Positions 1 through 64,000 of a DNA stretch of 64,000 nucleotides are shown here, piece after piece (position 1 is the stretch's first letter; each line of letters opens with the position of its first letter). This DNA comes from Bacteroidales bacterium. GTDB taxonomy: Bacteria > Bacteroidota > Bacteroidia > Bacteroidales > UBA932. Under the pieces are notes generated by a model, which made no database searches, was not told the origin of the DNA, and saw only the letters and a program-made list of their open reading frames with translations. Made by a program: the position numbers and the translations under genes. Where the stretch lies: assembly GCA_017619675.1 (NCBI GenBank), contig JAFZRX010000003.1:1-64000 (forward strand), given 5' to 3'.

Positions 1-1019
1 GTCCTAGCGGCGTGGCCAACCCTGACCTCAAGTGGGAGACCTCCATCCAGAAGGACTTCGGTATGGACGCCCGTTTCTTCGGCAACAGGCTCACCCTTGG
101 CGTTGACTACTTCATCAAGGACACCGACGGACTTCTCGTAAACATCACCCCTATCGCCGAGGCCGGTATCACCAGCAGCACCGTTAACGCAGGTTCCATC
201 CGCAACCAGGGTCTCGAAGTAGAGGCCGGCTGGCAGGACACCATCGGTGACTTCCGTTACAGCATCAACGGAAACCTTTCAACCCTGAAGAACATGGTAA
301 CCTATCTGGAGCCTTCAGTAGGCCGTCAGACCGGTTCCAACTTCTCCAACCACTATAATACTCCCGCTTTCGAGGTTGGTCACTCAACCTGGTATATGAG
401 GGCAATCGAGTATGCAGGTGTAGACAAGGCTACTGGAGAACCTCTCTATATCAACGCCGCCGGACAGACAGTTCATTCATCTGAGATGAACTCCTCCGCT
501 GACCTCAAGGACGTAGGACCTACCATCCCTACCCTCACTTATGGTATCACCCTCAACCTCGCTTGGAAGAGCTTCGATTTGATCGTGTTCGGTAGCGGTG
601 CCGCAGGAAACGTTATTTCTCCTTGCGTTTACCGTACACAGCACCCTCGTATCAACTCTCTTGCTTACTTCTACGAGAACGCTTGGACTCCTAAGAACAC
701 CAATGCTACAATGCCTGCTATCGCAAGCATCCAGCAGGATAACTTCTTCTGGAGTTCAACCGCCAACATCTTCAAGGGCGACTACTTCAAGATCAAGCAG
801 ATCCAGCTCGGTTACACCCTTCCTAAGGCATACTCAAAGAAGGTGGGTGTCGACAACCTGAGGATCTACACCTCACTTGACGACTACTTCCTGTTCACCA
901 AGTATCCTGGATTCGACCCTGAGGTTGCATCCACCGGTTCTTACAATGGAGCAGGTATGGACAAGGGTTCATTCCCTAACGCTAAGAGACTTATCTTCGG
1001 TATCAACGTATCATTCTAA
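1..1019 (+). CDS. SusC/RagA-type TonB-dependent outer-membrane receptor, C-terminal part (5' end outside window)
   Basis: The reading frame is open from the first bases, so the start lies upstream of the window. What is visible is the C-terminal third of a SusC-family beta barrel. It includes the NPDLKWE segment common in this family, alternating aromatic strands, and a terminal strand ending in GINVSF, the usual outer-membrane assembly signal with a final Phe. SusC proteins import oligosaccharides across the outer membrane with TonB energy, capped by the SusD lipoprotein. The next gene, 14 nt downstream, is a SusD, as expected for such a pair. The following GH43 and GH8 genes suggest a xylan-type substrate (inference). 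The plug and any N-terminal regulatory domain cannot be judged from here. Confidence 0.93.
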   Translation, partial: PSGVANPDLKWETSIQKDFGMDARFFGNRLTLGVDYFIKDTDGLLVNITPIAEAGITSSTVNAGSIRNQGLEVEAGWQDTIGDFRYSINGNLSTLKNMVTYLEPSVGRQTGSNFSNHYNTPAFEVGHSTWYMRAIEYAGVDKATGEPLYINAAGQTVHSSEMNSSADLKDVGPTIPTLTYGITLNLAWKSFDLIVFGSGAAGNVISPCVYRTQHPRINSLAYFYENAWTPKNTNATMPAIASIQQDNFFWSSTANIFKGDYFKIKQIQLGYTLPKAYSKKVGVDNLRIYTSLDDYFLFTKYPGFDPEVASTGSYNGAGMDKGSFPNAKRLIFGINVSF

Positions 1020-1033
1020 AATAAGTCAGGATT

Positions 1034-2785
1034 ATGAAAAAGATTATATATATAACTATCGCCATTTTAACGGCTTCCATTTTTGCTTCCTGCAGCCAGG
1101 ATCTTCTTGAGATCCCCCAGAAGGGAGTTGTTCCTTACGAGGATTTCTATGACGGCTCCCCTGAGAATGCAATCGGCGCAGCCGTTACCATCTACCAGAG
1201 TGTAGGTCAGATGTATACTACAGGTGCCGGTTTCGGTATCAGCGGTGTGGGTTGGTGTATCGGTAACTCAAGGCACGCCCTTACCAACGGACCGTCCGAT
1301 GATATTTACTGGGGATCCGGAGACAAGGGAGACCATGTGTTCGGTCTTGAGATCAACGAGTACAGGCCTTCATTCGGTTCTTCAAGCGAAGTTATCGGCC
1401 AGCAGTACTATGTTTGCTATCAGCTTATCCGTAACTGCAACCTCCTTCTCGAGAACTGGGAGGAGAGCTCAGACGCCACCATCAAGCAGGCAAGGGCAGA
1501 GGCCCGTCTGTTCCGTGCAATGGCACACTTCCATCTTGCAACATATTGGGGCGACGTAATCCTCGTGGAGAACACTATGAACGGTTCAGAACGTCCGGAG
1601 GTTACCCCTCAGGCAGAGGTGTTCAAGTGGTGTATCGACGAGATCGGAGCCATCGCCAACGACCTTCCTTCAAAGAGCGGTCTCAACGACAAGAAGCTCG
1701 CTATCCGCGCCACCAAGGAGTTCGCCCTTGCACTCAAGGGTAAGATCCAGGTATTCGCAAAGGACTGGAACGGAGCTAAGACCAGCCTCAAGGCTGTCAT
1801 CAGCTCAGGCAAGTACGCCCTTGTTCCTGGAACCAAGATGTCAGAGCTTCTCCACGGAGAGTGCGACGCTTGCGAAGAGAAACTCCTTGACCTCAACTAT
1901 CTTGACTTCCCTGGCGTACGTCTTACCGGAAAGAACCACGGCCAGGCCAACCAGGCCGACATGTGGAGGTCCGGAAACGGTGGATTCTGGGGCAAGTGCC
2001 TTCCTTCCAAGATCATCCAGTCAGAAGGCTGGGGCGGCGGTGGAAACCCTTCAAAGTCTTTCGTAGAGGCCATCATGGCTCACGAGCCTGACTCATACCG
2101 TAGGAAAGCATGGATCATGTCCTATGACGAGCTTATCACTGATCTTGAGTGGAACGGACACGAGCCCGGCAGCGACGATCCTTTGACCGCAGAGGAGAGG
2201 ATGATGAGCCCGGTTATCGGAATCCAGCCTGGTTACCACTACTTTGGAAGCGTTGGTTACTTCTCAATGAAGAGGGCTCCCCGTAGGGCTGACCTTAACA
2301 AGAACACAGACTCCAACACTCACGAGAACCAGAACGTAATGCGTTATGCAGAAGTTCTCCTCCTCTATGCTGAGGCTTGCGCAATGACCAACGACAGCGA
2401 TGGTCTGCAGTACCTCAACATGGTTGCAGAGCGTGCAGGTGCTCCTACCTACAGCTCACTCACCATGGACAACGTTAAGCAGGAGAAGCGCTTCGAGATG
2501 TTCGTAGAGGGATGCCGTTTCGCTGACCTCGTACGCTGGGGCGATGCCGCAACCGTACTCAAGGATCAGGGCAAGGAAGTTCCTTCATTCTACGACGAAT
2601 ACTGGGATCCCGCTACAAAGCAGCCTACAGGCAAGCCTCACCACTTTGTTGTTGACTACAGCGACGCTTATTACAACAAGGCTGGCGAATACGGATTCGT
2701 AGCAGGAAAGAACGAGCGCATGCCGTTCCCTAAGAATACAGTTGAGCAGAACGAAAATCTCAACCAGAACCCGGGTTGGAATTAA
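1034..2785 (+). CDS. SusD/RagB-family glycan-binding lipoprotein
   Basis: A 583-residue protein with a lipoprotein signal (FASC, Cys near residue 20), followed by the TPR-like helical region typical of SusD (RNCNLLLENW, then RLFRAMAHFHLA). The C-terminal part carries the usual RFEMFVEGCRFADLVRWG segment. SusD proteins sit on the cell surface and act as the lid of the SusC transporter, delivering oligosaccharides. The gene follows its SusC partner by 14 nt and is followed by a strong intrinsic terminator, so SusC-SusD forms its own transcript end. The downstream enzymes may be transcribed separately. Substrate specificity is not visible in the sequence. Confidence 0.95.
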   Translation: MKKIIYITIAILTASIFASCSQDLLEIPQKGVVPYEDFYDGSPENAIGAAVTIYQSVGQMYTTGAGFGISGVGWCIGNSRHALTNGPSDDIYWGSGDKGDHVFGLEINEYRPSFGSSSEVIGQQYYVCYQLIRNCNLLLENWEESSDATIKQARAEARLFRAMAHFHLATYWGDVILVENTMNGSERPEVTPQAEVFKWCIDEIGAIANDLPSKSGLNDKKLAIRATKEFALALKGKIQVFAKDWNGAKTSLKAVISSGKYALVPGTKMSELLHGECDACEEKLLDLNYLDFPGVRLTGKNHGQANQADMWRSGNGGFWGKCLPSKIIQSEGWGGGGNPSKSFVEAIMAHEPDSYRRKAWIMSYDELITDLEWNGHEPGSDDPLTAEERMMSPVIGIQPGYHYFGSVGYFSMKRAPRRADLNKNTDSNTHENQNVMRYAEVLLLYAEACAMTNDSDGLQYLNMVAERAGAPTYSSLTMDNVKQEKRFEMFVEGCRFADLVRWGDAATVLKDQGKEVPSFYDEYWDPATKQPTGKPHHFVVDYSDAYYNKAGEYGFVAGKNERMPFPKNTVEQNENLNQNPGWN

Positions 2786-2824
2786 TAGTTACTCTTTTAT
2801 AGAATCAGGTTAGTTTATTGAGGT

Positions 2825-2869
2825 GGGCGGACTTTGAATTTCAAGGTCCGCCCATTGATTTTATTTTTT
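2825..2869 (+). terminator. Intrinsic terminator after susD
   Basis: The stem GGGCGGAC.. pairs with ..GTCCGCCC (2825-2837 against 2841-2853, one G-T pair, 3-nt loop). A T-rich tail of eleven bases follows. It lies 40 nt after the SusD stop. The tail runs straight into a TATCTTTG box at 2871-2878, a Bacteroidetes -7-like element for the next gene, although no good -33 element is placed in front of it. Confidence 0.85.
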
Positions 2870-2906
2870 GTATCTTTGAAACACTAATCATTAAAATAAT
2901 AACCGA

Positions 2907-3605
2907 ATGAAAAAATTGATTGTTTTGACTCTCCTGTTCTTTGGACTCGGGATTCAAATGAACGCACAGTCTGCTCCGGGTCAGATGCCCCCTCTGACGC
3001 TGGAGGACTATTTCTCTCCCAGCACGGCCCTTCCCGCTGGACCGGACGCAAAAGGTTTCGTTCAGAGATGGACGTTGCTGGAACCTATCGGAAAACCTGG
3101 TCTGAATTCAAACGCCGCTTTCAACGACAGCTATCTCAGGAATGAATTCTCTACTGTCTATTTCAAGGACCAGAATACCATGGTGCCCAAGGATGGGCAG
3201 ACAGTCACTCTTGCAGACAAGACTAAACTCAAATGGCACTGTCTTGACAGCAAGAAGTATAACGTGAAACTCTATCGTTTCGCTTCCGGACTTGGACTCA
3301 GGCCTACAGAGGGCGTGTTCATGGCAGTTACTGTAATCAACGTGGACAAGGACGTGACCGTAAGGATGGCGGTAGGTTCCAATTCAGGATCCATCTGGTA
3401 TGTGAACGGAGAAGAGGCTATCCTCCTTTCCAACGACCGCCGTATGGTAGTTGACGACTGCGTATCTCCCAAGCTCACCCTGCACAAGGGCAAGAACATT
3501 GTCAGGGGAACCGTTATCAACGGCCCCGGAATGAGCGATTTCTGCATCCGTTTCTATGACGAAAACGGAAACATCTTCAAGGATTTCACAGTAACAAACC
3601 AGTAA
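2907..3605 (+). CDS. Secreted beta-sandwich-like protein of unknown function in a xylan-type locus
   Basis: A 232-residue protein with a clear signal peptide (hydrophobic stretch 5-20, cleavage near NAQS). The C-terminal half (WYVNGEEAILLSNDRRMV, then LHKGKNIVRGTVINGPG and FCIRFYDENGN) resembles the jelly-roll/sugar-binding-like modules found beside esterase and glycosidase domains in Bacteroidetes enzymes. No catalytic motif is visible. It sits 12 nt upstream of the GH43 gene, in one run with GH43 and GH8, so a helper role in glycan binding or breakdown is plausible. I do not recognise a named family, and the function is inferred from context only. Confidence 0.85.
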   Translation: MKKLIVLTLLFFGLGIQMNAQSAPGQMPPLTLEDYFSPSTALPAGPDAKGFVQRWTLLEPIGKPGLNSNAAFNDSYLRNEFSTVYFKDQNTMVPKDGQTVTLADKTKLKWHCLDSKKYNVKLYRFASGLGLRPTEGVFMAVTVINVDKDVTVRMAVGSNSGSIWYVNGEEAILLSNDRRMVVDDCVSPKLTLHKGKNIVRGTVINGPGMSDFCIRFYDENGNIFKDFTVTNQ

Positions 3606-3617
3606 AGTACAGCAGCT

Positions 3618-5066
3618 ATGAAGAGATTATACATATTAGCGGCAGCTATTGTTCTTATGGCTCTGTCAGCCATTTCTGCCAAAGCACAGTTAAAAGGTAA
3701 TATCTTTATACACGACCCTTCTACCATTGCCGAGTGTGACGGTAAATACTATACCTTTGGAACCGGCAGCGGCGGCCTCATCTCAGAGGACGGCTATACC
3801 TGGACCGGCGGCGGAGTCCGCACGGGCGGCGGCGTGGCCCCTGACGTAATCAAGATAGGAGACAGATATCTGGTTTCCTACAGTTCCGGTTTCCCCGGCA
3901 CCGAGGGCAAGACCCGCGGAAATATCATTACTATGTGGACCAAGACCCTGGACCCGGAATCTCCTGATTTCGGCTATTCAGATCCTATGCTGGTAGCCTG
4001 GGCCGAGGCGGACGAAGACTGCTGGGCAATCGACCCCGCATTCCTCATGGGTCCTGACGGAAGGCTCTGGTGCTCTTACGGCACATATTTCGGCGCCATC
4101 CGCATTTGCGAACTTGACCCCAAGACCGGCGACCGTATGCCGGGCGACGTTGCCACTGACGTAGCAATCGACTGCGAGGCAACGGCAATGATGTACCGCA
4201 ACGGCTGGTACTATCTCCTGGCTACCCACGGAACCTGCTGCGACGGCGTAAACTCCACCTATAATATTGTAGTAGGCCGTTCCCGCAATCCTCGCGGACC
4301 TTACGTTGACAACGTAGGACGCGACATGATGGAAGGCGGCGGAAAGATGGTTCTCTCCGCTGGCAACAGGGTTACCGGACCAGGACACTTCGGACATTTT
4401 ATAGTTGACGAAGGCGTAGAGAGGATGTCCTGCCACTATGAGGCGGACATGGACCTTAGCGGCCGTTCCGTACTTGCAATCAACGCTCTCCAGTGGAGGG
4501 ATGACTGGCCGTTCGTAGCGGATCAGTTCAAGCCGGGCTCCTTTGAGATCGAGTCAGTGCGCAGGGGATATGCCCTTGAGATCGCGGTTGACTTCGTCCG
4601 CATGGCCGGCAGGAGTACAAGAGGATTCGGAAGCGTAGACGATCCTACATTCGCAATAGAGAACCAGAAGCTGGTGGATGTTATTGCAGACTGGCCAAAG
4701 GGTGAGATTGGCGTAAGGGCAAACGACTATATGTTCCGTCCTCACCAGAGGTGGACCATCACTCCGGTTGAAGACGCAGGCGGATACCTTGGATTCCCTT
4801 ACTACAAGATTGAGATCGAGGGAACCCACAGGGCCCTTGCCGCCACTGAATCCGAGGAACTTGTAACGGTTCCGGCATTCACAGGCGCGGACGAGCAGCT
4901 CTGGAGGATAGAGCAGCTCGTAGACGGTTCATACAGGATCATGCCCAAGAGCGTTCCTGGACACGATGAGCCTCTCGCACTCATCTGCACAGGTGACTCT
5001 ACAGTAGCACTTGGCAAGTATGACTTCAATTCAGATAACTCCAAGTGGAACTTCAGGGACAGGTAA
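3618..5066 (+). CDS. Secreted GH43-family glycosidase (arabinanase/xylosidase type) with C-terminal ricin-like region
   Basis: A 482-residue protein with signal peptide (AKA|Q near residue 24). A five-bladed-propeller GH43 domain begins directly after it. The three expected acidic residues are visible: D33 in IHDPST (general base), D139 in AIDPAF (pKa modulator) and E187 in DCEATAM (general acid). The C-terminal 150 residues (GTHRALAATESEE, then DEQLWRIEQLVDGSYRI) look like a ricin/CBM13-type beta-trefoil fragment. GH43 enzymes remove arabinose or xylose from arabinan and arabinoxylan; the exact activity cannot be read here. The next gene, GH8, starts 1 nt after the stop, indicating coupled expression and a xylan theme. 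Confidence 0.9.
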   Translation: MKRLYILAAAIVLMALSAISAKAQLKGNIFIHDPSTIAECDGKYYTFGTGSGGLISEDGYTWTGGGVRTGGGVAPDVIKIGDRYLVSYSSGFPGTEGKTRGNIITMWTKTLDPESPDFGYSDPMLVAWAEADEDCWAIDPAFLMGPDGRLWCSYGTYFGAIRICELDPKTGDRMPGDVATDVAIDCEATAMMYRNGWYYLLATHGTCCDGVNSTYNIVVGRSRNPRGPYVDNVGRDMMEGGGKMVLSAGNRVTGPGHFGHFIVDEGVERMSCHYEADMDLSGRSVLAINALQWRDDWPFVADQFKPGSFEIESVRRGYALEIAVDFVRMAGRSTRGFGSVDDPTFAIENQKLVDVIADWPKGEIGVRANDYMFRPHQRWTITPVEDAGGYLGFPYYKIEIEGTHRALAATESEELVTVPAFTGADEQLWRIEQLVDGSYRIMPKSVPGHDEPLALICTGDSTVALGKYDFNSDNSKWNFRDR

Positions 5067-5067
5067 T

Positions 5068-6351
5068 ATGAAAAAGTTTTTTATCGCGTTAGCAACAATA
5101 GTTACTCTGGCTTCCTGCGCTCCCAAGCAGCTGAAGCCCTGGACCAAGGGAGGCTTTGAGACCGGCAAGTACCGCAACGTATTCGCGGAACTGGGATATT
5201 CCAAGAAAGAGATCGACGCAAAACTCGAGTCTATTTTCCAGGAGGTATTCTACGGCCCCAACAAGGTTTACTTCGAGGTAGGGGACGACATGGCCTATAT
5301 GTCAGACGTCAAGAACTTTGACGCCAGAACAGAGGGAATGTCCTACGGACTCATGGTTTGCGTCCAGCTTGACAAGAAGGAGGAATTCGACCGCCTGTGG
5401 CGCTGGAGCAAGCACTACATGCAGTACCAGGACGGCCCCATGAAGGGATACTTTGCATGGAGCCTCAGCGTTCCGGACGGCCAGATCCGCGGAGCGGGTC
5501 CCGCGTCCGACGGTGAGCTCTACTTCATCACGGCCCTGATATTCGCATCCAACCGTTGGGGTAACGACGGCGAGATCAACTATCTGGCCGAGGCCCAGTA
5601 CATCCTGAACTCCTCCTGGGAGAAAACAGGGGAGGGCGGAATCATGCCTTTCATTGATAAGGAGCACCACCTGATTACCTTCACTCCTGACGGAAGGGGT
5701 ATCAGCTATACAGACCCGTCCTATCACATCCCCGCTTTCTACGAGGTGTGGGCCCGCTGGGCAAATGACGGCCGCGCTGACTTCTACCGCGAGTGCGCAA
5801 AGGCAAGCCGCGAGTACCTTCACAAGACCATCAACCCTGAGACAGGACTGAACCCTGATACCAACAACTTTGACGGTTCATATATCCAGACACCGTCCTG
5901 GGGAGGAAGGGTAAACAAGCCGGCTTTCCGCTTTGACTCATGGCGCGTTCCCATGAACATAGCCCTGGATTACTCCTGGGCATGCGCGGACAGGGAGTGG
6001 CAGACCAACTACGCCAATACCATCCAAAACTTCTTCTATTCAAAGGGAATAGATGACTTTGTGGACCAGTACAACGTAGACGGTACGGAACCGGAGTTTG
6101 TAATGCAGGCAGGCATGCGCGAGTACGCGGGCCACAAGCTGCGTCACTCCGTGGGTCTCGTCGGCACAACCGCAGCCATTTCACTGGCTGCTGACAACGA
6201 GATCTCCAAGGAGTTCGTGCAGCGCCTGTGGGACAGCAAGAACGAGCCTTATGATGACGGCTACTTTGACGCCTATTACGACGGTCTTCTCCGCCTCTTC
6301 GCATTCATGCACCTGAGCGGACACTACCGAGTGATAACACCTTCAAAATAA
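5068..6351 (+). CDS. GH8-family lipoprotein, probably reducing-end xylose-releasing exo-oligoxylanase
   Basis: I chose the ATG at 5068 (427 residues) because it immediately precedes a lipoprotein signal (LASC, Cys17). An upstream in-frame start at 5011 would lie inside GH43. The (alpha/alpha)6 GH8 fold is indicated by FDARTEGMSYGLM (E89, likely proton donor), GPASDGELYFITAL (D148) and FRFDSWRVPMNIALDY (D290, likely base). This pattern is closest to the Rex subfamily, which trims xylose from the reducing end of xylo-oligosaccharides. The gap to GH43 is 1 nt. A strong terminator follows. Family confidence is high; the exo-oligoxylanase assignment is likely but not proven. Confidence 0.92.
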   Translation: MKKFFIALATIVTLASCAPKQLKPWTKGGFETGKYRNVFAELGYSKKEIDAKLESIFQEVFYGPNKVYFEVGDDMAYMSDVKNFDARTEGMSYGLMVCVQLDKKEEFDRLWRWSKHYMQYQDGPMKGYFAWSLSVPDGQIRGAGPASDGELYFITALIFASNRWGNDGEINYLAEAQYILNSSWEKTGEGGIMPFIDKEHHLITFTPDGRGISYTDPSYHIPAFYEVWARWANDGRADFYRECAKASREYLHKTINPETGLNPDTNNFDGSYIQTPSWGGRVNKPAFRFDSWRVPMNIALDYSWACADREWQTNYANTIQNFFYSKGIDDFVDQYNVDGTEPEFVMQAGMREYAGHKLRHSVGLVGTTAAISLAADNEISKEFVQRLWDSKNEPYDDGYFDAYYDGLLRLFAFMHLSGHYRVITPSK

Positions 6352-6357
6352 TTGGAT

Positions 6358-6395
6358 AAAGGGACGTGAAAACTCACGTCCCTTTATTATTTTTG
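6358..6395 (+). terminator. Intrinsic terminator after GH8, tail merging with a -7 box
   Basis: A perfect 12-bp stem AAAGGGACGTGA / TCACGTCCCTTT (6358-6369 and 6374-6385, 4-nt loop AAAC) is followed by TATTATTTTTG. Bases 6388-6395 also read TATTTTTG, a Bacteroidetes -7-type box lying only 5 nt before the ATG of the next gene. The same stem sequence recurs in the terminator at 20529-20561. Confidence 0.88.
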
Positions 6396-6400
6396 TATTT

Positions 6401-8830
6401 ATGAAACGTTTCCTTGTTTTTATTGCTCTCCTGCTGGCCGTACCGTGTATGGCACAGTACCATTTCACTCTCCCAAGCGTGGATCCTGAAGAAGATTCCC
6501 TTGCAATTGCGCGAGTCCGCGCCAAGATGGATTCCATCCGTCAGTACCGCCCCACGGTGGCCGTGGTGCTGGGCGGCGGAGGCGCCCGCGGCATGGCCCA
6601 CCTGGGCGTGCTGCGGTACATAGAGGAGATGGGCATCCCCGTGGACATGGTGGGAGGAACCAGCATGGGCGGCCTGGTTTCAGGCCTCTATTCGCTGGGT
6701 TACGGCGCCGGATATATCGACTCTCTGGTGAGGGCCATAGACTGGACCGTTATGATGTCCGACAAGATTCCGGACAGTTACCAGACCTACAAGGTGCGCC
6801 GGAACAAGGAGCGTTTTGCAGTTACCATCCCGTTCCATTACGACAACCAGGACATGCAGAGCCGAATAGAGCGGCAGCTGCGCTATGACAAGAACTATGA
6901 GCAGAGCGACACCCGCACGGGTGACATGGGCCAGGAAATGATGACAAAGATTGGACTGGGCCTCCCTGACGGATTCCTCTTTGGATTCAATGTCCGCAAC
7001 ACCCTCAGTTCCGTATCCGTAGGCTATCAGGATTCACTGGCCTTTGACCAGTTGCCGGTGCCTTTCTTCTGCGTGGCAACGGATATGCTCAGTATGACCG
7101 AGAAAAACTGGACATCCGGCAGCATAGTGGATGCTATGAGGTCCACTATGGCAATACCTGGTTACTTCCGCCCCGTACGCCTTGAGGGAATGGTGCTTGT
7201 GGACGGAGGAACCCGCAACAATTTCCCGGTTGACCTTGCCCGTACTATGGGCGCGGACATAGTGATAGGATCGGAGATGCCAACTCCCCGCGACCTTGCG
7301 GACCTTGGAAGCCTCGCCAACCTGGCAATGCAGCATATCACCCTGATGTCGGTGGACATCTGCGAAGAGAACCGCAAGAACACAGACATCCTGCTGCAGC
7401 ACGAACTGCCTGGTTACAATATGCTGTCGTTCGACTCCGCCAGCGTGGACGATATCATCGCCCAGGGATATGACAAGGCCAGGCAGAACAGCGCCGCATT
7501 TGAAGAGATAGCCCGAAGGGTTGGTGCCAGGCCTGACGTCAAGGAACAGGATGGTCCCCACGCAGTAGATATCTATAAGCAGAAAGTAAAGGTGAGCGAG
7601 GTCCGCTACGAAGGCGTAGATCCAAAGGAGTCCGAATTTATTGTCAATCCTGCGCGTCTTCCCCGTGACGGTATGTATGGCCGCGAGGAGATAGAGCAGG
7701 TTCTCTCCGCCCTTTACGGCACCAAGGCCTTCGAGTCCGTGACATATCGTCTCAGCGGCACGGAGGAGCCTTACACCCTGATATTCGACTGCCAGAAAGG
7801 CCAGACCCACGAGGCCGGCGTAGGAGTACACGCCGATGTGGACGAAGGTGTGTACGTGGCCGGATTCCTGGCTCTGGGCACCCGCCGTCTGTCCGGCTTC
7901 CGCTTCATAACAGAATTTAAGGCCGGCCAGGTCTCTGAATTGAATATGGACTTGTCATACAAGCCTATGGCCCAGTTGCCGGTATTCGGCGTAACCTTCA
8001 AGAATTCCTATCGCAATTTCAGTTACCGCGAGGACGGCGGCAAGGCACGCTACAATGGTGTGAACTCACGCGCCGAGGCCTATTTCGAGGATTCCAGGAT
8101 GGTCTACGGGAACGTGCGCCTTGGCCTCGCTGCGGATATGGAGCCGTACGAATATTACCTTGACCAGTATATGCAATGGCAGGGATGGGATTTCAAGAGC
8201 AGGTGGTTCTCCACGTTTGCCAATCTGAAATACGATACCTTTAATGAGAGCTATTTCCCAACACGCGGTTTCCGCCTGTCGCTGAACACACGTTACGTCT
8301 TTGACGGTTACTCATCTTATATGGAGGACGAATGGATGGAGGATGGTGAAAATTATGAAGGGGAAGTGCCTCCATACAGTGTGGGCAACGCCCACGCTTC
8401 CGTGGCGGTTCCCTTAGGTTCCAGATTTGTCCTTCAGCCGTCAGTTTATTTCGGATGGCAGACGGAATACCCCGGGCGTATGAACTTCGTCCATACCCTT
8501 GGCGTAGGCGGTATATTGGCCGGAAGGTACATTGACAACCAGATTCCTTACTTTGGATTCAATACCGGATTCCAGGCCTGCGGCAGCTTTGCCGCCTCTA
8601 TGCAGGTAGATTTGCGTTACCGGCTGAACCACAAGAACTATCTGACTGCAAGGGCCGGAATGTTCCAGGATAAGGATAAGTTGTCGGATGTTATCAAGAC
8701 CGCGCCCACAGCATACGCTTTTGGACTGGAGATAGGACAGAAAACCATCCTTGGGCCTATGATGCTAGGCCTGCAGTGGTGCAGTATGAGAGGAGTATCC
8801 GTATCAGTGTCAGTGGGATTCGATTTCTAG
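6401..8830 (+). CDS. Patatin-like phospholipase with C-terminal outer-membrane beta barrel
   Basis: An 809-residue protein with a signal peptide (PCMA|Q). The patatin domain spans about residues 50-330: oxyanion loop LGGGGARG (57-64), nucleophile elbow GTSMGG with S88, and the catalytic Asp in VDGGTRN (D268). A POTRA-like segment (KVSEVRYEGVDPKESEFI, about 395-460) and a BamA/Omp85-type 16-stranded barrel follow, with the protein ending in VSVGFDF. This is the architecture of PlpD-type autotransported lipases: the barrel inserts in the outer membrane and the hydrolase acts on lipids. The 3' end overlaps the convergent DUF4421 gene by 4 nt. A possible very short or absent 5' leader is noted under the findings. 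Confidence 0.93.
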   Translation: MKRFLVFIALLLAVPCMAQYHFTLPSVDPEEDSLAIARVRAKMDSIRQYRPTVAVVLGGGGARGMAHLGVLRYIEEMGIPVDMVGGTSMGGLVSGLYSLGYGAGYIDSLVRAIDWTVMMSDKIPDSYQTYKVRRNKERFAVTIPFHYDNQDMQSRIERQLRYDKNYEQSDTRTGDMGQEMMTKIGLGLPDGFLFGFNVRNTLSSVSVGYQDSLAFDQLPVPFFCVATDMLSMTEKNWTSGSIVDAMRSTMAIPGYFRPVRLEGMVLVDGGTRNNFPVDLARTMGADIVIGSEMPTPRDLADLGSLANLAMQHITLMSVDICEENRKNTDILLQHELPGYNMLSFDSASVDDIIAQGYDKARQNSAAFEEIARRVGARPDVKEQDGPHAVDIYKQKVKVSEVRYEGVDPKESEFIVNPARLPRDGMYGREEIEQVLSALYGTKAFESVTYRLSGTEEPYTLIFDCQKGQTHEAGVGVHADVDEGVYVAGFLALGTRRLSGFRFITEFKAGQVSELNMDLSYKPMAQLPVFGVTFKNSYRNFSYREDGGKARYNGVNSRAEAYFEDSRMVYGNVRLGLAADMEPYEYYLDQYMQWQGWDFKSRWFSTFANLKYDTFNESYFPTRGFRLSLNTRYVFDGYSSYMEDEWMEDGENYEGEVPPYSVGNAHASVAVPLGSRFVLQPSVYFGWQTEYPGRMNFVHTLGVGGILAGRYIDNQIPYFGFNTGFQACGSFAASMQVDLRYRLNHKNYLTARAGMFQDKDKLSDVIKTAPTAYAFGLEIGQKTILGPMMLGLQWCSMRGVSVSVSVGFDF

Positions 8831-9984
8831 AATCGCTTACCAAGACGTAAGGCAACTGTCCAACGGGAGAAGTTTCCGGCAGTCTTAATACCATTCTGAT
8901 CCACTCCAAAGAGCAAAATAGAGGTAGTGCCCTTATAAGAGAAACTGTCGTGGCTGGCGGACAGGTTCACGGTAAAGAGGTCGTGGGAATAGCTCACGCC
9001 CACACGGGCCACATAGTTCACCAGCAGTTTTCCGTTCATTACGTCTTTGCGTTCCGCAGTGTTACCGTCCTCGTCCCAATAATAGGATGTGCCAGTAAAC
9101 TGGTTGAACAGGGTTACCATAGGAAGTAAGGTAACGTTCATTGTAAGGTTGCGCAATCCCTTGTCCCTGTCCGCATAGGGCTGCCTGTGCAACGGGACAA
9201 AATTATAGGAATAACCGCCGCCGAAGGATACCTGAGCCGATGTCTGCCTTGCCAAGCCTCCAGCCCAGGTTACTATAGATTCCTCTGGGTCTATAGCGAA
9301 TTCTCCAAGTATTACTTTGGTGCCGAACATCCAGCTGCCTGCGCTCCGTTTCTGGAACATGTTTCCCTTATAAGCCGCAGAATATGCGAAAGTCCTGCGG
9401 TTGAAAGCATAGAATGCGTCCACGATCAGGGAGCGGAAACGTCCGGGGTCCAGGGTTGTCTCGTCCCACTCCTGATAACCCCAGTGAGACGGGTCCGCAA
9501 CTATCGAGTGATAAGTAACCAGATGGGACAGATTGTAGAACTGCACCTGCAGGGCATATCCCGCAGACTGGTAATCAAAGGTAAAGGTCCTGTCATCCTC
9601 ACTCTTGCTTATCTGCTTGTTCAGGGCAAGGCTCAGACTGCCATATCCCGCCTGGAATCCTATGGAATTATCAACATTGCTTATAAGCTTGGATGAAATG
9701 GTGGAAGGGACATCATCCATAATTATATTACCCCAGTCATCCATCTTGCCTACGCCTACAGTATAGGCTATTTCCTGGGAAATACCTGCCTGATGGAAAT
9801 CGCCCGTAAGGGCAAAAGTCCAACGTGGTTTTGGCTGATAGACAGCATTGGGATCCAATTCTATCAAAGGGGCAGTCAACTTGTCTATGGTACGCCCTAT
9901 GAAACCTTTCTGCTCCTGTGCACCGGCAGTGCAAAGGAACGCCAAGGATAGCAAGACGGAAATGGTTGGGCGCAGCAATCGCAT
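8827..9984 (-). CDS. DUF4421-type outer-membrane protein
   Basis: A 385-residue protein with a signal peptide (LCTAGAQ, cleavage near residue 22). It is predicted beta-rich, with alternating aromatic strands and a C-terminal strand ending in LRLGKRF, so probably an outer-membrane barrel. The N-terminal segment (DKLTAPLIELDPNAVYQPKPRW) and overall length fit the Bacteroidetes DUF4421 family, whose function is unknown. It converges on the patatin gene with overlapping stop regions. A TATTTTTG -7-like box lies at 10004-10011 on the minus strand, about 20 nt before the start codon. Confidence 0.85.
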   Translation of the reverse strand: MRLLRPTISVLLSLAFLCTAGAQEQKGFIGRTIDKLTAPLIELDPNAVYQPKPRWTFALTGDFHQAGISQEIAYTVGVGKMDDWGNIIMDDVPSTISSKLISNVDNSIGFQAGYGSLSLALNKQISKSEDDRTFTFDYQSAGYALQVQFYNLSHLVTYHSIVADPSHWGYQEWDETTLDPGRFRSLIVDAFYAFNRRTFAYSAAYKGNMFQKRSAGSWMFGTKVILGEFAIDPEESIVTWAGGLARQTSAQVSFGGGYSYNFVPLHRQPYADRDKGLRNLTMNVTLLPMVTLFNQFTGTSYYWDEDGNTAERKDVMNGKLLVNYVARVGVSYSHDLFTVNLSASHDSFSYKGTTSILLFGVDQNGIKTAGNFSRWTVALRLGKRF

Positions 9985-10077
9985 AGCAAGAAAGAATATA
10001 CCGCAAAAATACTATTTTTTTACCGAAAAAAACGCATCTGTTCATATTAGGGTATTTGCCCTTGTCCGTGTATTATA

Positions 10078-10111
10078 TTGTATTAACAATCTTTTAGTTT
10101 TTATATCTTTG
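10078..10111 (+). promoter_or_regulatory. Probable Bacteroidetes-type promoter for the ECF sigma gene
   Basis: TATCTTTG at 10104-10111 matches the TAnnTTTG -7 element. TTG at 10078-10080 can serve as -33, with a 23-nt spacing that is a little long. The start codon follows 22 nt after the -7 box. Confidence 0.5.
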
Positions 10112-10133
10112 TTGAAATCTAAGGCTGGTCAAA

Positions 10134-10694
10134 TTGTATTCAGAAGAAACAGACAAGCGGTTCAAAGAGTTCTATATCAATAACTTCCACAAGGTAAAGA
10201 ACTTTGCGAACGTATATCTTAACGATGATTTCATGAGCGAGAACATTGCTCAGGACATCTTCGTCAAGATATATGAGAACCGTGCCCGTCTTGTAACTGA
10301 TGATTCCCTTGTGCCGTATCTTTATTCTGCGACAAAGAACAGATGTATGAACGAATTGCGTCACAGGAAGACCATCCGTTCATATTTTGAGGATGCTGAA
10401 TACAGGTTCAGGACAGACTTGTCTGCGGAAGCGCTTGATGAGCAGAAGATGTCATACAATGATATCAAGCTTGTTAACAAGACATATTGGAGTACTTTGA
10501 ATTCCCTGCCGGAAGCCACAAAGGAAACATTTCTGCTTCATAGGGATGACGGTCTCAAGTATAAGGATATAGCCAAGATCCTGGGCGTCTCGGAAAAGAC
10601 AATCGAATACAGGATCTCCTTTACATTGAAAAAACTGCGTACGGCCCTTTCGGCTCTGTTTCAGTTTTTCCTTCTGATATCATTATGGTTTTAG
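10134..10694 (+). CDS. ECF-type RNA polymerase sigma factor (Bacteroidetes SusC/FecR-linked group)
   Basis: A 186-residue protein starting at a TTG codon; no in-frame ATG lies near the conserved N terminus. Region 2 is visible at about residues 10-75 (NDDFMSENIAQDIFVKIYEN) and region 4 at about 120-170 (LPEATKETFLLHRDDGLKYK, then DIAKILGVSEKTIEYR, a helix-turn-helix). The next gene is a FecR anti-sigma factor 30 nt downstream, then an STN-domain SusC, which is the standard trans-envelope signalling order. The sigma factor presumably activates this utilization locus when the receptor binds its glycan. The C-terminal hydrophobic tail (FQFFLLISLWF) is typical of this subgroup. Confidence 0.93.
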   Translation: MYSEETDKRFKEFYINNFHKVKNFANVYLNDDFMSENIAQDIFVKIYENRARLVTDDSLVPYLYSATKNRCMNELRHRKTIRSYFEDAEYRFRTDLSAEALDEQKMSYNDIKLVNKTYWSTLNSLPEATKETFLLHRDDGLKYKDIAKILGVSEKTIEYRISFTLKKLRTALSALFQFFLLISLWF

Positions 10695-10724
10695 GTTAGT
10701 TGGGTGTATATAAAAAGTTGAAAA

Positions 10725-11747
10725 ATGGACAGATTAACACTCTTGGATTACATAAATGGGCGCACCAATGCCGCCGAGAACGAAGCCGTCAGGAAATGGG
10801 CGGAGGAAAGCCGTGAGAACAGGGCTTATCTCGAGTCCCTGATGGACATTGTGGCCATAGGCGGCAGCAAAAAGGCCTCGGAAGAAGAGTATCAGTCTTT
10901 TTTGAAGAGTATAAAAAAGAAAAAATACTCAGGGTGGAGGACATTCGCATATATTGCCGCGGCAACTACCTTCGTGCTTTCATTGGCCGGAAACATTTTC
11001 TCTTTTGCATCCAAGGAAACTGTTCCACAGCAGGAAAAGCATTTTGTGACATATCTTGAAAACCAGTTGCCTGCCGATTCCCTTATCCAGGAGATATATG
11101 TCTCCCGCGGCGCAAGGTCCAGTGTCACGCTTCCTGACGGGTCCAAGGTCTGGCTGAATTCTGATTCAAAGTTGAGGTTCCCTGTTGCGTTCGCTTCTGA
11201 CAAGCGCAGCGTGGAACTCTCAGGAGAGGCTTACTTTGACGTAGTCAAGAACGAGGATTGCCCCATGTATATCTCCCTGAAAGACAACTACTTGATAGAG
11301 GTGCTTGGCACACAGTTCAATGTCCGGGCGTATGACGATGAAGAAGAAGCCCAGACTACGCTATATTCAGGAGTCATAAAACTGTACAAGGACAATTCTG
11401 AAAAGAATGAGGCAAGCAAAGTATTGAACATGCAGCCCAATGAGGTATGTGTTGTAAAAGAAGAGTCTTTCAAGGTGCTCAAGCCAACCGAAGAGCGACT
11501 GGCCAGGATTTCTGCCTGGAAAGATGGCAGCATCTACTTTGACAACACTCCTCTTGGAGAAGTCCTCAAGAACATAGAACGGCATCACGGAGTCAATATC
11601 CATGTTTCCGACCAGTCCATACTCAATTATTCTATAACCGCGCGTTTCGATGATGAGTCCGCCATCCAGATTATGGACATGATCCGATACGTCGCACCTG
11701 TTGATTATAGAGTGGAAGGGAAGGAGTTCACGCTGTTCCGCAGATAA
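10725..11747 (+). CDS. FecR-family transmembrane anti-sigma factor
   Basis: A 340-residue protein. The N-terminal cytoplasmic sigma-binding segment (LLDYINGRTNAAENEAVRKW) is followed by one transmembrane helix near residues 68-90 (FAYIAAATTFVLSLAG). The periplasmic FecR domain (ARSSVTLPDGSKVWLNSDSK, GEAYFDVVKNEDCPM) and a C-terminal DUF4974-type domain (LGEVLKNIERHHGVNIHV) come next. It holds the upstream sigma factor inactive until signalled by the STN domain of the SusC encoded 34 nt downstream. Its position between sigma factor and SusC supports this strongly. Confidence 0.94.
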   Translation: MDRLTLLDYINGRTNAAENEAVRKWAEESRENRAYLESLMDIVAIGGSKKASEEEYQSFLKSIKKKKYSGWRTFAYIAAATTFVLSLAGNIFSFASKETVPQQEKHFVTYLENQLPADSLIQEIYVSRGARSSVTLPDGSKVWLNSDSKLRFPVAFASDKRSVELSGEAYFDVVKNEDCPMYISLKDNYLIEVLGTQFNVRAYDDEEEAQTTLYSGVIKLYKDNSEKNEASKVLNMQPNEVCVVKEESFKVLKPTEERLARISAWKDGSIYFDNTPLGEVLKNIERHHGVNIHVSDQSILNYSITARFDDESAIQIMDMIRYVAPVDYRVEGKEFTLFRR

Positions 11748-11781
11748 TTTTCTTGAATACTATTAGGGTACAACGGCATTG

Positions 11782-14700
11782 ATGTGTATTAATGCTGTAA
11801 AGAAACGTAACCAATTTTGGCCTATGACAACGAAACTAGTAACTGCCTCTAGGCGGGTAATCCTCGCCGTGGGGGTGTTTTTGATGTCTCTGTCGCTCTT
11901 TGCACAGAACATGAATTTTAATTTTGAGGGTATTACCCTTGGACAGGCCTTGTCCAGGATAGAGAGCCAGACAAATTACAAGTTCGTCTATTCAAGCGCT
12001 CTTACTGTGGCTAATGACAGGGTAAACCTGCAGTATAATGGTTCAAGCCTGGAAGCATTGCTTGACAGCCTTCTTGCAGGAAAGAACGTTCAGTATCAGC
12101 GTCAAGGTAATACCATAGTCCTTACCCCAAGTGATCTTGCACCGGTCAATTATGTTTCCGGTACCGTGACGGATTCCAAAGGAGAACCTCTTCCGGGAGT
12201 ATCAGTGGTTATTGCAGGTACCAGCAGGGGTGCTTATACTGATTCTAATGGTAAGTATTCTATAGCGGTTGACAGCAACAGCGCCGCATTGGAATTCTCC
12301 TCAATAGGTTTTGACTCCGTTACGGAACCTATCGGCGGCCGTTCGGTAATAAACGTTATAATGAGAGATTCCGCAGAATTCCTGGAAGAACTTGTTGTTG
12401 TGGGATTCGGTACCCAGAAGAAAATCAACCTTACCGGTTCCGTAGCCGTAGCAAACGCAGAGGACCTTGAGGCAAGGCCTGTATCCGACCTGCCTACAGC
12501 CCTGGAAGGACTTATGCCCGGTCTTCAGGTTACCAAGAATTCCGGAGACATCGCTTCCACCATGAACATCAACGTCCGCGGCCGCGGTACAATCGGCCAG
12601 GGATCAAGTTCTGCTCCCCTCATCCTCATCGATGGAATGCAGGGAGACATCAACCTGCTGAATCCGGAAGACGTTGAGAGCATATCAGTGCTTAAAGATG
12701 CGGCTTCCGCTTCAATTTATGGATCAAGGGCTGCATTCGGTGTTGTTCTCGTTACCACAAAGCATGGAAGGGAGCAGAAGACCCAGGTAACCTACAACAA
12801 TAATTTCAGGTTTGGCGATCCTATCAGGATACCTCATCCGATGGATTCCTATACGTTCTCGGTTTTCATGAACGAGGCGCACTTCAACGCAAACCTCGGC
12901 GCCCATTTCGCTGAGGAGACACAGCTCAAGATGATTGAATACCTGAAAACCGGATTCACCACTGAAGACGGAACAGTAGTATTCAACCGTGGAGGTATTC
13001 CTGCCAGCGGCAACCAATGGGGAAAACCAAAATATGACCCATACAACTTTGCGTATGCAAGTGTAAATGTTTATGAGGAAATGTATGAGAGGTCTTTCTC
13101 AAACGAGCATAACGTATCAGCTTCCGGCGGAAGCGACAAGTTCAACTATTACGCCTCCCTGGGCTACATGAACCAGGACGGTATATTGAAACCGCACAAA
13201 GACGGAATGGAACGTTATTCCGTCAACGCCCGCCTGCATGCGAAACTATCCGATTGGGCGTCTTTGGAATATACCACGCGTTTTATCCGCACGGACATGA
13301 TCCAGCCTTCAAACGGAGGACAGAATGTGTACTATACTATTGGACGTTCATCATGGCCTAACCTTCCCGTATACGATGAGAATGGTTATTATACAGACGA
13401 TGGCGCTTCTCCTGGTCACCCTGTAATCATCACGGCCCTTGGAGGTGACATCAACACCCGCACCACAAGCACCACCCAGCAGATAGCCCTCATTTTCGAG
13501 CCTGTCAAGAAATGGGTGACACACGTGGAATTCAATTATAACAACCAGCTCAGGCACACGCGTACGGTGAACAAGAACTTTGGTAACCACTATGTAGACG
13601 GCACCCCTGAACCCAACAGGTCAAGAAGGTCCTCCATGCAGGTGGCAGACAATCATACAAATGTATGGAGCTGGGACATCTATTCCTCCTATAATTTCGA
13701 GTTCGGCAGCGGGCACGAGGTTACAGCCATGGCTGGTTTCCAGGCGGAAAAGGCTGAACTTGAGAACAGTTCGGTACTCAAATATGGACTCCAGCTGGAT
13801 ACCCAGCCGGAACTCTCCCTTACCACGGGTATAGACGAATCGGGCCGTGTAAGGGATCCTCAGATATCTGGAGGAAGGGACCATTGGGCTACCGCAGGTT
13901 TCTTTGGAAGGATCAACTACGATTACCAGGACAAGTATCTGCTTGAAGCGAACCTCCGTTATGACGGTTCCTCAAGGTTCAGGGCTGACAGCCGCTGGGT
14001 ATGGTCTCCGTCTGTATCCGCAGGTTGGAACATTGCCCAGGAAGAATTCTTCAGCAATATCAAGAATACCGTCAATACACTGAAACTCCGTGTATCATAC
14101 GGTGTGCTGGGCAATCAGACTACTACCTCTTATTATCCTACATACCGTATTATCAACCTGTACAACCAGAACGGCAATCACCTTCAGAACCATACCAAGC
14201 CTAACACCGCCGAGGTGGGCAGCCTGATTTCTGCAGACCTTACCTGGGAGACCGTCCGTACTGCCAACATAGCCATTGACTGGGGTATGTTTAAGAACAG
14301 GTTTCAGGGATCGTTCGAGGTATTCCGCAGGAAGACCCTGAATATGGTTGGTCCTGCCCTTCAGATGCCAGAAGTCCTTGGTTTGAATCCTCCAGTTTCA
14401 AACAACTGTGACCTCCAGACTGACGGTTGGGAGTTGAACTTCTCATGGAGAGACCGCACTGCATTCGGCCTTGGATACGGCATTTCCGCCAATATCTCCG
14501 ATGCCATAAGCACAATTCTCTCATATCCAGGAAACACTACCCATTCCATCAACACCTACATGGAAGGAAAGAGGGTTGGCGAGATCTGGGGATTCACCAC
14601 TGTAGGAATTGCAAAGTCTCAGGCCGAAATGGACGCCCATCTTGCAAATAACGACCAGTCCAGCATAGGATCACAGTGGGGCGAAGGTGACATCATGTAC

Positions 14701-15318
14701 AAGGATATCAACGGTGACGGTGTAGTTAACAAAGGTCAGAGCACATGGGAGAGCCACGGCGACCTTTCAATAATCGGAAACACCACCCCCAGGTATCATT
14801 TCGGTATCAACCTTACAGCAGACTATAAGGGATTTGACGTAAGGGTATTCCTTCAGGGAGTGGCAAAGCACGACCTGTGGACAGATTCCGCACAGTATTG
14901 GGGATGCCCTGGTTATGTTTGGAATGTCTGCGGCTATGCCGAACACAACGATTACTATCGTGCAAAGCCGGCCGGAGTTGCCGGACATGAGATTCCTGCA
15001 AACACTGACTCCTGGTTCCCGCGTCCTGTTGTCAATTCTACGAAGAACCAGCAGTGCCAGACCAGATATCTGCTCGATGCTTCCTATATGCGTATAAAGA
15101 ACCTCCAGGTTGGTTATTCCATCCCCAGGACTCTGCTTCAGAAGATTGGATGCTCTAATGCGAGAATCTACTTCTCTGTTGACAACCTTGCCACTTTCAC
15201 CAAACTTGCCACAACCCTGGATCCTGAGACTGTTACAGGTGGCCACAGCGGAAGCATGCAGGGTAATGCATATCCTCTGACAAGTACTAAATCTTTCGGA
15301 CTTTCAATCACCTTCTAA
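11782..15318 (+). CDS. SusC/RagA TonB-linked outer-membrane receptor with N-terminal STN signalling domain
   Basis: About 1178 residues from the ATG at 11782. A second ATG at 11824 (MTTKLVTASRR) would give a tighter signal peptide, so the start is uncertain. Order of parts: signal peptide ending LSLFAQ; STN domain (FNFEGITLGQALSRIESQTN); carboxypeptidase-like domain (GTVTDSKGEPLPGVSVVI); plug (VGFGTQKKINLTGSVAVANA); and barrel ending TKSFGLSITF. The STN domain contacts FecR in the periplasm and signals glycan capture to the ECF sigma factor encoded just upstream. The downstream SusD (11-nt gap) is its lid, and the GH2 gene completes the locus. Confidence 0.95.
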   Translation: MCINAVKKRNQFWPMTTKLVTASRRVILAVGVFLMSLSLFAQNMNFNFEGITLGQALSRIESQTNYKFVYSSALTVANDRVNLQYNGSSLEALLDSLLAGKNVQYQRQGNTIVLTPSDLAPVNYVSGTVTDSKGEPLPGVSVVIAGTSRGAYTDSNGKYSIAVDSNSAALEFSSIGFDSVTEPIGGRSVINVIMRDSAEFLEELVVVGFGTQKKINLTGSVAVANAEDLEARPVSDLPTALEGLMPGLQVTKNSGDIASTMNINVRGRGTIGQGSSSAPLILIDGMQGDINLLNPEDVESISVLKDAASASIYGSRAAFGVVLVTTKHGREQKTQVTYNNNFRFGDPIRIPHPMDSYTFSVFMNEAHFNANLGAHFAEETQLKMIEYLKTGFTTEDGTVVFNRGGIPASGNQWGKPKYDPYNFAYASVNVYEEMYERSFSNEHNVSASGGSDKFNYYASLGYMNQDGILKPHKDGMERYSVNARLHAKLSDWASLEYTTRFIRTDMIQPSNGGQNVYYTIGRSSWPNLPVYDENGYYTDDGASPGHPVIITALGGDINTRTTSTTQQIALIFEPVKKWVTHVEFNYNNQLRHTRTVNKNFGNHYVDGTPEPNRSRRSSMQVADNHTNVWSWDIYSSYNFEFGSGHEVTAMAGFQAEKAELENSSVLKYGLQLDTQPELSLTTGIDESGRVRDPQISGGRDHWATAGFFGRINYDYQDKYLLEANLRYDGSSRFRADSRWVWSPSVSAGWNIAQEEFFSNIKNTVNTLKLRVSYGVLGNQTTTSYYPTYRIINLYNQNGNHLQNHTKPNTAEVGSLISADLTWETVRTANIAIDWGMFKNRFQGSFEVFRRKTLNMVGPALQMPEVLGLNPPVSNNCDLQTDGWELNFSWRDRTAFGLGYGISANISDAISTILSYPGNTTHSINTYMEGKRVGEIWGFTTVGIAKSQAEMDAHLANNDQSSIGSQWGEGDIMYKDINGDGVVNKGQSTWESHGDLSIIGNTTPRYHFGINLTADYKGFDVRVFLQGVAKHDLWTDSAQYWGCPGYVWNVCGYAEHNDYYRAKPAGVAGHEIPANTDSWFPRPVVNSTKNQQCQTRYLLDASYMRIKNLQVGYSIPRTLLQKIGCSNARIYFSVDNLATFTKLATTLDPETVTGGHSGSMQGNAYPLTSTKSFGLSITF

Positions 15319-15329
15319 TTATCACGGAT

Positions 15330-17345
15330 ATGAAAAAGCTATCAATAATTTCCAGAATATTATTCTCGCTGGCAACTGTTGCCACTGTTGGAGCTTGCAA
15401 TAAATTCCTTGATATGGAGCCTATGAGCCAGATCTCACCGGAGGCTTACTATAACACGGAAGCACAGTTGAACGCCATTGTCCTCCGTCAGTATCAGAAC
15501 GTATCCGGTATGAGTTACTGGGCTGACAACAACACGGATGACATGGCTGGCAGGACCGGTGCGGCTTCAAAGTACACGGATAACCTCTACAAGACAGCTC
15601 TTGGAGATGGCAATTGGTCATTTGACCAGATCTACCATATAAATTATTTCTTTGAGCAAGTACTTCCAAAGTATGAGGCAAAGGAAATAACAGGTTCTGA
15701 TGCCAATATCAGATACTATATAGGTGAGATGTATTTCCTGAGAGCCATGCAGTTTTTTGCTAAATACAGCGAGTTCGGTGATTTCCCTATCGTCAAGAAC
15801 ACCCTTCCGGACAGGATGGAAGAGTTGAGGGAGGCTTCAATCCGCTCTCCCCGCAACGAAGTTGCCAGGTTTATCCTCAGCGACCTCGATGCTGCAATCT
15901 CCTATATGGGAAGCAAAAATCTTGAAGCAACCCGTGCTACGGCAGATGTATGCTATCTGTTGAAGTCAAGAGTAGCTCTCTTTGAGGGAAGCTGGCTGCA
16001 GAACTTCAAGGGAACAGCCTTTGTTCCCGGAGGAGACGGTTGGCCGGGCGGATCCTATACATATCCTTCAGGCAGCATTGATTCTGAAATACAGTTCTTC
16101 CTGAACGAAGCCATGACTGCAGCCAAGGTAGTTGGAGACAAGTATATCTCAAAGCTTGCAGTGAACAACGGACACGTTACCCAGGGTCCTGATGACAAGA
16201 TTGAGAACGACTATTTGAATATGTTCGCCACCGTAAACAACGAGTGGTCCAAATATCCGGAGGTTCTTATGTGGAAGGATTATGAACTGGGAATCTATGA
16301 GAATGCGGTTGCCCAGAACGCTTCCCGAAGCGGAGACTGCGTAGGTCCTACAAGAGGACTTGCACAGGCATTCCTGATGCAGAACGGAGATCCTATCTAC
16401 GTTCACGGAGACTACACCAACGGCGACGGCTACTATCAGGGAGACTATAACCTTGAAAGGGTCAAGGCCAACAGGGACTACCGTATGAGCGTATTCTTCA
16501 AGCATCCGGGACAAAGGAACATCTGGGTGAACATGGATGATCCTACCGGTACGGAAATCGACAACGAGTGGGAGCCGGTACCTTATGTTACAGACGGTGT
16601 TTCCCGTTCATATTCCACCGGTTATTCTATCCGTTACGGATGTACCAGGGACAGAAGGTCATACGGAAACATCCACAGCTTTGTAGACCTTCCAATATTT
16701 GTCGCTTCAGAAGCCCTGATCAACTACATCGAGGCCTGCTATCTGGCAAAGGGTTCAATTGACTCTACTGCCGACACTTACTGGAAGAAGCTCCGCTCAC
16801 GCTCAGGTGTAAGCGAGGACTACAACAACACCATTTCCAAGACCGACATGAACGAGGAGGCTAAGTTTGACTGGGCCGCCTACACTGCCGGAAAGATCAT
16901 TGATCCTACCCTTTATAACATCCGTCGTGAGCGCAGGTGTGAGCTTATGGCCAAGGGCTTCAGGAACAATGACCTCCGCCGTTGGAGGGCAATGGACCAG
17001 CTTATTGAGAATCCTTACCATATAGAAGGCGTTCACTTCTGGAATACAGAGATTGAGACCTGGTATGCAGTACCGGACGGAGCCCATATCTTTGTCCCTA
17101 TCTGTGACGGATCCTCCAAGGCAAACATGTCCTCTCCTGAAAGGAGTGAGTACCTCAGGCCTTTTGAGAGGACAAGTTCCCAGGTTGGATACAACGGTCT
17201 TACCTGGAAGATGGCGCACTATCTGTCACCTATCGGCATCAACCAGCTCATGCTGGCTTCCGAATCAGGAACAGATGCGGCAAATTCCCTCATTTGGCAG
17301 AATCCATATTGGCCTACGGAAGCCGGTTCATCGGCAACAAAATAG
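15330..17345 (+). CDS. SusD/RagB-family glycan-binding lipoprotein
   Basis: A 671-residue lipoprotein (VGAC, Cys near residue 23), longer than the SusD at 1034. SusD features include the helical N-terminal region (YYIGEMYFLRAMQFFAKYSE) and the C-terminal RRERRCELMAKGFRNNDLRR segment. It follows its SusC by 11 nt and presumably caps it at the cell surface. The linked GH2 enzyme suggests a galactose- or other beta-linked substrate, but specificity cannot be read from the sequence. Confidence 0.94.
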   Translation: MKKLSIISRILFSLATVATVGACNKFLDMEPMSQISPEAYYNTEAQLNAIVLRQYQNVSGMSYWADNNTDDMAGRTGAASKYTDNLYKTALGDGNWSFDQIYHINYFFEQVLPKYEAKEITGSDANIRYYIGEMYFLRAMQFFAKYSEFGDFPIVKNTLPDRMEELREASIRSPRNEVARFILSDLDAAISYMGSKNLEATRATADVCYLLKSRVALFEGSWLQNFKGTAFVPGGDGWPGGSYTYPSGSIDSEIQFFLNEAMTAAKVVGDKYISKLAVNNGHVTQGPDDKIENDYLNMFATVNNEWSKYPEVLMWKDYELGIYENAVAQNASRSGDCVGPTRGLAQAFLMQNGDPIYVHGDYTNGDGYYQGDYNLERVKANRDYRMSVFFKHPGQRNIWVNMDDPTGTEIDNEWEPVPYVTDGVSRSYSTGYSIRYGCTRDRRSYGNIHSFVDLPIFVASEALINYIEACYLAKGSIDSTADTYWKKLRSRSGVSEDYNNTISKTDMNEEAKFDWAAYTAGKIIDPTLYNIRRERRCELMAKGFRNNDLRRWRAMDQLIENPYHIEGVHFWNTEIETWYAVPDGAHIFVPICDGSSKANMSSPERSEYLRPFERTSSQVGYNGLTWKMAHYLSPIGINQLMLASESGTDAANSLIWQNPYWPTEAGSSATK

Positions 17346-17371
17346 TTTTATGAGTTAATAGGTGGTAATAA

Positions 17372-20512
<3,141 letters not shown>

Positions 20513-20528
20513 ATTTCGTTAAAAAAAG

Positions 20529-20565
20529 GAAAAGGGACGTGAATAACACACGTCCCTTTTCTTTT
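20529..20565 (+). terminator. Intrinsic terminator after GH2
   Basis: The stem GAAAAGGGACGTG / CACGTCCCTTTTC (20529-20541 and 20549-20561, 7-nt loop) is followed by TTTT. The GGGACGTG core is shared with the terminator at 6358-6385. It also lies between the convergent GH2 (plus) and barrel protein (minus) and could serve both. Confidence 0.88.
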
Positions 20566-20580
20566 ATGAAGTAGTCCGTA

Positions 20581-22929
20581 TTACTTCATTCGGTCTTTGG
20601 CGTCTGCTCCGGCACCGGTGCCCTTGTACTTGCTCTGGGTGGTGTTGAAGCGGTAGCGGACGGAGAGGGTCACGCGCTGTGAGTCCATCTTGACGCTCTG
20701 GTGGAGGCGGTAGTAGCCCAGGTCAGCGAATACTTTGCTGTATCCCAGTCCGGCGAGGTCAGAGCCGGCGAGGCGGATTACCAGGGAGCCGTCCTTCAGG
20801 AGGGTCTTCTGTATGGCTGCGGAGATGTCCACGTAATGGTTGGTGATCAGGAAATTGGTTAAGTATCCGGGGCTGTGGAATTCTCCGCCCAGTTCGAACT
20901 GCCAGCCGTTGCCGACACGGAAGGTATTGTTCAATTCGGCAATCCAGAGGGGTTTGTCGTTGAAGTTGAGGTCGCCTACTTTCAGCATGCTTTGCTGTAC
21001 GCCTACTGTGTAGTTCATGTTCCAGCAGCCAATGGTAGGAGATGCGTTTACGAAGGCGGATAACTGCCTGTGCGGAGTCTCAAGGTTGTGGGGCTTCAGG
21101 AGGATGACGCCTTGGTCGTTATAAAGGTCTGCCCAGGTTATTATGGGGTTGTCAGTGCGGTCATAGTTCAGCACGAAAGTCAGATAGTCCCAAAGCGTAG
21201 TAAGGTTGAGAGACTGTATCTTCTGGGGCTGCAGGGCGGCGTTGCCGCTCTGGAGGGTGTAGCGGTTGTCATACTGGATGGCGCTGGAAAGTTCGTCGAA
21301 ACTCGGGCGGGCGGTGCGGGCGCTGTAGCTGGCCATTACCTGGACGGAGCCGAAGGCATTGGCATAGGATACGGATGGGAATACATTGTCGTATTTGCGG
21401 GTGAAGCCGTCGTTCCCCAAAAGGTTGTCGTAGGCGTAGTTGACGTGTTCGTAGCGGAGGCCTGCGCTTATCTGGCCGATGTTCGGGAGGTAGAATCCAT
21501 AGTTGGCGAAGGCGGCGGCGTTGTCCTCATTGACGCGTACTGACGATGCGGGGATGGGGGCTCCGGAGATGCGGTAGTCATCGCTGAAGCGTGAGAAAGT
21601 CTCCTCCGTACCCAATTGGAGTTGACCCGTCCAGATGGGATAAGAGAGTACCAGTTTGGCTGCGTAGAGCTTGCTGTCTGTCTGGGTTTCTGTATTGACG
21701 GTGGCGTCTTCTATGGTGCTGTCCTCGTTGGAGTGCGCCAGCACATCGTTGCCCTTGCCGAAGTAGTCCAGGTTCAAGTCTATTCCCAGGTTGCCTACCT
21801 GTCCGTTGTAGTAAGCGTTGGTGCCCAGCGAGAAGGGTTTACGGTTGCCGATGGTCTCGTCAGTTACAGTTTTCAGGTAGTCTATAGGGGAGTTATCCAT
21901 GAAGAGGTCTCCTTCCAGGAGGACATTCTGGTCCAGGCAGGGGTTGCGGTACCAGTCTACCTTGAAACCAACGGAGTGGTTGTCGGCAATCTGCCAGTTG
22001 ACTCCTCCCGTCAGGGTGATGTCCTTGTATGTTACGTCGGCTATCAGGGACTGGTCCTGCTTGAAGGTGGTTGCGCCTATTGTTTCCTGGATCAGGTCGC
22101 TGCTCTGGCGGTTGCTTCTTCTGGCTGCGTTCACGCCGCCGAAGATGTCCACGCCACCCGTGCGGTAGTTGACATTGAAGGCGGCGCCGGGGTCGTTGTA
22201 GCTGGCTATCTGGAGCGACTGCTGGTCGGTGAAGGTGGCGTCGAAGCCGAAGCCCTCGCCCTGGCGCTTGACGGTGCGGATGCGTACCACGGAGCGCACG
22301 GTGGCGTCATACTGGGCTCCGGGGTTGTTGATTACCTCCACGCTCTGGATCTCGTGGCTGAGGAGGCGGTCAAGTTCGCCGGCGTCGGTGACCTTGCGGC
22401 CGTTTATATATATAAGGGGAGTGCCTTTGCCGATGACTTCGATGCCCTTTTCTCCCTTGATGATGCCCGGGACCTTTCCCAGGACGTCATTGGCGGTGCC
22501 CACGTTCTCCAGCACCGAACCGTGCACGGAGGTCTGCAGGCCCTCGCCCGTGAGCTTGGTCTTTGGCATCACCGCGGTGACCACGGCTTCGCCCAGAATC
22601 TCTGAATCTTCCTTCAGGATGATAGGGGGGAGGGTGGTGACCGCGCTCTCCATCTTGACAGCCTGCACGGCGTCCTTGTAGCCTACGAGGGCCACGGTGA
22701 GGGTGTACTCACCCACGGGGGCGGTGAGCTCGAACGCGCCGTCCGCATCGGCGGAGACGCCTGCGGCAATGGTTCCGTCTTCCTTGGTTATGTATGCGGT
22801 GGCAAATGCCGCAGGCTCGCCCGATGCATCCCTGGCGCTGCCACGAAGGATTACTGTATTCTGTCTTGCTGCGGAAAGTGAAGCGCAGAATGCGATGCTT
22901 CCGAGGATAGTGATGATAAGTTTTCTCAT
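20581..22929 (-). CDS. TonB-dependent receptor-like outer-membrane barrel protein with carboxypeptidase-like N-domain
   Basis: A 782-residue protein with a signal peptide (CASLSA). A CarboxypepD_reg-like domain follows (LRGSARDASGEPAAFATAYI), then a plug-like region (LGKVPGIIKGEKGIEVIGKG, IYINGRKV) and a long beta barrel. It belongs with the Bacteroidetes outer-membrane barrel/TonB-receptor-like proteins that are separate from SusC and lack a SusD partner. The substrate is unknown. It stands alone behind a canonical promoter (22974-23004), so it is probably regulated independently of its neighbours. Confidence 0.88.
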   Translation of the reverse strand: MRKLIITILGSIAFCASLSAARQNTVILRGSARDASGEPAAFATAYITKEDGTIAAGVSADADGAFELTAPVGEYTLTVALVGYKDAVQAVKMESAVTTLPPIILKEDSEILGEAVVTAVMPKTKLTGEGLQTSVHGSVLENVGTANDVLGKVPGIIKGEKGIEVIGKGTPLIYINGRKVTDAGELDRLLSHEIQSVEVINNPGAQYDATVRSVVRIRTVKRQGEGFGFDATFTDQQSLQIASYNDPGAAFNVNYRTGGVDIFGGVNAARRSNRQSSDLIQETIGATTFKQDQSLIADVTYKDITLTGGVNWQIADNHSVGFKVDWYRNPCLDQNVLLEGDLFMDNSPIDYLKTVTDETIGNRKPFSLGTNAYYNGQVGNLGIDLNLDYFGKGNDVLAHSNEDSTIEDATVNTETQTDSKLYAAKLVLSYPIWTGQLQLGTEETFSRFSDDYRISGAPIPASSVRVNEDNAAAFANYGFYLPNIGQISAGLRYEHVNYAYDNLLGNDGFTRKYDNVFPSVSYANAFGSVQVMASYSARTARPSFDELSSAIQYDNRYTLQSGNAALQPQKIQSLNLTTLWDYLTFVLNYDRTDNPIITWADLYNDQGVILLKPHNLETPHRQLSAFVNASPTIGCWNMNYTVGVQQSMLKVGDLNFNDKPLWIAELNNTFRVGNGWQFELGGEFHSPGYLTNFLITNHYVDISAAIQKTLLKDGSLVIRLAGSDLAGLGYSKVFADLGYYRLHQSVKMDSQRVTLSVRYRFNTTQSKYKGTGAGADAKDRMK

Positions 22930-22973
22930 AATATATTTATGGTATCCGTCTGTATTAGTTTATTAGTACACTG

Positions 22974-23004
22974 CAAAGGTATAACAATATTTTTACTCTG
23001 CAAA
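22974..23004 (-). promoter_or_regulatory. Canonical Bacteroidetes promoter for the outer-membrane barrel gene
   Basis: Read on the minus strand: TTTG (23001-23004), 19 nt, then TACCTTTG (22974-22981). This matches the TTTG / TAnnTTTG consensus of Bacteroidetes primary-sigma promoters. The start codon lies about 44 nt further on. Confidence 0.78.
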
Positions 23005-23039
23005 TTTTTTTTCACTTTTTTTACAGACGCCATAAATAG

Positions 23040-23077
23040 ACGGACCCGCCGCCCCAAAAGTTGGAACGACGGGTTCA
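23040..23077 (-). terminator. Possible weak terminator hairpin after the LolA-like gene
   Basis: On the minus strand GAACCCGTCG can pair with CGGCGGGTC across a long loop, with two mismatches, 25 nt after the stop of the 23102-23725 gene. No strong T-run follows immediately, so this is tentative. Confidence 0.3.
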
Positions 23078-23101
23078 TATAGGTAGGGACAGAAAAAAGA
23101 T

Positions 23102-23725
23102 TTATCTTTTATCTATTATACGGGCCTCGGGATATTTGGAAGGATCGAATGTGACCTGGTCCTCTGTCACGCCGAACTTGAAATCACGCATGGTGACGTT
23201 TACCAGTGAAACGGTTGCTGAAAGGCTTATTGGCAGATAAGTTTCTTTGGCCACCACAAGGTCCATTGTGTTGGGGTCGTCCTTGTCCTTGTTGGTCTTG
23301 AGTTTCTTGCAGGTGATGTACCAGGCGTCAGCGGTCTGTTTCTTGATGGACACGCTGTAACCTTCAGTTATTCCCGTAAGCATCTTGGCATTGTCTTCCG
23401 CTTCACTGGAAGTGCTGTTCCTGTTCTCAATCTCTATTTCTTTCTTGTCTACATCATAAGTCCAGGAAGTAGTTTCGTCCATCCATGTGATGAGACGCTT
23501 CCCTGCCGTATTGGCTTCCATGCGGATCTTCTGCCCTAAGGTATAGGCAGTGGTGGAGAAGGTGCCAATGATGGGTATCTTCATGTCCATGGTCATTACC
23601 AGACCTTCGCTTTCATCATGCTGGCCCATTACTTCGTCCATGCGGGCGACAATCTCATCGGCAGTCTGTCCAAATGCTGCGGTTGCCATCAGGCATCCCA
23701 GAATCAGTGTGAAAATCTTTTTCAT
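23102..23725 (-). CDS. LolA-like periplasmic lipoprotein-carrier family protein
   Basis: A 207-residue protein with a signal peptide (TAAFGQ). The start (TADEIVARMDEVMGQHDE) and the predicted open beta-barrel half-fold resemble LolA-like outer-membrane lipoprotein-sorting proteins common in Bacteroidetes. These shuttle lipids or lipoproteins through the periplasm. It ends YPEARIIDKR. True LolA function is not certain because many paralogues of this fold exist. It is separated from the small gene upstream by 21 nt and may share its transcript. Confidence 0.65.
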   Translation of the reverse strand: MKKIFTLILGCLMATAAFGQTADEIVARMDEVMGQHDESEGLVMTMDMKIPIIGTFSTTAYTLGQKIRMEANTAGKRLITWMDETTSWTYDVDKKEIEIENRNSTSSEAEDNAKMLTGITEGYSVSIKKQTADAWYITCKKLKTNKDKDDPNTMDLVVAKETYLPISLSATVSLVNVTMRDFKFGVTEDQVTFDPSKYPEARIIDKR

Positions 23726-23746
23726 ATCGTGTGTTTTTGTTCTTTA

Positions 23747-23983
23747 TTACAAATATTCCTCCACTTCGCCTTTTGGGTTAAGGCGCATCGCCCGGATGGG
23801 GAAACTCTGGGAGTACCCCTTCTTGCCGTCAAAGACGATGGCGTTCATGTCGGGTTTGTCGCGCTTGTTGTTCGAGCAGTTCACGAATCCCCCCGCCAGG
23901 CGGACGGCCTCGCGGATGTTGTCATGAATGGCGTCCCCCGCCTGGCGGTAGGTATCCGCCAACTCCATCAACTTGTTATTCAT
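23747..23983 (-). CDS. Small conserved-looking hypothetical protein (78 aa)
   Basis: Starts at the ATG at 23981-23983 (MNNKLMELADTYRQAGDAI) and ends GEVEEYL. It is a soluble, charged protein with no signal peptide, helical at the N terminus and beta-rich towards the end. Base composition and codon use match neighbouring genes, and the upstream stretch holds a TATCTTTG box (23992-23999 on the minus strand). I do not recognise the family. The 21-nt gap to the LolA-like gene suggests co-transcription. Confidence 0.6.
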   Translation of the reverse strand: MNNKLMELADTYRQAGDAIHDNIREAVRLAGGFVNCSNNKRDKPDMNAIVFDGKKGYSQSFPIRAMRLNPKGEVEEYL

Positions 23984-24111
23984 ATCGTCCGCAAAGATAG
24001 TAAAAACCACACATTTCCCATTTCGCTCAAAAACACGTTTAATCGTATAAAGATTCAGTTAATTACAAAAACACATGTAGATATTATCCAATTAATAACC
24101 CATTTTAGGAG

Positions 24112-24123
24112 CCTAAACTTAAA
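24112..24123 (+). repeat. 12-nt leader motif shared by both RAYT genes (copy 1)
   Basis: CCTAAACTTAAA lies 5 nt before the ATG of the first RAYT gene. The identical 12-mer lies 3 nt before the start of its paralogue (47856-47867). It may be a conserved translation or autoregulation signal, or residual homology from a duplicated element. Confidence 0.6.
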
Positions 24124-24128
24124 CAACC

Positions 24129-24992
24129 ATGAAATTCTATCTATTAACAACGGACCATTTAAACAGCGCCATCTGGTTCAGGGATGAAGAAGACTTCAAG
24201 GCGGCGATGAATGCGATACCTGTCCTTGCCGCCCTTGCGGGAGTCAACGTCCTGGCTTTCATTTTAATGTCAAACCACGTTCACTTTGTCCTTGAGGGCA
24301 GTTATGATCAAGTCCTCAAGTTCATAACCTCTTTTAAAAAGCACCATTCCTACTATTTGAATTGTAAGTATGATATAAAGGAGGCTTTGAGGGATAACCA
24401 AGTAGATGTACAAGAATTGAGTTTAAAAGGAGAAAGCCTTGAAAGAGCTATCGCTTATGTGCAGATGAATTGCGTGGCGGCGGGTATTTGCATCAGCGCT
24501 TCCGATTATCCTTGGGGCACTGGGAACGCTTTCTTTATAGTAGCCCGCTCAAAAGGCGTTCCCCTGGAAGAAATGTCCATACGCGTCCGTTACCGTCTAT
24601 TACACACCAAGAAAAGTATCCCAAAGGGACTGCTCTTGGGAGAAGACTCTTATATATTACCGGAATCCTATGTCAAGACACAGTTTGTAGAAACGCTTTT
24701 TAGGAATCCAAACCGAATGTCATATTTCCTTAGGAACTCTTCCAAAGCTAAAAGGCGTCTGGAGGCAGGAGATACAGAGATACCCTCTTTCAAAGACCAT
24801 ATTATTTTGCCGTTCGTGAAAGAAATGTGCTCCACCCTTTTCAATAAAGGAGCAGTAAAGGATTTAAATACTTTAGAACGGGCTGAGTTGTTAAGACAAC
24901 TGCGCTATAGATTTTCAGCGAATATCAATCAGTTGATGCGGGTTACGGGTTTACCGTATGAAGAAGTGGTAAGGCTTCTCGAAAGACTATAG
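24129..24992 (+). CDS. RAYT-type (REP-associated, IS200-like Y1) transposase, copy 1
   Basis: A 287-residue HUH endonuclease of the TnpA-REP family. H50 and H52 are in MSNHVHF. The probable catalytic Tyr is Y110 in AIAYVQMN, followed by the family's DYPWGTGN segment, and a helical C-terminal extension of about 130 residues ends the protein. RAYTs are single-copy domesticated relatives of IS200/IS605 transposases; they cut and rejoin single-stranded palindromic REP sequences. No IS ends flank this gene. An imperfect hairpin starts 2 nt after its stop (24994-25030). The paralogue at 47871 has the same length with no gaps in alignment, and more than half of the residues match by eye. Confidence 0.88.
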   Translation: MKFYLLTTDHLNSAIWFRDEEDFKAAMNAIPVLAALAGVNVLAFILMSNHVHFVLEGSYDQVLKFITSFKKHHSYYLNCKYDIKEALRDNQVDVQELSLKGESLERAIAYVQMNCVAAGICISASDYPWGTGNAFFIVARSKGVPLEEMSIRVRYRLLHTKKSIPKGLLLGEDSYILPESYVKTQFVETLFRNPNRMSYFLRNSSKAKRRLEAGDTEIPSFKDHIILPFVKEMCSTLFNKGAVKDLNTLERAELLRQLRYRFSANINQLMRVTGLPYEEVVRLLERL

Positions 24993-24993
24993 C

Positions 24994-25030
24994 GTGCCCG
25001 GCGTCCCTGAATGACGGACGACAGGCGCAC
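24994..25030. repeat. Imperfect hairpin directly after RAYT copy 1
   Basis: GTGC...CGTCC can pair with GGACG...GCAC around a CTGAATGAC loop, with internal bulges. It begins 2 nt after the RAYT stop. Its position recalls REP-type sites next to RAYT genes, but the pairing is imperfect and its sequence does not match the palindromes beside the second RAYT. Confidence 0.4.
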
Positions 25031-25035
25031 CCTTG

Positions 25036-25070
25036 GGAAAAAGGACTAACCGTTGTAGCGGTTAGTCCTT
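25036..25070 (-). terminator. Intrinsic terminator of the M28/S9 peptidase operon, overlapping the stop codon
   Basis: A perfect 12-bp stem (25041-25052 and 25059-25070, 6-nt loop) is followed on the minus strand by TTTTT. The last codons and TAA of the M28 gene lie inside the proximal arm. On the plus strand it lies 49 nt after the RAYT stop, with no T-run in that direction. Confidence 0.8.
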
Positions 25071-26528
25071 GTAGAGGTCGGAGCGGGAGAGGAGGTGGGG
25101 GAGGTTGGCGATGCCGTAGGCGGTGACGGCCTGGACTACGGCGGAGTGCTCAAGGTATTCCGGGATGAGCTTGTCGTAGAGGTCGTCCTCGGTGTGCCAG
25201 ATGTCGCGGTAGTTGAAGTCGTACCCGAAGATGTCCTGCTCGCGGAAGGAGATGGCGGGGATGCCGTTCATGGCGAAGTAGGCGTGGTCCGAGCCGCCGG
25301 CGCTGGTAGGACGCGCCTGGGGTTCGCCTTCGCGCTTAATCACGCTGAACGGGATGTCCGGGTTGTAATTCTCCAGGGGCTTGCAGGCCTTTACGAAGTC
25401 ATCGTACATAGAAGGGGGAACGGTGACTGAAACGGCCGCAAGGGGACCTCCGTCGCGGTTGAAATAGTTGGATATCTTGTTCCAGGGGACGGTCTTCTGC
25501 TCCACGAAATACTTGGATCCCAACAGGCCGTATTCCTCCCCGGTCCATATGCAGAACATGATGGAGCGCTCCGGCTTGGCGCCGGCTGCGGCCAGGAGGC
25601 GGGCGGCTTCCATAGTGACGCAGACGCCCTGGCCGTCGTCGGTGGAGCCGGTGGCTATGTCATAGGCGTCAAGGTGACTGCCCATCATCACATATTCGTC
25701 AGGATGCTTGGTTCCGCGAATCACGGCCAGGATGTTATGATATTTCATTGGTCCCGGGAAGAAGTGGTTGCGGATATCGAATTCCAGAAGCACTTCCTGG
25801 CGGTCGACGACCTTCTGCTTCAAAGTCTCGAACTGATGCTCGTCCAGGAGGATGTCACAGGCGGTGGGCAGGTTGTCCATGGTCAGGTCAAAGCAGGTGG
25901 CTCGGTTGTAGAGTACCTGCATGGGGAGTTTGGAGGGGCGGATGAAACCCAGAACGCCGGCCTCCACCATCTGGCGGTACATGGGCACCACGGCGTCCTC
26001 GCCCGCGGCGAGCTGCGCCGCGCGGGTTGAATCCGCCTTGGCGCTGGCGTCAATGGCCAGGCCGCTGGTGGCGCCGGTCTCCAGTAGCACCCAGGCTCCC
26101 TTGAGAGCACCTTTCACCCTGTCGAACTCCTGCTGGTTCTTGGGCTCCAGGATGGCGCGGCCTTTCTGGGGCCCGCGGGTTCCGGCCGTGTAAGCCGGAG
26201 TCCCGAAGTGGAGGGTGAAGCCGTCCTCCGCCATATAGCGGCCGGACCATGGACCGCGGTCGAAGCCCACGTTGATGGTCACGGCCTCCTGGAGGGTGAC
26301 CTCCAGACCCCAGGAGCGGAACTGATCCGCCACCCAGTCCTCAGCGTGGTGAAGCATATGCGTTCCTACAAGGCGCCCGCCAATGTTGCGGGCGATGTAG
26401 TCCGCATGCTGCATGGTGCGGTTGTCCGTCTTTCCGAGTTCCAGGACGGTGCGGGTCACTTTATCCTGCGCTCCTGCAGCCAGGGCCAGGGACAATATTG
26501 CAATTAAGGTGAAAAGAGTCTTTTTCAT
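25062..26528 (-). CDS. Exported M28-family zinc peptidase
   Basis: A 488-residue protein with a signal peptide (LALAAGAQ). The M28 metal-binding pattern is visible: GSHLDAYD, GSTDDGQGV, WTGEEYGLLGS (catalytic Glu plus metal ligand) and a late GSDHAYFAMNGIP His. A PA-like insert occupies about residues 120-240. Such enzymes are di-zinc aminopeptidases or carboxypeptidases that trim peptides in the periplasm or outside the cell. It follows the S9 peptidase gene by 3 nt on the same strand, so the two form a peptide-degrading pair. The terminator stem contains its stop codon. Confidence 0.9.
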   Translation of the reverse strand: MKKTLFTLIAILSLALAAGAQDKVTRTVLELGKTDNRTMQHADYIARNIGGRLVGTHMLHHAEDWVADQFRSWGLEVTLQEAVTINVGFDRGPWSGRYMAEDGFTLHFGTPAYTAGTRGPQKGRAILEPKNQQEFDRVKGALKGAWVLLETGATSGLAIDASAKADSTRAAQLAAGEDAVVPMYRQMVEAGVLGFIRPSKLPMQVLYNRATCFDLTMDNLPTACDILLDEHQFETLKQKVVDRQEVLLEFDIRNHFFPGPMKYHNILAVIRGTKHPDEYVMMGSHLDAYDIATGSTDDGQGVCVTMEAARLLAAAGAKPERSIMFCIWTGEEYGLLGSKYFVEQKTVPWNKISNYFNRDGGPLAAVSVTVPPSMYDDFVKACKPLENYNPDIPFSVIKREGEPQARPTSAGGSDHAYFAMNGIPAISFREQDIFGYDFNYRDIWHTEDDLYDKLIPEYLEHSAVVQAVTAYGIANLPHLLSRSDLYKD

Positions 26529-26531
26529 ATT

Positions 26532-29342
26532 CTATTCTGCGTATTCAGTTGCGAAATAATTACCCTTGCGTGCGTACGGGATGCCGCTTTCCATCCATAC
26601 GGGCAATGGAGCGCCCTGCAGATAGTAGTCGAAGAACTGCTGCAGACGGATGGAGAGGTCCTTGCTGTTGCGCCTCTCGGAAAGGTTGTGCTGCTCGTTG
26701 TTGTACTCCAGCAGCCATGCCGGCTTGCCAAGGCGCCTCAGGCTCATGAAGAACTCTATTCCCTGATACCATGGAACGGCGCCGTCAGCATCGTTGTGCA
26801 TGATGAGGACAGGGGTGTTCACGAACGGGGCGTGGAATACGGGGGAGTTCTCCAGATAGAGATCAACCCCTTCCCACAGCGTGGTGCCCACGCGGCTCTG
26901 CCCGTGTTCATACTGGCCGATGCGGCTCATTCCGGATTCCCAGCGTATTCCGCCGTACGCGCTGGTCATGTTGCCAACAGGGGCGCCCGCGCCCGCTGCG
27001 GCGAACATGTTTGTGCGCGTAACCAGGTACGCTGTCTGGTATCCGCCCCAGCTCTGGCCCTGGATGGCCATCTTGCTCTTGTCTATGAAACTGAACTGGC
27101 GGCACATTGACTCCGCGCCTGAACATACGCAGTTGAAGGCGCTTTCGCCCGGGTGGCCGTCTACATACACGATGTCCGGAATGAATACTACATAGCCGCG
27201 GCTTACAAAGAAGGAAATGTTGACCGTTGAACGGCTGGGGGCCGGCTGGCGGTAGTTGAACAGTGTTTCGGAGTTCTTCTCGTAGAAGTATATCATCATA
27301 GGATACTTGCGTCCCGGCTCCATGTTGTCAGGCGTGAATAGCAGGCCGTCCAGCGGGGTGCCGTCGTAGGCGTTCCAGTGCACCAGCTGGGCCTCGCCCC
27401 AGCGGTACTGGGCCTGCTGTGGATTGATGGCCGTAAGCTTGGTGTCCGTCTTGAAGTTGTCCTTGGTTATGTACAGATCCATGGGGTTGCGGAAATCGCC
27501 CTTAAGGTATGCGATCACGTCAGCGTTATCCGCCTTGGTTACGCTGGAGAAGGATTTCTCCGCCAGGAAGCCCTGGGGTTCGCCTCCCTTGACAATGTCA
27601 ACCGTGGCATATCCATTCTGCTTGGTCTGGGTGTCGAAAGAGGAAAGGCGGATGTTTCCTTTGGTAGGCTGGGTCTTTATGAACTGGTACAGGTAAGGGT
27701 TGGAACGGCCGTCAAGGTTCACCACGCGGTACTGAACCTTGTCCCGGCGGCCTGCGCCGCGGGTAAGGTTCACCGCCTGTGAACCGTCAGGGGAGAACTT
27801 CCACACATCGTACTTGTCAGTGAGGAGCAGGGCCTCGTCCGTGCCCACCCAGGAAGGGGTGCCTATTGGAGTGTAGCCTGTGGTGGGGTGGTCATCGTCC
27901 TCGTCCCAGAAGATGATACCGATGTTTCCGGTGAGGTTCACCAGCGCTCCGCTGGCCAGGTTGAGGCAGTACCAGTTGCCGTCCTCCGGGTTGAAGTGGG
28001 CCAGATATTTCCCGTATGGCGACGGAATTCCGTAGCCTTCCGATTCCTTGCTGAGGAGTTTGCGGCTGCCGTCGCGCAGGTCTACCAGCGAGACATCCGC
28101 GCGGCTGTCCGACGCCCACATGTTGTCTATCGTATATTTGTCAGTGTCCATTGAAAGGGCGTAGTCCGCGTCGGCTCCGTTGAAGAACGAAATCCTGTCC
28201 GAAGGGTTGGCGGAAACCACTACCAGTTTGCCCGGCTGATCCAGGTTCACAACGGCCGTGCGTGTGCGCGGGCGGGCCAGTTTGTCCATTGGCGGCACGC
28301 TGTTCTGGTCCCATACCCAGATGTCCAGCTGGGCGGCCTCGAACTCATATACGGTGGTGTCCTTTGGAGGGAAATACTCCGAAAGGTTGAGTACCAGGCG
28401 GCCGGCGCCGTTGGAGAAAGCCGGGCGCGCGGGTGCGCTCACAACCCAGCCCTCCGGGAGGTCAGGGCTGTTCGCGGACAGCACCTGGGAGGTCTGCCAC
28501 TGCGTTACGGCAGGCGCGCGTCGCGTAGCTTTGACAAGCACCTGCTCCTGCGCCAGGTAAACCGCATGGCGCGGGGTGCCGTCGTTCTTCTCTTCCTGGT
28601 CAGTGGCGGTGAAGACCACCTTGTCGCCGCCGTCATTGAAGCGCACGTTTGCATAGGATTTCTTATCGGCGTCAAGGGTGTCGATCTTCCCGGAGGGGAA
28701 GTCATACAGGATTACGGCGCTGCGGGAGAGCGAGTCCGCGTCTTCCTTATCGGCCGCCACAATCAGGCGTCTGCCTGATTTGTCCGCCTCAAAGGCAGAG
28801 ACGTTCATTATGGAATCAACCGCTCCCGTAGCGGTGTCAATTACCAGGAGTTTCCTTGACTTGCGTCCCTTCACGTCCTGAGCCGCAAAGATGTACGGCG
28901 CTGCGTCAAGCCCCATTGCGGTGCTTCCAGACGTGCCTATCATCTCCCATTTAAGGGTGCGCAGGTCCAGTTTTGCCAGGCTGTCCTTGGGCTGGTCATC
29001 ACGGCCTTTCTTGTCTATCTTGGCCTGGCGGGTGGAGTCGAAGGGAGCCTTCACCGTGAATACGGCCCAGCTGGCGTCCCCGGTCCATTTAAGGCCCGTA
29101 CCGCGTTCCACGGCCAGTTCCGCACCGGATTTGAGGTTCTTTATATAAAGGGTTCCGTCGCCTTCCTGGGGCACTATCTCGTAACTGACCATACCGCCGT
29201 CAGGCGTAATTTTGACGGCGCTGACGGACTGCCATCTGTCATATACGCTATGGTCCAGGGGCTTGTTCTGTGCCTTCAGGGAAGTGGTTGCACAGCAAAG
29301 GGAGAAGGCTGCGCAGAGGTAAAATAATGCACGTCTTTTCAT
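26532..29342 (-). CDS. Exported S9-family (prolyl oligopeptidase-like) serine peptidase
   Basis: A 936-residue protein with a signal peptide (CATTSLKAQ). An N-terminal beta-propeller of about 600 residues precedes an alpha/beta-hydrolase domain. The triad is visible as Ser in IQGQSWGGYQ, Asp in IMHNDADGAVPW and His in NEQHNLSE. S9 enzymes of this type release dipeptides or small peptides. It is the first gene of a two-gene operon with the M28 peptidase. The upstream region is shared with the divergent VOC gene (72 nt), so expression of the two directions may be connected. Confidence 0.92.
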   Translation of the reverse strand: MKRRALFYLCAAFSLCCATTSLKAQNKPLDHSVYDRWQSVSAVKITPDGGMVSYEIVPQEGDGTLYIKNLKSGAELAVERGTGLKWTGDASWAVFTVKAPFDSTRQAKIDKKGRDDQPKDSLAKLDLRTLKWEMIGTSGSTAMGLDAAPYIFAAQDVKGRKSRKLLVIDTATGAVDSIMNVSAFEADKSGRRLIVAADKEDADSLSRSAVILYDFPSGKIDTLDADKKSYANVRFNDGGDKVVFTATDQEEKNDGTPRHAVYLAQEQVLVKATRRAPAVTQWQTSQVLSANSPDLPEGWVVSAPARPAFSNGAGRLVLNLSEYFPPKDTTVYEFEAAQLDIWVWDQNSVPPMDKLARPRTRTAVVNLDQPGKLVVVSANPSDRISFFNGADADYALSMDTDKYTIDNMWASDSRADVSLVDLRDGSRKLLSKESEGYGIPSPYGKYLAHFNPEDGNWYCLNLASGALVNLTGNIGIIFWDEDDDHPTTGYTPIGTPSWVGTDEALLLTDKYDVWKFSPDGSQAVNLTRGAGRRDKVQYRVVNLDGRSNPYLYQFIKTQPTKGNIRLSSFDTQTKQNGYATVDIVKGGEPQGFLAEKSFSSVTKADNADVIAYLKGDFRNPMDLYITKDNFKTDTKLTAINPQQAQYRWGEAQLVHWNAYDGTPLDGLLFTPDNMEPGRKYPMMIYFYEKNSETLFNYRQPAPSRSTVNISFFVSRGYVVFIPDIVYVDGHPGESAFNCVCSGAESMCRQFSFIDKSKMAIQGQSWGGYQTAYLVTRTNMFAAAGAGAPVGNMTSAYGGIRWESGMSRIGQYEHGQSRVGTTLWEGVDLYLENSPVFHAPFVNTPVLIMHNDADGAVPWYQGIEFFMSLRRLGKPAWLLEYNNEQHNLSERRNSKDLSIRLQQFFDYYLQGAPLPVWMESGIPYARKGNYFATEYAE

Positions 29343-29357
29343 AAACTATCCAGTTAA

Positions 29358-29392
29358 TTTGTCGCAAGATACAAAAATCATTGCTATCTTTG
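29358..29392 (+). promoter_or_regulatory. Probable promoter of the seven-gene VOC/CFAT operon
   Basis: TATCTTTG at 29385-29392 is a good -7 element. TTTG at 29358-29361 is a possible -33 at 23-nt spacing (longer than the common 19-21). The operon's first ATG is 22 nt downstream. An inverted repeat GCTATC-TTT-GATAGC (29383-29397) overlaps the -7 box and could be an operator. Confidence 0.55.
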
Positions 29393-29414
29393 ATAGCTTT
29401 ATATACCATATTCT

Positions 29415-30491
29415 ATGGCAGAATTCTCTATAACAGGCATCCAGCAGGTTGGCGTGGGAACAGTCAATTTCCGCAAATCCTGGAACTGGTTCATTGAGAT
29501 GTTCGGAATGGACATCAAGATTCTGGAAGACGACACCGTGGCTGAAAGGATGCTGCCGTACACTGGCGGCCAGCCCCAGAAACGGCACGCCTGCATAGCA
29601 GTAAACCTCCAGGGCGGAGGCGGCCTTGAAATTTGGCAGTATTCCCAAAGGAAGCCCGTAAGCGCGGATTTCACCGTCTCGGTGGGCGACCTGGGCGTCT
29701 TTGCCGCAAAGATAAAAAGCCGTGACGTTGAGGCTTTCCACAGTATTATCAGAGAAAAGTGGGAAGGCGTGGGAGACATTTCCACCCTGCCGGACGGCAC
29801 TCCATGCTTCTACGTCAAGGACCTTTACGACAACTGCTTCCAGGTTGTGGAAGACCAGGAAGTATATATAGAGCAGAACCGCATGAACGGCGGCATAGGC
29901 GGTGCCGTAGTGGGCGTCACGGACATGGACGCCTCCATCCTTTTCTACAAGGATGTCCTGGGCTACGACACCCTCATTTATGATTCCGAAGGAGTCTTTG
30001 ACGACTGGAACATAATGCCGGGCTGCACGGAGCGCTACAGGCGCGTGTGCCTGGCCGCTTCCGGCCAGGGCAAGGGCGCCTTTGGCGCGCTCATGGGCAG
30101 GAACACCATCGAACTGGTGCAGGCGCTGGACCACGCTCCCCGCAAGATATTCGAGGGGCGGCAGTGGGGAGACCCCGGCTTCATCCAGATATGTTTTGAC
30201 ATATCCGGGATGAAAGCCCTGGGCGGGCACTGCGCCGCCTTGGGACACCCCTTCACGGTGGACAGCTGCCCCGCGGGGGAGCAGTTCGACATGGGGGACG
30301 CATCGGGCCACTTCACTTACATTGAGGATCCTGACGGAACCCTCATTGAGTTCGTGGAAACGCACAAGATTCCGGTAGTGAAGAAACTCGGCTGGTTCAT
30401 AGACCTCAAGAAGCGTGATCCGCTCAAGCCCCTTCCCAAGTTCCTTTTCCGCCTCATGGGCTTAGTGTCAAGAGAAAAAGTAAAACAATAA
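29415..30491 (+). CDS. Two-repeat VOC (glyoxalase-fold) protein lacking the usual His ligands
   Basis: A 358-residue cytosolic protein made of two vicinal-oxygen-chelate halves (residues 1-145 and 155-320) plus a basic C-terminal tail. The strand-end Glu residues remain (LEIWQY, TIELVQA, GTLIEFVE). The positions where VOC enzymes normally carry metal-binding His read QQVGVGT, GAVVGVTD and GFIQICFD. It may therefore bind metal differently or act as a non-catalytic partner. It is the first gene of a tight operon (3-nt gap) with cysteate fatty acyltransferase-like, cysteate synthase-like and SDR genes, so a role in sulfonolipid metabolism is inferred. No known pathway step requires it, so its job is open. 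Confidence 0.8.
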   Translation: MAEFSITGIQQVGVGTVNFRKSWNWFIEMFGMDIKILEDDTVAERMLPYTGGQPQKRHACIAVNLQGGGGLEIWQYSQRKPVSADFTVSVGDLGVFAAKIKSRDVEAFHSIIREKWEGVGDISTLPDGTPCFYVKDLYDNCFQVVEDQEVYIEQNRMNGGIGGAVVGVTDMDASILFYKDVLGYDTLIYDSEGVFDDWNIMPGCTERYRRVCLAASGQGKGAFGALMGRNTIELVQALDHAPRKIFEGRQWGDPGFIQICFDISGMKALGGHCAALGHPFTVDSCPAGEQFDMGDASGHFTYIEDPDGTLIEFVETHKIPVVKKLGWFIDLKKRDPLKPLPKFLFRLMGLVSREKVKQ

Positions 30492-30494
30492 TAT

Positions 30495-31760
30495 ATGCAA
30501 AAAGACATTTTCGAGAAAATAATGGCGTCCACCGGCGGCCCCATCGGCCAGTACCGGGAGAAGGCCGAAGGTTATTTCGCCTTCCCAAAACTGGAAGGAG
30601 AACTTGGTCCTCACATGAGGTTTAACGGCCAGGACGTGCTGTGCTGGAGCCTGAACAATTACCTGGGATTGGCAAACCATCCGGAGGTGCGCAGGGTTGA
30701 CGCCGAGGGCGCCGCCCGCTGGGGCATGGCCTACCCTATGGGCAGCCGCATGCTCACCGGGCACACCGCCCTGCACGAGAAGTTCGAGCGCATGCTCGCT
30801 GAGTTCGAGTGCAAGGAGGCCGCCTTCCTGTACAACTTCGGCTATCAGGGAATCGTATCCACCATTGACGCGCTGGTAGGCCGTCACGACGTCATCGTCT
30901 ACGATGCGGAGTGCCACGCCTGCCTGCTGGACGGAATCCGCCTCCACATTGGAGAGAAGTACAAATTCCGCCACAACAACATAGTTGACTGCGAGAAGGT
31001 CCTGGCCCGCGCCTGCAAGGTTGCGGACGAGAACGGCGGCGGCGTGCTGGTTATCACGGAGGGCGTGTTCGGAATGACCGGAGCCCTGGGAATCCTGGAC
31101 CAGATAGTGGCGCTCAAGGAGAAATACAGCTTCCGCTTCATGATTGACGATGCGCACGGCTTTGGAGTGATGGGCCCCCACGGAAGGGGAACGTCCGAGC
31201 ACTTCGGCGTGATGGACGGCGTTGACCTGTACATTGGCGCGTACGCCAAGTCCATGGCCACCATCGGAGGATTCGTGGCGTCCAAGAAGGAGATAATCAC
31301 CTACCTGCGCTACAACATGCGCTCCCAGATGTACGCCAAGGCCCTGCCTATGCCGATAGTTGAAGGCTGCATCAAGCGCCTGGAGATAATCAACAGCCCG
31401 GAAGGCGACGAGCGGCGCGCGCAACTCTGGAAAGTTACGCGCCGCCTGCAGGAAGGCTTCCGCGAGCTTGGCTACGAGATTGGCCCAGCAGAGGCCTGCG
31501 TGACCCCCGTGCACCTTGCCTGCGGCATCAACCAGGCTTCCAACATCGCGGTTGACCTCAGGGAGAGATACCATATCTTCTGCTCTATCGTGACCTATCC
31601 TGTCATTCCTCCTGGAATGCTCATCTTCAGGATCATCCCTACGGCCGCGCACAGCATGGAAGACGTAGAGTACACGCTGGACGCCTTCCGCGACATCAAG
31701 GAGCGCCTGGCCCGCGGAGAATACGACAAGGAAATCCCAGACATGGCAATCGTTAAGTAG
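30495..31760 (+). CDS. Alpha-oxoamine synthase, probable cysteate C-fatty acyltransferase (3-dehydrocapnine-forming)
   Basis: A 421-residue PLP enzyme of the AOS family (SPT, KBL, BioF). Visible features are NNYLGLANHP, YDAECHA with the cofactor-stacking H141, MIDDAHGFG (D219/H221) and the Schiff-base Lys in GAYAKSMATIGGF (K252). AOS enzymes condense an amino acid with an acyl thioester and release CO2. A cysteate synthase-like gene follows at 2 nt and an SDR after that. The inferred reaction is L-cysteate plus a long-chain acyl thioester giving 3-dehydrocapnine, the first committed sulfonolipid step in Bacteroidetes. It differs clearly from the classical SPT at 57767 (EGVFGMTG here, DGVYSMEG there). 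Glycine C-acetyltransferase is the main alternative name. Confidence 0.78.
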   Translation: MQKDIFEKIMASTGGPIGQYREKAEGYFAFPKLEGELGPHMRFNGQDVLCWSLNNYLGLANHPEVRRVDAEGAARWGMAYPMGSRMLTGHTALHEKFERMLAEFECKEAAFLYNFGYQGIVSTIDALVGRHDVIVYDAECHACLLDGIRLHIGEKYKFRHNNIVDCEKVLARACKVADENGGGVLVITEGVFGMTGALGILDQIVALKEKYSFRFMIDDAHGFGVMGPHGRGTSEHFGVMDGVDLYIGAYAKSMATIGGFVASKKEIITYLRYNMRSQMYAKALPMPIVEGCIKRLEIINSPEGDERRAQLWKVTRRLQEGFRELGYEIGPAEACVTPVHLACGINQASNIAVDLRERYHIFCSIVTYPVIPPGMLIFRIIPTAAHSMEDVEYTLDAFRDIKERLARGEYDKEIPDMAIVK

Positions 31761-31762
31761 AT

Positions 31763-33046
31763 ATGAGATTCGAACCTACAACCTACAGCCTGCTGAACGT
31801 GGCCACTGGACGCCAGTTTGAAGATTCCGGATGGACCATGGCAGACCCCCAAAGTCCCGAACCGTCCCTGGTAAGGGCCGTGTACGAACACAAGGAATTC
31901 TCCGTCCGCAAAGACCTTGACGGAATATACCGGTACGCCAACTGGATGCCCATCAAGCGCACCCTGAAGCACTCCTGCGCGCCCGTGACCTACAGGTCAA
32001 AGGGCCTTGCAAAGTATCTCGGGTTGGAGAACCTATATATAACATTCTCCGGATGGAACCCCAGGTTGGGCGCAAAGATGAAAACCTGCTCCTTCAAGGA
32101 GACCGAGGCCTACAGCGTGCTTGCCCGCATGGACAAGAAGGAGAAGCGCGTGCTTGTGGTGCAGTCCGCGGGCAACACCGCGAGGGCCTTCGCCCAGGTG
32201 TGCTCGGACAACGGCATCCCCGTGGTGATCTGCGTCCCCCTGGACAGCTGCCACGACCTGTGGTTCCGCAGGCCGCTTGACAAGTGTGTCAAGCTGGTGG
32301 CGGTACCACACGGCTGCGACTATTACGACGCCATCGCCCTTGGAGAGAAACTGGCCACGGATCCAGGGTTCTTCCTGGAGGGAGGAGCCAAGAACGTGGC
32401 AAGGCGCGACGGTATGGGCACCACTGTCCTCAGCTTTGCTGAGAAGGTGGGCCGCATCCCGGACGCGTACTTCCAGGCCGTGGGCTCCGGCACTGGAGCC
32501 ATAGCCGCCTGGGAGAACGCGCAGAGGCTGGCGGCTGACGGACGCTTCGGTGCCAACAACATGCGTGTATACGTGGCCCAGAACGCCCCGTTCTCCCTGA
32601 TGTACGATTCCTGGAAGCAGGTATCAAGGAAACTTGTGGACCTGGAGCCGGAGGTCGGACGCCATCAGGCGGAAATTATTCTTGCAAAGGTGCTTTCCAA
32701 CAGGAAACCGCCATACAGCCTTGCCGGAGGCCTTTTCGATACTCTCAAGGAGAGCGGCGGAGACGTTTACCTGGCAGACAACAACGACATTGTGTTCTGG
32801 CTGCTGCAGTTCCGTAACCTGGAGGGTTACGACCTGCTGCCCGCAGCCTGCGTGGCCGTGAGCGCCCTGGCGCAGGCTGTAAAGGAAGGCAAAGTCCGCA
32901 AAGACGAATATATAATGCTCAACTGTACCGGAGGAGGAACTCTGGGAGCTATCAGCAAGGGCTTCGTCCTGAAGAAGCCTGACCTGGTCCTGGAGCCCGA
33001 CACGGATGCAGCAGAGGTTGTAAAGAAAGTTAAAGCCTTGTTCTGA
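31763..33046 (+). CDS. Threonine synthase-like PLP enzyme, probable cysteate synthase
   Basis: A 427-residue fold-type II PLP enzyme. Features include the SFK lysine in KTCSFKETEA (K112), the substrate loop SAGNTARAF (135-143), GSGTGAIAAW and the late phosphate-binding CTGGGTLGAI. Cysteate synthases are threonine synthase relatives that make L-cysteate from O-phosphoserine and sulfite. The position directly after a probable cysteate fatty acyltransferase (2-nt gap) and before a YeiH-type sulfur-anion transporter favours this over threonine synthase. The N-terminal 100 residues also differ from normal threonine synthase. Its stop overlaps the next start by one base (TGATG), a sign of translational coupling. 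Confidence 0.8.
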   Translation: MRFEPTTYSLLNVATGRQFEDSGWTMADPQSPEPSLVRAVYEHKEFSVRKDLDGIYRYANWMPIKRTLKHSCAPVTYRSKGLAKYLGLENLYITFSGWNPRLGAKMKTCSFKETEAYSVLARMDKKEKRVLVVQSAGNTARAFAQVCSDNGIPVVICVPLDSCHDLWFRRPLDKCVKLVAVPHGCDYYDAIALGEKLATDPGFFLEGGAKNVARRDGMGTTVLSFAEKVGRIPDAYFQAVGSGTGAIAAWENAQRLAADGRFGANNMRVYVAQNAPFSLMYDSWKQVSRKLVDLEPEVGRHQAEIILAKVLSNRKPPYSLAGGLFDTLKESGGDVYLADNNDIVFWLLQFRNLEGYDLLPAACVAVSALAQAVKEGKVRKDEYIMLNCTGGGTLGAISKGFVLKKPDLVLEPDTDAAEVVKKVKALF

Positions 33047-33828
33047 TGAGAGTGTGGATCACGGGTGCTTCTTCCGGAATCGGGGAAGCGTGCGCGTATC
33101 TCTACGCAAAGCGTGGAGACAGCGTGGTTGTGACTTCCAACGAGAAGGAGAAACTGGAGGCCGTTGCCTCCAAGTGCCTGGAGTTGGGAGCCGGCGGCGC
33201 CGTGGCGCTGCCGTTCGACCTGCTGGATTCCGAAGGAATCGCAGGTCTCGTACGGCAAGCCTGGGACGCCTTCGGCGGCCTTGACCTGATGTACTGCAAC
33301 GCCGGAATCAGCCAGCGCACCACCGTGGAGGACACCTCAATGGAGATGATCCGCCGCATAATGGAAGTCAACTTCTTTGCTCCGGTGGCTATGGCAAAGG
33401 CCATACTGCCGCTGATGCTCGAGGCGGGCGGCGGGCACATTGCCGCCACCACCTCAATCGCGGGGCGCTTCGGATTCCCTCTGCGCTGCGCGTACAGCTC
33501 GTCCAAGCACGCCCTTTACGGTTTCTTCGAAACCCTGCGGGCGGAGTACGCCTCGCGCGGCATCAAGGTTACCCTGGTATGCCCCGGCAGGGTTCGGACC
33601 AACATATCGTTCTATGCGCTGGATAAAGGCGGCAAGCAGCACGGGAAGATGGATCCCGGGCAGGCGGGCGGCCTTAGTCCGGAGGCTGCCGCGCGAAAAA
33701 TCGCGCGCGCCTTCGACCGTGGCCGCCGCGAAGTGCTCGTAGGCCGCAAGGAACTCATAATGGTTTACATCAAGCGCTTCTTCCCGGGCCTCTGCGCCAA
33801 GATATCGTCAAAAATCAAATCTATGTAG
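33046..33828 (+). CDS. Short-chain dehydrogenase/reductase, probable 3-dehydrocapnine reductase
   Basis: A 260-residue classical SDR with TGASSGIG (6-13), CNAG (84-87), Ser137 and the catalytic YSSSK (Y150, K154). The C-terminal tail is basic and hydrophobic (YIKRFFPGLCAKISSKIKSM), which may bring it to the membrane. By analogy with 3-ketosphinganine reductase, it would reduce the keto product of the AOS enzyme encoded two genes upstream to capnine (inference from operon position). Its ATG overlaps the preceding TGA by one base. A second AOS/SDR pairing occurs at 57767-59756. Confidence 0.8.
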   Translation: MRVWITGASSGIGEACAYLYAKRGDSVVVTSNEKEKLEAVASKCLELGAGGAVALPFDLLDSEGIAGLVRQAWDAFGGLDLMYCNAGISQRTTVEDTSMEMIRRIMEVNFFAPVAMAKAILPLMLEAGGGHIAATTSIAGRFGFPLRCAYSSSKHALYGFFETLRAEYASRGIKVTLVCPGRVRTNISFYALDKGGKQHGKMDPGQAGGLSPEAAARKIARAFDRGRREVLVGRKELIMVYIKRFFPGLCAKISSKIKSM

Positions 33829-33830
33829 AT

Positions 33831-35168
33831 ATGAGCAAAACAAAATCTAAAATCTTCAGCACGGAAGACTGGCTGGCCGTATGGATTGGCTTCATTGTCA
33901 TCCTCATTGGCTGCGTGGCAGTCCTTACCGGTGCTTTCAACTTCTCCGCTCTTAATTTCAGCACATTCGGGCTGGGAGAAGCCAAGGCTGCTGACCTGCC
34001 GTCACTTGGCAGTCAGCTTGCCACAGGTGCGTTCTGGTGGAAACTCCTCCGCACCGTTGTCGTATTGGGCGTCCTTTTCACCATCGGCATAAAGCTGATG
34101 GGCGGGAACGTCAAGAAGTATATCCCTGCATTCCTGGGATTGTTCGTTCTGGCTGTAATCGTGCGTCTGATCAGCGCCGAGTACACCCTGAACCGCTACC
34201 TGGAGTGGGCTTTCTGGGCTTTGATCGTAGGCCTTCTGATTTCCAACACGGTTGGAGTTCCTGACTGGCTCAAGCCTGCAGTAAAGACAGAATTCTACAT
34301 CAAGACCGGTTTGGTCATCATGGGATTCTCAGTACTGTTCTCCAACATTGCCAAGTTCGGTCTCTACGGACTGGGAATCGCCTGGATCGTTACTCCTATT
34401 GTAATAATCTTCATGTGGTGGTTCGGAACCAAGGTCCTGAAACTGGACAACAAACCTCTGGTAATCACCATGGCGGCGGCGACTTCTGTCTGCGGTACTT
34501 CCGCAGCCATCGCCACCGGCGCCGCTTCCAACTGCAAGAAGACAGACCTTACCATGGTAGTTTCCATCTCCATCATCTTCACCGTCCTCATGATGGTATT
34601 CGAGCCTATGCTAATCCGTTGGGTCCAGATGTCTCCTATCATGGGAGGTGCCCTCATCGGAGGTACCGTTGACAGTACCGGAGCAGTTGCAGTTGCCGGT
34701 TCCGCACTTGGCGGAGAGGCAGAGAAGGCAGCCGTGCTCGTGAAGATGATCCAGAACATCCTCATTGGTTTCATCGCATTCTTCGTTGCTCTGTTCTTCG
34801 CCACCAAGGTTGACAAGACCGGAACACAGAAGGTAGGCGCAAGCGAGATTTGGACCCGCTTCCCTAAGTTCATCATCGGATTCTTCGTAGCATCCCTTGT
34901 AGCATCCTTCATCATCCAGCCTCTTGCCGGAGCAGACCAGGTAAGCGCGATCAACAAGGTGCTTGACCAGTATAAGAACTGGGCGTTCGTCCTGGCATTC
35001 GTAAGCATCGGCCTTGACACCAACTTCAAGGAGATCGTAAAGCAGATGCAGGGCGGAAAGGTTCTGTGGCTGTACATCGTGGGCCAGTTGTTCAACATTG
35101 CCCTCACTCTGTTCGCCGTATGGTTCCTTCTTTCAGGAAAGGTATTCCCTATCCCTGTTCTGAACTAA
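33831..35168 (+). CDS. YeiH/UPF0324-family membrane transporter (putative sulfur-anion exporter)
   Basis: A 445-residue polytopic membrane protein with about 10-11 hydrophobic helices. It carries the YeiH-family segments VCGTSAAIATGA and GGTVDSTGAVAVAG, and a late FVLAFVSIGLDTNFKEI. The family is annotated as putative sulfate exporters, with little biochemistry. Here it lies 2 nt after the SDR in the presumed capnine operon. Since cysteate synthase uses sulfite, movement or detoxification of sulfite/sulfate, or of a sulfonate, is a reasonable inference. An extra periplasmic-side loop occurs near the N terminus (FGLGEAKAADLPSLGSQLA), making it longer than the E. coli protein. Confidence 0.85.
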   Translation: MSKTKSKIFSTEDWLAVWIGFIVILIGCVAVLTGAFNFSALNFSTFGLGEAKAADLPSLGSQLATGAFWWKLLRTVVVLGVLFTIGIKLMGGNVKKYIPAFLGLFVLAVIVRLISAEYTLNRYLEWAFWALIVGLLISNTVGVPDWLKPAVKTEFYIKTGLVIMGFSVLFSNIAKFGLYGLGIAWIVTPIVIIFMWWFGTKVLKLDNKPLVITMAAATSVCGTSAAIATGAASNCKKTDLTMVVSISIIFTVLMMVFEPMLIRWVQMSPIMGGALIGGTVDSTGAVAVAGSALGGEAEKAAVLVKMIQNILIGFIAFFVALFFATKVDKTGTQKVGASEIWTRFPKFIIGFFVASLVASFIIQPLAGADQVSAINKVLDQYKNWAFVLAFVSIGLDTNFKEIVKQMQGGKVLWLYIVGQLFNIALTLFAVWFLLSGKVFPIPVLN

Positions 35169-35459
35169 ATGGCTAAGAAAAAGACTGTGGCAAGGGTGGC
35201 TTTTGCCGTTGTGGGCATAGCCGTCCTTGCCACGGCCATTTATATCATGGCTAATGGGATAGGTCTCCAGGACGACCTCGATTTCGGGGCCGGAGCCTAT
35301 TACTATGCCGACATCCCCAATTTCGAAAAATATGTAAACAGGGACGTATATACTGCATCCCTGCCTTTTTGGGTCTATGTTGTCCTGTTCCTGGTCTGGG
35401 GAGCCCTGATGTATCTTCTGTGGATATGGGTTGACCGCAGGGGCGGACGAAAGAAATAA
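35169..35459 (+). CDS. Small two-helix membrane protein of unknown function
   Basis: A 96-residue protein with two transmembrane helices (about 8-28, VAFAVVGIAVLATAIYIMA; about 66-88, FWVYVVLFLVWGALMYLLW). Between them is a 35-residue Tyr- and Asp-rich loop, and a basic tail (DRRGGRKK) ends the protein. The ATG directly follows the stop of the YeiH-like gene with no spacer, and the ThrE-like gene starts 3 nt after it. This points to a subunit or assembly partner of one of the two transporters. I do not recognise a family. Confidence 0.78.
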   Translation: MAKKKTVARVAFAVVGIAVLATAIYIMANGIGLQDDLDFGAGAYYYADIPNFEKYVNRDVYTASLPFWVYVVLFLVWGALMYLLWIWVDRRGGRKK

Positions 35460-35462
35460 ACT

Positions 35463-36698
35463 ATGATAAACAGCCAAGAGACTTCTGCCAGGATACTTTC
35501 GCTGGCTTCCGAAGCGGGGCACGTACTGCTGGAAAACGGTGCGGAGATTTCCCGAGTAGAGGATACCATGGAGCGCATCGCCACCTATTACGGCGAGCAG
35601 AACGAGAATTTCTTTGTCCTGAGCAACGGAATATTCACTACCGGAAAGTCCTACGCCAACGTTAAGTTTATCCCCATAAAGGGCGCCCGCCTGGACAAGG
35701 TGGTGGCCATTAACCAGTTCTCCCGCGACGTCACTGCCGGGAAGTATTCTCTGGATGAGGCTGAAGCCCGATTGGAGGAAATACGGCGGCTGCCGGAGAA
35801 GCCGCTGTGGGAGCAGATCGCGGGCGCTGCCCTTGGCAGCGGTTCGTTCTGCGCCATCTTTGGCGGCAGTCTCGCGGACTGCGCCGCCGCCCTGGTTGCC
35901 GGAACGCTCGTGTACCTCTTCGTGGCGCTTGTCAGCGCCCCTTCGTGGCCGAAAGCGCTCAGCAACATCTGCGGAGGCGCGCTTGGGACGGCGCTGTGCA
36001 TTCTTTTCAACCGCTTTGGCTTCGGACAGAATCTTGGTAACATGATAGTTGGAACGCTTATTCCGTTGATTCCCGGAGTGGCGTTCACCAACGGCCTGCG
36101 GGACATTGCCGGAGAGGATTACCTGGCCGGCATCACGCGTCTGCTGGACGCCTTGATGGTATTCCTGTGCATTGCCCTGGGAGTCTGCCTTTCATTCATC
36201 GCCCAGAGCGCAATAGAAGGCGAAATGATACATCTTTCAGGTACCATTACTGATCCGTTCACCGCCAAGATACCGGTACAGTTGCTGGCTTCATTGATAG
36301 GTACCGCCTCCTTTGCAGTCCTTTTTGGCGTTCCGCGCAAATACTATCTCCAGTGCGGCATAGTTGGTATGCTGGGCTGGCTGGCCTACCTTGTCAGCGT
36401 GCGCTATCTGCCGCTGGGCACGGCCGGCGGAACATTCATAGCGGCCACCCTGGTGGCCTTCCTGTCCCTTGCCGCCGCCCGTCGCTTCAAATGCCCCAGC
36501 ACCGTCTTCCTCATCTGCGGCATCTTTCCGCTCATCCCGGGCGCCGGCGTCTTCTGGAGTTCCTACTTCGTAGTCTCCTCCCAGATGGACGCCGCCCTCT
36601 CCTCCGGCTTCTCCGCCGTCAAGGTCACCCTTGCCATAGTCCTGGGCATCGTCCTCAGCGCCAACCTCCTGTTGAGGCACTTAAAATCAGCCCACTGA
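35463..36698 (+). CDS. ThrE/ThrP-type threonine/serine exporter family protein
   Basis: A 411-residue protein. An N-terminal soluble region of about 110 residues (LLENGAEISRVEDTMERIAT, then FFVLSNGIFTT) matches the ThrE cytoplasmic domain. Two bundles of about five helices follow, the second repeating the PLIPG motif (TLIPLIPGVAF and FPLIPGAGVFW). The family exports threonine and serine. It is the last gene of the seven-gene operon (3-nt gap). Serine or phosphoserine is a precursor of cysteate, so export of a serine-like or sulfonated amino acid is conceivable, but this is only inference. Confidence 0.88.
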   Translation: MINSQETSARILSLASEAGHVLLENGAEISRVEDTMERIATYYGEQNENFFVLSNGIFTTGKSYANVKFIPIKGARLDKVVAINQFSRDVTAGKYSLDEAEARLEEIRRLPEKPLWEQIAGAALGSGSFCAIFGGSLADCAAALVAGTLVYLFVALVSAPSWPKALSNICGGALGTALCILFNRFGFGQNLGNMIVGTLIPLIPGVAFTNGLRDIAGEDYLAGITRLLDALMVFLCIALGVCLSFIAQSAIEGEMIHLSGTITDPFTAKIPVQLLASLIGTASFAVLFGVPRKYYLQCGIVGMLGWLAYLVSVRYLPLGTAGGTFIAATLVAFLSLAAARRFKCPSTVFLICGIFPLIPGAGVFWSSYFVVSSQMDAALSSGFSAVKVTLAIVLGIVLSANLLLRHLKSAH

Positions 36699-36807
36699 CA
36701 AGTTGGATGCCGGAGTTGTAGAAAAAGATGGTGGCAGGTAAGTAATTGATTATCAATTAGAACAATTGTTGGATGCTCCCAAAAATGAGGAGTATCGAAA
36801 GGTTTAA
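36697..36807 (+). pseudogene. Possible degraded gene end
   Basis: Just after the ThrE-like gene one frame reads as two protein-like pieces separated by a stop (DKLDAGVVEKDGGR, then VIDYQLEQLLDAPKNEEYRK before TAA). The stretch is A/T-richer than its surroundings and contains perfect palindromes (36743-36759, 36761-36770). It may be the 3' remnant of a lost gene. The family is unknown and the call is weak. Confidence 0.28.
36743..36770. repeat. Two adjacent perfect AT-rich palindromes
   Basis: TAATTGAT-T-ATCAATTA (36743-36759) is followed two bases later by AACAATTGTT (36761-36770). They lie in an intergenic stretch between the ThrE-like gene and the promoter at 36868 and could be regulator binding sites. 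Confidence 0.45.
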
Positions 36808-36867
36808 TCGGTTGATATACAGATAATTAAGCGCCATAATCAATTTCCCGGATTTGGGTGGAGGTGT

Positions 36868-36897
36868 TTTGATTACGGCGGGGGATGATTATATTTG
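36868..36897 (+). promoter_or_regulatory. Bacteroidetes-type promoter for the secreted 253-aa protein
   Basis: TTTG (36868-36871), 18 nt, then TATATTTG (36890-36897). The start codon lies 20 nt after the -7 box, giving a short leader. Confidence 0.68.
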
Positions 36898-36917
36898 CAG
36901 TATAAACACAGTGAACA

Positions 36918-37679
36918 ATGAAGAAGTTATTGATAATAGCAATGGCGTTGCTGGGAAGCGCGATGGTTTCCCGGGCGCAGGATGTGATAACCCTCCGTGA
37001 CGGAGAGAATATACTGGCCAAGGTCCTGGAAGTGTCCCAGCGCGATATAAAGTATAAGAAGTTCACCAATCTGAACGGCCCTACTTATACTGTGGACATA
37101 ATCCAGGTCCAGATGATCCGTTATGAGAACGGAGAGAAGGATATCTTCAATGAAGAACCGGCCGGTGGAATGAACTATCCCGGTCCGGTACTTGAGGATC
37201 TGAAGTACAGGGAGATTAAGAACCTTTATAACAGTAAGAATTACATCAAGCAGATAGGCGACAGGTACAGTCCCGGCTGGCTTGGATTCGCTTCATTTAT
37301 CATTCCAGGTCTGGGTCAGGCAATTGAAGGGGAGTGGTGGCGTGCAGCCGGATTCTTCCTGGGCAGCGTGACGCTCAGCAGTATTGTAAGCAACAATATT
37401 AATGTGACCTACACTGATGGCGTCGCACAATACGAGGCCACCCCTGCGTCCAGGATCTTTGCATTGGCAACACTTGCCTTTGATATCTGGAACATCTGCG
37501 ATGCGGTGCATGTGGCTAAGGTGAAGAATATGTACTACCAGGACATTAGGGCGCAGAGGGGACTGGCGGACTTTGATGTCAGGCTGGAGCCGTTCGTGGC
37601 CAGTGTGCCTTCTCCGGTTAATCAGGGATTTACACCATCTGCCGGACTGTCGTTCAAGGTAACCATTCCTAACAAATAG
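36918..37679 (+). CDS. Secreted Bacteroidetes protein of unknown function
   Basis: A 253-residue protein with a signal peptide (MVSRAQ). A small beta domain follows (ITLRDGENILAKVLEVSQRD, a pattern common in Bacteroidetes exported proteins). A central hydrophobic region (WLGFASFIIPGLGQAIEGEW, then FFLGSVTLSSIV and RIFALATLAFDIW) suggests two or three membrane-inserting helices around a glycine-rich turn, similar to TM2/DUF5683-like proteins. It is transcribed from its own promoter. The function is unknown. Confidence 0.75.
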   Translation: MKKLLIIAMALLGSAMVSRAQDVITLRDGENILAKVLEVSQRDIKYKKFTNLNGPTYTVDIIQVQMIRYENGEKDIFNEEPAGGMNYPGPVLEDLKYREIKNLYNSKNYIKQIGDRYSPGWLGFASFIIPGLGQAIEGEWWRAAGFFLGSVTLSSIVSNNINVTYTDGVAQYEATPASRIFALATLAFDIWNICDAVHVAKVKNMYYQDIRAQRGLADFDVRLEPFVASVPSPVNQGFTPSAGLSFKVTIPNK

Positions 37680-37732
37680 GTATAGAAGTTCGCCTTTTTT
37701 TGAGTATCTTCGCACCCAGAAATTAGAATTGT

Positions 37733-38128
37733 ATGAAAAAGACTTCCAAGATATTGATTGCAGTCCTTGGACTGATTGCCGTAGCCGCCGTTGCGTTAAC
37801 AGTTTTCCCGGCCTGGGGACAGACCAAGAAAACAGGTGACAAGGTAGTGATCAACACAACCGAGATGTGCAAGGATGTCATAGGACATCACGCCACAACT
37901 CCTCTGGAGATTACCGTAGAGGGCGGAAAGATTACGGACATCAAGGTTCTTCCAAGCGACGAGACCCCTTCTTTCTATGAGATGGCAGTCAAGGTTCTGG
38001 ATGCCTTCAAGGGCATGACCGTACAGCAGGCCCTGGAGGCCGAAGTGGACGCCGTTTCCGGCGCCACCCTGTCCTCCGACGCCCTCATAACCAACGTCCA
38101 GACCGGTCTGAAGAGCTTACAGAAATAA
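37733..38128 (+). CDS. Membrane-anchored FMN-binding domain protein
   Basis: A 131-residue protein with an N-terminal membrane anchor or uncleaved signal (residues 6-25). A single FMN-binding domain ends in VDAVSGATLSS. T112 of SGAT is the expected attachment residue for covalent FMN, added by an ApbE-type flavin transferase in this family (as in RnfG, NqrC and fumarate-reductase-like proteins). Only one domain is present, with no redox partner in the window, so it is probably an extracytoplasmic electron carrier. It ends 9 nt before an unassigned lipoprotein gene, which may be co-transcribed. Confidence 0.85.
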   Translation: MKKTSKILIAVLGLIAVAAVALTVFPAWGQTKKTGDKVVINTTEMCKDVIGHHATTPLEITVEGGKITDIKVLPSDETPSFYEMAVKVLDAFKGMTVQQALEAEVDAVSGATLSSDALITNVQTGLKSLQK

Positions 38129-38137
38129 CATTTAAAT

Positions 38138-40450
38138 ATGAAGAGGATATTCTTTTGCCTGGCAGCCCTCACGCTGCTGGCTTCTTGTAGTTATGACATA
38201 CGCCTCGGCCAGACTGACAACGGGGATGTGGTAACGTTTACCCGTACGGGCGGGGGAGCCTATGGCGTAACCGTCAAGCGCGCCAACGGCCAGGACCTGC
38301 AGCAAACCGCTCCTGCCAAAGTGTATCTCTGTATGGACGGAGAGACCATTACCGAATACGTGGCCGCGTACAGTTCGGTGAAACCCGGCCTGCGCTACGT
38401 AGAGGCCAAGGCGGAGATTGAGGCCGGAGGCAGTGTATTCTCTTTCAATGACCTTTGGAAGATAGACGGGGAGGCCCTGCTTCTGGACCGCAGCGTTACG
38501 GTAAGCGCCGCGCAGGAAGGCGCGGGCTTCTGTACCGCCGCGGGCCTGGAGACCCGGGCCAAGTGGGCGGACTGCAAATACTTCATCCCCGGCGTCATAT
38601 ATGGAGATCCGCATACTACGGATTACTCCAAGGGCGGCCGCGCGTATTATGACGCAGGCTTTTTCTCCCTCAGGGAAGATTATCTTTCCGCCCCGCTGGC
38701 CGTGGTTGTAGACGGCACGCAGGACAAATATGCCTGGTTCGGAATCCTGAACCGCAAGCCGGACGGAGCCACCACATGGGAGGAATCCACGGCGGCGGCC
38801 ACTGACTGCGTCATTGAGCCTACCCTTGGCTTCGGCACCCTGGAAGTGGCATCCACGGATAAAGGCGTGAGCATATCGTTCATATACCCCGGAACCTGCA
38901 GGGAGTTCTCCGGCGGAGGCTTCAGGAACAGCGACGCCCAAGCGGAAGCGTTCTCCCGCATCCGCCTGCATCCCGTGCAGGACGGATTTAAGCAGGAGTA
39001 CCAACTGGCGTTCCTGCTGGGTTCATCGGACCAGATGCCGGGAGTGGAGCGCGATGCGTGGCAGCACGCCTGGTCCACGCTGGACCCGCAGGTCCAGAAA
39101 GTGGACCTGGAGCAGATGCGCACGGCGCTCCTGGACCACCTGGCCTCACAGGTCATAGAGTATAAGGACAGGGCTGGAGTCCCGTTCGTGATAGACGCCA
39201 AGACCGGCAAGCCGGGTTCTTTCCGCCCTTCATACAGGCAGTTCCCCAACCGTTCCAACTACAATCCTGACATTCCAAAGATGCAGGCCTGGGCGCGCCA
39301 GCTGGGCATTGACCTGGACCCGTCGGCAGCGGAGCTGGAAATCTGGGAGTACGCAGTACTCGGCTTCTGCGGCAAGCACGTGGAAATAGCGGAGCAGTTC
39401 CTGCTGGAAGCATATCGGGATAATGGAGCCAGGGGAGTGCGCTTCAGCCAATTGGCTGAGGAGATCATGTATTCCCTGGTGAAGTATGTCCCGCTGGATC
39501 CGCCCGTGGGCGAAGGCCTGAACCTCCGCACCGGACAGGTGGGCAACATCCACGGAGGAAACAGCTGGGGCCTGCGTCCCATTCCGGAGGACCTCGCCCG
39601 CCTGATGGACATGCTGGAGCGTGAGAAGGCTCACGGCGTCCAGCATCCCCAGTGGCTGGCGTGGGGCAAGAGCTTCGCTGACTGGCTTCTGCCGCTGCAG
39701 CGTCCTGATGGCTCATTCCCCGCCGCCTGGGGCGACGACGGAGCCGTCTCGGATCAGTCCGGCGCCATCTCCTACTCGCCCATACCGTTCCTCGTGAAAC
39801 TCGCGAACTTCACGGGCGAGAACCGCTACAAGGAGGCCGCCTTCAGGGCAGGGGAGTATCTCTGGAAGGAATACGGAAGCCTTGGCGTTTACCAGGGCGC
39901 TACCGGCACTTCAAGCGTTGCCGACAAGGAATCCGGCATGCTCAGCGCCGAAGCCTTCCTCACCCTATATGAAGATTCAAAGGACGACAAGTGGCTCCAG
40001 CGTGCCCGCGCCGCCGCCGATTATACGGAAACCTGGATTTGGATATGGAACGTTCCCATGCCAGAAGGCGCTGATCCTGACGAACTGGGCTGGAAGCCAG
40101 GCGTCCCCACCACCGGCGTCAACGGAATTGGTTCCAACGATGTGGGCGGCGTTGACCAGTATCTGGACTGGGCCGTCCCCATCTACGCAAAGCTCTACAA
40201 ATACACCGGCGATGAGCACGAGCTGGACGTGGCGCGCGTGCTGCTGCACGGCACCAAGGCCATGCTCGCGCTGCCCGGCCGCACCTACGACATGGCCGGC
40301 CCGGGCTGGCAGCAGGAGCACTGGCGCATGAACCCCATCCGGGGTATCGGCGCCCACCGCACCTGGCTGCCCTGGATCTCCATCAACCACCTCCACGGCG
40401 TTACCGCCCTGGAAGAATTTGACGCAGACCTCTACAAACAGTTACAGTAG
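38138..40450 (+). CDS. Large lipoprotein of unknown function, possibly an (alpha/alpha)-barrel glycan-active enzyme
   Basis: A 770-residue lipoprotein (LLASCSYD, Cys17). Residues about 25-330 look beta-rich. Residues about 350-770 look like an (alpha/alpha)6 toroid, with repeating Trp- and Gly-rich helices and loops (NIHGGNSWGLRPIP, DGSFPAAWGDDGAV, GVNGIGSNDVGGVDQYLDW, LALPGRTYDMAGPGWQQEHW). That layout occurs in several glycosidase and polysaccharide lyase families, but I cannot match its motifs to a named one. The neighbours GH31 and CE15 support a glycan role. The 3' end overlaps the convergent GH31 gene by 9 nt. Confidence 0.8.
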   Translation: MKRIFFCLAALTLLASCSYDIRLGQTDNGDVVTFTRTGGGAYGVTVKRANGQDLQQTAPAKVYLCMDGETITEYVAAYSSVKPGLRYVEAKAEIEAGGSVFSFNDLWKIDGEALLLDRSVTVSAAQEGAGFCTAAGLETRAKWADCKYFIPGVIYGDPHTTDYSKGGRAYYDAGFFSLREDYLSAPLAVVVDGTQDKYAWFGILNRKPDGATTWEESTAAATDCVIEPTLGFGTLEVASTDKGVSISFIYPGTCREFSGGGFRNSDAQAEAFSRIRLHPVQDGFKQEYQLAFLLGSSDQMPGVERDAWQHAWSTLDPQVQKVDLEQMRTALLDHLASQVIEYKDRAGVPFVIDAKTGKPGSFRPSYRQFPNRSNYNPDIPKMQAWARQLGIDLDPSAAELEIWEYAVLGFCGKHVEIAEQFLLEAYRDNGARGVRFSQLAEEIMYSLVKYVPLDPPVGEGLNLRTGQVGNIHGGNSWGLRPIPEDLARLMDMLEREKAHGVQHPQWLAWGKSFADWLLPLQRPDGSFPAAWGDDGAVSDQSGAISYSPIPFLVKLANFTGENRYKEAAFRAGEYLWKEYGSLGVYQGATGTSSVADKESGMLSAEAFLTLYEDSKDDKWLQRARAAADYTETWIWIWNVPMPEGADPDELGWKPGVPTTGVNGIGSNDVGGVDQYLDWAVPIYAKLYKYTGDEHELDVARVLLHGTKAMLALPGRTYDMAGPGWQQEHWRMNPIRGIGAHRTWLPWISINHLHGVTALEEFDADLYKQLQ

Positions 40451-41974
40451 GGAGTGGATCCGAGTCCCTGAAAAGGTCTTTGATTTGGTCCCAGTTCCTT
40501 TGACGGTAACCACATAGGTTCGCGGAATGTCAGATTCAATATCCAGCGTTCCCGTATAGGCATCGTATTTAACGAAACAGTCACTGTACTCTATTCCATC
40601 TCCTGAAGGAAGATGGAGTACCTGTGACGTTTTACCGTTGGGATATATCAACAGCGTTATGGCATCGATGCCGTCCGTTGCCATCGGCGTGATGGAACCG
40701 CGCTTGAAGAACAGCGGGAACTCTGTCAGGGGATAGGTCCTGTCTATGAGGGTCCCGGCCCGATAGGTTTCACCGGTCCAGTAATCCACCCATTCCCCTT
40801 CGGAAGGCAGATGGAACACGGCGTGGCCGCCTGCGGCGGTTATCGCCTTGGTAAAGATGTTTTCACCAACCTTATGGCTCTCCTCCTCAAATGAGCAGCC
40901 CCTGACCAACGTGCCTCCATAAAGATGGGCGTCTACAACGGTTGAGAACTTATACGGCCTGAGTTGTTCGTGCAGGTTGAGGCATACTTCGTATGCTTTG
41001 GCAACTTCCTCTCCATGATACCAGGGGATATGGGCGGTGAACGCACCGTTTTCCCCGCCGTTTATCATGCAGGCTGTCATCGAGCCGAACTGCGCGTACC
41101 GCGCCAGTTGCTCTCCGCCGGCCGGCCGGCCATAAAAGCCTCCTACTTCCGTGGCTACGGCCGCATAGCCGGCCTGGGAAGACATATAGATATTGTTGAT
41201 CTGCTGCTTGAGGCCGTTCCAGTCACCGGAGAAATCACCGCACCATCCAAGGTTCATCTTGGACACGCTGGCCGCGAATCCTCCCTGATGGGAATACGGC
41301 CTGGCTATGGTGATGCCGTCAGATTTTCGGCTCACGGCATAGTCGAACATGGCATCGTAATAATACTTGCCGAACTCTTTCTTGCCCAGGGTTCCTATGG
41401 AAGTCTCTACGGTCTGTCCCAGGTAGTGCTCTCCCTGGTCAACTTTCCATCCATACACTCCATCCACGAACACCTTGTCCAACTGTTTGTACCACCACTC
41501 CACCGCTGCGGGATTCGTAAAGTCCAGATGCATGCCGAAGCCCTTCCACCAGGTGAGCGGAGTACTGTCGTTCACCCCGAGTCCCAGCGCAGCCATCTCG
41601 TCGTACGTATCAGCCTTCTGATTGGCGGTGTCCTTGCTTTCCAGGTTGACGAGTCCCGTTGTCCAGAGTATCATCCTGACGCCGTTGCCGCTCATCCATC
41701 CCCTCAGTTCAGCCGGGTTCTCATACCTGGCAGGGTCCCAGGTGAAGTCACAGTAGCTGGTGCTCCACGGGCTGTCAATGATAATTCCATCGACAGGGAA
41801 CCCCCTTTCCAGGTATCCGCTCACAAGGTCCTTGGCTCCCTGTGTGGTATTCACATTGTCTTCCCAGACGATATGGCCGAACGCCCAGGCGGGAGTAATG
41901 GGCGGATTCTGGCAAATGCCAATGGTGCAGGATAATATGCCGATAAAGGTTATGACAGCCTTTTTCTGTTTCAT
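40442..41974 (-). CDS. Exported GH31-family alpha-glycosidase, short form
   Basis: 510 residues from the ATG at 41972-41974, which opens a signal peptide (AVITFIGILSCTIGICQ). A further upstream start would run into the CE15 leader and adds no domain. The TIM barrel starts at once (PPITPAWAFGHIVWED). The nucleophile is D179 in WKVDQGEHY, and the probable acid/base is D247 in GWCGDFSGDW. GH31 proteins normally have an N-terminal beta-sandwich of about 200 residues before the barrel; it is absent here. Activity could be alpha-xylosidase, alpha-glucosidase or alpha-galactosidase-like; xylan-related neighbours hint at alpha-xylosidase. It is convergent with the lipoprotein gene. Confidence 0.85.
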   Translation of the reverse strand: MKQKKAVITFIGILSCTIGICQNPPITPAWAFGHIVWEDNVNTTQGAKDLVSGYLERGFPVDGIIIDSPWSTSYCDFTWDPARYENPAELRGWMSGNGVRMILWTTGLVNLESKDTANQKADTYDEMAALGLGVNDSTPLTWWKGFGMHLDFTNPAAVEWWYKQLDKVFVDGVYGWKVDQGEHYLGQTVETSIGTLGKKEFGKYYYDAMFDYAVSRKSDGITIARPYSHQGGFAASVSKMNLGWCGDFSGDWNGLKQQINNIYMSSQAGYAAVATEVGGFYGRPAGGEQLARYAQFGSMTACMINGGENGAFTAHIPWYHGEEVAKAYEVCLNLHEQLRPYKFSTVVDAHLYGGTLVRGCSFEEESHKVGENIFTKAITAAGGHAVFHLPSEGEWVDYWTGETYRAGTLIDRTYPLTEFPLFFKRGSITPMATDGIDAITLLIYPNGKTSQVLHLPSGDGIEYSDCFVKYDAYTGTLDIESDIPRTYVVTVKGTGTKSKTFSGTRIHSLL

Positions 41975-42046
41975 CAGAAATGCGTACATTTGTGTATGTG
42001 GATTTGCAATTGAAGAATAATACTTATAATAACCAACTATAAAGAT

Positions 42047-43561
42047 ATGAAAAAGTTTTTCCTTTTTATTGCCGGCTGCCTTATGTGCGCAGCAGCATTT
42101 GCGCAGGAGCCGGTAACTTTCACGGCCCAGCAGGATCACCAGAACATGCTTGACCAGCTTGGCATCAAGACCATCAGGTATGCCTTCGATGCTGATGAGA
42201 GCAGTCCTCATGCTGCCAACTATGACGAGAGCAAGGCCAATCCTTACCCTATTCTTCCTGAGATTCTCGTGACCAATGCAGGAAAGAAGGTGACCACCGC
42301 AAAGCAGTGGTGGGATGTCCGCAGGCCGGAGATCGTGGAAGGATTCGAGAGCGAAGTCTACGGACGAGTTCCGGACAACGTTCCTTCCGTTACCTGGATC
42401 GTGGAGGCGGAAGAGATTGAGACTGTGGGCATGATCAGGGCCAAGGCAAAGCAGTTAAGGGGCCATGTGGACAACAGCGCCTGTCCTTCCATCAACGTAG
42501 ATATCAAGATGGTTGTTGTAACTCCTGCCAATGCGGAGGGCCCCGTTCCCCTGCTGATGATGTTTGGCGGAGCCAACCTTCCTAACCCTGTAAAACCCGG
42601 TGCCGCCGATATGGCTGTAATCAACAAGGTATTGCGCCAGTATTTGGAGAACAATGTTGAGACAGCGGAAATCATGAAGAAATATCCCGCCTGGCAGCCT
42701 TTCGAGCCGGCTAATCCGTTTGCGGCAATGGCCCGCCCGGCTGCGCAGCAGCCCGGCCAGGACCTGCCGTCAAACCAGCAGCTCCTCGCTGCCGGATGGG
42801 GCTATGCCATGATCGATCCAAGCAGCATCCAGGCTGACAACGGCGCCGGCCTTACGCGCGGCATCATTGGACTCACCAACAAGGGACAGCCCCGCAAACC
42901 GGATGACTGGGGCTCACTCCGCGCCTGGGCATGGGGCGCCGCGCGCGGCCTCGATTATCTGGAAACGGATCCTGACGTAGATGCGAAGCATGTAGGCATC
43001 GAGGGAGTTTCCAGGTACGGCAAGGCGGCGCTCGTGACGCTCGCGTTCGAGGACCGCTTCTATATGGGTCTCATCGGATCGTCAGGAAAGGGTGGAGCAA
43101 CCCTGCACCGCCGTTTCTTCGGCGAAGGCCTGGAGAACCTCGCCAACTCAGGTGAGTATCACTGGATGGCCGGAAACTATATCAAGTACTGCGCTATCGA
43201 GGGCAAGAACGGTCCCGGAAATGCCGGCCAGCTCCCGGTGGATTCCCACGAACTCATAGCACTGTGCGCACCGCGCCTGGTATTCATCAGCTACGGCGTT
43301 CCTGAGAAGGGAGACGCCCTGTGGCTGGACCAGTACGGCAGCTGGCAGGCAACCGTTGCCGCCGGCCAGGTGTTCAAGCTGCTCGGAGCCAAGGACCTTG
43401 GCCTTTCAAACGACTACCGCAAGGAACCCATGCCGGCAGTCCTCACCGGACTTCTTGACGGCGAACTGGCATGGCGCCAGCACGACGGCGGCCACACAGA
43501 CGGACCAAACATGAAGTACTTCATCGAATGGGCCACCAAGAAGATTCAGGAAAGCAAATAA
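42047..43561 (+). CDS. CE15-family glucuronoyl methylesterase
   Basis: A 504-residue protein with a signal peptide (CAAAFAQ). The alpha/beta-hydrolase carries the CE15 nucleophile motif GVSRYGKAA (S322), the oxyanion-side segment WGAARGLDYLETD before it, and a C-terminal His in RQHDGGHTDGPN (H483). An Ala/Pro-rich insertion (about 205-245) is typical of bacterial members. CE15 enzymes cut the ester between 4-O-methyl-glucuronate of xylan and lignin alcohols. This fits the xylan-type enzymes at the start of the window. It stands alone, with a strong terminator 14 nt after its stop. Confidence 0.9.
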   Translation: MKKFFLFIAGCLMCAAAFAQEPVTFTAQQDHQNMLDQLGIKTIRYAFDADESSPHAANYDESKANPYPILPEILVTNAGKKVTTAKQWWDVRRPEIVEGFESEVYGRVPDNVPSVTWIVEAEEIETVGMIRAKAKQLRGHVDNSACPSINVDIKMVVVTPANAEGPVPLLMMFGGANLPNPVKPGAADMAVINKVLRQYLENNVETAEIMKKYPAWQPFEPANPFAAMARPAAQQPGQDLPSNQQLLAAGWGYAMIDPSSIQADNGAGLTRGIIGLTNKGQPRKPDDWGSLRAWAWGAARGLDYLETDPDVDAKHVGIEGVSRYGKAALVTLAFEDRFYMGLIGSSGKGGATLHRRFFGEGLENLANSGEYHWMAGNYIKYCAIEGKNGPGNAGQLPVDSHELIALCAPRLVFISYGVPEKGDALWLDQYGSWQATVAAGQVFKLLGAKDLGLSNDYRKEPMPAVLTGLLDGELAWRQHDGGHTDGPNMKYFIEWATKKIQESK

Positions 43562-43574
43562 TCCTGCTCCCAAC

Positions 43575-43607
43575 AGAAAAAGCCTCCCAACCCGGGAGGC
43601 TTTTTCT
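43575..43607. terminator. Bidirectional intrinsic terminator between CE15 and the ZIP-like gene
   Basis: The stem AGAAAAAGCCTCCC / GGGAGGCTTTTTCT (43575-43588 and 43594-43607, 5-nt loop) has A/T tracts on both sides, so it can stop transcripts from either direction. The ZIP-like stop codon (43606-43608 on the minus strand) overlaps its edge. The AAGCCTCC core recurs in the terminator at 62864-62889. Confidence 0.88.
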
Positions 43608-44043
43608 ACAGCATTTCCTCAATGTCCTTCTCCACGCTCTTGCTGAGACCTTTCAGCAGTTTTTGTGTAGCCTTTGCCTTGATTCCTTTGTACTCCTCGG
43701 AAGGTGCGGCTTCCTTGAGATAGGTAAAAACCGGTACCTCGGCAGGGCCGTTCACATCCCCTCCGGGATGGATATGAGGGGTAATGTAGTCTATGAGCAG
43801 AAGGAAAGCAAAACCAGCCAGCAATCCTATTACCGGGGCAACCACCGCTGATGCTCCATCACCCATCTCCATAGCAGGGATGAGCAGAGACCATACAGAT
43901 GCGGCTACCATAACGCCTGACGCAAAACCCAGCAGGACTTTTTGTAACAGTGCCGGCATCTCCCTCTTCATGAAAAACACGAAGGCCGATCCCAGGGCAG
44001 TCCCCAGGAACGGAATCATCAGTGCCGTGAATACCGGACTCAT
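43606..44043 (-). CDS. ZIP-family metal transporter, C-terminally truncated
   Basis: A 145-residue protein matching the N-terminal half of GufA-like ZIP transporters: three helices, LGFASGVMVAASVWSLLIPA and FLLLIDYITPHIHPGG. Full ZIP proteins are about 250-270 residues and continue into a helix with a conserved HNxPEG metal site. Here the sequence changes to a soluble, Lys- and Glu-rich tail (YLKEAAPSEEYKGIKAKATQ, ending EKDIEEML). The main metal-binding helices are therefore missing. It overlaps the Cu/Zn permease gene by 4 nt (ATGA), so it is translated as part of that operon. It is either a broken gene or a helper protein. Confidence 0.75.
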   Translation of the reverse strand: MSPVFTALMIPFLGTALGSAFVFFMKREMPALLQKVLLGFASGVMVAASVWSLLIPAMEMGDGASAVVAPVIGLLAGFAFLLLIDYITPHIHPGGDVNGPAEVPVFTYLKEAAPSEEYKGIKAKATQKLLKGLSKSVEKDIEEML

Positions 44044-45260
44044 TTCTTTCCTTTGAAAGTATAGCCTGCCTTTTCTACGGCGGAACGTAGGGCGTCTTCG
44101 GAGGCGGTTCCTTTTATGGTCAGGGTTTTGCGTGAAGCGCTGGCGCTGGCGGATTCCACACCGGGTAAATTCTCTACGGCGCGGCAGACGGCGGCTTCGC
44201 AGTGGCTGCAGTTCATTCCTTCCACAGTATAGACAGATGTGTCCGGATCGACCTTGTGGGTGAAGCGTTCAAACAGTTTCATGGTGAGTGCGAATATTAT
44301 CAGGAGAGTTAATACAATGGCGCAAATGAGCTTGAACGTGCCTGGAATCATCGCTTCCTCAGCGCAACAGGGGTCAGCGGCAGCCATCGGTTTCACATTA
44401 AAGCCGATAGCATTGACCAGCAGGCCAAAGAAAATGGAAAAGCAGACGATAACTAGCAGATATATCCAGGTAAAGCGTCTTCCCATGGCCTTTCGGACTA
44501 CAAGTATGGAGGCCAGATTGACGGCAGGACCGGCCATCAGCATGACCAGGGCTGCGCCCGGAGACAGTCCCTTCATAATCAGTGCAGCCGCTACGGGGAT
44601 GCTGCCTGTAGAGCAGATGTACATAGGCACGGCCACAACCAGGATGACCAGCATCTGAAGCAGCGGCTGTTTGCCGAAATGCAGGAAGAATTCGTCAGGG
44701 ATTGCTACTTGGATGAGTGCTGCCACCAGCAGGCCGATGATCAGCCGGCCGCCGATGGACTTTATCATATCGAAGTAAGCGTACTTCAGCACTCGCCACA
44801 TACGGTTGCCGCTTTCAACGCTGCAACTTGTGGGTATGACGGCTTCCGTATCATCCTCCTTGACCAATCTGTTCACCAGGAGGCCTCCGCAGACTCCTGT
44901 AATGAGAGCGGCTGCCGGCCGGACGATGGCAAAGCCCAGTCCAAGCAAGGAGAAAGTGGCCAGGATGGAGTCTATGCCAGTCTGCGGCGTAGCAATCAGG
45001 AAAGAAGCCACGGCTCCTTTGGACGCTTTTTCGTTCCTCAAGCCGATGGCCGTAGGAATCACCCCGCATGAGCACAGCGGAAGAGGCACACCCAGCAATG
45101 CCGCCCATAGGACAGCCCATTTGTTATCCTTTGACAGATACTTCGTATAGAACCTGTCGGGCACAAATACATGAAGTATCCCTGCGATAAGAAAGCCCAG
45201 CAGAAGATACGGGGCCATTTCGCAGACAACGTTCAACAAGGATAACAGGTATTCTCCCAT
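44040..45260 (-). CDS. SO_0444-type Cu/Zn efflux permease with C-terminal HMA domain
   Basis: A 406-residue protein with about eight transmembrane helices of the permease/DUF318 family. It has the motif PLPLCSCGVIPT (C63, C65), a second CSTGSIPVAAAL segment, and a cytoplasmic Cys pair (ADPCCAEEA). A C-terminal heavy-metal-associated domain carries GMNCSHCEAAV (C351, C354). The family is annotated as Cu/Zn efflux transporters. It overlaps the truncated ZIP gene by 4 nt, consistent with a metal-homeostasis operon. Metal specificity is not visible. Confidence 0.88.
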   Translation of the reverse strand: MGEYLLSLLNVVCEMAPYLLLGFLIAGILHVFVPDRFYTKYLSKDNKWAVLWAALLGVPLPLCSCGVIPTAIGLRNEKASKGAVASFLIATPQTGIDSILATFSLLGLGFAIVRPAAALITGVCGGLLVNRLVKEDDTEAVIPTSCSVESGNRMWRVLKYAYFDMIKSIGGRLIIGLLVAALIQVAIPDEFFLHFGKQPLLQMLVILVVAVPMYICSTGSIPVAAALIMKGLSPGAALVMLMAGPAVNLASILVVRKAMGRRFTWIYLLVIVCFSIFFGLLVNAIGFNVKPMAAADPCCAEEAMIPGTFKLICAIVLTLLIIFALTMKLFERFTHKVDPDTSVYTVEGMNCSHCEAAVCRAVENLPGVESASASASRKTLTIKGTASEDALRSAVEKAGYTFKGKK

Positions 45261-45292
45261 ACTTCAGAAAAATACGACTATTTTTCCATATC

Positions 45293-45868
45293 TCAAGTGT
45301 TTTTGACAAAGCTTTCTGTAGTTTTCTTCAAGGTCCGTTCCGCCAGACGCATGGCCAGGATGGCTACAGGGATGGTCAGGACAAGTACCACTACCAGCAT
45401 GGGGATGTTGTTGATGACGGGAATCATCATCTGGTCATACCCTGCGCGCATTTCCTCTACGGCCGCGGCCAGAGAACCTTCAGTGTCAAACCACCAGTGG
45501 GATATATAGGCAAAGTAGGAGAAAGCCAGGGGGATGAAACTCCAGCGGACTCCCTTGATGGTATCGTAGCCGCAAACCTTCCTGATAATCTCTGCCAAAG
45601 CGGTCAAGATAACCGTTGCGATTATATACGCTGGATCCGCCTCTCCCGCAATCAGGAATATGACGAAGACGAATCCGTTAAGGATCGTTGCGGCTCCGAA
45701 GCTGCGGATCTTGGAGCAGGTAAACAGATAAATGAATGCAGTCAGAAAGGGGAGGAGGACACCGATATAGGCATAGCATGCCGGGTGAATGATGCCGGAA
45801 GTCGCCCCCAGGATGAAAGTCAGAAGATAGGCGACCGCCATAAGGATGATAATGAAAGACTTCTTCAT
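45293..45868 (-). CDS. MptD-family putative ECF transporter S component
   Basis: 191 residues from the ATG at 45866-45868 (MKKSFIIILMAVAYLLTF). It has about five or six membrane helices with small loops, including a YDTIKGVRWSFIPLAFSYFA segment and a basic C-terminal tail. It fits the MptD-like family of substrate-binding membrane subunits of energy-coupling-factor transporters. No ECF ATPase or T component is nearby, so it would rely on shared modules encoded elsewhere. The substrate is unknown. It lies 32 nt upstream of the metal permease but is probably a separate unit. A TAACTTTG -7-like box sits upstream. Confidence 0.7.
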   Translation of the reverse strand: MKKSFIIILMAVAYLLTFILGATSGIIHPACYAYIGVLLPFLTAFIYLFTCSKIRSFGAATILNGFVFVIFLIAGEADPAYIIATVILTALAEIIRKVCGYDTIKGVRWSFIPLAFSYFAYISHWWFDTEGSLAAAVEEMRAGYDQMMIPVINNIPMLVVVLVLTIPVAILAMRLAERTLKKTTESFVKNT

Positions 45869-45947
45869 AGCTTTATGATTGTTATTATTAACGATCACAA
45901 AGTTACGGAGACCCAGTCACGCGTCTAATCCCAATTTTTAGTGATTT

Positions 45948-45962
45948 GCCGGGAAAGCCGGC
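45948..45962 (-). terminator. Short GC hairpin after the DUF3237 gene
   Basis: GCCGG / CCGGC with a 5-nt loop, 12 nt beyond the stop on the minus strand, is followed by AAATCACTAAAAATT. It is a weak terminator candidate only. Confidence 0.3.
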
Positions 45963-45974
45963 GCGGCGTCCACG

Positions 45975-46493
45975 TCAGAGGACTTTCCAGACACGCAGGC
46001 AGATGCAGTCGGTGGCGGGACCGGGCATACATACGAAGATGGCGTTGTTAAGCCAGTCGTAAGGGCTGTCCTGAGGAGCCTCGAACTTTGGCGCGGTACG
46101 GAAATAGAAGCCCGGTGCACCGTTTTCGCCGCGGTTCATGGAAATCAGCCCGCAGTTGCGGATGTGGATATAGACTCCGTCATCGGTCTTTATGGAATAG
46201 ATGGCCTCCACTTCGTTGCGGCCGCGTTCCGGGTCAGTGAGCTGATAATCAGCGCCTCCGCCTATGATTTCTCCTTTCATTGCGGGGCCGGAGAAAGTTC
46301 CGCCCAGAATGGGAATCACCATCCGGGTACCATGGGCTGTCTTTCCAACCGTGTAGGCAGGGCCGCAGTCCACGCGGAGTTCACAGACGAATTCCAGTCC
46401 CGGTCCTTCCGGATACGGAGGTTCAATGGTTTGGGAATGCGCTACGGTTGCCGTTGCGACAACTAAGGTCAGGAGAGTTAGAAGTTTTTTCAT
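45975..46493 (-). CDS. Exported DUF3237-family protein
   Basis: A 172-residue protein with a signal peptide (TATVAHSQ). The core shows the DUF3237 pattern: LEFVCELRVDCGPAYTVG, then GTRMVIPILGGTFSGPAMKG and GGADYQLTD. The family forms small beta-barrel proteins of unknown function. Most are cytosolic, so the signal peptide is slightly unusual. It lies 5 nt after the stop of the GNAT gene on the same strand and is probably co-transcribed with it and the TfoX-like gene. Confidence 0.85.
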   Translation of the reverse strand: MKKLLTLLTLVVATATVAHSQTIEPPYPEGPGLEFVCELRVDCGPAYTVGKTAHGTRMVIPILGGTFSGPAMKGEIIGGGADYQLTDPERGRNEVEAIYSIKTDDGVYIHIRNCGLISMNRGENGAPGFYFRTAPKFEAPQDSPYDWLNNAIFVCMPGPATDCICLRVWKVL

Positions 46494-46498
46494 ATTCT

Positions 46499-47074
46499 TT
46501 ATTTATTGTGATTTTTCGATGTGGTGATGACTTTCCTGAAGACGAACATCTCATCGTCCATGCTCCAGTTGCCCTCCTCTTCTTCAGGAACGGCCGGACC
46601 ATGCTGGTACTTGTTCCAGAACTCCACGATATGGAAGCCGCAGCGGTTTACGTAGAAGTGGATGTTTCTCTTCTCAAAGTAAGGGGTGATGGTTTCCCAG
46701 ACCTTGATCTCCGGATGCATCGCTTCCACCGCTTTCCATGCCGCCTGGCCGATGCCTTTGCTATGGACTTCCGGCAGCACGAACAGCAGTTCCAGCTCTC
46801 CCTTTGCTGCTTCTTTGTCGATATGCAGGACTACGCCGCCAACCTTCTGCCCGTTCAGCACAATACGATACGTCTCGGCATGCTCCCCGTCGATGGAATC
46901 CTCAATGGTCTTGCGGGAAATGACCTCTTCTCCTTCTTCGACACGCTCGTCCCGCATCCCGAACTCCTGTTGGGCGCCGTACTTGAAAGCCCACTGGTTA
47001 TCCAGGATAAACTGTTCCCTGTCTTCGTACTGCAGGGTAAGGAGTATGACCTTAGGTAGTTCCATAGATTTCAT
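46499..47074 (-). CDS. GNAT-family N-acetyltransferase
   Basis: 191 residues from the ATG at 47072-47074 (MKSMELPKVILLTLQ). A second Met three codons later is equally possible. Motif A of the acetyl-CoA binding fold is visible as LPEVHSKGIGQAAWKAVE. It is preceded by LELLFV and followed by YFEKRNIHFYVNRCGFH, where the conserved N-x-Y/GF pattern appears. The substrate is unknown. It lies 11 nt after the TfoX-like gene and 5 nt before DUF3237, suggesting a three-gene operon. Confidence 0.88.
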   Translation of the reverse strand: MKSMELPKVILLTLQYEDREQFILDNQWAFKYGAQQEFGMRDERVEEGEEVISRKTIEDSIDGEHAETYRIVLNGQKVGGVVLHIDKEAAKGELELLFVLPEVHSKGIGQAAWKAVEAMHPEIKVWETITPYFEKRNIHFYVNRCGFHIVEFWNKYQHGPAVPEEEEGNWSMDDEMFVFRKVITTSKNHNK

Positions 47075-47085
47075 TAAAAATGAAT

Positions 47086-47772
47086 TTACTTGACAGACTC
47101 CAGGTCGCTTTGCTCGTAGCGATGGCTCCCCGGTTGCACTTTCTTCCACTTCCAGCATTTTATGGCATCATCCAGGGATGCGCCCTTGTTGTCAGCAAAG
47201 AAGTCACGGACATACTGGTTGTACTCAAACTGGGGACAAATCTCGGAGGGATGCTCTAGCGTCTTGTAGGCTTCCACGGCATCTCCATAAGTCTTTCCGG
47301 CATTCTCCTTAAGCCACTTTTGGAACTCCACTTTGAAGTGGAAACCCTTGCCCAGGTGCTGCTGAAAGAAAGCCCTGAGTTCCTGTGAGCATACAATGTT
47401 CGGAGGAATGGTTTCATCAAGCGAGGCTGGAATGTGCTTCTTTCTTTCAAGCATCGGATTCTTCTTGGATTTTGGCTTCGGCAAGGCGGGTATGGTTGCC
47501 TTGATGATGGCAGTAAGGTAGTCCCGGTCATCCACGTCATCTATCAGGAAATGCTCCTTGGCTCCCGGGTATGGGGAACGCATCACAACCTCTTTCAACT
47601 GCGCTGCTCCCTGAAAGGTAGGCTTGATAAACAGGTTGTTATCGCAGACAAGGCCGAAGAGGGTCCCGTCGCAGTAGATGCAATAGTCGCCCATCATTTT
47701 CTTGAAAGTGATTTCCCCGGCGCCCGAGCACTGGTCAACGATGTATTGTACGAAATCTGCGTTGCTTGCCAT
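47086..47772 (-). CDS. TfoX/Sxy N-terminal domain protein with C-terminal DUF6434-like domain
   Basis: A 228-residue cytosolic protein. Residues 1-100 match the TfoX N-terminal domain (ITFKKMMGDYCIYCDGTLFG, then NNLFIKPTF). After a Lys/Pro linker, residues about 130-215 form a helical SAP-like/DUF6434 domain (FKVEFQKWLKENAGKTYGDA). Despite the name, proteins with only the N-terminal TfoX domain are not competence regulators by default, and the function is unknown. It is the first gene of a probable operon with the GNAT and DUF3237 genes. A 12-bp palindrome lies upstream in its promoter region. Confidence 0.85.
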   Translation of the reverse strand: MASNADFVQYIVDQCSGAGEITFKKMMGDYCIYCDGTLFGLVCDNNLFIKPTFQGAAQLKEVVMRSPYPGAKEHFLIDDVDDRDYLTAIIKATIPALPKPKSKKNPMLERKKHIPASLDETIPPNIVCSQELRAFFQQHLGKGFHFKVEFQKWLKENAGKTYGDAVEAYKTLEHPSEICPQFEYNQYVRDFFADNKGASLDDAIKCWKWKKVQPGSHRYEQSDLESVK

Positions 47773-47793
47773 ACTGTAATCCTATTTCTAAAA

Positions 47794-47818
47794 CAAAGTT
47801 ACGAAGATAAACGTTTAT
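47794..47818 (-). promoter_or_regulatory. -7 box and palindrome upstream of the TfoX-like gene
   Basis: Read on the minus strand, TAACTTTG (47794-47801) is a -7-type box 21 nt before the start codon. The perfect 12-bp palindrome ATAAACGTTTAT (47807-47818) lies just upstream of it, in the promoter spacer, between this gene and the divergent RAYT. No clear -33 element is present. Repressor binding is inferred. Confidence 0.4.
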
Positions 47819-47855
47819 AAACGGATACTTTAAGATGCTTTTCCCATATTTGTCA

Positions 47856-47867
47856 CCTAAACTTAAA
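47856..47867 (+). repeat. 12-nt leader motif shared by both RAYT genes (copy 2)
   Basis: CCTAAACTTAAA, identical to 24112-24123, lies 3 nt before the ATG of the second RAYT gene. Confidence 0.6.
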
Positions 47868-47870
47868 ACT

Positions 47871-48734
47871 ATGGAAATTTATCTCGTTACTACTGACCAT
47901 CTTGAAAGTGCTATCTGGTTCTGGGATGAAGCCGATTTCAAGGTTGGAATGAATGCCGTTCCTCTGATAGCGGCATCTGCTGGGGTGATTATCCTGGCTT
48001 TCATCCTGATGTCAAATCACGTTCACTTTGTTATATTGGGAACTTACGACCAAGTCCTGAAATTTATAACAGAGTATAAAAGGCACTATTCTCATTATAT
48101 GGCATGCAGACACGGAGTAACCAGAGGACTTAAGAGGAACGCAGTAGATATAAGAAGAGTTGAAATCGACGGTGAATCCATGGAACGTGCCATCGCATAT
48201 GTCCAAATGAATCCGGTTGTCGCCAACATTTGTCTTAACCCCTATGATTATCCGTGGGGGACAGGAAACAGTTTCTTCAATGTGTCTTCGCCAAAAGGTG
48301 TTCTGGTTGAGAGTCTGTCAGCACGTGCACGGTACAACCTGTTTCATAGCAGAATGGATGTGCCTGAAGGTCTGCTACTTGGGGCTGACGGATACATTTT
48401 GCCCGAATCATATGTTGGGAAGAAGTTTGTTGAGGGTGTCTTCAAATCTCCTAAGAGGATGAAGTATTTCCTCGATTCTTCTTCAAAGGCGAAAAGGAAG
48501 TTGGAGGCGGGGGAATCCGAAGTCCCGGCATTCAAGGATCAAGCGGTCTTACCAATGATGCAGGAGCTGATACGCAAGCTTTTCGGAAAAGGTTCGATAA
48601 AGGAATTAACAACTGAGGAGACGGCAGAGCTTTTTCGGCAGATGCATTATAGGTTGTCTTCCAACATAAACCAGATGGCGCGGCTGTCAGGTTATTCATA
48701 TGAGCAGATTGTCTGTCTGATGGAGAGTTTGTAG
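47871..48734 (+). CDS. RAYT-type (REP-associated, IS200-like Y1) transposase, copy 2
   Basis: 287 residues. The start at 47871 was chosen by exact alignment with the paralogue at 24129 (MEIYLVTTDHL / MKFYLLTTDHL); an upstream in-frame start would add 12 unrelated residues. H50 and H52 lie in MSNHVHF, and the probable catalytic Y110 in AIAYVQMNPVVA, followed by DYPWGTGN. The C-terminal helical extension matches copy 1. Directly downstream (48734-49055) is a dense run of palindromes, the expected kind of substrate for such an enzyme, ending at a tRNA-Ser. No terminal inverted repeats or second transposition gene are seen, so this looks like a chromosomal RAYT rather than a full IS. Confidence 0.9.
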   Translation: MEIYLVTTDHLESAIWFWDEADFKVGMNAVPLIAASAGVIILAFILMSNHVHFVILGTYDQVLKFITEYKRHYSHYMACRHGVTRGLKRNAVDIRRVEIDGESMERAIAYVQMNPVVANICLNPYDYPWGTGNSFFNVSSPKGVLVESLSARARYNLFHSRMDVPEGLLLGADGYILPESYVGKKFVEGVFKSPKRMKYFLDSSSKAKRKLEAGESEVPAFKDQAVLPMMQELIRKLFGKGSIKELTTEETAELFRQMHYRLSSNINQMARLSGYSYEQIVCLMESL

Positions 48735-48746
48735 GGGATGATCCCT
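48734..48746. repeat. Short palindrome at the RAYT stop
   Basis: GGGAT-G-ATCCC (48735-48745, plus a G-T pair) immediately follows a GTAG tetranucleotide (48731-48734) that contains the stop codon. A GTAG-type tetranucleotide before a hairpin is a known recognition feature in some enteric REP/RAYT systems. Here it may be chance. Confidence 0.4.
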
Positions 48747-48754
48747 CTCTGGGT

Positions 48755-48789
48755 GTGCAGTACGGTACAACGCCCGTACCGTACTGCAC
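48755..48789. repeat. REP-like palindrome A (14-bp perfect stem)
   Basis: GTGCAGTACGGTAC / GTACCGTACTGCAC (48755-48768 and 48776-48789) around the 7-nt loop AACGCCC. It begins 20 nt after the RAYT stop. The complete right arm is repeated in palindrome B. Confidence 0.85.
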
Positions 48790-48806
48790 GAAAATAGGGG
48801 TAAAAC

Positions 48807-48841
48807 GCTACGTACGGTACAGCTGATGTACCGTACTGCAC
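48807..48841. repeat. REP-like palindrome B (9-bp stem, shares right arm with A)
   Basis: GTACGGTAC / GTACCGTAC (48812-48820 and 48828-48836) around the 7-nt loop AGCTGAT. The right arm continues TGCAC to give the same 14 bases as in palindrome A. The outer part of the left arm has diverged. Two related hairpins with equal loop length and 22-nt spacing resemble a paired REP unit. Confidence 0.8.
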
Positions 48842-48854
48842 GTTTGACTCCAAA

Positions 48855-48869
48855 GGAGGGGACGAGATT
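48855..48869. repeat. Partial copy of the tRNA-Ser 3' end
   Basis: GGAGGGGACGAGATT matches the 3' end of the tRNA-Ser (49063-49077, GGAGAGGACGAGATT) at 14 of 15 positions and in the same orientation. It could be an attachment-site remnant or a by-product of local duplication. Confidence 0.45.
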
Positions 48870-48872
48870 AGC

Positions 48873-49055
48873 CCGCCCTGGAGGGCGGCCTCTTCTCGTA
48901 GTCTCCGAGAGCAATCAGCAAGGACAAACGTGCCCGTCGGCAAGCCTCCGGTCCCTTTTTGCCGCCAAGGGACACCCTTACAAAAGCAAGCTTTTGACGG
49001 GCGCCCCTTAACGGCAAACGCCGCACAACTGTGCGGCGTTTGTCTTGCTGATTGC
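48873..49055. other. Nested inverted-repeat structure, candidate structured RNA or foldable single-stranded DNA element
   Basis: This makes up most of the 327-nt gene-free stretch between the RAYT and tRNA-Ser. Visible pairings: CCGCCCT/AGGGCGG (48873-48888); TCTCG/CGAGA (48894-48910); an outer pair of about 20 bases with one indel (48911-48930 against 49037-49055, core CAATCAGCAA.GACAAACG); GCCCGTC/GACGGGC (48932-48938 against 48996-49002); GTCCCTT/AAGGGAC (48951-48973); CAAAAG/CTTTTG (48981-48996); and the tRNA terminator stem (49016-49041), which competes with the outer pair. The short open frames here do not look like genes. Confidence 0.5.
49016..49041 (-). terminator. Hairpin terminator of tRNA-Ser
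   Basis: A perfect 11-bp stem AAACGCCGCAC / GTGCGGCGTTT with a 4-nt loop lies 21 nt beyond the tRNA 3' end on the minus strand. The T-run inside the stem end is short (TTT), so it may act as a processing or termination signal. Confidence 0.6.
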
Positions 49056-49061
49056 ATAGCG

Positions 49062-49150
49062 CGGAGAGGACGAGATTCGAACTCGTGGTACGCCGTGAAG
49101 CGTACGTCGGTTTAGCAAACCGGTGGTTTCAGCCACTCACCCACCTCTCC
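49062..49150 (-). tRNA. tRNA-Ser (anticodon GCT)
   Basis: An 89-nt cloverleaf on the minus strand. The acceptor stem is GGAGAGG/CCTCTCC with discriminator G. The anticodon loop is TTGCTAA in the stem CCGGT..ACCGA-type arm. It has the long variable arm typical of class II serine tRNAs and a GAGTTCGAATCTC T-arm. The 3' CCA is not encoded. It reads AGC/AGT codons. Confidence 0.93.
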
Positions 49151-49184
49151 AATCTCACCACTGTGGTTTTACCAAATGGGATGG

Positions 49185-49214
49185 CAAATATACATATAAA
49201 AATTTGTTTCGCAA
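49185..49214 (-). promoter_or_regulatory. Promoter of tRNA-Ser
   Basis: On the minus strand: TTG (49212-49214), 19 nt, then TATATTTG (49185-49192), 34 nt before the mature tRNA 5' end. It matches the Bacteroidetes consensus well and has the same -7 box as the tRNA-Gly promoter. Confidence 0.75.
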
Positions 49215-49228
49215 TAGGGTCGGCCGTT

Positions 49229-50746
49229 TTACGGCTGCTGGACGGTGACGGTTTCTTCCAGGATGGAGCAGTTCTCCTCGCCGTTGCGGGCCAGTTGTTC
49301 GATGATGTAGCGGATTGGCTCCGGGGAATCGAACTGGCCTATGCGGAAGGAGACGACGCCTTCGTCCAGATGACGGATTATGTCCTTAGAGGTGCTGGAG
49401 CGGATGGCGGAGATGGCGGGGGAGGACAGGGCGCGGCCGTTGGCCGGGGTGATCACAAGCGTGTAGCGCGTGATCTCTACCGGCTTGGCCTTGGAGCGTC
49501 GGGAGGATTGCTTCTGCCGCGCCAGCGCAGCGGCAGCGGCGGCATCCTCCTCCGACGGCTCGGGCTCCTCGATGTCCAGGTGGAACTCCGTTCCCGGCTC
49601 GTTCTTGCTGAAGGTGAATCCTGAATTGGTACCCACGACCTGACGCTGGGTCTCCTTCTGGAGGGCGCTCAGGTCAAAGGACAGGCCGCTGGAAAGGAAG
49701 TCCATCTCCAGACGCTGGAGCGTCCGGATGGCTTCGTTCAGGCGGCCCTGCAGCTCGGCCACGTCTATCTGGTCGTGGAAGCGGTACAGGGAATCGCGCA
49801 GGGACTTGACCAGGTCCGCCTGCTGTGAATATTTCTGCACTTCTGAATTCTCCACCAGGGAAGACCTCATCGCAGAGGTGTTGTCAATCCTTGCGGAGGA
49901 CTTAGGGTTGAGGGAAGCCAGTTCGCGCAGGCGCCCGGTGTCGTCTATGCTGCGGCGGATGGGGTTGCTGTCATATGACAGTACATATATGTTCACACTG
50001 TCGCGCGAGGTTTCACGGTTGGACGCGAATATGGAATACTTGCCGTCCGAGGTATTGTAGAACAGGAAATCGTCATAGGGGGAAGAGAACGGGAATCCCA
50101 TGTTCACGGGCATCCCCCAGGACTGGTCTTCCGGATCCCAGGCGGCGTAGTAGATGTCGTAGCCGCCCATGCCGTACAGGCCGTCGGAGGCGAAGAACAA
50201 TGTCTGACCGTCCGGGCTCAGCATTGGGTAAATCTCGTTGGACTGGGCCGTAATCATACCGTATACCGTCGTTGGCACGGACCACAGGGAATCCAGGTAT
50301 TGGGTCTGGTAGATGTTCCTGAAACCGCTGGTGTCAGGTGCGGAAAAGTAGATCTCGTCCGCCCCGCGCGGGAAGTAGAGCGCCTGCGCAAAGCCGTCGA
50401 ACTCCGATGAGTCCAACTGGTTCGGAACCGGATACCAGCTTCCCGCCTGCATGGGATAGAATAGGTGGAAATCCTTGATGGGGAGGCGTACCCTGGCCAC
50501 CACTTCCGGGTCCAGGCAGTACTCCGTCATGCTGAGCCCGTTCTGGGCCAGCACCATGGAGGCGTCCCACATTTCCAGTTCAAGGGAATCTTCCGTGGAA
50601 GAGATCATCTGCTCGCACAGGTCCACGGCTCCCGCAAAGTCATATGCCTTTCGCAAAGAATCCGCCTTGTTCTGGGCCTGGAGGCCCGCCAGGGGGCACA
50701 AAGCCAGAATAATGGTCAAGGACAATACCTTTGCGAAGGATTTCAT
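49229..50746 (-). CDS. Exported PD40 beta-propeller protein
   Basis: 505 residues from the ATG at 50744-50746 (MKSFAKVLSLTIILALCPLA), which opens a signal peptide; an upstream start adds a non-signal leader. Residues about 120-290 contain WD40-like/PD40 repeats (EIYPMLSPDGQTLFFASDGL, then SPYDDFLFYNTSDGKYSIFA). A coiled-coil-like region (DLVKSLRDSLYRFHDQIDVA) and an Ala/Glu/Lys-rich linker follow. The C terminus (ITRYTLVITPANGRALSSPA) looks like an SPOR-like fold. It resembles envelope proteins linked to OmpA/PorE-type modules but lacks an OmpA domain. Function unknown, probably periplasmic. Confidence 0.78.
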   Translation of the reverse strand: MKSFAKVLSLTIILALCPLAGLQAQNKADSLRKAYDFAGAVDLCEQMISSTEDSLELEMWDASMVLAQNGLSMTEYCLDPEVVARVRLPIKDFHLFYPMQAGSWYPVPNQLDSSEFDGFAQALYFPRGADEIYFSAPDTSGFRNIYQTQYLDSLWSVPTTVYGMITAQSNEIYPMLSPDGQTLFFASDGLYGMGGYDIYYAAWDPEDQSWGMPVNMGFPFSSPYDDFLFYNTSDGKYSIFASNRETSRDSVNIYVLSYDSNPIRRSIDDTGRLRELASLNPKSSARIDNTSAMRSSLVENSEVQKYSQQADLVKSLRDSLYRFHDQIDVAELQGRLNEAIRTLQRLEMDFLSSGLSFDLSALQKETQRQVVGTNSGFTFSKNEPGTEFHLDIEEPEPSEEDAAAAAALARQKQSSRRSKAKPVEITRYTLVITPANGRALSSPAISAIRSSTSKDIIRHLDEGVVSFRIGQFDSPEPIRYIIEQLARNGEENCSILEETVTVQQP

Positions 50747-50820
50747 GCGTATAATGTTAAAGTGTAAGCGCAAAAATACGAAATACTTGGAAAGAAACTT
50801 TATTTCTATTAAAAAAATAC

Positions 50821-50828
50821 TAAATTTG
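50821..50828 (+). promoter_or_regulatory. -7-type box upstream of secDF
   Basis: TAAATTTG matches TAnnTTTG, 55 nt before the SecDF start codon. No convincing -33 element is found at the usual distance, so the call is tentative. Confidence 0.4.
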
Positions 50829-50883
50829 CAAACTATTTTGGACAACTATCCAGACAATATAAATTTAAGAAATATCAACAGTT

Positions 50884-53800
50884 ATGCAAAGTAAAGGCGC
50901 TATCAGACTTGTAGCCATCCTTCTGGTTCTGGCATGCCTCTGGCAGCTTTCCTTCACCCTGGTGAACTCACTCCAGGAGAAGAAAGCCAAAAAGTATGCC
51001 GAAGAAGCGGCAACCGCTTTCCAGAATTCGGCTGCATTCGGCAGAGTTCCTCTCGCAGACCAGGCATTTTACCTGGATTCTCTCCGCAAGGAACAGCAGA
51101 AGAGATATACAGACTCACTCTCTTCAGAAAAAGTATACTTCGGATACACATTCAAGGACGTACAGGCTAAGCAGATAAACCTTGGTCTGGACCTCAAGGG
51201 CGGTATGAACGTAATGCTCCAGGTTCAGCTCGAGGATCTTATCAAGGCCCTGGCCGGAGACAACGCTAACAACCCTGCTTTCCAGCAGGCCCTCTCCCTT
51301 GCAAAGGAGCGCAGCGTGTCTTCACAGTCAGATCTCATCACCCTGTTCGGCGACGCATGGAAAGAGGTGGCAGGCAGCCAGAGGCTCGCCCAGATCTTCG
51401 GAACATACGAGCTCAGGGACAAGATCACTCCGGAGTCTTCTGACGATGCAGTCATTTCGGTCATCAAGGACGAGGCCGAGAGTGCCATTGCCAACTCATT
51501 CAACGTACTCCGTAACCGTATCGACCGCTTTGGCGTTACCTCTCCTTCCATCCAGAAGATTGGCAACACCGGAAGGATCCTCGTGGAGCTTCCGGGCGTG
51601 AAGGAGCCTGAGCGTGTCCGCAAGCTGCTCCAGGGAACCGCTTCCCTCGAGTTCTGGACAACATACGAGTACTCTGAGATCTATCCTTACCTGGTACAGG
51701 CAAACGCACTCCTTGCACAGCTCCTGGCCGACGAGGATGCTGACGCTTCCACCGACAGCGTCGAGGAAGCTCCCGCAGCCGACGGCGACATCCTCTCCGA
51801 GGAAATCGCAGCCAACACTGAGGACACCATGACCGATGCCCAGCTGGACGCCTACAGGAAGCAGAACCCTCTGTTCTCCGTACTCCAGCTTTCCAACATG
51901 AGCGGCAACGCCTGCCTGGGATTCTCTTCATCAGCCGACATGGCCCTCGTAGACAGGTATCTGTCAATGCCTCAGGTTGCTGACCTGTTCCCTGCAGAGT
52001 TCATCCCCATGTGGAGCGCAAAGCCCAGCCAGTACTTCGCAGGCGACAACGTTTACGAACTGGTGGCCATCAAGGCTTCTTCCCGTGACGGAAAGGCTCC
52101 TCTTGACGGTGACGTTGTAACTGACGCCCGCGTCTCCTACAGCAACCAGCGCAGTGCTGCCAACCCTACGGTTTCCATGTCAATGAACGCCGAGGGCGCA
52201 AACACCTGGGCACGCCTTACCAAGGAGAACATCGGACGCCAGGTGGCAATCGTGCTTGACGGCGCCGTTTACTCATATCCTACAGTTAACACTGAGATTA
52301 CTGGAGGAAACTCCGAGATTTCCGGAAACTTCACAGTTGAGGAGGCCACTGACCTTACCAACGTGCTCAAGTCAGGTAAACTCCCTGCACCTGCGACTAT
52401 CGTCCAGGAGCAGGTAGTAGGACCTTCCCTTGGTGCCGAGTCAATCCGTTCCGGACTCATCTCCTTCATCATCGCCTTCATCCTGGTGCTCCTGTTCATG
52501 GTATTCTTCTACCAGGGCGCAGGTCTGGCGGCTGATATAGCCCTCCTTACCAACGTGGTTCTCCTGTTCGGTACCCTCGCAGCATTTGGAGCAGTGCTCA
52601 CCCTGCCCGGTATCGCCGGTTTGGTATTGACCCTTGGTATGGCGGTGGACGCCAACGTTATTATATATGAGCGTATCAAGGAAGAGCTCAAGGCCGGCAA
52701 GGGAATCGGACTTGCAATCAAGGACGGTTACAAGAACGCTTACTCCGCCATCATCGATGGTCAGATCACAACCCTCCTCACCGGTATTGTGCTGTTCGTA
52801 TTCGGTTCAGGTCCTATCCAGGGATTCGCAACCACGCTCATCATAGGTATCATCACTTCCGTACTTACCTCTATCTTCATCACCAGGCTTATCCTTGAGG
52901 CCAGGGTTGCAAAGGGCAAGAACATCACCTTCGACAACAAGTTCACCCGCAACTTCCTCAAGAATACCCATATCGACTTCCTTGGCGCACGCAAGTGGTC
53001 TTACATCATCTCCGGCGCTTTGATCCTCATCGCCCTCCTGTCAATCTTCATCAAGGGATTCACCTATGGTGTTGACTTCACCGGAGGCCGTACCTATGTA
53101 GTACGCTTCGACAAGCCGGTACAGGCAGAGGATGTACGTGAGGCAGTCCTTGACGTCTTCAACAACGCGGCCGAGGCCAACGGAGTTTCCAACTCTTCCG
53201 CCGAGGTTAAGCAGTTTGGTGGAGACAGCCAGATGAAGATAACAACCTCCTACAAGTACGAGGATGAATCCAGCGACGTTGACGCCGAGATCGAGAGCAT
53301 GCTCTATCAGGCCCTGAAGCCGTTCTTCATCGAGAACGTTCCTCTGGAGGGATTCGTTTCAACCCTTGACAACCCTAACGGTATCATCAGTTCCGACAAG
53401 GTGGGCGCAACCATAGCCAACGACATCAAGCGTTCAGCCGTGATTTCCGTAATCCTTGCCCTGATCGTTATCTTCGGTTACATCGCCCTCAGGTTCCGCA
53501 AGTGGACATGGGGACTTGGTGGAGTCGTTTCCCTGGCACACACAACCGTCATCATCATCGGCTTCTTCTCCCTGTTCTCAGGAATCCTGCCGTTCAACCT
53601 TGACGTTGACCAGACCTTCATAGCGGCCATCCTTACAATCATCGGTTACGCCATCAACGACAACGTGGTTATCTTTGACCGTATCCGTGAGAACCTGGCC
53701 AAGCATCCCAACACTCCGTTCAAGGATACCGTTAACGAGTCCCTGAACGCAACCCTCACCCGTACGGTGAACACCTCCCTCACAACCCTCCTCCCCATGC

Positions 53801-53967
53801 TTGCAATCGCATTCTTCGGCGGAGAGTCCATCAGGGGTCTTGCAGTTGCGCTCATCCTTGGAGTCCTCATCGGAACATACGCTTCCATCATGATCGGTAC
53901 CCCGGTTATGTATGACGTTACCATGAAGCACGCTTCCAAGAACGCCAAGGCACCGGCTAAGAAGTAG
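50884..53967 (+). CDS. secDF: Protein translocase subunit SecDF (fused)
   Basis: A 1027-residue fusion of SecD and SecF, as usual in Bacteroidetes. The SecD half shows the first membrane helix, DLKGGMNVMLQVQLED, the ferredoxin-like P1 base (NVLRNRIDRFGVTSPSIQKI) and a six-helix bundle (GIAGLVLTLGMAVDANVIIY). The SecF half shows YGVDFTGGRTYVVRF and a second bundle (TIIGYAINDNVVIFDRIREN). It uses the proton gradient to help SecYEG complete protein export. An acidic insert (about 285-320, LADEDADASTDSVEEAPAAD) is a local addition. The gene is monocistronic with its own terminator. Confidence 0.97.
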   Translation: MQSKGAIRLVAILLVLACLWQLSFTLVNSLQEKKAKKYAEEAATAFQNSAAFGRVPLADQAFYLDSLRKEQQKRYTDSLSSEKVYFGYTFKDVQAKQINLGLDLKGGMNVMLQVQLEDLIKALAGDNANNPAFQQALSLAKERSVSSQSDLITLFGDAWKEVAGSQRLAQIFGTYELRDKITPESSDDAVISVIKDEAESAIANSFNVLRNRIDRFGVTSPSIQKIGNTGRILVELPGVKEPERVRKLLQGTASLEFWTTYEYSEIYPYLVQANALLAQLLADEDADASTDSVEEAPAADGDILSEEIAANTEDTMTDAQLDAYRKQNPLFSVLQLSNMSGNACLGFSSSADMALVDRYLSMPQVADLFPAEFIPMWSAKPSQYFAGDNVYELVAIKASSRDGKAPLDGDVVTDARVSYSNQRSAANPTVSMSMNAEGANTWARLTKENIGRQVAIVLDGAVYSYPTVNTEITGGNSEISGNFTVEEATDLTNVLKSGKLPAPATIVQEQVVGPSLGAESIRSGLISFIIAFILVLLFMVFFYQGAGLAADIALLTNVVLLFGTLAAFGAVLTLPGIAGLVLTLGMAVDANVIIYERIKEELKAGKGIGLAIKDGYKNAYSAIIDGQITTLLTGIVLFVFGSGPIQGFATTLIIGIITSVLTSIFITRLILEARVAKGKNITFDNKFTRNFLKNTHIDFLGARKWSYIISGALILIALLSIFIKGFTYGVDFTGGRTYVVRFDKPVQAEDVREAVLDVFNNAAEANGVSNSSAEVKQFGGDSQMKITTSYKYEDESSDVDAEIESMLYQALKPFFIENVPLEGFVSTLDNPNGIISSDKVGATIANDIKRSAVISVILALIVIFGYIALRFRKWTWGLGGVVSLAHTTVIIIGFFSLFSGILPFNLDVDQTFIAAILTIIGYAINDNVVIFDRIRENLAKHPNTPFKDTVNESLNATLTRTVNTSLTTLLPMLAIAFFGGESIRGLAVALILGVLIGTYASIMIGTPVMYDVTMKHASKNAKAPAKK

Positions 53968-53983
53968 GTTGAAAACTTTATAG

Positions 53984-54033
53984 AAAAACGCCCGTTTTCC
54001 ATTACGGAATACGGGTGTTTTTTTGTAGTTTTG
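53984..54033 (+). terminator. Intrinsic terminator after secDF with tail forming a -7 box
   Basis: The long stem AAAAACGCCCGT... / ...ACGGGTGTTTTT (53984-54000 and 54006-54022, one G-T pair and one T-T mismatch) is followed by T-rich sequence. Immediately after, TAGTTTTG (54026-54033) reads as a -7 box only 4 nt before the dnaE start codon. Confidence 0.8.
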
Positions 54034-54037
54034 TGTT

Positions 54038-57000
54038 ATGTCTTTCGTACATCTTCACGTCCATACCCAGTACTCCATCCTTGATGGAATGTCCGATATT
54101 TCCAAGCTCTTCAAGAGGGCCGGGGAACTGGGCATGCCGGGTCTCGCAATTACTGACCACGGCAACATGTACGGCGTGAAGGACTTCCTGGACGTGGCCA
54201 AGAAGTTCCCGGAAATCAAGCCCATAGTGGGCTGCGAGGTGTACGTGTCCAAGTACGACCACCGCATCCATGACAAGGAGCACGGCAAATACTATCACCT
54301 GATCCTGCTGGCCAAGAACTACAACGGCTACAAGAATCTGATGAAGATAGTGTCCATAGCGCACATCGAAGGCTTCTACAACCGCCCCCGCGTCTCGCAC
54401 GAGGTTATCGAGAAGTACGCTGCGGACCTTATCTGCTGCTCCGCCTGCCTTGCGGGGGAGGTGCCGCGGGCGATAGTCGCTGGCGACGCCGCCGGCGCCG
54501 ATGCCGCAATCCAGTGGCACAAGAAGGTCTTTGGCGATGACTACTACCTGGAGGTAATGCTGCACAAGACGGAGGTCCCGGGCGTGAGCCTGGAACTCTA
54601 CCAGCAGCAGAAGTTCTACACGGAAGAAATCTTCAAGCTGGCGCAGAAGCACGGCGTGAAGGTGGTGGCCACCAACGACGTTCACTTCGTGAACAAGGAG
54701 GACGGCCCCGCGCACGACCGCCTCATCTGCCTTACCACCAACTCCGCCATTGACGACCCCAAGCGCCTCCGCTACACCCAGCAGGAATACCTCAAGAGCG
54801 AAGAGGAGATGGCAGCGCTGTTCCCGGAGCATCCGGAAGCGCTGGCCAACACCCTGGAGGTCCTGGACAAGATAGAGAGGTACACAATTGACAGGGGCCA
54901 TGTGCTTCCCAAGTTCGACATAGATCCCGCCTTCCTTGCCGATATCGACTCCCATCTTGCAAAGTATGCGGACATCATAGAGAACGGCAAGTTCGAGTTA
55001 ATAAAGAACAAGAAGGGGGAGGTCATTGACAGGAAATACCGCGGGGACGAGTTCTGCCGCTCCGTAGCCTATCTGTGCCACCTCTCTTACGAGGGCGCGC
55101 ACAGGCGCTACGGCGCCACCCTGACGGAAGACCAGGAATCCAGGCTGCACTTTGAATTGATGACCATTTCCGGAATGGGATTCCCGGATTACTTCCTCAT
55201 AGTCCAGGATTTCATAGGCTGGGCTCGCCGCAACGGCATTTCCGTGGGCCCCGGCCGAGGCTCCGCCGCCGGTTCCATGGTGGCCTACTGCCTTGGAATC
55301 ACCAACCTTGACCCTATCCGGTACGGCCTCCTGTTCGAGCGTTTCCTTAACCCGGACCGTATATCCATGCCGGATATAGACGTGGACTTTGACGATGAGG
55401 GCCGCTACCGCGTAATCCAGTATGTCCAGGACAAATACGGTGCGGACCACATTTCCCACGTAATCACCTTTGGAACCATGGCGGCCAAACTGGCCGTGAA
55501 GGATATGGCCCGAATCGCCAACCTGAGCATCCCTGAGTCCAACCGCCTCACCAAGATGATACCGGACCGTGCATTCACGGTGAAGGTTGACGGGCAGGAG
55601 AAGGAGATGAAACCGACCCTTGCCAACAGCATCAAGTACATCAAGGAACTCAAGGAAGAGTACGAGAACGGCGCGCCCCTGGTAAAGGAAGTCCTCAATT
55701 TTGCGCTGCAGCTGGAAGGCTGCATCCGCCAGGTGGGAATCCACGCCTGCGCCATGATCATAGGCCGCGGCAACCTTACTGACTATATCCCCATAACCAT
55801 GGGCGTGGACAAGGCCACCGGCCAGAAGGTATGGGTGAGCCAGTACGAGGGCACCAAGATAGAGGATGTGGGAATGCTCAAAATGGACTTCCTGGGCCTC
55901 AAGACCCTGTCCATCATTGACCGCTGCCTTGCCATGGTCAAGCAGAACCACGGCGTTGACATCGACATAGAGGCAATCCCAATTGACGATCCGGCCGTCT
56001 ATGACCTTTACAGCCGCGGAGACACCAAGAGTATATTCCAGTTTGAATCCACCGGAATGAAGGAATGGCTGATGAGGCTCCGTCCTGAAAGGTTCGAGGA
56101 CCTCATAGCCATGAACGCCCTTTACCGTCCGGGCCCTATGGACTATATCCCGGACTTCGTGGCCCGCAAGACGGACCCTTCCAAGATTGCGTATGACCTG
56201 CCGGACATGCAGGATGACCTCCAGGAGACCTACGGAGTAACCGTCTACCAGGAGCAGGTAATGAGACTGTCACAGCGCCTTGCCGGCTTTACCAAGGGTC
56301 AGGCGGACCACCTGCGCAAGGCCATGGGTAAGAAGAAGAAGGAGGAACTGGACAAACTGAAGGTTTCCTTCATGGAGGGAGGCAAGGAGAAAGGCCATCC
56401 TGACGCCATGCTGGAAAAGATATGGAAGGACTGGGAGGCCTTTGCAAAGTATGCGTTCAACAAGTCCCACGCTACCTGCTACGCATGGGTAAGTTACCAG
56501 ACCGCGTACCTCAAGGCCCACTATCCGTCCGAGTTCCAGGCCTCCAACCTCACCCAGAACCAGTCCAACATGGACGAGATGAAGGAGATCATGGCTGACT
56601 GCCGCAAGGGAGGCATCAAGGTAACCAACCCTGACGTGAACGAGTCCCAGGCCCAGTTCTCCGTGAACAAGGCGGGAGTGATACGCTTCGGACTGGGAGG
56701 AATAAAGGGCTTCGGCGGCAACATAGTGGAGGCCATCATCAAGGAAAGGGAGAGCGTGGGAGCCTTCAAGGATCCTTTCGACTTCATGGAAAGGATGGCG
56801 GGCATAGTGAACCGAAAGGCGCTGGAGTCCCTTATCTATACGGGAGCGCTGGATTCCTTCAAGTACAAACGCAGCCAATATTTCCTGCCCGGCAAGAGCG
56901 GGGACCTGTTCATTGACGAACTGGTACACTACTCGGAACTGTACAGGAACGACCAGGTGGATGCCTCCATGTCCCTGTTCGGTGAGGTTGAGGAGATGAA

Positions 57001-57709
57001 GCCGGTGCGTCCGGAGTTCCCGGAGATGATTGGAGAGGAAGACCGCCTGGCGCTGCTGCAGCAGGAGAAGGAACTGGTGGGAATGTACATATCGTCCCAT
57101 CCGCTGGACAAGTATGCGTTTGAGATGCGTACATACACTAACGTCAAGTTGTCCGGCCTCAAGGATGTGATTGACGAATGCCAGGCTGCCAAGAAAGGGC
57201 GCAAGGTGAAATTTGCGGGTATCATCACGGATACCAAGGACCTCCTGACCAAGAACAACCGCAAAGGCAAGAGGATTACCCTTGAGGATGACAGCGGCGT
57301 ATATGAGATGGCCCTGTTCGGAAAGGATTATGAGAAGTTCATAGGGTTCCTGAACCTTCACGAGGCCATCTATATCGAGGCGGAGATCAAGGAGCAGCGC
57401 TTCAGGGGAGACGGGCAGTTTGGCATGGACATAAGCGGCATCAGTTTCCTGGGCAACCTCAATGATGACAAGATCGCCTATTTGAACATAAACATCAACA
57501 CAAAGATCATCACTCCGGAGTTCAGGAAGAACCTTCTGAAACTTCTCAAGAAGCACAAGGGAGACACCACCCTGAAGGTCACCTGTTACGACGGAAACAC
57601 CGGTTATCAGCTGCCGCTGTTCTCAAAAGCGGCCAAAATCCGTGTCTGCGAGGACCTTATAGAGGGTCTTGAGCGACTTGGTATGACCTGCGAGGCGGAA
57701 ATCAAATAA
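54038..57709 (+). CDS. dnaE: DNA polymerase III alpha subunit
   Basis: A 1223-residue replicative polymerase. It has an N-terminal PHP domain (FVHLHVHTQYSILDGM), a palm with catalytic aspartates in MPDIDVDFDDEGR, and the finger/thumb segments VYQEQVMRLSQRLAGF and KSHATCYAWVSYQTAY. A helix-hairpin-helix region follows, then an OB-fold (VKFAGIITDTKDLLTKNN). Length and order fit Bacteroidetes DnaE. The transcript may start almost at the ATG (see findings). Long open frames on the opposite strand here are coding shadows. Confidence 0.97.
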   Translation: MSFVHLHVHTQYSILDGMSDISKLFKRAGELGMPGLAITDHGNMYGVKDFLDVAKKFPEIKPIVGCEVYVSKYDHRIHDKEHGKYYHLILLAKNYNGYKNLMKIVSIAHIEGFYNRPRVSHEVIEKYAADLICCSACLAGEVPRAIVAGDAAGADAAIQWHKKVFGDDYYLEVMLHKTEVPGVSLELYQQQKFYTEEIFKLAQKHGVKVVATNDVHFVNKEDGPAHDRLICLTTNSAIDDPKRLRYTQQEYLKSEEEMAALFPEHPEALANTLEVLDKIERYTIDRGHVLPKFDIDPAFLADIDSHLAKYADIIENGKFELIKNKKGEVIDRKYRGDEFCRSVAYLCHLSYEGAHRRYGATLTEDQESRLHFELMTISGMGFPDYFLIVQDFIGWARRNGISVGPGRGSAAGSMVAYCLGITNLDPIRYGLLFERFLNPDRISMPDIDVDFDDEGRYRVIQYVQDKYGADHISHVITFGTMAAKLAVKDMARIANLSIPESNRLTKMIPDRAFTVKVDGQEKEMKPTLANSIKYIKELKEEYENGAPLVKEVLNFALQLEGCIRQVGIHACAMIIGRGNLTDYIPITMGVDKATGQKVWVSQYEGTKIEDVGMLKMDFLGLKTLSIIDRCLAMVKQNHGVDIDIEAIPIDDPAVYDLYSRGDTKSIFQFESTGMKEWLMRLRPERFEDLIAMNALYRPGPMDYIPDFVARKTDPSKIAYDLPDMQDDLQETYGVTVYQEQVMRLSQRLAGFTKGQADHLRKAMGKKKKEELDKLKVSFMEGGKEKGHPDAMLEKIWKDWEAFAKYAFNKSHATCYAWVSYQTAYLKAHYPSEFQASNLTQNQSNMDEMKEIMADCRKGGIKVTNPDVNESQAQFSVNKAGVIRFGLGGIKGFGGNIVEAIIKERESVGAFKDPFDFMERMAGIVNRKALESLIYTGALDSFKYKRSQYFLPGKSGDLFIDELVHYSELYRNDQVDASMSLFGEVEEMKPVRPEFPEMIGEEDRLALLQQEKELVGMYISSHPLDKYAFEMRTYTNVKLSGLKDVIDECQAAKKGRKVKFAGIITDTKDLLTKNNRKGKRITLEDDSGVYEMALFGKDYEKFIGFLNLHEAIYIEAEIKEQRFRGDGQFGMDISGISFLGNLNDDKIAYLNININTKIITPEFRKNLLKLLKKHKGDTTLKVTCYDGNTGYQLPLFSKAAKIRVCEDLIEGLERLGMTCEAEIK

Positions 57710-57716
57710 ATATTCG

Positions 57717-57750
57717 TATATTTGTTTGTTGTTTCAGTCCCAAAGGGACT
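57717..57750 (+). promoter_or_regulatory. -7 box and small leader hairpin before the SPT gene
   Basis: TATATTTG (57717-57724) fits the -7 consensus; no -33 element is clear. Downstream AGTCCC-AAA-GGGACT (57736-57741 and 57745-57750) forms a 6-bp hairpin in the presumed leader, ending 16 nt before the SPT start codon. Its role is unknown. Confidence 0.42.
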
Positions 57751-57766
57751 CTAAAACCAAACCTGT

Positions 57767-58957
57767 ATGAAAAAGATTATAGATGACATCTGCGCAAAAT
57801 ATACCCGCGCCGATGAAGTCAAAGCCCTGGGCATATATCCATATTACCGCCCCATAGAGTCCGGCCAGGATCCTGTCGTCAAGATGCAGGGAAGGGACGT
57901 GCTGATGTTCGGCTCTAATTCTTACCTGGGACTCTCAGACGACCCGCGCCTCAAGGAGGCAGCCATAGCAGCCATAAAGAAATACGGTACAAGCTGTTCG
58001 GGATCACGTTTCCTGAACGGAACCCTTGACATCCACCTTGAACTGGAAGAGAAACTTGCAAAACTGGTGGGCAAGGAGGAGGCCATAACCTTCAGTACCG
58101 GAATGCAGGCCAACCTTGGCGCCATCTCCGCCCTGGCTTTCAGGGACGGATTCGTGCTCCTGGATGCCCTGGACCATGCTTCCATCATTGACGGAAGCCG
58201 CCTGGGCTTCTCCAAGGTGCTCAAGTTCCCCCACAACGACATGAAGGGACTGGAGAAGAAACTCCGCATCTGCCCCAGGAACGCTCCAAAACTTATTGTA
58301 GTTGATGGAGTTTATTCCATGGAGGGAGACATAGCTCCGCTGCCTGAGATAGTCCAGCTTTGCGAGAAGTACGACGCCTACATCATGGTGGACGACGCCC
58401 ACTCATTTGGAGTTCTGGGTGAACAGGGACGCGGAACCGCCAATTATTTCGGTCTCACTGACAAGGTGGACGTAATAATGGGAACCTTCTCCAAGTCATT
58501 CGGCTCCCTGGGAGGATTCATCGCGGCCAACCATAACATCATGAACTACCTGAAGCATAACGCCCGCGCGCTTATCTTCAGTGCCAGCATGCCGCCGGCA
58601 AACGTTGCCGCGGTAAGCAAGGCCATTGACATCATGCTCACTGAGCCCGAGCGCATAGAGAACCTGTGGGATGTAACCCATTACGCCCAGGAGCAGTTCA
58701 AGGCCCATGGATTCGATACGGGACATACCCAGTCTCCTATCATCCCGCTGTTCGTAAGGGATACTACAAAGGCTCTCCAGATTGTGAAACTGGCCCTTGA
58801 CGAGGGTGTGTTCATCACCCCGGTAATCGCTCCGGCCGTGCCTCAGGATTCCGTCCTGATCCGTTTCGCCCTCATGGCCACACATTCGCGCGAGCAGGTT
58901 GACATTGCTGTGGAGAAACTTGAGAAGGTATTCAGACAAGTAGGAGTAATAAAATAG
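57767..58957 (+). CDS. spt: Serine palmitoyltransferase
   Basis: A 396-residue AOS-family PLP enzyme. It has FGSNSYLGLSDDPRLKEA, LDHASI with stacking H137, VVDGVYSMEGDIAP, MVDDAHSFGVLG (D210, H212) and the PLP Lys in GTFSKSFGSLGGFIA (K243). These motifs match bacterial SPT of Bacteroides/Sphingobacterium type, which condenses L-serine with a long-chain acyl thioester to 3-ketosphinganine. This starts the synthesis of sphinganine, dihydroceramides and related lipids. An SDR gene follows 4 nt later. The distinct AOS paralogue at 30495 belongs to the presumed sulfonolipid pathway. Confidence 0.92.
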   Translation: MKKIIDDICAKYTRADEVKALGIYPYYRPIESGQDPVVKMQGRDVLMFGSNSYLGLSDDPRLKEAAIAAIKKYGTSCSGSRFLNGTLDIHLELEEKLAKLVGKEEAITFSTGMQANLGAISALAFRDGFVLLDALDHASIIDGSRLGFSKVLKFPHNDMKGLEKKLRICPRNAPKLIVVDGVYSMEGDIAPLPEIVQLCEKYDAYIMVDDAHSFGVLGEQGRGTANYFGLTDKVDVIMGTFSKSFGSLGGFIAANHNIMNYLKHNARALIFSASMPPANVAAVSKAIDIMLTEPERIENLWDVTHYAQEQFKAHGFDTGHTQSPIIPLFVRDTTKALQIVKLALDEGVFITPVIAPAVPQDSVLIRFALMATHSREQVDIAVEKLEKVFRQVGVIK

Positions 58958-58961
58958 AAAT

Positions 58962-59756
58962 ATGGTAATCCTGATTACCGGAATTACCTCCGGATTCGGA
59001 GAAGCGATGGCCAGGCAGCTGAACGCTGCCGGCCATGCTGTTTATGGGACGCACCGCAACGCCAAGGACTTTATTCCGGGAGTCACCTACATCAAGGCGG
59101 ACGTGCAGGACGAGGAGCAGGTCAAGGCTGCCGTTGAGCAGGTGGTATCGGCCGAAGGCCGGATCGACGTGTTCATCAACAACGCCGGAATGGGAATCGG
59201 CGGTCCGCTGGAGTTCACCTCCATCCAGGACGCGCAGCGCCAGATGGACGTGAATTTCATGGGCCTGGTGCGCTGCTGCCACTATGTGGTTCCGGTGATG
59301 CGCAAGCAGGGCGGGGGCAAGATCATCGCCTTCAGTTCCATCGGAGGCCTTATGGGCCTGCCGTTCCAGGGCATGTATTCCGCCAGCAAGTTCGCCATAG
59401 AGGGCTATTGCGAAGCGTTGAGGCTGGAGACCAAGGCTCTGGGAATCAAGGTCGTTGTCATTGAGCCGGGGGACTTCGCCACGGCCTTCACGGCGCAACG
59501 CAAGAGCGTTGCCGCCCCCGAGGCCTACGAAGTCTACAAGACCTACGCCGAGTCCCTCGCCAGCATCGAAAAGGACGAGACCACCGGTCTCAAGCCGGAC
59601 TACCTTGCCGCCAAGATTGTAAAGATTGTCTTAAAGAAGAACCCGCGCTACAACTACGTCATCTCCACCTTTGTACAGCGCCTCTCCGTCTTCCTGAAGA
59701 AAATCCTGCCCGCACCCCTCTTCGCCAAAATCCTCGGTAGCTACTACAAACTCTAG
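58962..59756 (+). CDS. Short-chain dehydrogenase/reductase, probably 3-ketosphinganine reductase
   Basis: A 264-residue classical SDR with TGITSGFG (6-13), NNAG (73-76), Ser125/126 and YSASK (Y139, K143). A basic, hydrophobic C-terminal tail (FVQRLSVFLKKILPAPLFAK) suggests membrane association. It lies 4 nt after the SPT gene, so reduction of 3-ketosphinganine to sphinganine is the simplest inference. Other SDR activities cannot be excluded. The AOS/SDR order is mirrored by the cassette at 30495-33828. Confidence 0.8.
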   Translation: MVILITGITSGFGEAMARQLNAAGHAVYGTHRNAKDFIPGVTYIKADVQDEEQVKAAVEQVVSAEGRIDVFINNAGMGIGGPLEFTSIQDAQRQMDVNFMGLVRCCHYVVPVMRKQGGGKIIAFSSIGGLMGLPFQGMYSASKFAIEGYCEALRLETKALGIKVVVIEPGDFATAFTAQRKSVAAPEAYEVYKTYAESLASIEKDETTGLKPDYLAAKIVKIVLKKNPRYNYVISTFVQRLSVFLKKILPAPLFAKILGSYYKL

Positions 59757-59866
59757 AATAGTATTTAGACGGAACGTCCATCAGTCATTCTTTTTCCATC
59801 TTCCATATACACTCTCTTCCAATTATCTTTCGTTATTTGTTTGATATAGTATAGAAAAGTGGAAGG

Positions 59867-59935
59867 AAGGTATAAGGGTGCAAAATTGCTTTCGGCGTAT
59901 GCCTGCTTTGTCGCAATTTTGCACCCTTATACCTT
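59867..59935. repeat. Perfect 23-bp inverted repeat (long hairpin) between convergent genes
   Basis: The left arm 59867-59889 (AAGGTATAAGGGTGCAAAAT, then TGC) is exactly complementary to the right arm 59913-59935. A 23-nt loop contains a smaller hairpin, GGC-GTAT-GCC (59894-59903). It lies between the 3' ends of the SDR (+) and DUF554 (-) genes. No T-run follows the arms, so it is not a classical terminator. A palindromic mobile unit or RNA-stabilising element is possible. Confidence 0.85.
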
Positions 59936-59950
59936 TCTGGAACGTGCTAT

Positions 59951-60634
59951 CTAAAATAGAGATTTTATTAGGAACCAGAGGACTGGGACCAGGAGGGCGG
60001 GGATGTAGTTGAGGGTCTTGATGTCTTTGAGTTTGAGGAGAGAGATGCCGGAGGCGATGATGAGGACGCCTCCAACGGCGGCAAGTTCATTTACGAGGGT
60101 TCCCTGGAGGAGGGGGCTGGAGGAGGCGAGTTTGGCTATGAGCCAGAACATGCCCTGCCAGCAGAAGAGGATGGGGGCTGCCAGGATCATTCCTATGCCG
60201 TAAGTGGTGGCAAAGATAGTTGAGGTAACCAGGTCCAGGGTGGAGTTGGTGTAAAGGAAAGTGTTGTCTCCTTGGAGGGCGCTCATGACGGGGCCTACGA
60301 TTGAGAAAGTTCCTATGCAGTAGAGCAGGCAGGCTGTGATGAGGCCGTTGGCAAAGCTGTCGCCGCCTTTCTTGGCAAGGTAGCGTTTGGTACGGCCGTC
60401 CAGGTCCAGGGCAGTGCCTATGATTCCTCCTATGGCAAGGCTGAGGATGAACAATACCGGGAACTCACTCTTGGTGATGTTTTGGGTGAAAGTAGATGTT
60501 CCAAGCGCAAGGCACACCACGCCCATTATGTTGAAAAGGGCTGTGGTGTATTTTTCCCCCAGCCCCTTCTTGAAAATGGTCCCGATGAGCGTACCCGCAA
60601 TGATGCAGGCCGTATTGACTATTGTCCCAATCAT
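59951..60634 (-). CDS. DUF554-family membrane protein
   Basis: A 227-residue protein with about seven membrane helices. It matches the DUF554 family (YdfK/YqgA type): MIGTIVNTACIIAGTLIGTI at the start, ALDLDGRTKRYL after the third helix, and a glycine-rich later half (AAVGGVLIIASGISLLKLKD). The function of the family is unknown; a transport role is often assumed. It lies 6 nt after the stop of the lipocalin-like gene on the same strand, so the two are probably co-transcribed. Confidence 0.9.
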   Translation of the reverse strand: MIGTIVNTACIIAGTLIGTIFKKGLGEKYTTALFNIMGVVCLALGTSTFTQNITKSEFPVLFILSLAIGGIIGTALDLDGRTKRYLAKKGGDSFANGLITACLLYCIGTFSIVGPVMSALQGDNTFLYTNSTLDLVTSTIFATTYGIGMILAAPILFCWQGMFWLIAKLASSSPLLQGTLVNELAAVGGVLIIASGISLLKLKDIKTLNYIPALLVPVLWFLIKSLF

Positions 60635-60640
60635 TTACAG

Positions 60641-61117
60641 TTACTGGCGCACGTAAACGTCAACTATCCTTCTGACCTGTGTGGTAACCTCTTCCGGCTT
60701 GCCGGGATTGATGGTTTCAGTCCAGGGTGTGCTCTCTGACCTATAGACCAGCCTCATCTCAGTTGGAGTGAGCTGCTGGATCTGTACGGTTTCGCCTTCC
60801 CATGAAAGGGCCAGGACAGGGTTGTTATAATAGAGGATATCGCCTTCTATCATATAACCGAACGTGAAGGAAGTGCTTGGCGTCACTCCGTCCAGGGCCA
60901 TGAGTTCATAGGTGGCACGTGTCGACTCAAAAGTAAGGAACATCCTGTTGTCCCATTTCTGGGAGATGGTCTCCCCGGTTGCGGTAGTGTATTCAGTGCG
61001 GTCAATCTCCCATTTTCCCAGGATGCTGTTGCCCTCGAGCTGCTTGACACAGGATTGAAAGGTAACGCTAAGTCCCATGAGGAGCATTGCGGAGCAAATA
61101 AATCTTTTCCAGTTCAT
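60641..61117 (-). CDS. Lipocalin-like lipoprotein
   Basis: 158 residues from the ATG at 61115-61117 (MNWKRFICSAMLLMG), with a lipoprotein signal (FQSC). The rest is a small beta barrel in the style of Bacteroidetes lipocalin-like/DUF proteins (ILGKWEIDRTEYTTATGETI, then YYNNPVLALSWEGETVQIQQ and MRLVYRSES). Substrate and role are unknown. A TATATTTG box lies upstream on the minus strand. The DUF554 gene follows 6 nt after its stop. Confidence 0.75.
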   Translation of the reverse strand: MNWKRFICSAMLLMGLSVTFQSCVKQLEGNSILGKWEIDRTEYTTATGETISQKWDNRMFLTFESTRATYELMALDGVTPSTSFTFGYMIEGDILYYNNPVLALSWEGETVQIQQLTPTEMRLVYRSESTPWTETINPGKPEEVTTQVRRIVDVYVRQ

Positions 61118-61192
61118 ACGATTAATCTTTGTTCTCACAAATATAAATAAAAGTTTTTCTATCTTTAACAGGATTCACCAATTACCACCTAT

Positions 61193-62857
61193 ATGAAACA
61201 AATACTGAGACTTACGGCGGCATTCGCTTTATGCGCCTTAATGGCGGCATGTACCACCAGAGGAATTCAGGAGCCCATATCCAAGACCCCTACCATGGGC
61301 TGGAGTTCCTGGAACACCTACAGTATAAATATCAGCGATTCCCTCATAATGAGGCAGGCCGATGCAATGGTTGAGACCGGATTGAAGGATGTCGGATTCA
61401 AATACATCAATATAGACGACGGATACTTTGGAGGCCGCGACATGGAGAGCGGCCAGCTGCTGATACACCCCACCAGATTCCCTGGCGGCATGAAGCCGGT
61501 GGTGGACCACATCCACTCCCTTGGGCTCAAGGCCGGAATCTACAGCGATGCGGGCTACAATACCTGCGGCAACTATTGGAACAGGGACACCATAGCGCAG
61601 AATGTGGGACTCTACGGTCACGAGAGGCAGGATGCGGAGTTCTTCTTCAACGAACTGGGCTTCGACTTCATCAAGGTTGACTTCTGCGGAGGCACCGCCT
61701 GGCAGAACAACCAGCGCCTGGCCCTCGATCCCCAGACCCGCTACACCGCCATCCACGAAGCCATCGAGGCCACCGGACGCAAGGACGTGCGCCTCAATGT
61801 GTGCCGATGGGATTACCCCGGAACCTGGGTGTCCGACGTATCCACTTCATGGCGTATTTCCGGCGACATCTCCAGCCGCTGGCAGTCAGTCAAAGGCATA
61901 ATTGCGCAGAGCCTCTACCTCTCCGCATACGCCTTTGACGGACATTTCAACGACATGGACATGCTGGAGGTGGGGCGCACCATGAGCGCGGAGGAGGACC
62001 GCACCCACTTTGGAATGTGGTGCATCATGGCCTCGCCGCTGCTCATAGGCTGCGACATGACCAACCTCAAGCCCGAGACGCTCCAGCTGCTCCTCAACGA
62101 GGAACTCATCGCCCTTAACCAGGATCCCCTGTACCTGCAGGCCTACGTTGTCCGCCACGACGGAGATACATACGTGCTGGCAAAGGACCTGCTCGAGCGC
62201 GAAGGGCTCGTCCGGGCCGCCGCGCTCTATAATCCAACCGACGATCCTATTGTGATAAGCGTTGACATGGCAGAGCTCTGCCTTACGGGGGAGGTCAAGG
62301 TCCGCGACCTGTTCGCGCGCCGTGACCTCGTGCCTGTAGCGGCAGGGGGGACTTTGTCCCTGGCTGTGCCGGCGCACGGCTGCCGCATAGTCAGGCTCGA
62401 GGCCCAGGGGCGCGCGGAGCGCACCCTCTACGAGGCCGAGACCGCCTACCTGAGTTCTTACCAGGAACTCTACAATTCCTCCGTGGTAGGCTCCGCCTTC
62501 TATCAGGCAAATGACCTGGCCTCCGGCCGTATGGTTGCCACCGGCCTTGGCGGTACCCCTGTCAACGACATCCGCTGGAGGAATGTCTACAGCGACAAGG
62601 GAAGCAAGTATACCCTTACTTTCCGCTGCATCCCCAACGCCCGCAGCGTCACCCCGGCCGGCCGCATGGGCCAGGCCTCGGGCGGCTCGTTCTATGTGGC
62701 GGTTGGTGACGGCGAAGGCCAGATGGTCCGCCTTGCCGGGACGGAAGGTGTGGTGGATGTTACGGTAGACGTTACCCTTTCTGCCGGTGACAACGAGATC
62801 CGGCTCTACAATGACCGGGGCGCCATGCCGGACATTGACTGCATGATATTGAATTAA
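61193..62857 (+). CDS. GH27-family alpha-galactosidase lipoprotein with C-terminal carbohydrate-binding-like domain
   Basis: A 554-residue lipoprotein (MAAC, Cys20). The GH27 TIM barrel starts at PTMGWSSWNTY and includes YINIDDGYF and AGIYSDAGYNTCGNY. The nucleophile is D163 in IKVDFCGG and the acid/base is D225 in RISGDISSRW. An antiparallel C domain is followed from about residue 415 by a CBM35-like jelly roll (ERTLYEAETAYLSSYQELYN). It removes alpha-linked galactose, for example from galactomannan or raffinose-type sugars. It stands outside a SusCD locus and ends at a clear terminator. Confidence 0.92.
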   Translation: MKQILRLTAAFALCALMAACTTRGIQEPISKTPTMGWSSWNTYSINISDSLIMRQADAMVETGLKDVGFKYINIDDGYFGGRDMESGQLLIHPTRFPGGMKPVVDHIHSLGLKAGIYSDAGYNTCGNYWNRDTIAQNVGLYGHERQDAEFFFNELGFDFIKVDFCGGTAWQNNQRLALDPQTRYTAIHEAIEATGRKDVRLNVCRWDYPGTWVSDVSTSWRISGDISSRWQSVKGIIAQSLYLSAYAFDGHFNDMDMLEVGRTMSAEEDRTHFGMWCIMASPLLIGCDMTNLKPETLQLLLNEELIALNQDPLYLQAYVVRHDGDTYVLAKDLLEREGLVRAAALYNPTDDPIVISVDMAELCLTGEVKVRDLFARRDLVPVAAGGTLSLAVPAHGCRIVRLEAQGRAERTLYEAETAYLSSYQELYNSSVVGSAFYQANDLASGRMVATGLGGTPVNDIRWRNVYSDKGSKYTLTFRCIPNARSVTPAGRMGQASGGSFYVAVGDGEGQMVRLAGTEGVVDVTVDVTLSAGDNEIRLYNDRGAMPDIDCMILN

Positions 62858-62863
62858 AAAAGA

Positions 62864-62899
62864 AAGCCTCCTGATGATTCAGGAGGCTTAATTATTTGG
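62864..62899 (+). terminator. Intrinsic terminator after GH27
   Basis: A perfect 11-bp stem AAGCCTCCTGA / TCAGGAGGCTT (62864-62874 and 62879-62889, 4-nt loop) is followed by AATTATTTGG. It lies between the GH27 gene and the tRNA-Gly on the other strand. The AAGCCTCC core is shared with 43575-43607. Confidence 0.82.
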
Positions 62900-62904
62900 T
62901 TTGG

Positions 62905-62977
62905 AGCGGAAAACGGGATTCGGACCCGCGACCTCAACCTTGGCAAGGTTGCGCTCTACCAACTGAGCTATTTCCGC
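62905..62977 (-). tRNA. tRNA-Gly (anticodon GCC)
   Basis: A 73-nt cloverleaf on the minus strand. The acceptor is GCGGAAA/TTTCCGC with discriminator T, the D-arm GCTCAGTTGGTAGAGC, the anticodon loop TTGCCAA in stem CAACC/GGTTG, and the T-arm TCCGAAT in GCGGG/CCCGT. The 3' CCA is not encoded. The anticodon reads GGC/GGT. Confidence 0.95.
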
Positions 62978-62988
62978 GTTCGGGATTG

Positions 62989-63019
62989 CAAATATACACC
63001 AAAAATCTGTAATCCCAAA
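62989..63019 (-). promoter_or_regulatory. Promoter of tRNA-Gly
   Basis: On the minus strand: TTTG (63016-63019), 19 nt, then TATATTTG (62989-62996), 11 nt before the tRNA 5' end. It fits the Bacteroidetes consensus exactly and lies in the short gap after pheS. Confidence 0.82.
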
Positions 63020-63024
63020 TTTTT

Positions 63025-64000
63025 TTACACTTCTATTGCGGTGTCGAACTCCTGGAGGAAACGCATGTCGTTCTCAAAGTAGTGCCTCAGGTCATTGACG
63101 CGCCACTTGAGCATCGCGATCCTTTCCAGTCCCATTCCAAAGGCGAAGCCGCTGTACTTCTTGGAATCTATTCCAGATGCCTCAAGCACGTTGGGGTCCA
63201 CCATGCCGCATCCCATGATCTCCAGCCAGCCTGTTCCCTTGCAGATGTTGCATCCCTTGCCGTGGCAGATGTTGCAGCTTACGTCAACTTCGGCCGAAGG
63301 CTCGGTGAAGGGGAAGTAGGAAGGACGCATGCGGATTTCGGTCTCAGGGCCGAACATTTCGCGGGCGAAAAGCAGGATAGACTGCTTGAGGTCTGCGAAT
63401 GTGACGCCCTCATCGATGTAGAGACCCTCCACCTGATGGAAGATGCAGTGCGCGCGGGCGCTGATGGCCTCGTTGCGGAACACCCTTCCGGGGCAGATGA
63501 CCCTGATGGGGAGGTCCATCTTCTCCATGGCGCGCACCTGCACGCTGGAGGTGTGGGTGCGGAGCAGCAGCGGATTCAGATGTCCCGTAGAGATGAAGAA
63601 AGTATCCTGCATGTCGCGGGCAGGGTGGTTGGGAGGGAAGTTCAGGGCCTCGAAAACGTGGTAGTCATCCTCGATCTCAGGGCCTTCAGCCACGTCGTAG
63701 CCGAATTTGCGGAAGATGTCCACGATCTCCTGCCTTACAATTGAAACCGGATGGCGGGAACCCAGTTCGTAAGGGTCTCCAGGCATTGTAAGGTCCTGCT
63801 TGGGGGTCAGGGACGCGGCCGCGTCCTGGGCAATTTCCTTGAGTTCCTCGATCTTTGCGGTGGCTGCCTGCTTGAGTTCGTTGAGAACCTTTCCGAATTC
63901 CTTCTTCTGCTCCTTGTCAATGAGCCTGAACTCTTCGAACAGGCGGGTGAGCTCTCCCTTCTTTCCCAGGAAGCGTATGCGCGCTTCCTCTACTTCCTTG
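63025..64000 (-). CDS. pheS: Phenylalanine--tRNA ligase alpha subunit (N terminus outside window)
   Basis: The frame stays open to the window edge, so the first residues are missing. The visible part starts in the N-terminal coiled coil (KEVEEARIRFLGKKGELTRL). It continues through PGDPYELGSRHPVSIVRQEI, the class II motif region GPEIEDDYHVFEALNFP, the Phe-binding HQVEGLYIDEGVTFADLK, a Cys-rich zinc-like loop (CNICHGKGCNICKGTGW) and motif 3 (GFAFGMGLERIAML). It ends FLQEFDTAIEV, the usual PheS end. It pairs with PheT to charge tRNA-Phe. The internal Met at 63786 is not the true start. Confidence 0.96.
   Translation of the reverse strand, partial: KEVEEARIRFLGKKGELTRLFEEFRLIDKEQKKEFGKVLNELKQAATAKIEELKEIAQDAAASLTPKQDLTMPGDPYELGSRHPVSIVRQEIVDIFRKFGYDVAEGPEIEDDYHVFEALNFPPNHPARDMQDTFFISTGHLNPLLLRTHTSSVQVRAMEKMDLPIRVICPGRVFRNEAISARAHCIFHQVEGLYIDEGVTFADLKQSILLFAREMFGPETEIRMRPSYFPFTEPSAEVDVSCNICHGKGCNICKGTGWLEIMGCGMVDPNVLEASGIDSKKYSGFAFGMGLERIAMLKWRVNDLRHYFENDMRFLQEFDTAIEV

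Follow-up and report, generated by a model that had tools for sequence, protein, structure and literature searches.

The locus studied here raises the question of why a YeiH-type transporter, a small membrane protein, a ThrE-like exporter and a VOC-superfamily protein are packed together with enzymes of sulfonolipid (capnine) synthesis in a Bacteroidales bacterium; the window analysed is the whole stretch of 64,000 nucleotides from contig JAFZRX010000003.1 (assembly GCA_017619675.1). Immune responses are affected by the sulfonolipids that bacteria living with humans make (PMC11211663), and in the portions of the sulfonolipid literature at hand no statement was found on the sulfite source of anaerobes. 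Our reading, to which we give about an even chance, is that this is a dedicated sulfonolipid operon in which the YeiH-type protein and its small partner carry sulfite, more likely inward.

All seven ORFs lie on the + strand, with successive spacings of 3 and 2 nt, a 1-nt overlap, and then 2, 0 and 3 nt (Table 1), in agreement with the tight packing described in the initial annotation. The 5' neighbour is on the opposite strand (26532-29342), and on the 3' side 219 nt precede the next gene, which starts at 36918 (+). A scan for promoters and terminators gave no convincing element at the operon start; the candidate TATCTTTG was picked out with TAnnTTTG, which we take to be the Bacteroidota -7 consensus. 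In gene order the Pfam domains are PF00903, PF00155, PF00291, PF00106, PF03601, none, and PF06738 with PF12821. The same order of seven genes is retained in three other loci (L206, L207 and L208; 83-98% protein identity), so the run is neither a product of chance nor of misassembly.

Table 1. Features of the operon (positions in the window).
Feature	Position	Strand	Evidence
Candidate Bacteroidota -7 box, TATCTTTG	29385..29392	+	22 nt 5' of first ATG, by reading
VOC-superfamily protein, 358 aa, two-domain; SDR partner	29415..30491	+	
Cysteate acyl-ACP transferase (SulA/CapB/CFAT)	30495..31760	+	PDB matches, retained lysines
Archaeal-type cysteate synthase	31763..33046	+	TIGR03844, PDB 9k3c
SDR, probable 3-ketocapnine reductase	33046..33828	+	PF00106; SDR adjoins CFAT in relatives
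Long YeiH-type (PF03601) transporter, 445 aa, probable sulfite carrier	33831..35168	+	PF03601
96-aa membrane protein, constant long-YeiH partner	35169..35459	+	Co-occurrence
ThrE-like exporter, loosely attached	35463..36698	+	PF06738

The assignment of three genes to capnine synthesis was upheld. The acyltransferase has 7u7h (E 8.8e-163) and 28eh (E 5e-161) as its best PDB matches, the best serine palmitoyltransferase following at E 2.2e-59. Five catalytic residues of SulA (Lys281, Lys251, His140, Arg376 and Asn53) are all kept in the window protein (P0002), where the two lysines are Lys282 and Lys252, and in 191/191 CFAT rows; the Lys281 position is Ala in serine palmitoyltransferase. The PLP contact Thr248 of SulA is not kept, being Ala in the window and in 117/191 CFAT rows. 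By these scores and residues the enzyme is of the SulA/CapB type, a cysteate acyltransferase predicted to make 3-ketocapnine from cysteate and acyl-ACP. Glycine C-acetyltransferase and BioF, which the initial annotation had named as identities that would overturn it, are rejected on phmmer scores, the solved SulA/CFAT proteins being closest by far. The PLP enzyme scores above the cut-off of TIGR03844, the model for archaeal-type cysteate synthase (427.8 bits, cut-off 324.9), and matches the cysteate synthase 9k3c in the PDB (E 2.1e-152), against 63.5 bits as a threonine synthase, the other such identity. In the SDR (P0004) the SDR core, GASSGIG and YxxxK were recognized by reading; its best model, PRK06181, scores 209.2, below the cut-off of 215, and the protein is a probable 3-ketocapnine reductase (CapC/KCR).

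These enzymes are those of the known capnine pathway, CapA/CapB/CapC (SulA, CFAT and KCR; Capnocytophaga, Alistipes, Chryseobacterium), with which the window has a cysteate synthase, a cysteate acyltransferase and a probable reductase in common; what is new is the accessory genes. The window differs in its single operon and in the added VOC, transporter pair and ThrE. An archaeal-type cysteate synthase is present in Alistipes and Odoribacter (PMC10191378), as in the window. For A. finegoldii and C. gleum, PMC11211663 reports that the validated KCR genes do not cluster with cfat and Cys.

Tight packing had been taken to mean that all the genes belong to one process. This stands for the YeiH-type gene, the small protein and the VOC gene, which recur beside the enzymes in relatives' loci as foreseen, but not for the ThrE-like gene, which is in the run of only 3/80 close loci and in 0/112 wider loci; its attachment to the operon is weak and its place in the pathway is not supported. 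It has the Pfam ThrE domains (PF06738, 227.6 bits) and fails the ThrE equivalog NF047720 (92.1, cut-off 550). A conserved YeiH-small protein-ThrE unit was also considered and rejected, as in three other families close YeiH homologues stand with the small protein and no adjoining ThrE; in G061 and G158 the ThrE homologues are on contigs other than that of YeiH.

The transporter passes PF03601 with 167.4 bits (gathering 24.5) and fails TIGR00698, the YeiH subfamily (83.4, cut-off 232.6), and because it is so far below this cut-off its substrate may differ from that of YeiH. A PDB sequence search with it (P0005) gave no match. Other YeiH/PSE transporters, such as Salmonella YeiH and Paracoccus SuyZ, share the PF03601 domain and are tied to sulfite, whereas the window protein combines its 445 aa and low subfamily score with a 96-aa partner and a position adjoining a sulfite-consuming enzyme. 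The partner, which has no match in Pfam or NCBIfam, shows by eye two hydrophobic stretches and a kept FGAGAYYYADIP-like loop. Among the CFAT operons of close relatives the transporter is found in 17/80, accompanied by the 96-aa protein in 17/17 and by cysteate synthase in the run in 16/17. The wider set of 112 loci has one with YeiH (L095: CFAT, PAPS reductase, divergent YeiH and PLP enzyme, all on one strand), which was fetched through YeiH and not CFAT. At the level of whole genomes, CFAT is present in 13/13 long-YeiH genomes of the order versus 95/136 others (p 0.02; 149 genomes, taken as part of the 247-genome set) and in 10/28 short-YeiH genomes; in the phylum it is present in 19/21 long-YeiH genomes, where CFAT occurs anyway in almost every same-class genome listed, and two same-class genomes carry long YeiH with CFAT absent at E 1e-120. 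As proof of partnership this co-occurrence is weak, and it counts as secondary evidence.

Among uncut operons with cysteate synthase, YeiH is present in 11/11 of those lacking an Hdr-like module and in 5/26 of those carrying one (Fisher 5e-6, relatedness not corrected); three of 40 operons, cut by contig ends, were left out (L210, L237, L224). When kinship is counted, a difference in Hdr is left in four independent pairs on starred branches; of these, on average 1.4 show YeiH changing in the opposite sense, 0 in the same sense and 2.6 not at all. With so few independent changes significance is unreachable and the exchange is not significant, which lowers the odds for the supply reading. An earlier tree count with a YeiH-only label (10 changes, 6 forced) was inflated because loci cut by contig ends had been labelled 'none'; the recount, without L210, L237, L280 and L224 and with only operons bearing YeiH or Hdr, gives 5 changes for YeiH and 7 for Hdr.

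The Hdr module of relatives (L160, runs of close loci), which is not in the window, is C1-B-A-C2-E, without H, and the HdrA of L160 matches 6tjr, presumably the Hyphomicrobium sHdrA, over residues 10-336 of 347. Its C1-B-A-C2-B2-like order resembles the sulfite-forming sHdr complex, of which type I is the syntenic shdrC1B1AHC2B2 (PMC11582611), and the differences are the lack of an sHdrH gene in the relatives' runs and the last subunit of L160, of 593 aa with ferredoxin and two CCG stretches. A nearby gene for the lipoate-binding protein LbpA is another mark of type I. In a limited literature collection, no match was found for sulfonolipid and heterodisulfide reductase together, and PMC11582611 alone for YeiH and cysteate.

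In the host genome of the window (94.5% complete) PAPS reductase, sulfite reductase and the Hdr module were not found: PF01507 is absent (present in 14/14 controls), as are PF01077 (present in 11/14) and HdrB, in a search that covered these three; sulfonate breakdown or thiosulfate may provide sulfite by other routes. CysH was found in 0/17 genomes with transporter-bearing operons. Among 22 hand-picked CFAT genomes it is present in 9/10 without HdrB, and the remaining one, G061, carries YeiH and the small partner. Sulfite, proposed from the start, is the likely link of the operon. The exchange with Hdr and the missing sulfite-making genes both point to sulfite supply, and sulfonate export, suggested alongside, is without support.

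In the proposed mechanism, cysteate synthase would join sulfite and phosphoserine, the acyltransferase would convert cysteate and acyl-ACP to 3-ketocapnine, which the SDR would reduce, and sulfite would cross the inner membrane through the YeiH-type protein and its small partner. The VOC protein would act alongside the SDR, either on the keto-lipid itself or on what is made from it, and its activity is probably that of a metal-dependent isomerase or epimerase. Import is the more likely direction in the window's lineage because the transporter tends to replace the Hdr-like module and no usual sulfite route was found in the genome. Transporter and module look like interchangeable sulfite supplies, and the transporter would then be an importer, contrary to the sulfite-exporter role elsewhere. 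The published work on YeiH speaks for sulfite as the cargo, but it fits export and counts against import: sulfite resistance of Salmonella in vitro depends mainly on YeiH (PMC12880088), and in a bacterium that forms sulfite by its sHdr, YeiH is the probable sulfite exporter (PMC12423496).

On this published work rests the strongest rival, that the transporter is a safety valve exporting surplus toxic sulfite unused by cysteate synthase; the five operons with both Hdr and YeiH, and the lack of significance once relatedness is counted, speak for it too. A drain for Hdr-made sulfite should however accompany Hdr, and 21/26 uncut Hdr operons lack YeiH, while all 11 without Hdr have it and the search of the window's genome turned up no sulfite source that would need draining; we consider it unlikely, though a serious contender. 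That transporter and ThrE instead move one of the pathway's organic acids, such as cysteate, phosphoserine or serine, in or out of the cell would suit the low YeiH-model score, the threonine/serine export in the ThrE family name and the part of Paracoccus SuyZ in cysteate breakdown. It is improbable, since SuyZ and YeiH are proposed to carry sulfate or sulfite, ThrE is seldom in the operon and the Hdr exchange is left unexplained. Least probable are chance neighbours, the transporter pair being a mobile unit that landed here: the pair does stand away from CFAT in L084-L086, and YeiH is near CFAT in 0/111 wider loci drawn by CFAT alone, but its place after cysteate synthase or SDR is constant in the 17/80 close loci and the window, in the CFAT tree its operons fall on several branches, and its distances correlate with the enzyme's (r 0.91).

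If sulfite import holds, it would explain sulfonolipid synthesis in bacteria without the usual sulfite-making enzymes, sulfite supply would be a gate of sulfonolipid output, the VOC and the new small membrane protein would gain a place in the pathway, and sulfite cross-feeding would be predicted in gut and rumen. A broader and more tentative proposal is that anaerobic gut Bacteroidota have three interchangeable sulfite feeds, namely assimilatory CysH, Hdr-like oxidation of reduced sulfur to sulfite, and the long YeiH importer with its new small subunit; the window would have the importer alone, its host depending on neighbours' sulfite. If so, no importer in PF03601 and no tie of Hdr-type sulfur oxidation to lipid synthesis would, to our knowledge, have been known before.

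The VOC protein is a true partner of the pathway, as it pairs with the SDR type of the operon and co-occurs with the acyltransferase. A PDB sequence search with it (P0001) gave no match, and fold searches reached the superfamily level only. Its candidate metal-ligand sites, tentatively placed, are Gln10/Gln11, position 258 (Gln or His, 52 and 20 of 72) and Glu312; the Fe(II) VOC dioxygenases PcpA and HPPD bind the metal through His, His and Glu. Identity to the two-domain proteins PcpA, maize glyoxalase I and GLOD4 is 11-14%, and the window protein differs in having Gln at candidate ligand sites. CFAT is present in 71/77 HdrB genomes versus 103/170 without HdrB (247 genomes). VOC is in 35/77 versus 47/170 over all 247 (p 0.008), and within CFAT genomes in 32/71 versus 42/103 (p 0.64), so the idea that Hdr serves VOC and not sulfite was rejected. 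VOC and HdrC1 adjoin in L186-L188, and a redox role in VOC chemistry is therefore possible.

The initial annotation had described a tightly packed seven-gene operon, and this holds: seven forward-strand ORFs, encoding in order a VOC protein, an acyltransferase (SulA/CapB/CFAT), an archaeal-type cysteate synthase, an SDR, the transporter YeiH, a small membrane protein (SMP) and ThrE, are separated by gaps of 0-3 nt, with one 1-nt overlap. The gene upstream lies on the opposite strand, and 219 nt separate the last operon gene from the next one. The host genome (2.04 Mb, 17 contigs, completeness 94.5%) has Bacteroidales MAGs, chiefly from rumen and horse faeces, as closest named relatives; the acyltransferase of L206, a yak rumen MAG locus, is 97% identical to that of the window. 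Among our close-relative set, the best 80 of 538 loci, three (L206-L208) have the complete seven-gene order.

Coordinates of the features discussed
Feature	Sequence	Positions	Strand
Seven-gene operon	window	29415-36698	+
YeiH gene	window	33831-35168	+
SMP gene	window	35169-35459	+
Serine palmitoyltransferase-like and KdsR-like genes	window	57767-59756	+
Five-gene Hdr-like module	L160	12121-17079	
PLP enzyme X gene	L034	10377-11600	
CFAT to X gene group	L095	5752-11305	one strand

Against solved structures the acyltransferase matches SulA (7u7h, E 8.8e-163) and CFAT (28eh, E 5e-161), its next-best match being serine palmitoyltransferase (E 2.2e-59). It keeps Lys281, which distinguishes SulA from serine palmitoyltransferase, and the four further catalytic residues named in PMC9304779. 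At residue 249, however, the window has Ala, as do 117 of 191 CFAT rows, where SulA contacts the PLP phosphate through Thr248. The cysteate synthase scores above the NCBIfam cut-off and matches PDB 9k3c; the review PMC10191378 outlines the capnine pathway and assigns the archaeal-type enzyme to Alistipes and Odoribacter. The SDR is plausibly the 3-ketocapnine reductase. Serine palmitoyltransferase-like (630.5 bits, NCBIfam cut-off 640) and KdsR-like (308.8 bits, cut-off 400) genes, both under their cut-offs, adjoin elsewhere in the window, sphingolipid-type and sulfonolipid genes lying about 30 kb apart at most; given this separate pair, the operon SDR need not serve sphingolipids.

Of the tagged runs at the best 80 of 538 loci, 41 contain VOC, 47 SDR, 40 cysteate synthase, 13 X (a second threonine-synthase-like PLP enzyme), 17 YeiH, 17 SMP, 3 ThrE and 28 HdrB; ThrE also lies outside the run, 502 nt past SMP in L282 and inverted in L229. 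The 40 cysteate synthase runs carry the heterodisulfide-reductase-like (Hdr) module only (22), YeiH only (11), both (5) or neither (2), and in the last two the contig stops 126 and 2 bases further along. When three loci with fewer than 1400 bases remaining are left out, YeiH occurs in 11/11 runs without Hdr and 5/26 with it (Fisher 5e-6, kinship ignored). A CFAT tree of close-relative loci and the window requires 5 changes for YeiH and 7 for Hdr, counted without cut loci and for operons with YeiH or Hdr only. The exchange thus recurs, yet it is not statistically independent evidence, because only 4 independent pairs on starred branches differ in Hdr; across these YeiH differs on average in the opposite direction in 1.4, the same way in 0 and not at all in 2.6. 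Pairwise identities across 17 loci follow those of the acyltransferase for YeiH (r 0.91) and cysteate synthase (0.90). The gene just before YeiH is cysteate synthase at 13 loci and SDR at 5, including the window, and SMP directly follows YeiH in 18/18 loci (window included), the larger overlaps in this survey resulting from taking the longest ORF. The SMP family has no Pfam match, and its loop FGAGAYYYADIP is nearly invariant over 21 rows.

Cysteate synthase requires sulfite. In Hyphomicrobium the sHdr complex releases sulfite and YeiH is a probable sulfite exporter (PMC12423496, PMC11582611), and in Salmonella YeiH is the main sulfite-resistance factor in vitro (PMC12880088); the accessory parts of the operons can therefore all turn on sulfite. 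CysH, called as TIGR00434 above cut-off, was found in 0/17 YeiH-operon genomes, 1/15 Hdr-operon genomes, 6/15 with CFAT alone or with X (two of the 15 also with SDR), 0/3 with CFAT beside VOC and SDR only, and 0/2 CFAT-free genomes, too few to lean on; all absences are limited by MAG incompleteness. The window's genome has no match to PF01507 (14/14 controls have one), to PF01077 (11/14) or, at E 1e-40, to HdrB. In 22 CFAT genomes selected by hand from the order, CysH occurs in 4/12 with HdrB against 9/10 without (p 0.01), and the lone genome without both (G061) carries the YeiH-SMP pair; with the window added, 23/23 carry CysH, HdrB, YeiH-SMP or more than one of these. Order-wide, HdrB occurs in 71/174 CFAT genomes versus 6/73 others. 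Export of sulfite by YeiH would agree with the published work, but YeiH mostly substitutes for the Hdr module, seldom accompanying it, and CysH was not found in its hosts; for these reasons we prefer the simpler reading, drawn from gene content, that YeiH may supply sulfite by import.

CFAT is present in 174/247 genomes of the order (E 1e-110) and VOC in 82/247; CFAT occurs in 74/82 VOC genomes versus 100/165 without VOC (p 6e-7, kinship ignored). At 20 VOC loci chosen away from CFAT, SDR is directly 5' in 12 and HdrC1 is next in 3, and in L134, whose genome belongs to a different order, the genes for VOC, acyltransferase and SDR overlap in the same orientation. The predicted model (pLDDT 86.6) has a two-domain VOC fold nearest PcpA, glyoxalase I and GLOD4. 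Five residues, Gln10, Gln11, Glu72, Glu233 and Glu312, are each conserved in 70-72 of 72 rows, while position 258 carries Gln in 52 rows and His in 20. With Gln replacing His at candidate ligand sites and with hosts that are probably anaerobic, the protein is more likely to be an isomerase or epimerase than a dioxygenase.

The three enzymes and the capnine pathway are already known. The validated reductases of A. finegoldii and C. gleum are reported as unclustered in PMC11211663, whereas the window operon includes a reductase candidate. New are this single-operon arrangement with its predicted reductase, the probable sulfite transporter with its constant small partner, its exchange with the Hdr module, and VOC as a partner; a literature search, with most subscription journals outside its scope, found no paper joining 'sulfonolipid' and 'heterodisulfide reductase'.

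Among 112 wider CFAT loci, sampled across family, order and phylum, VOC was tagged within the fetched stretches in 12, YeiH in 1, and SMP and ThrE in none; the single YeiH locus (L095) was fetched through its YeiH, so that YeiH is near CFAT in 0/111 loci drawn by CFAT. Counting the window, the central gene was called at 109 loci; of these, 38 have an SDR within six genes, 16 a member of the cysteate synthase/PLP group and 11 a CysK-like gene, of which the one tested (L109) passes the CapA model. Hdr module genes lie near CFAT in L033, L059, L063, L148, L149, L159 and L160, the last having a single run of acyltransferase, X, HdrC1, HdrB, HdrA, HdrC2, HdrE, SDR and VOC. The five-gene module (C1-B-A-C2-E) lies within sulfonolipid operons in L160, L212-L217, L230, L234, L238, L241 and L248, and its final subunit in L160 has ferredoxin and two CCG stretches. 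X, possibly a further type of cysteate synthase, is 19-25% identical to cysteate synthase, both proteins tested falling under the TIGR03844 cut-off; it closely follows the acyltransferase in L034, L148, L149, L160, L246, L249 and L252. In L095 a single strand carries genes for CFAT and PAPS reductase, two small ORFs (DUF5395 in one case), a divergent YeiH and X.
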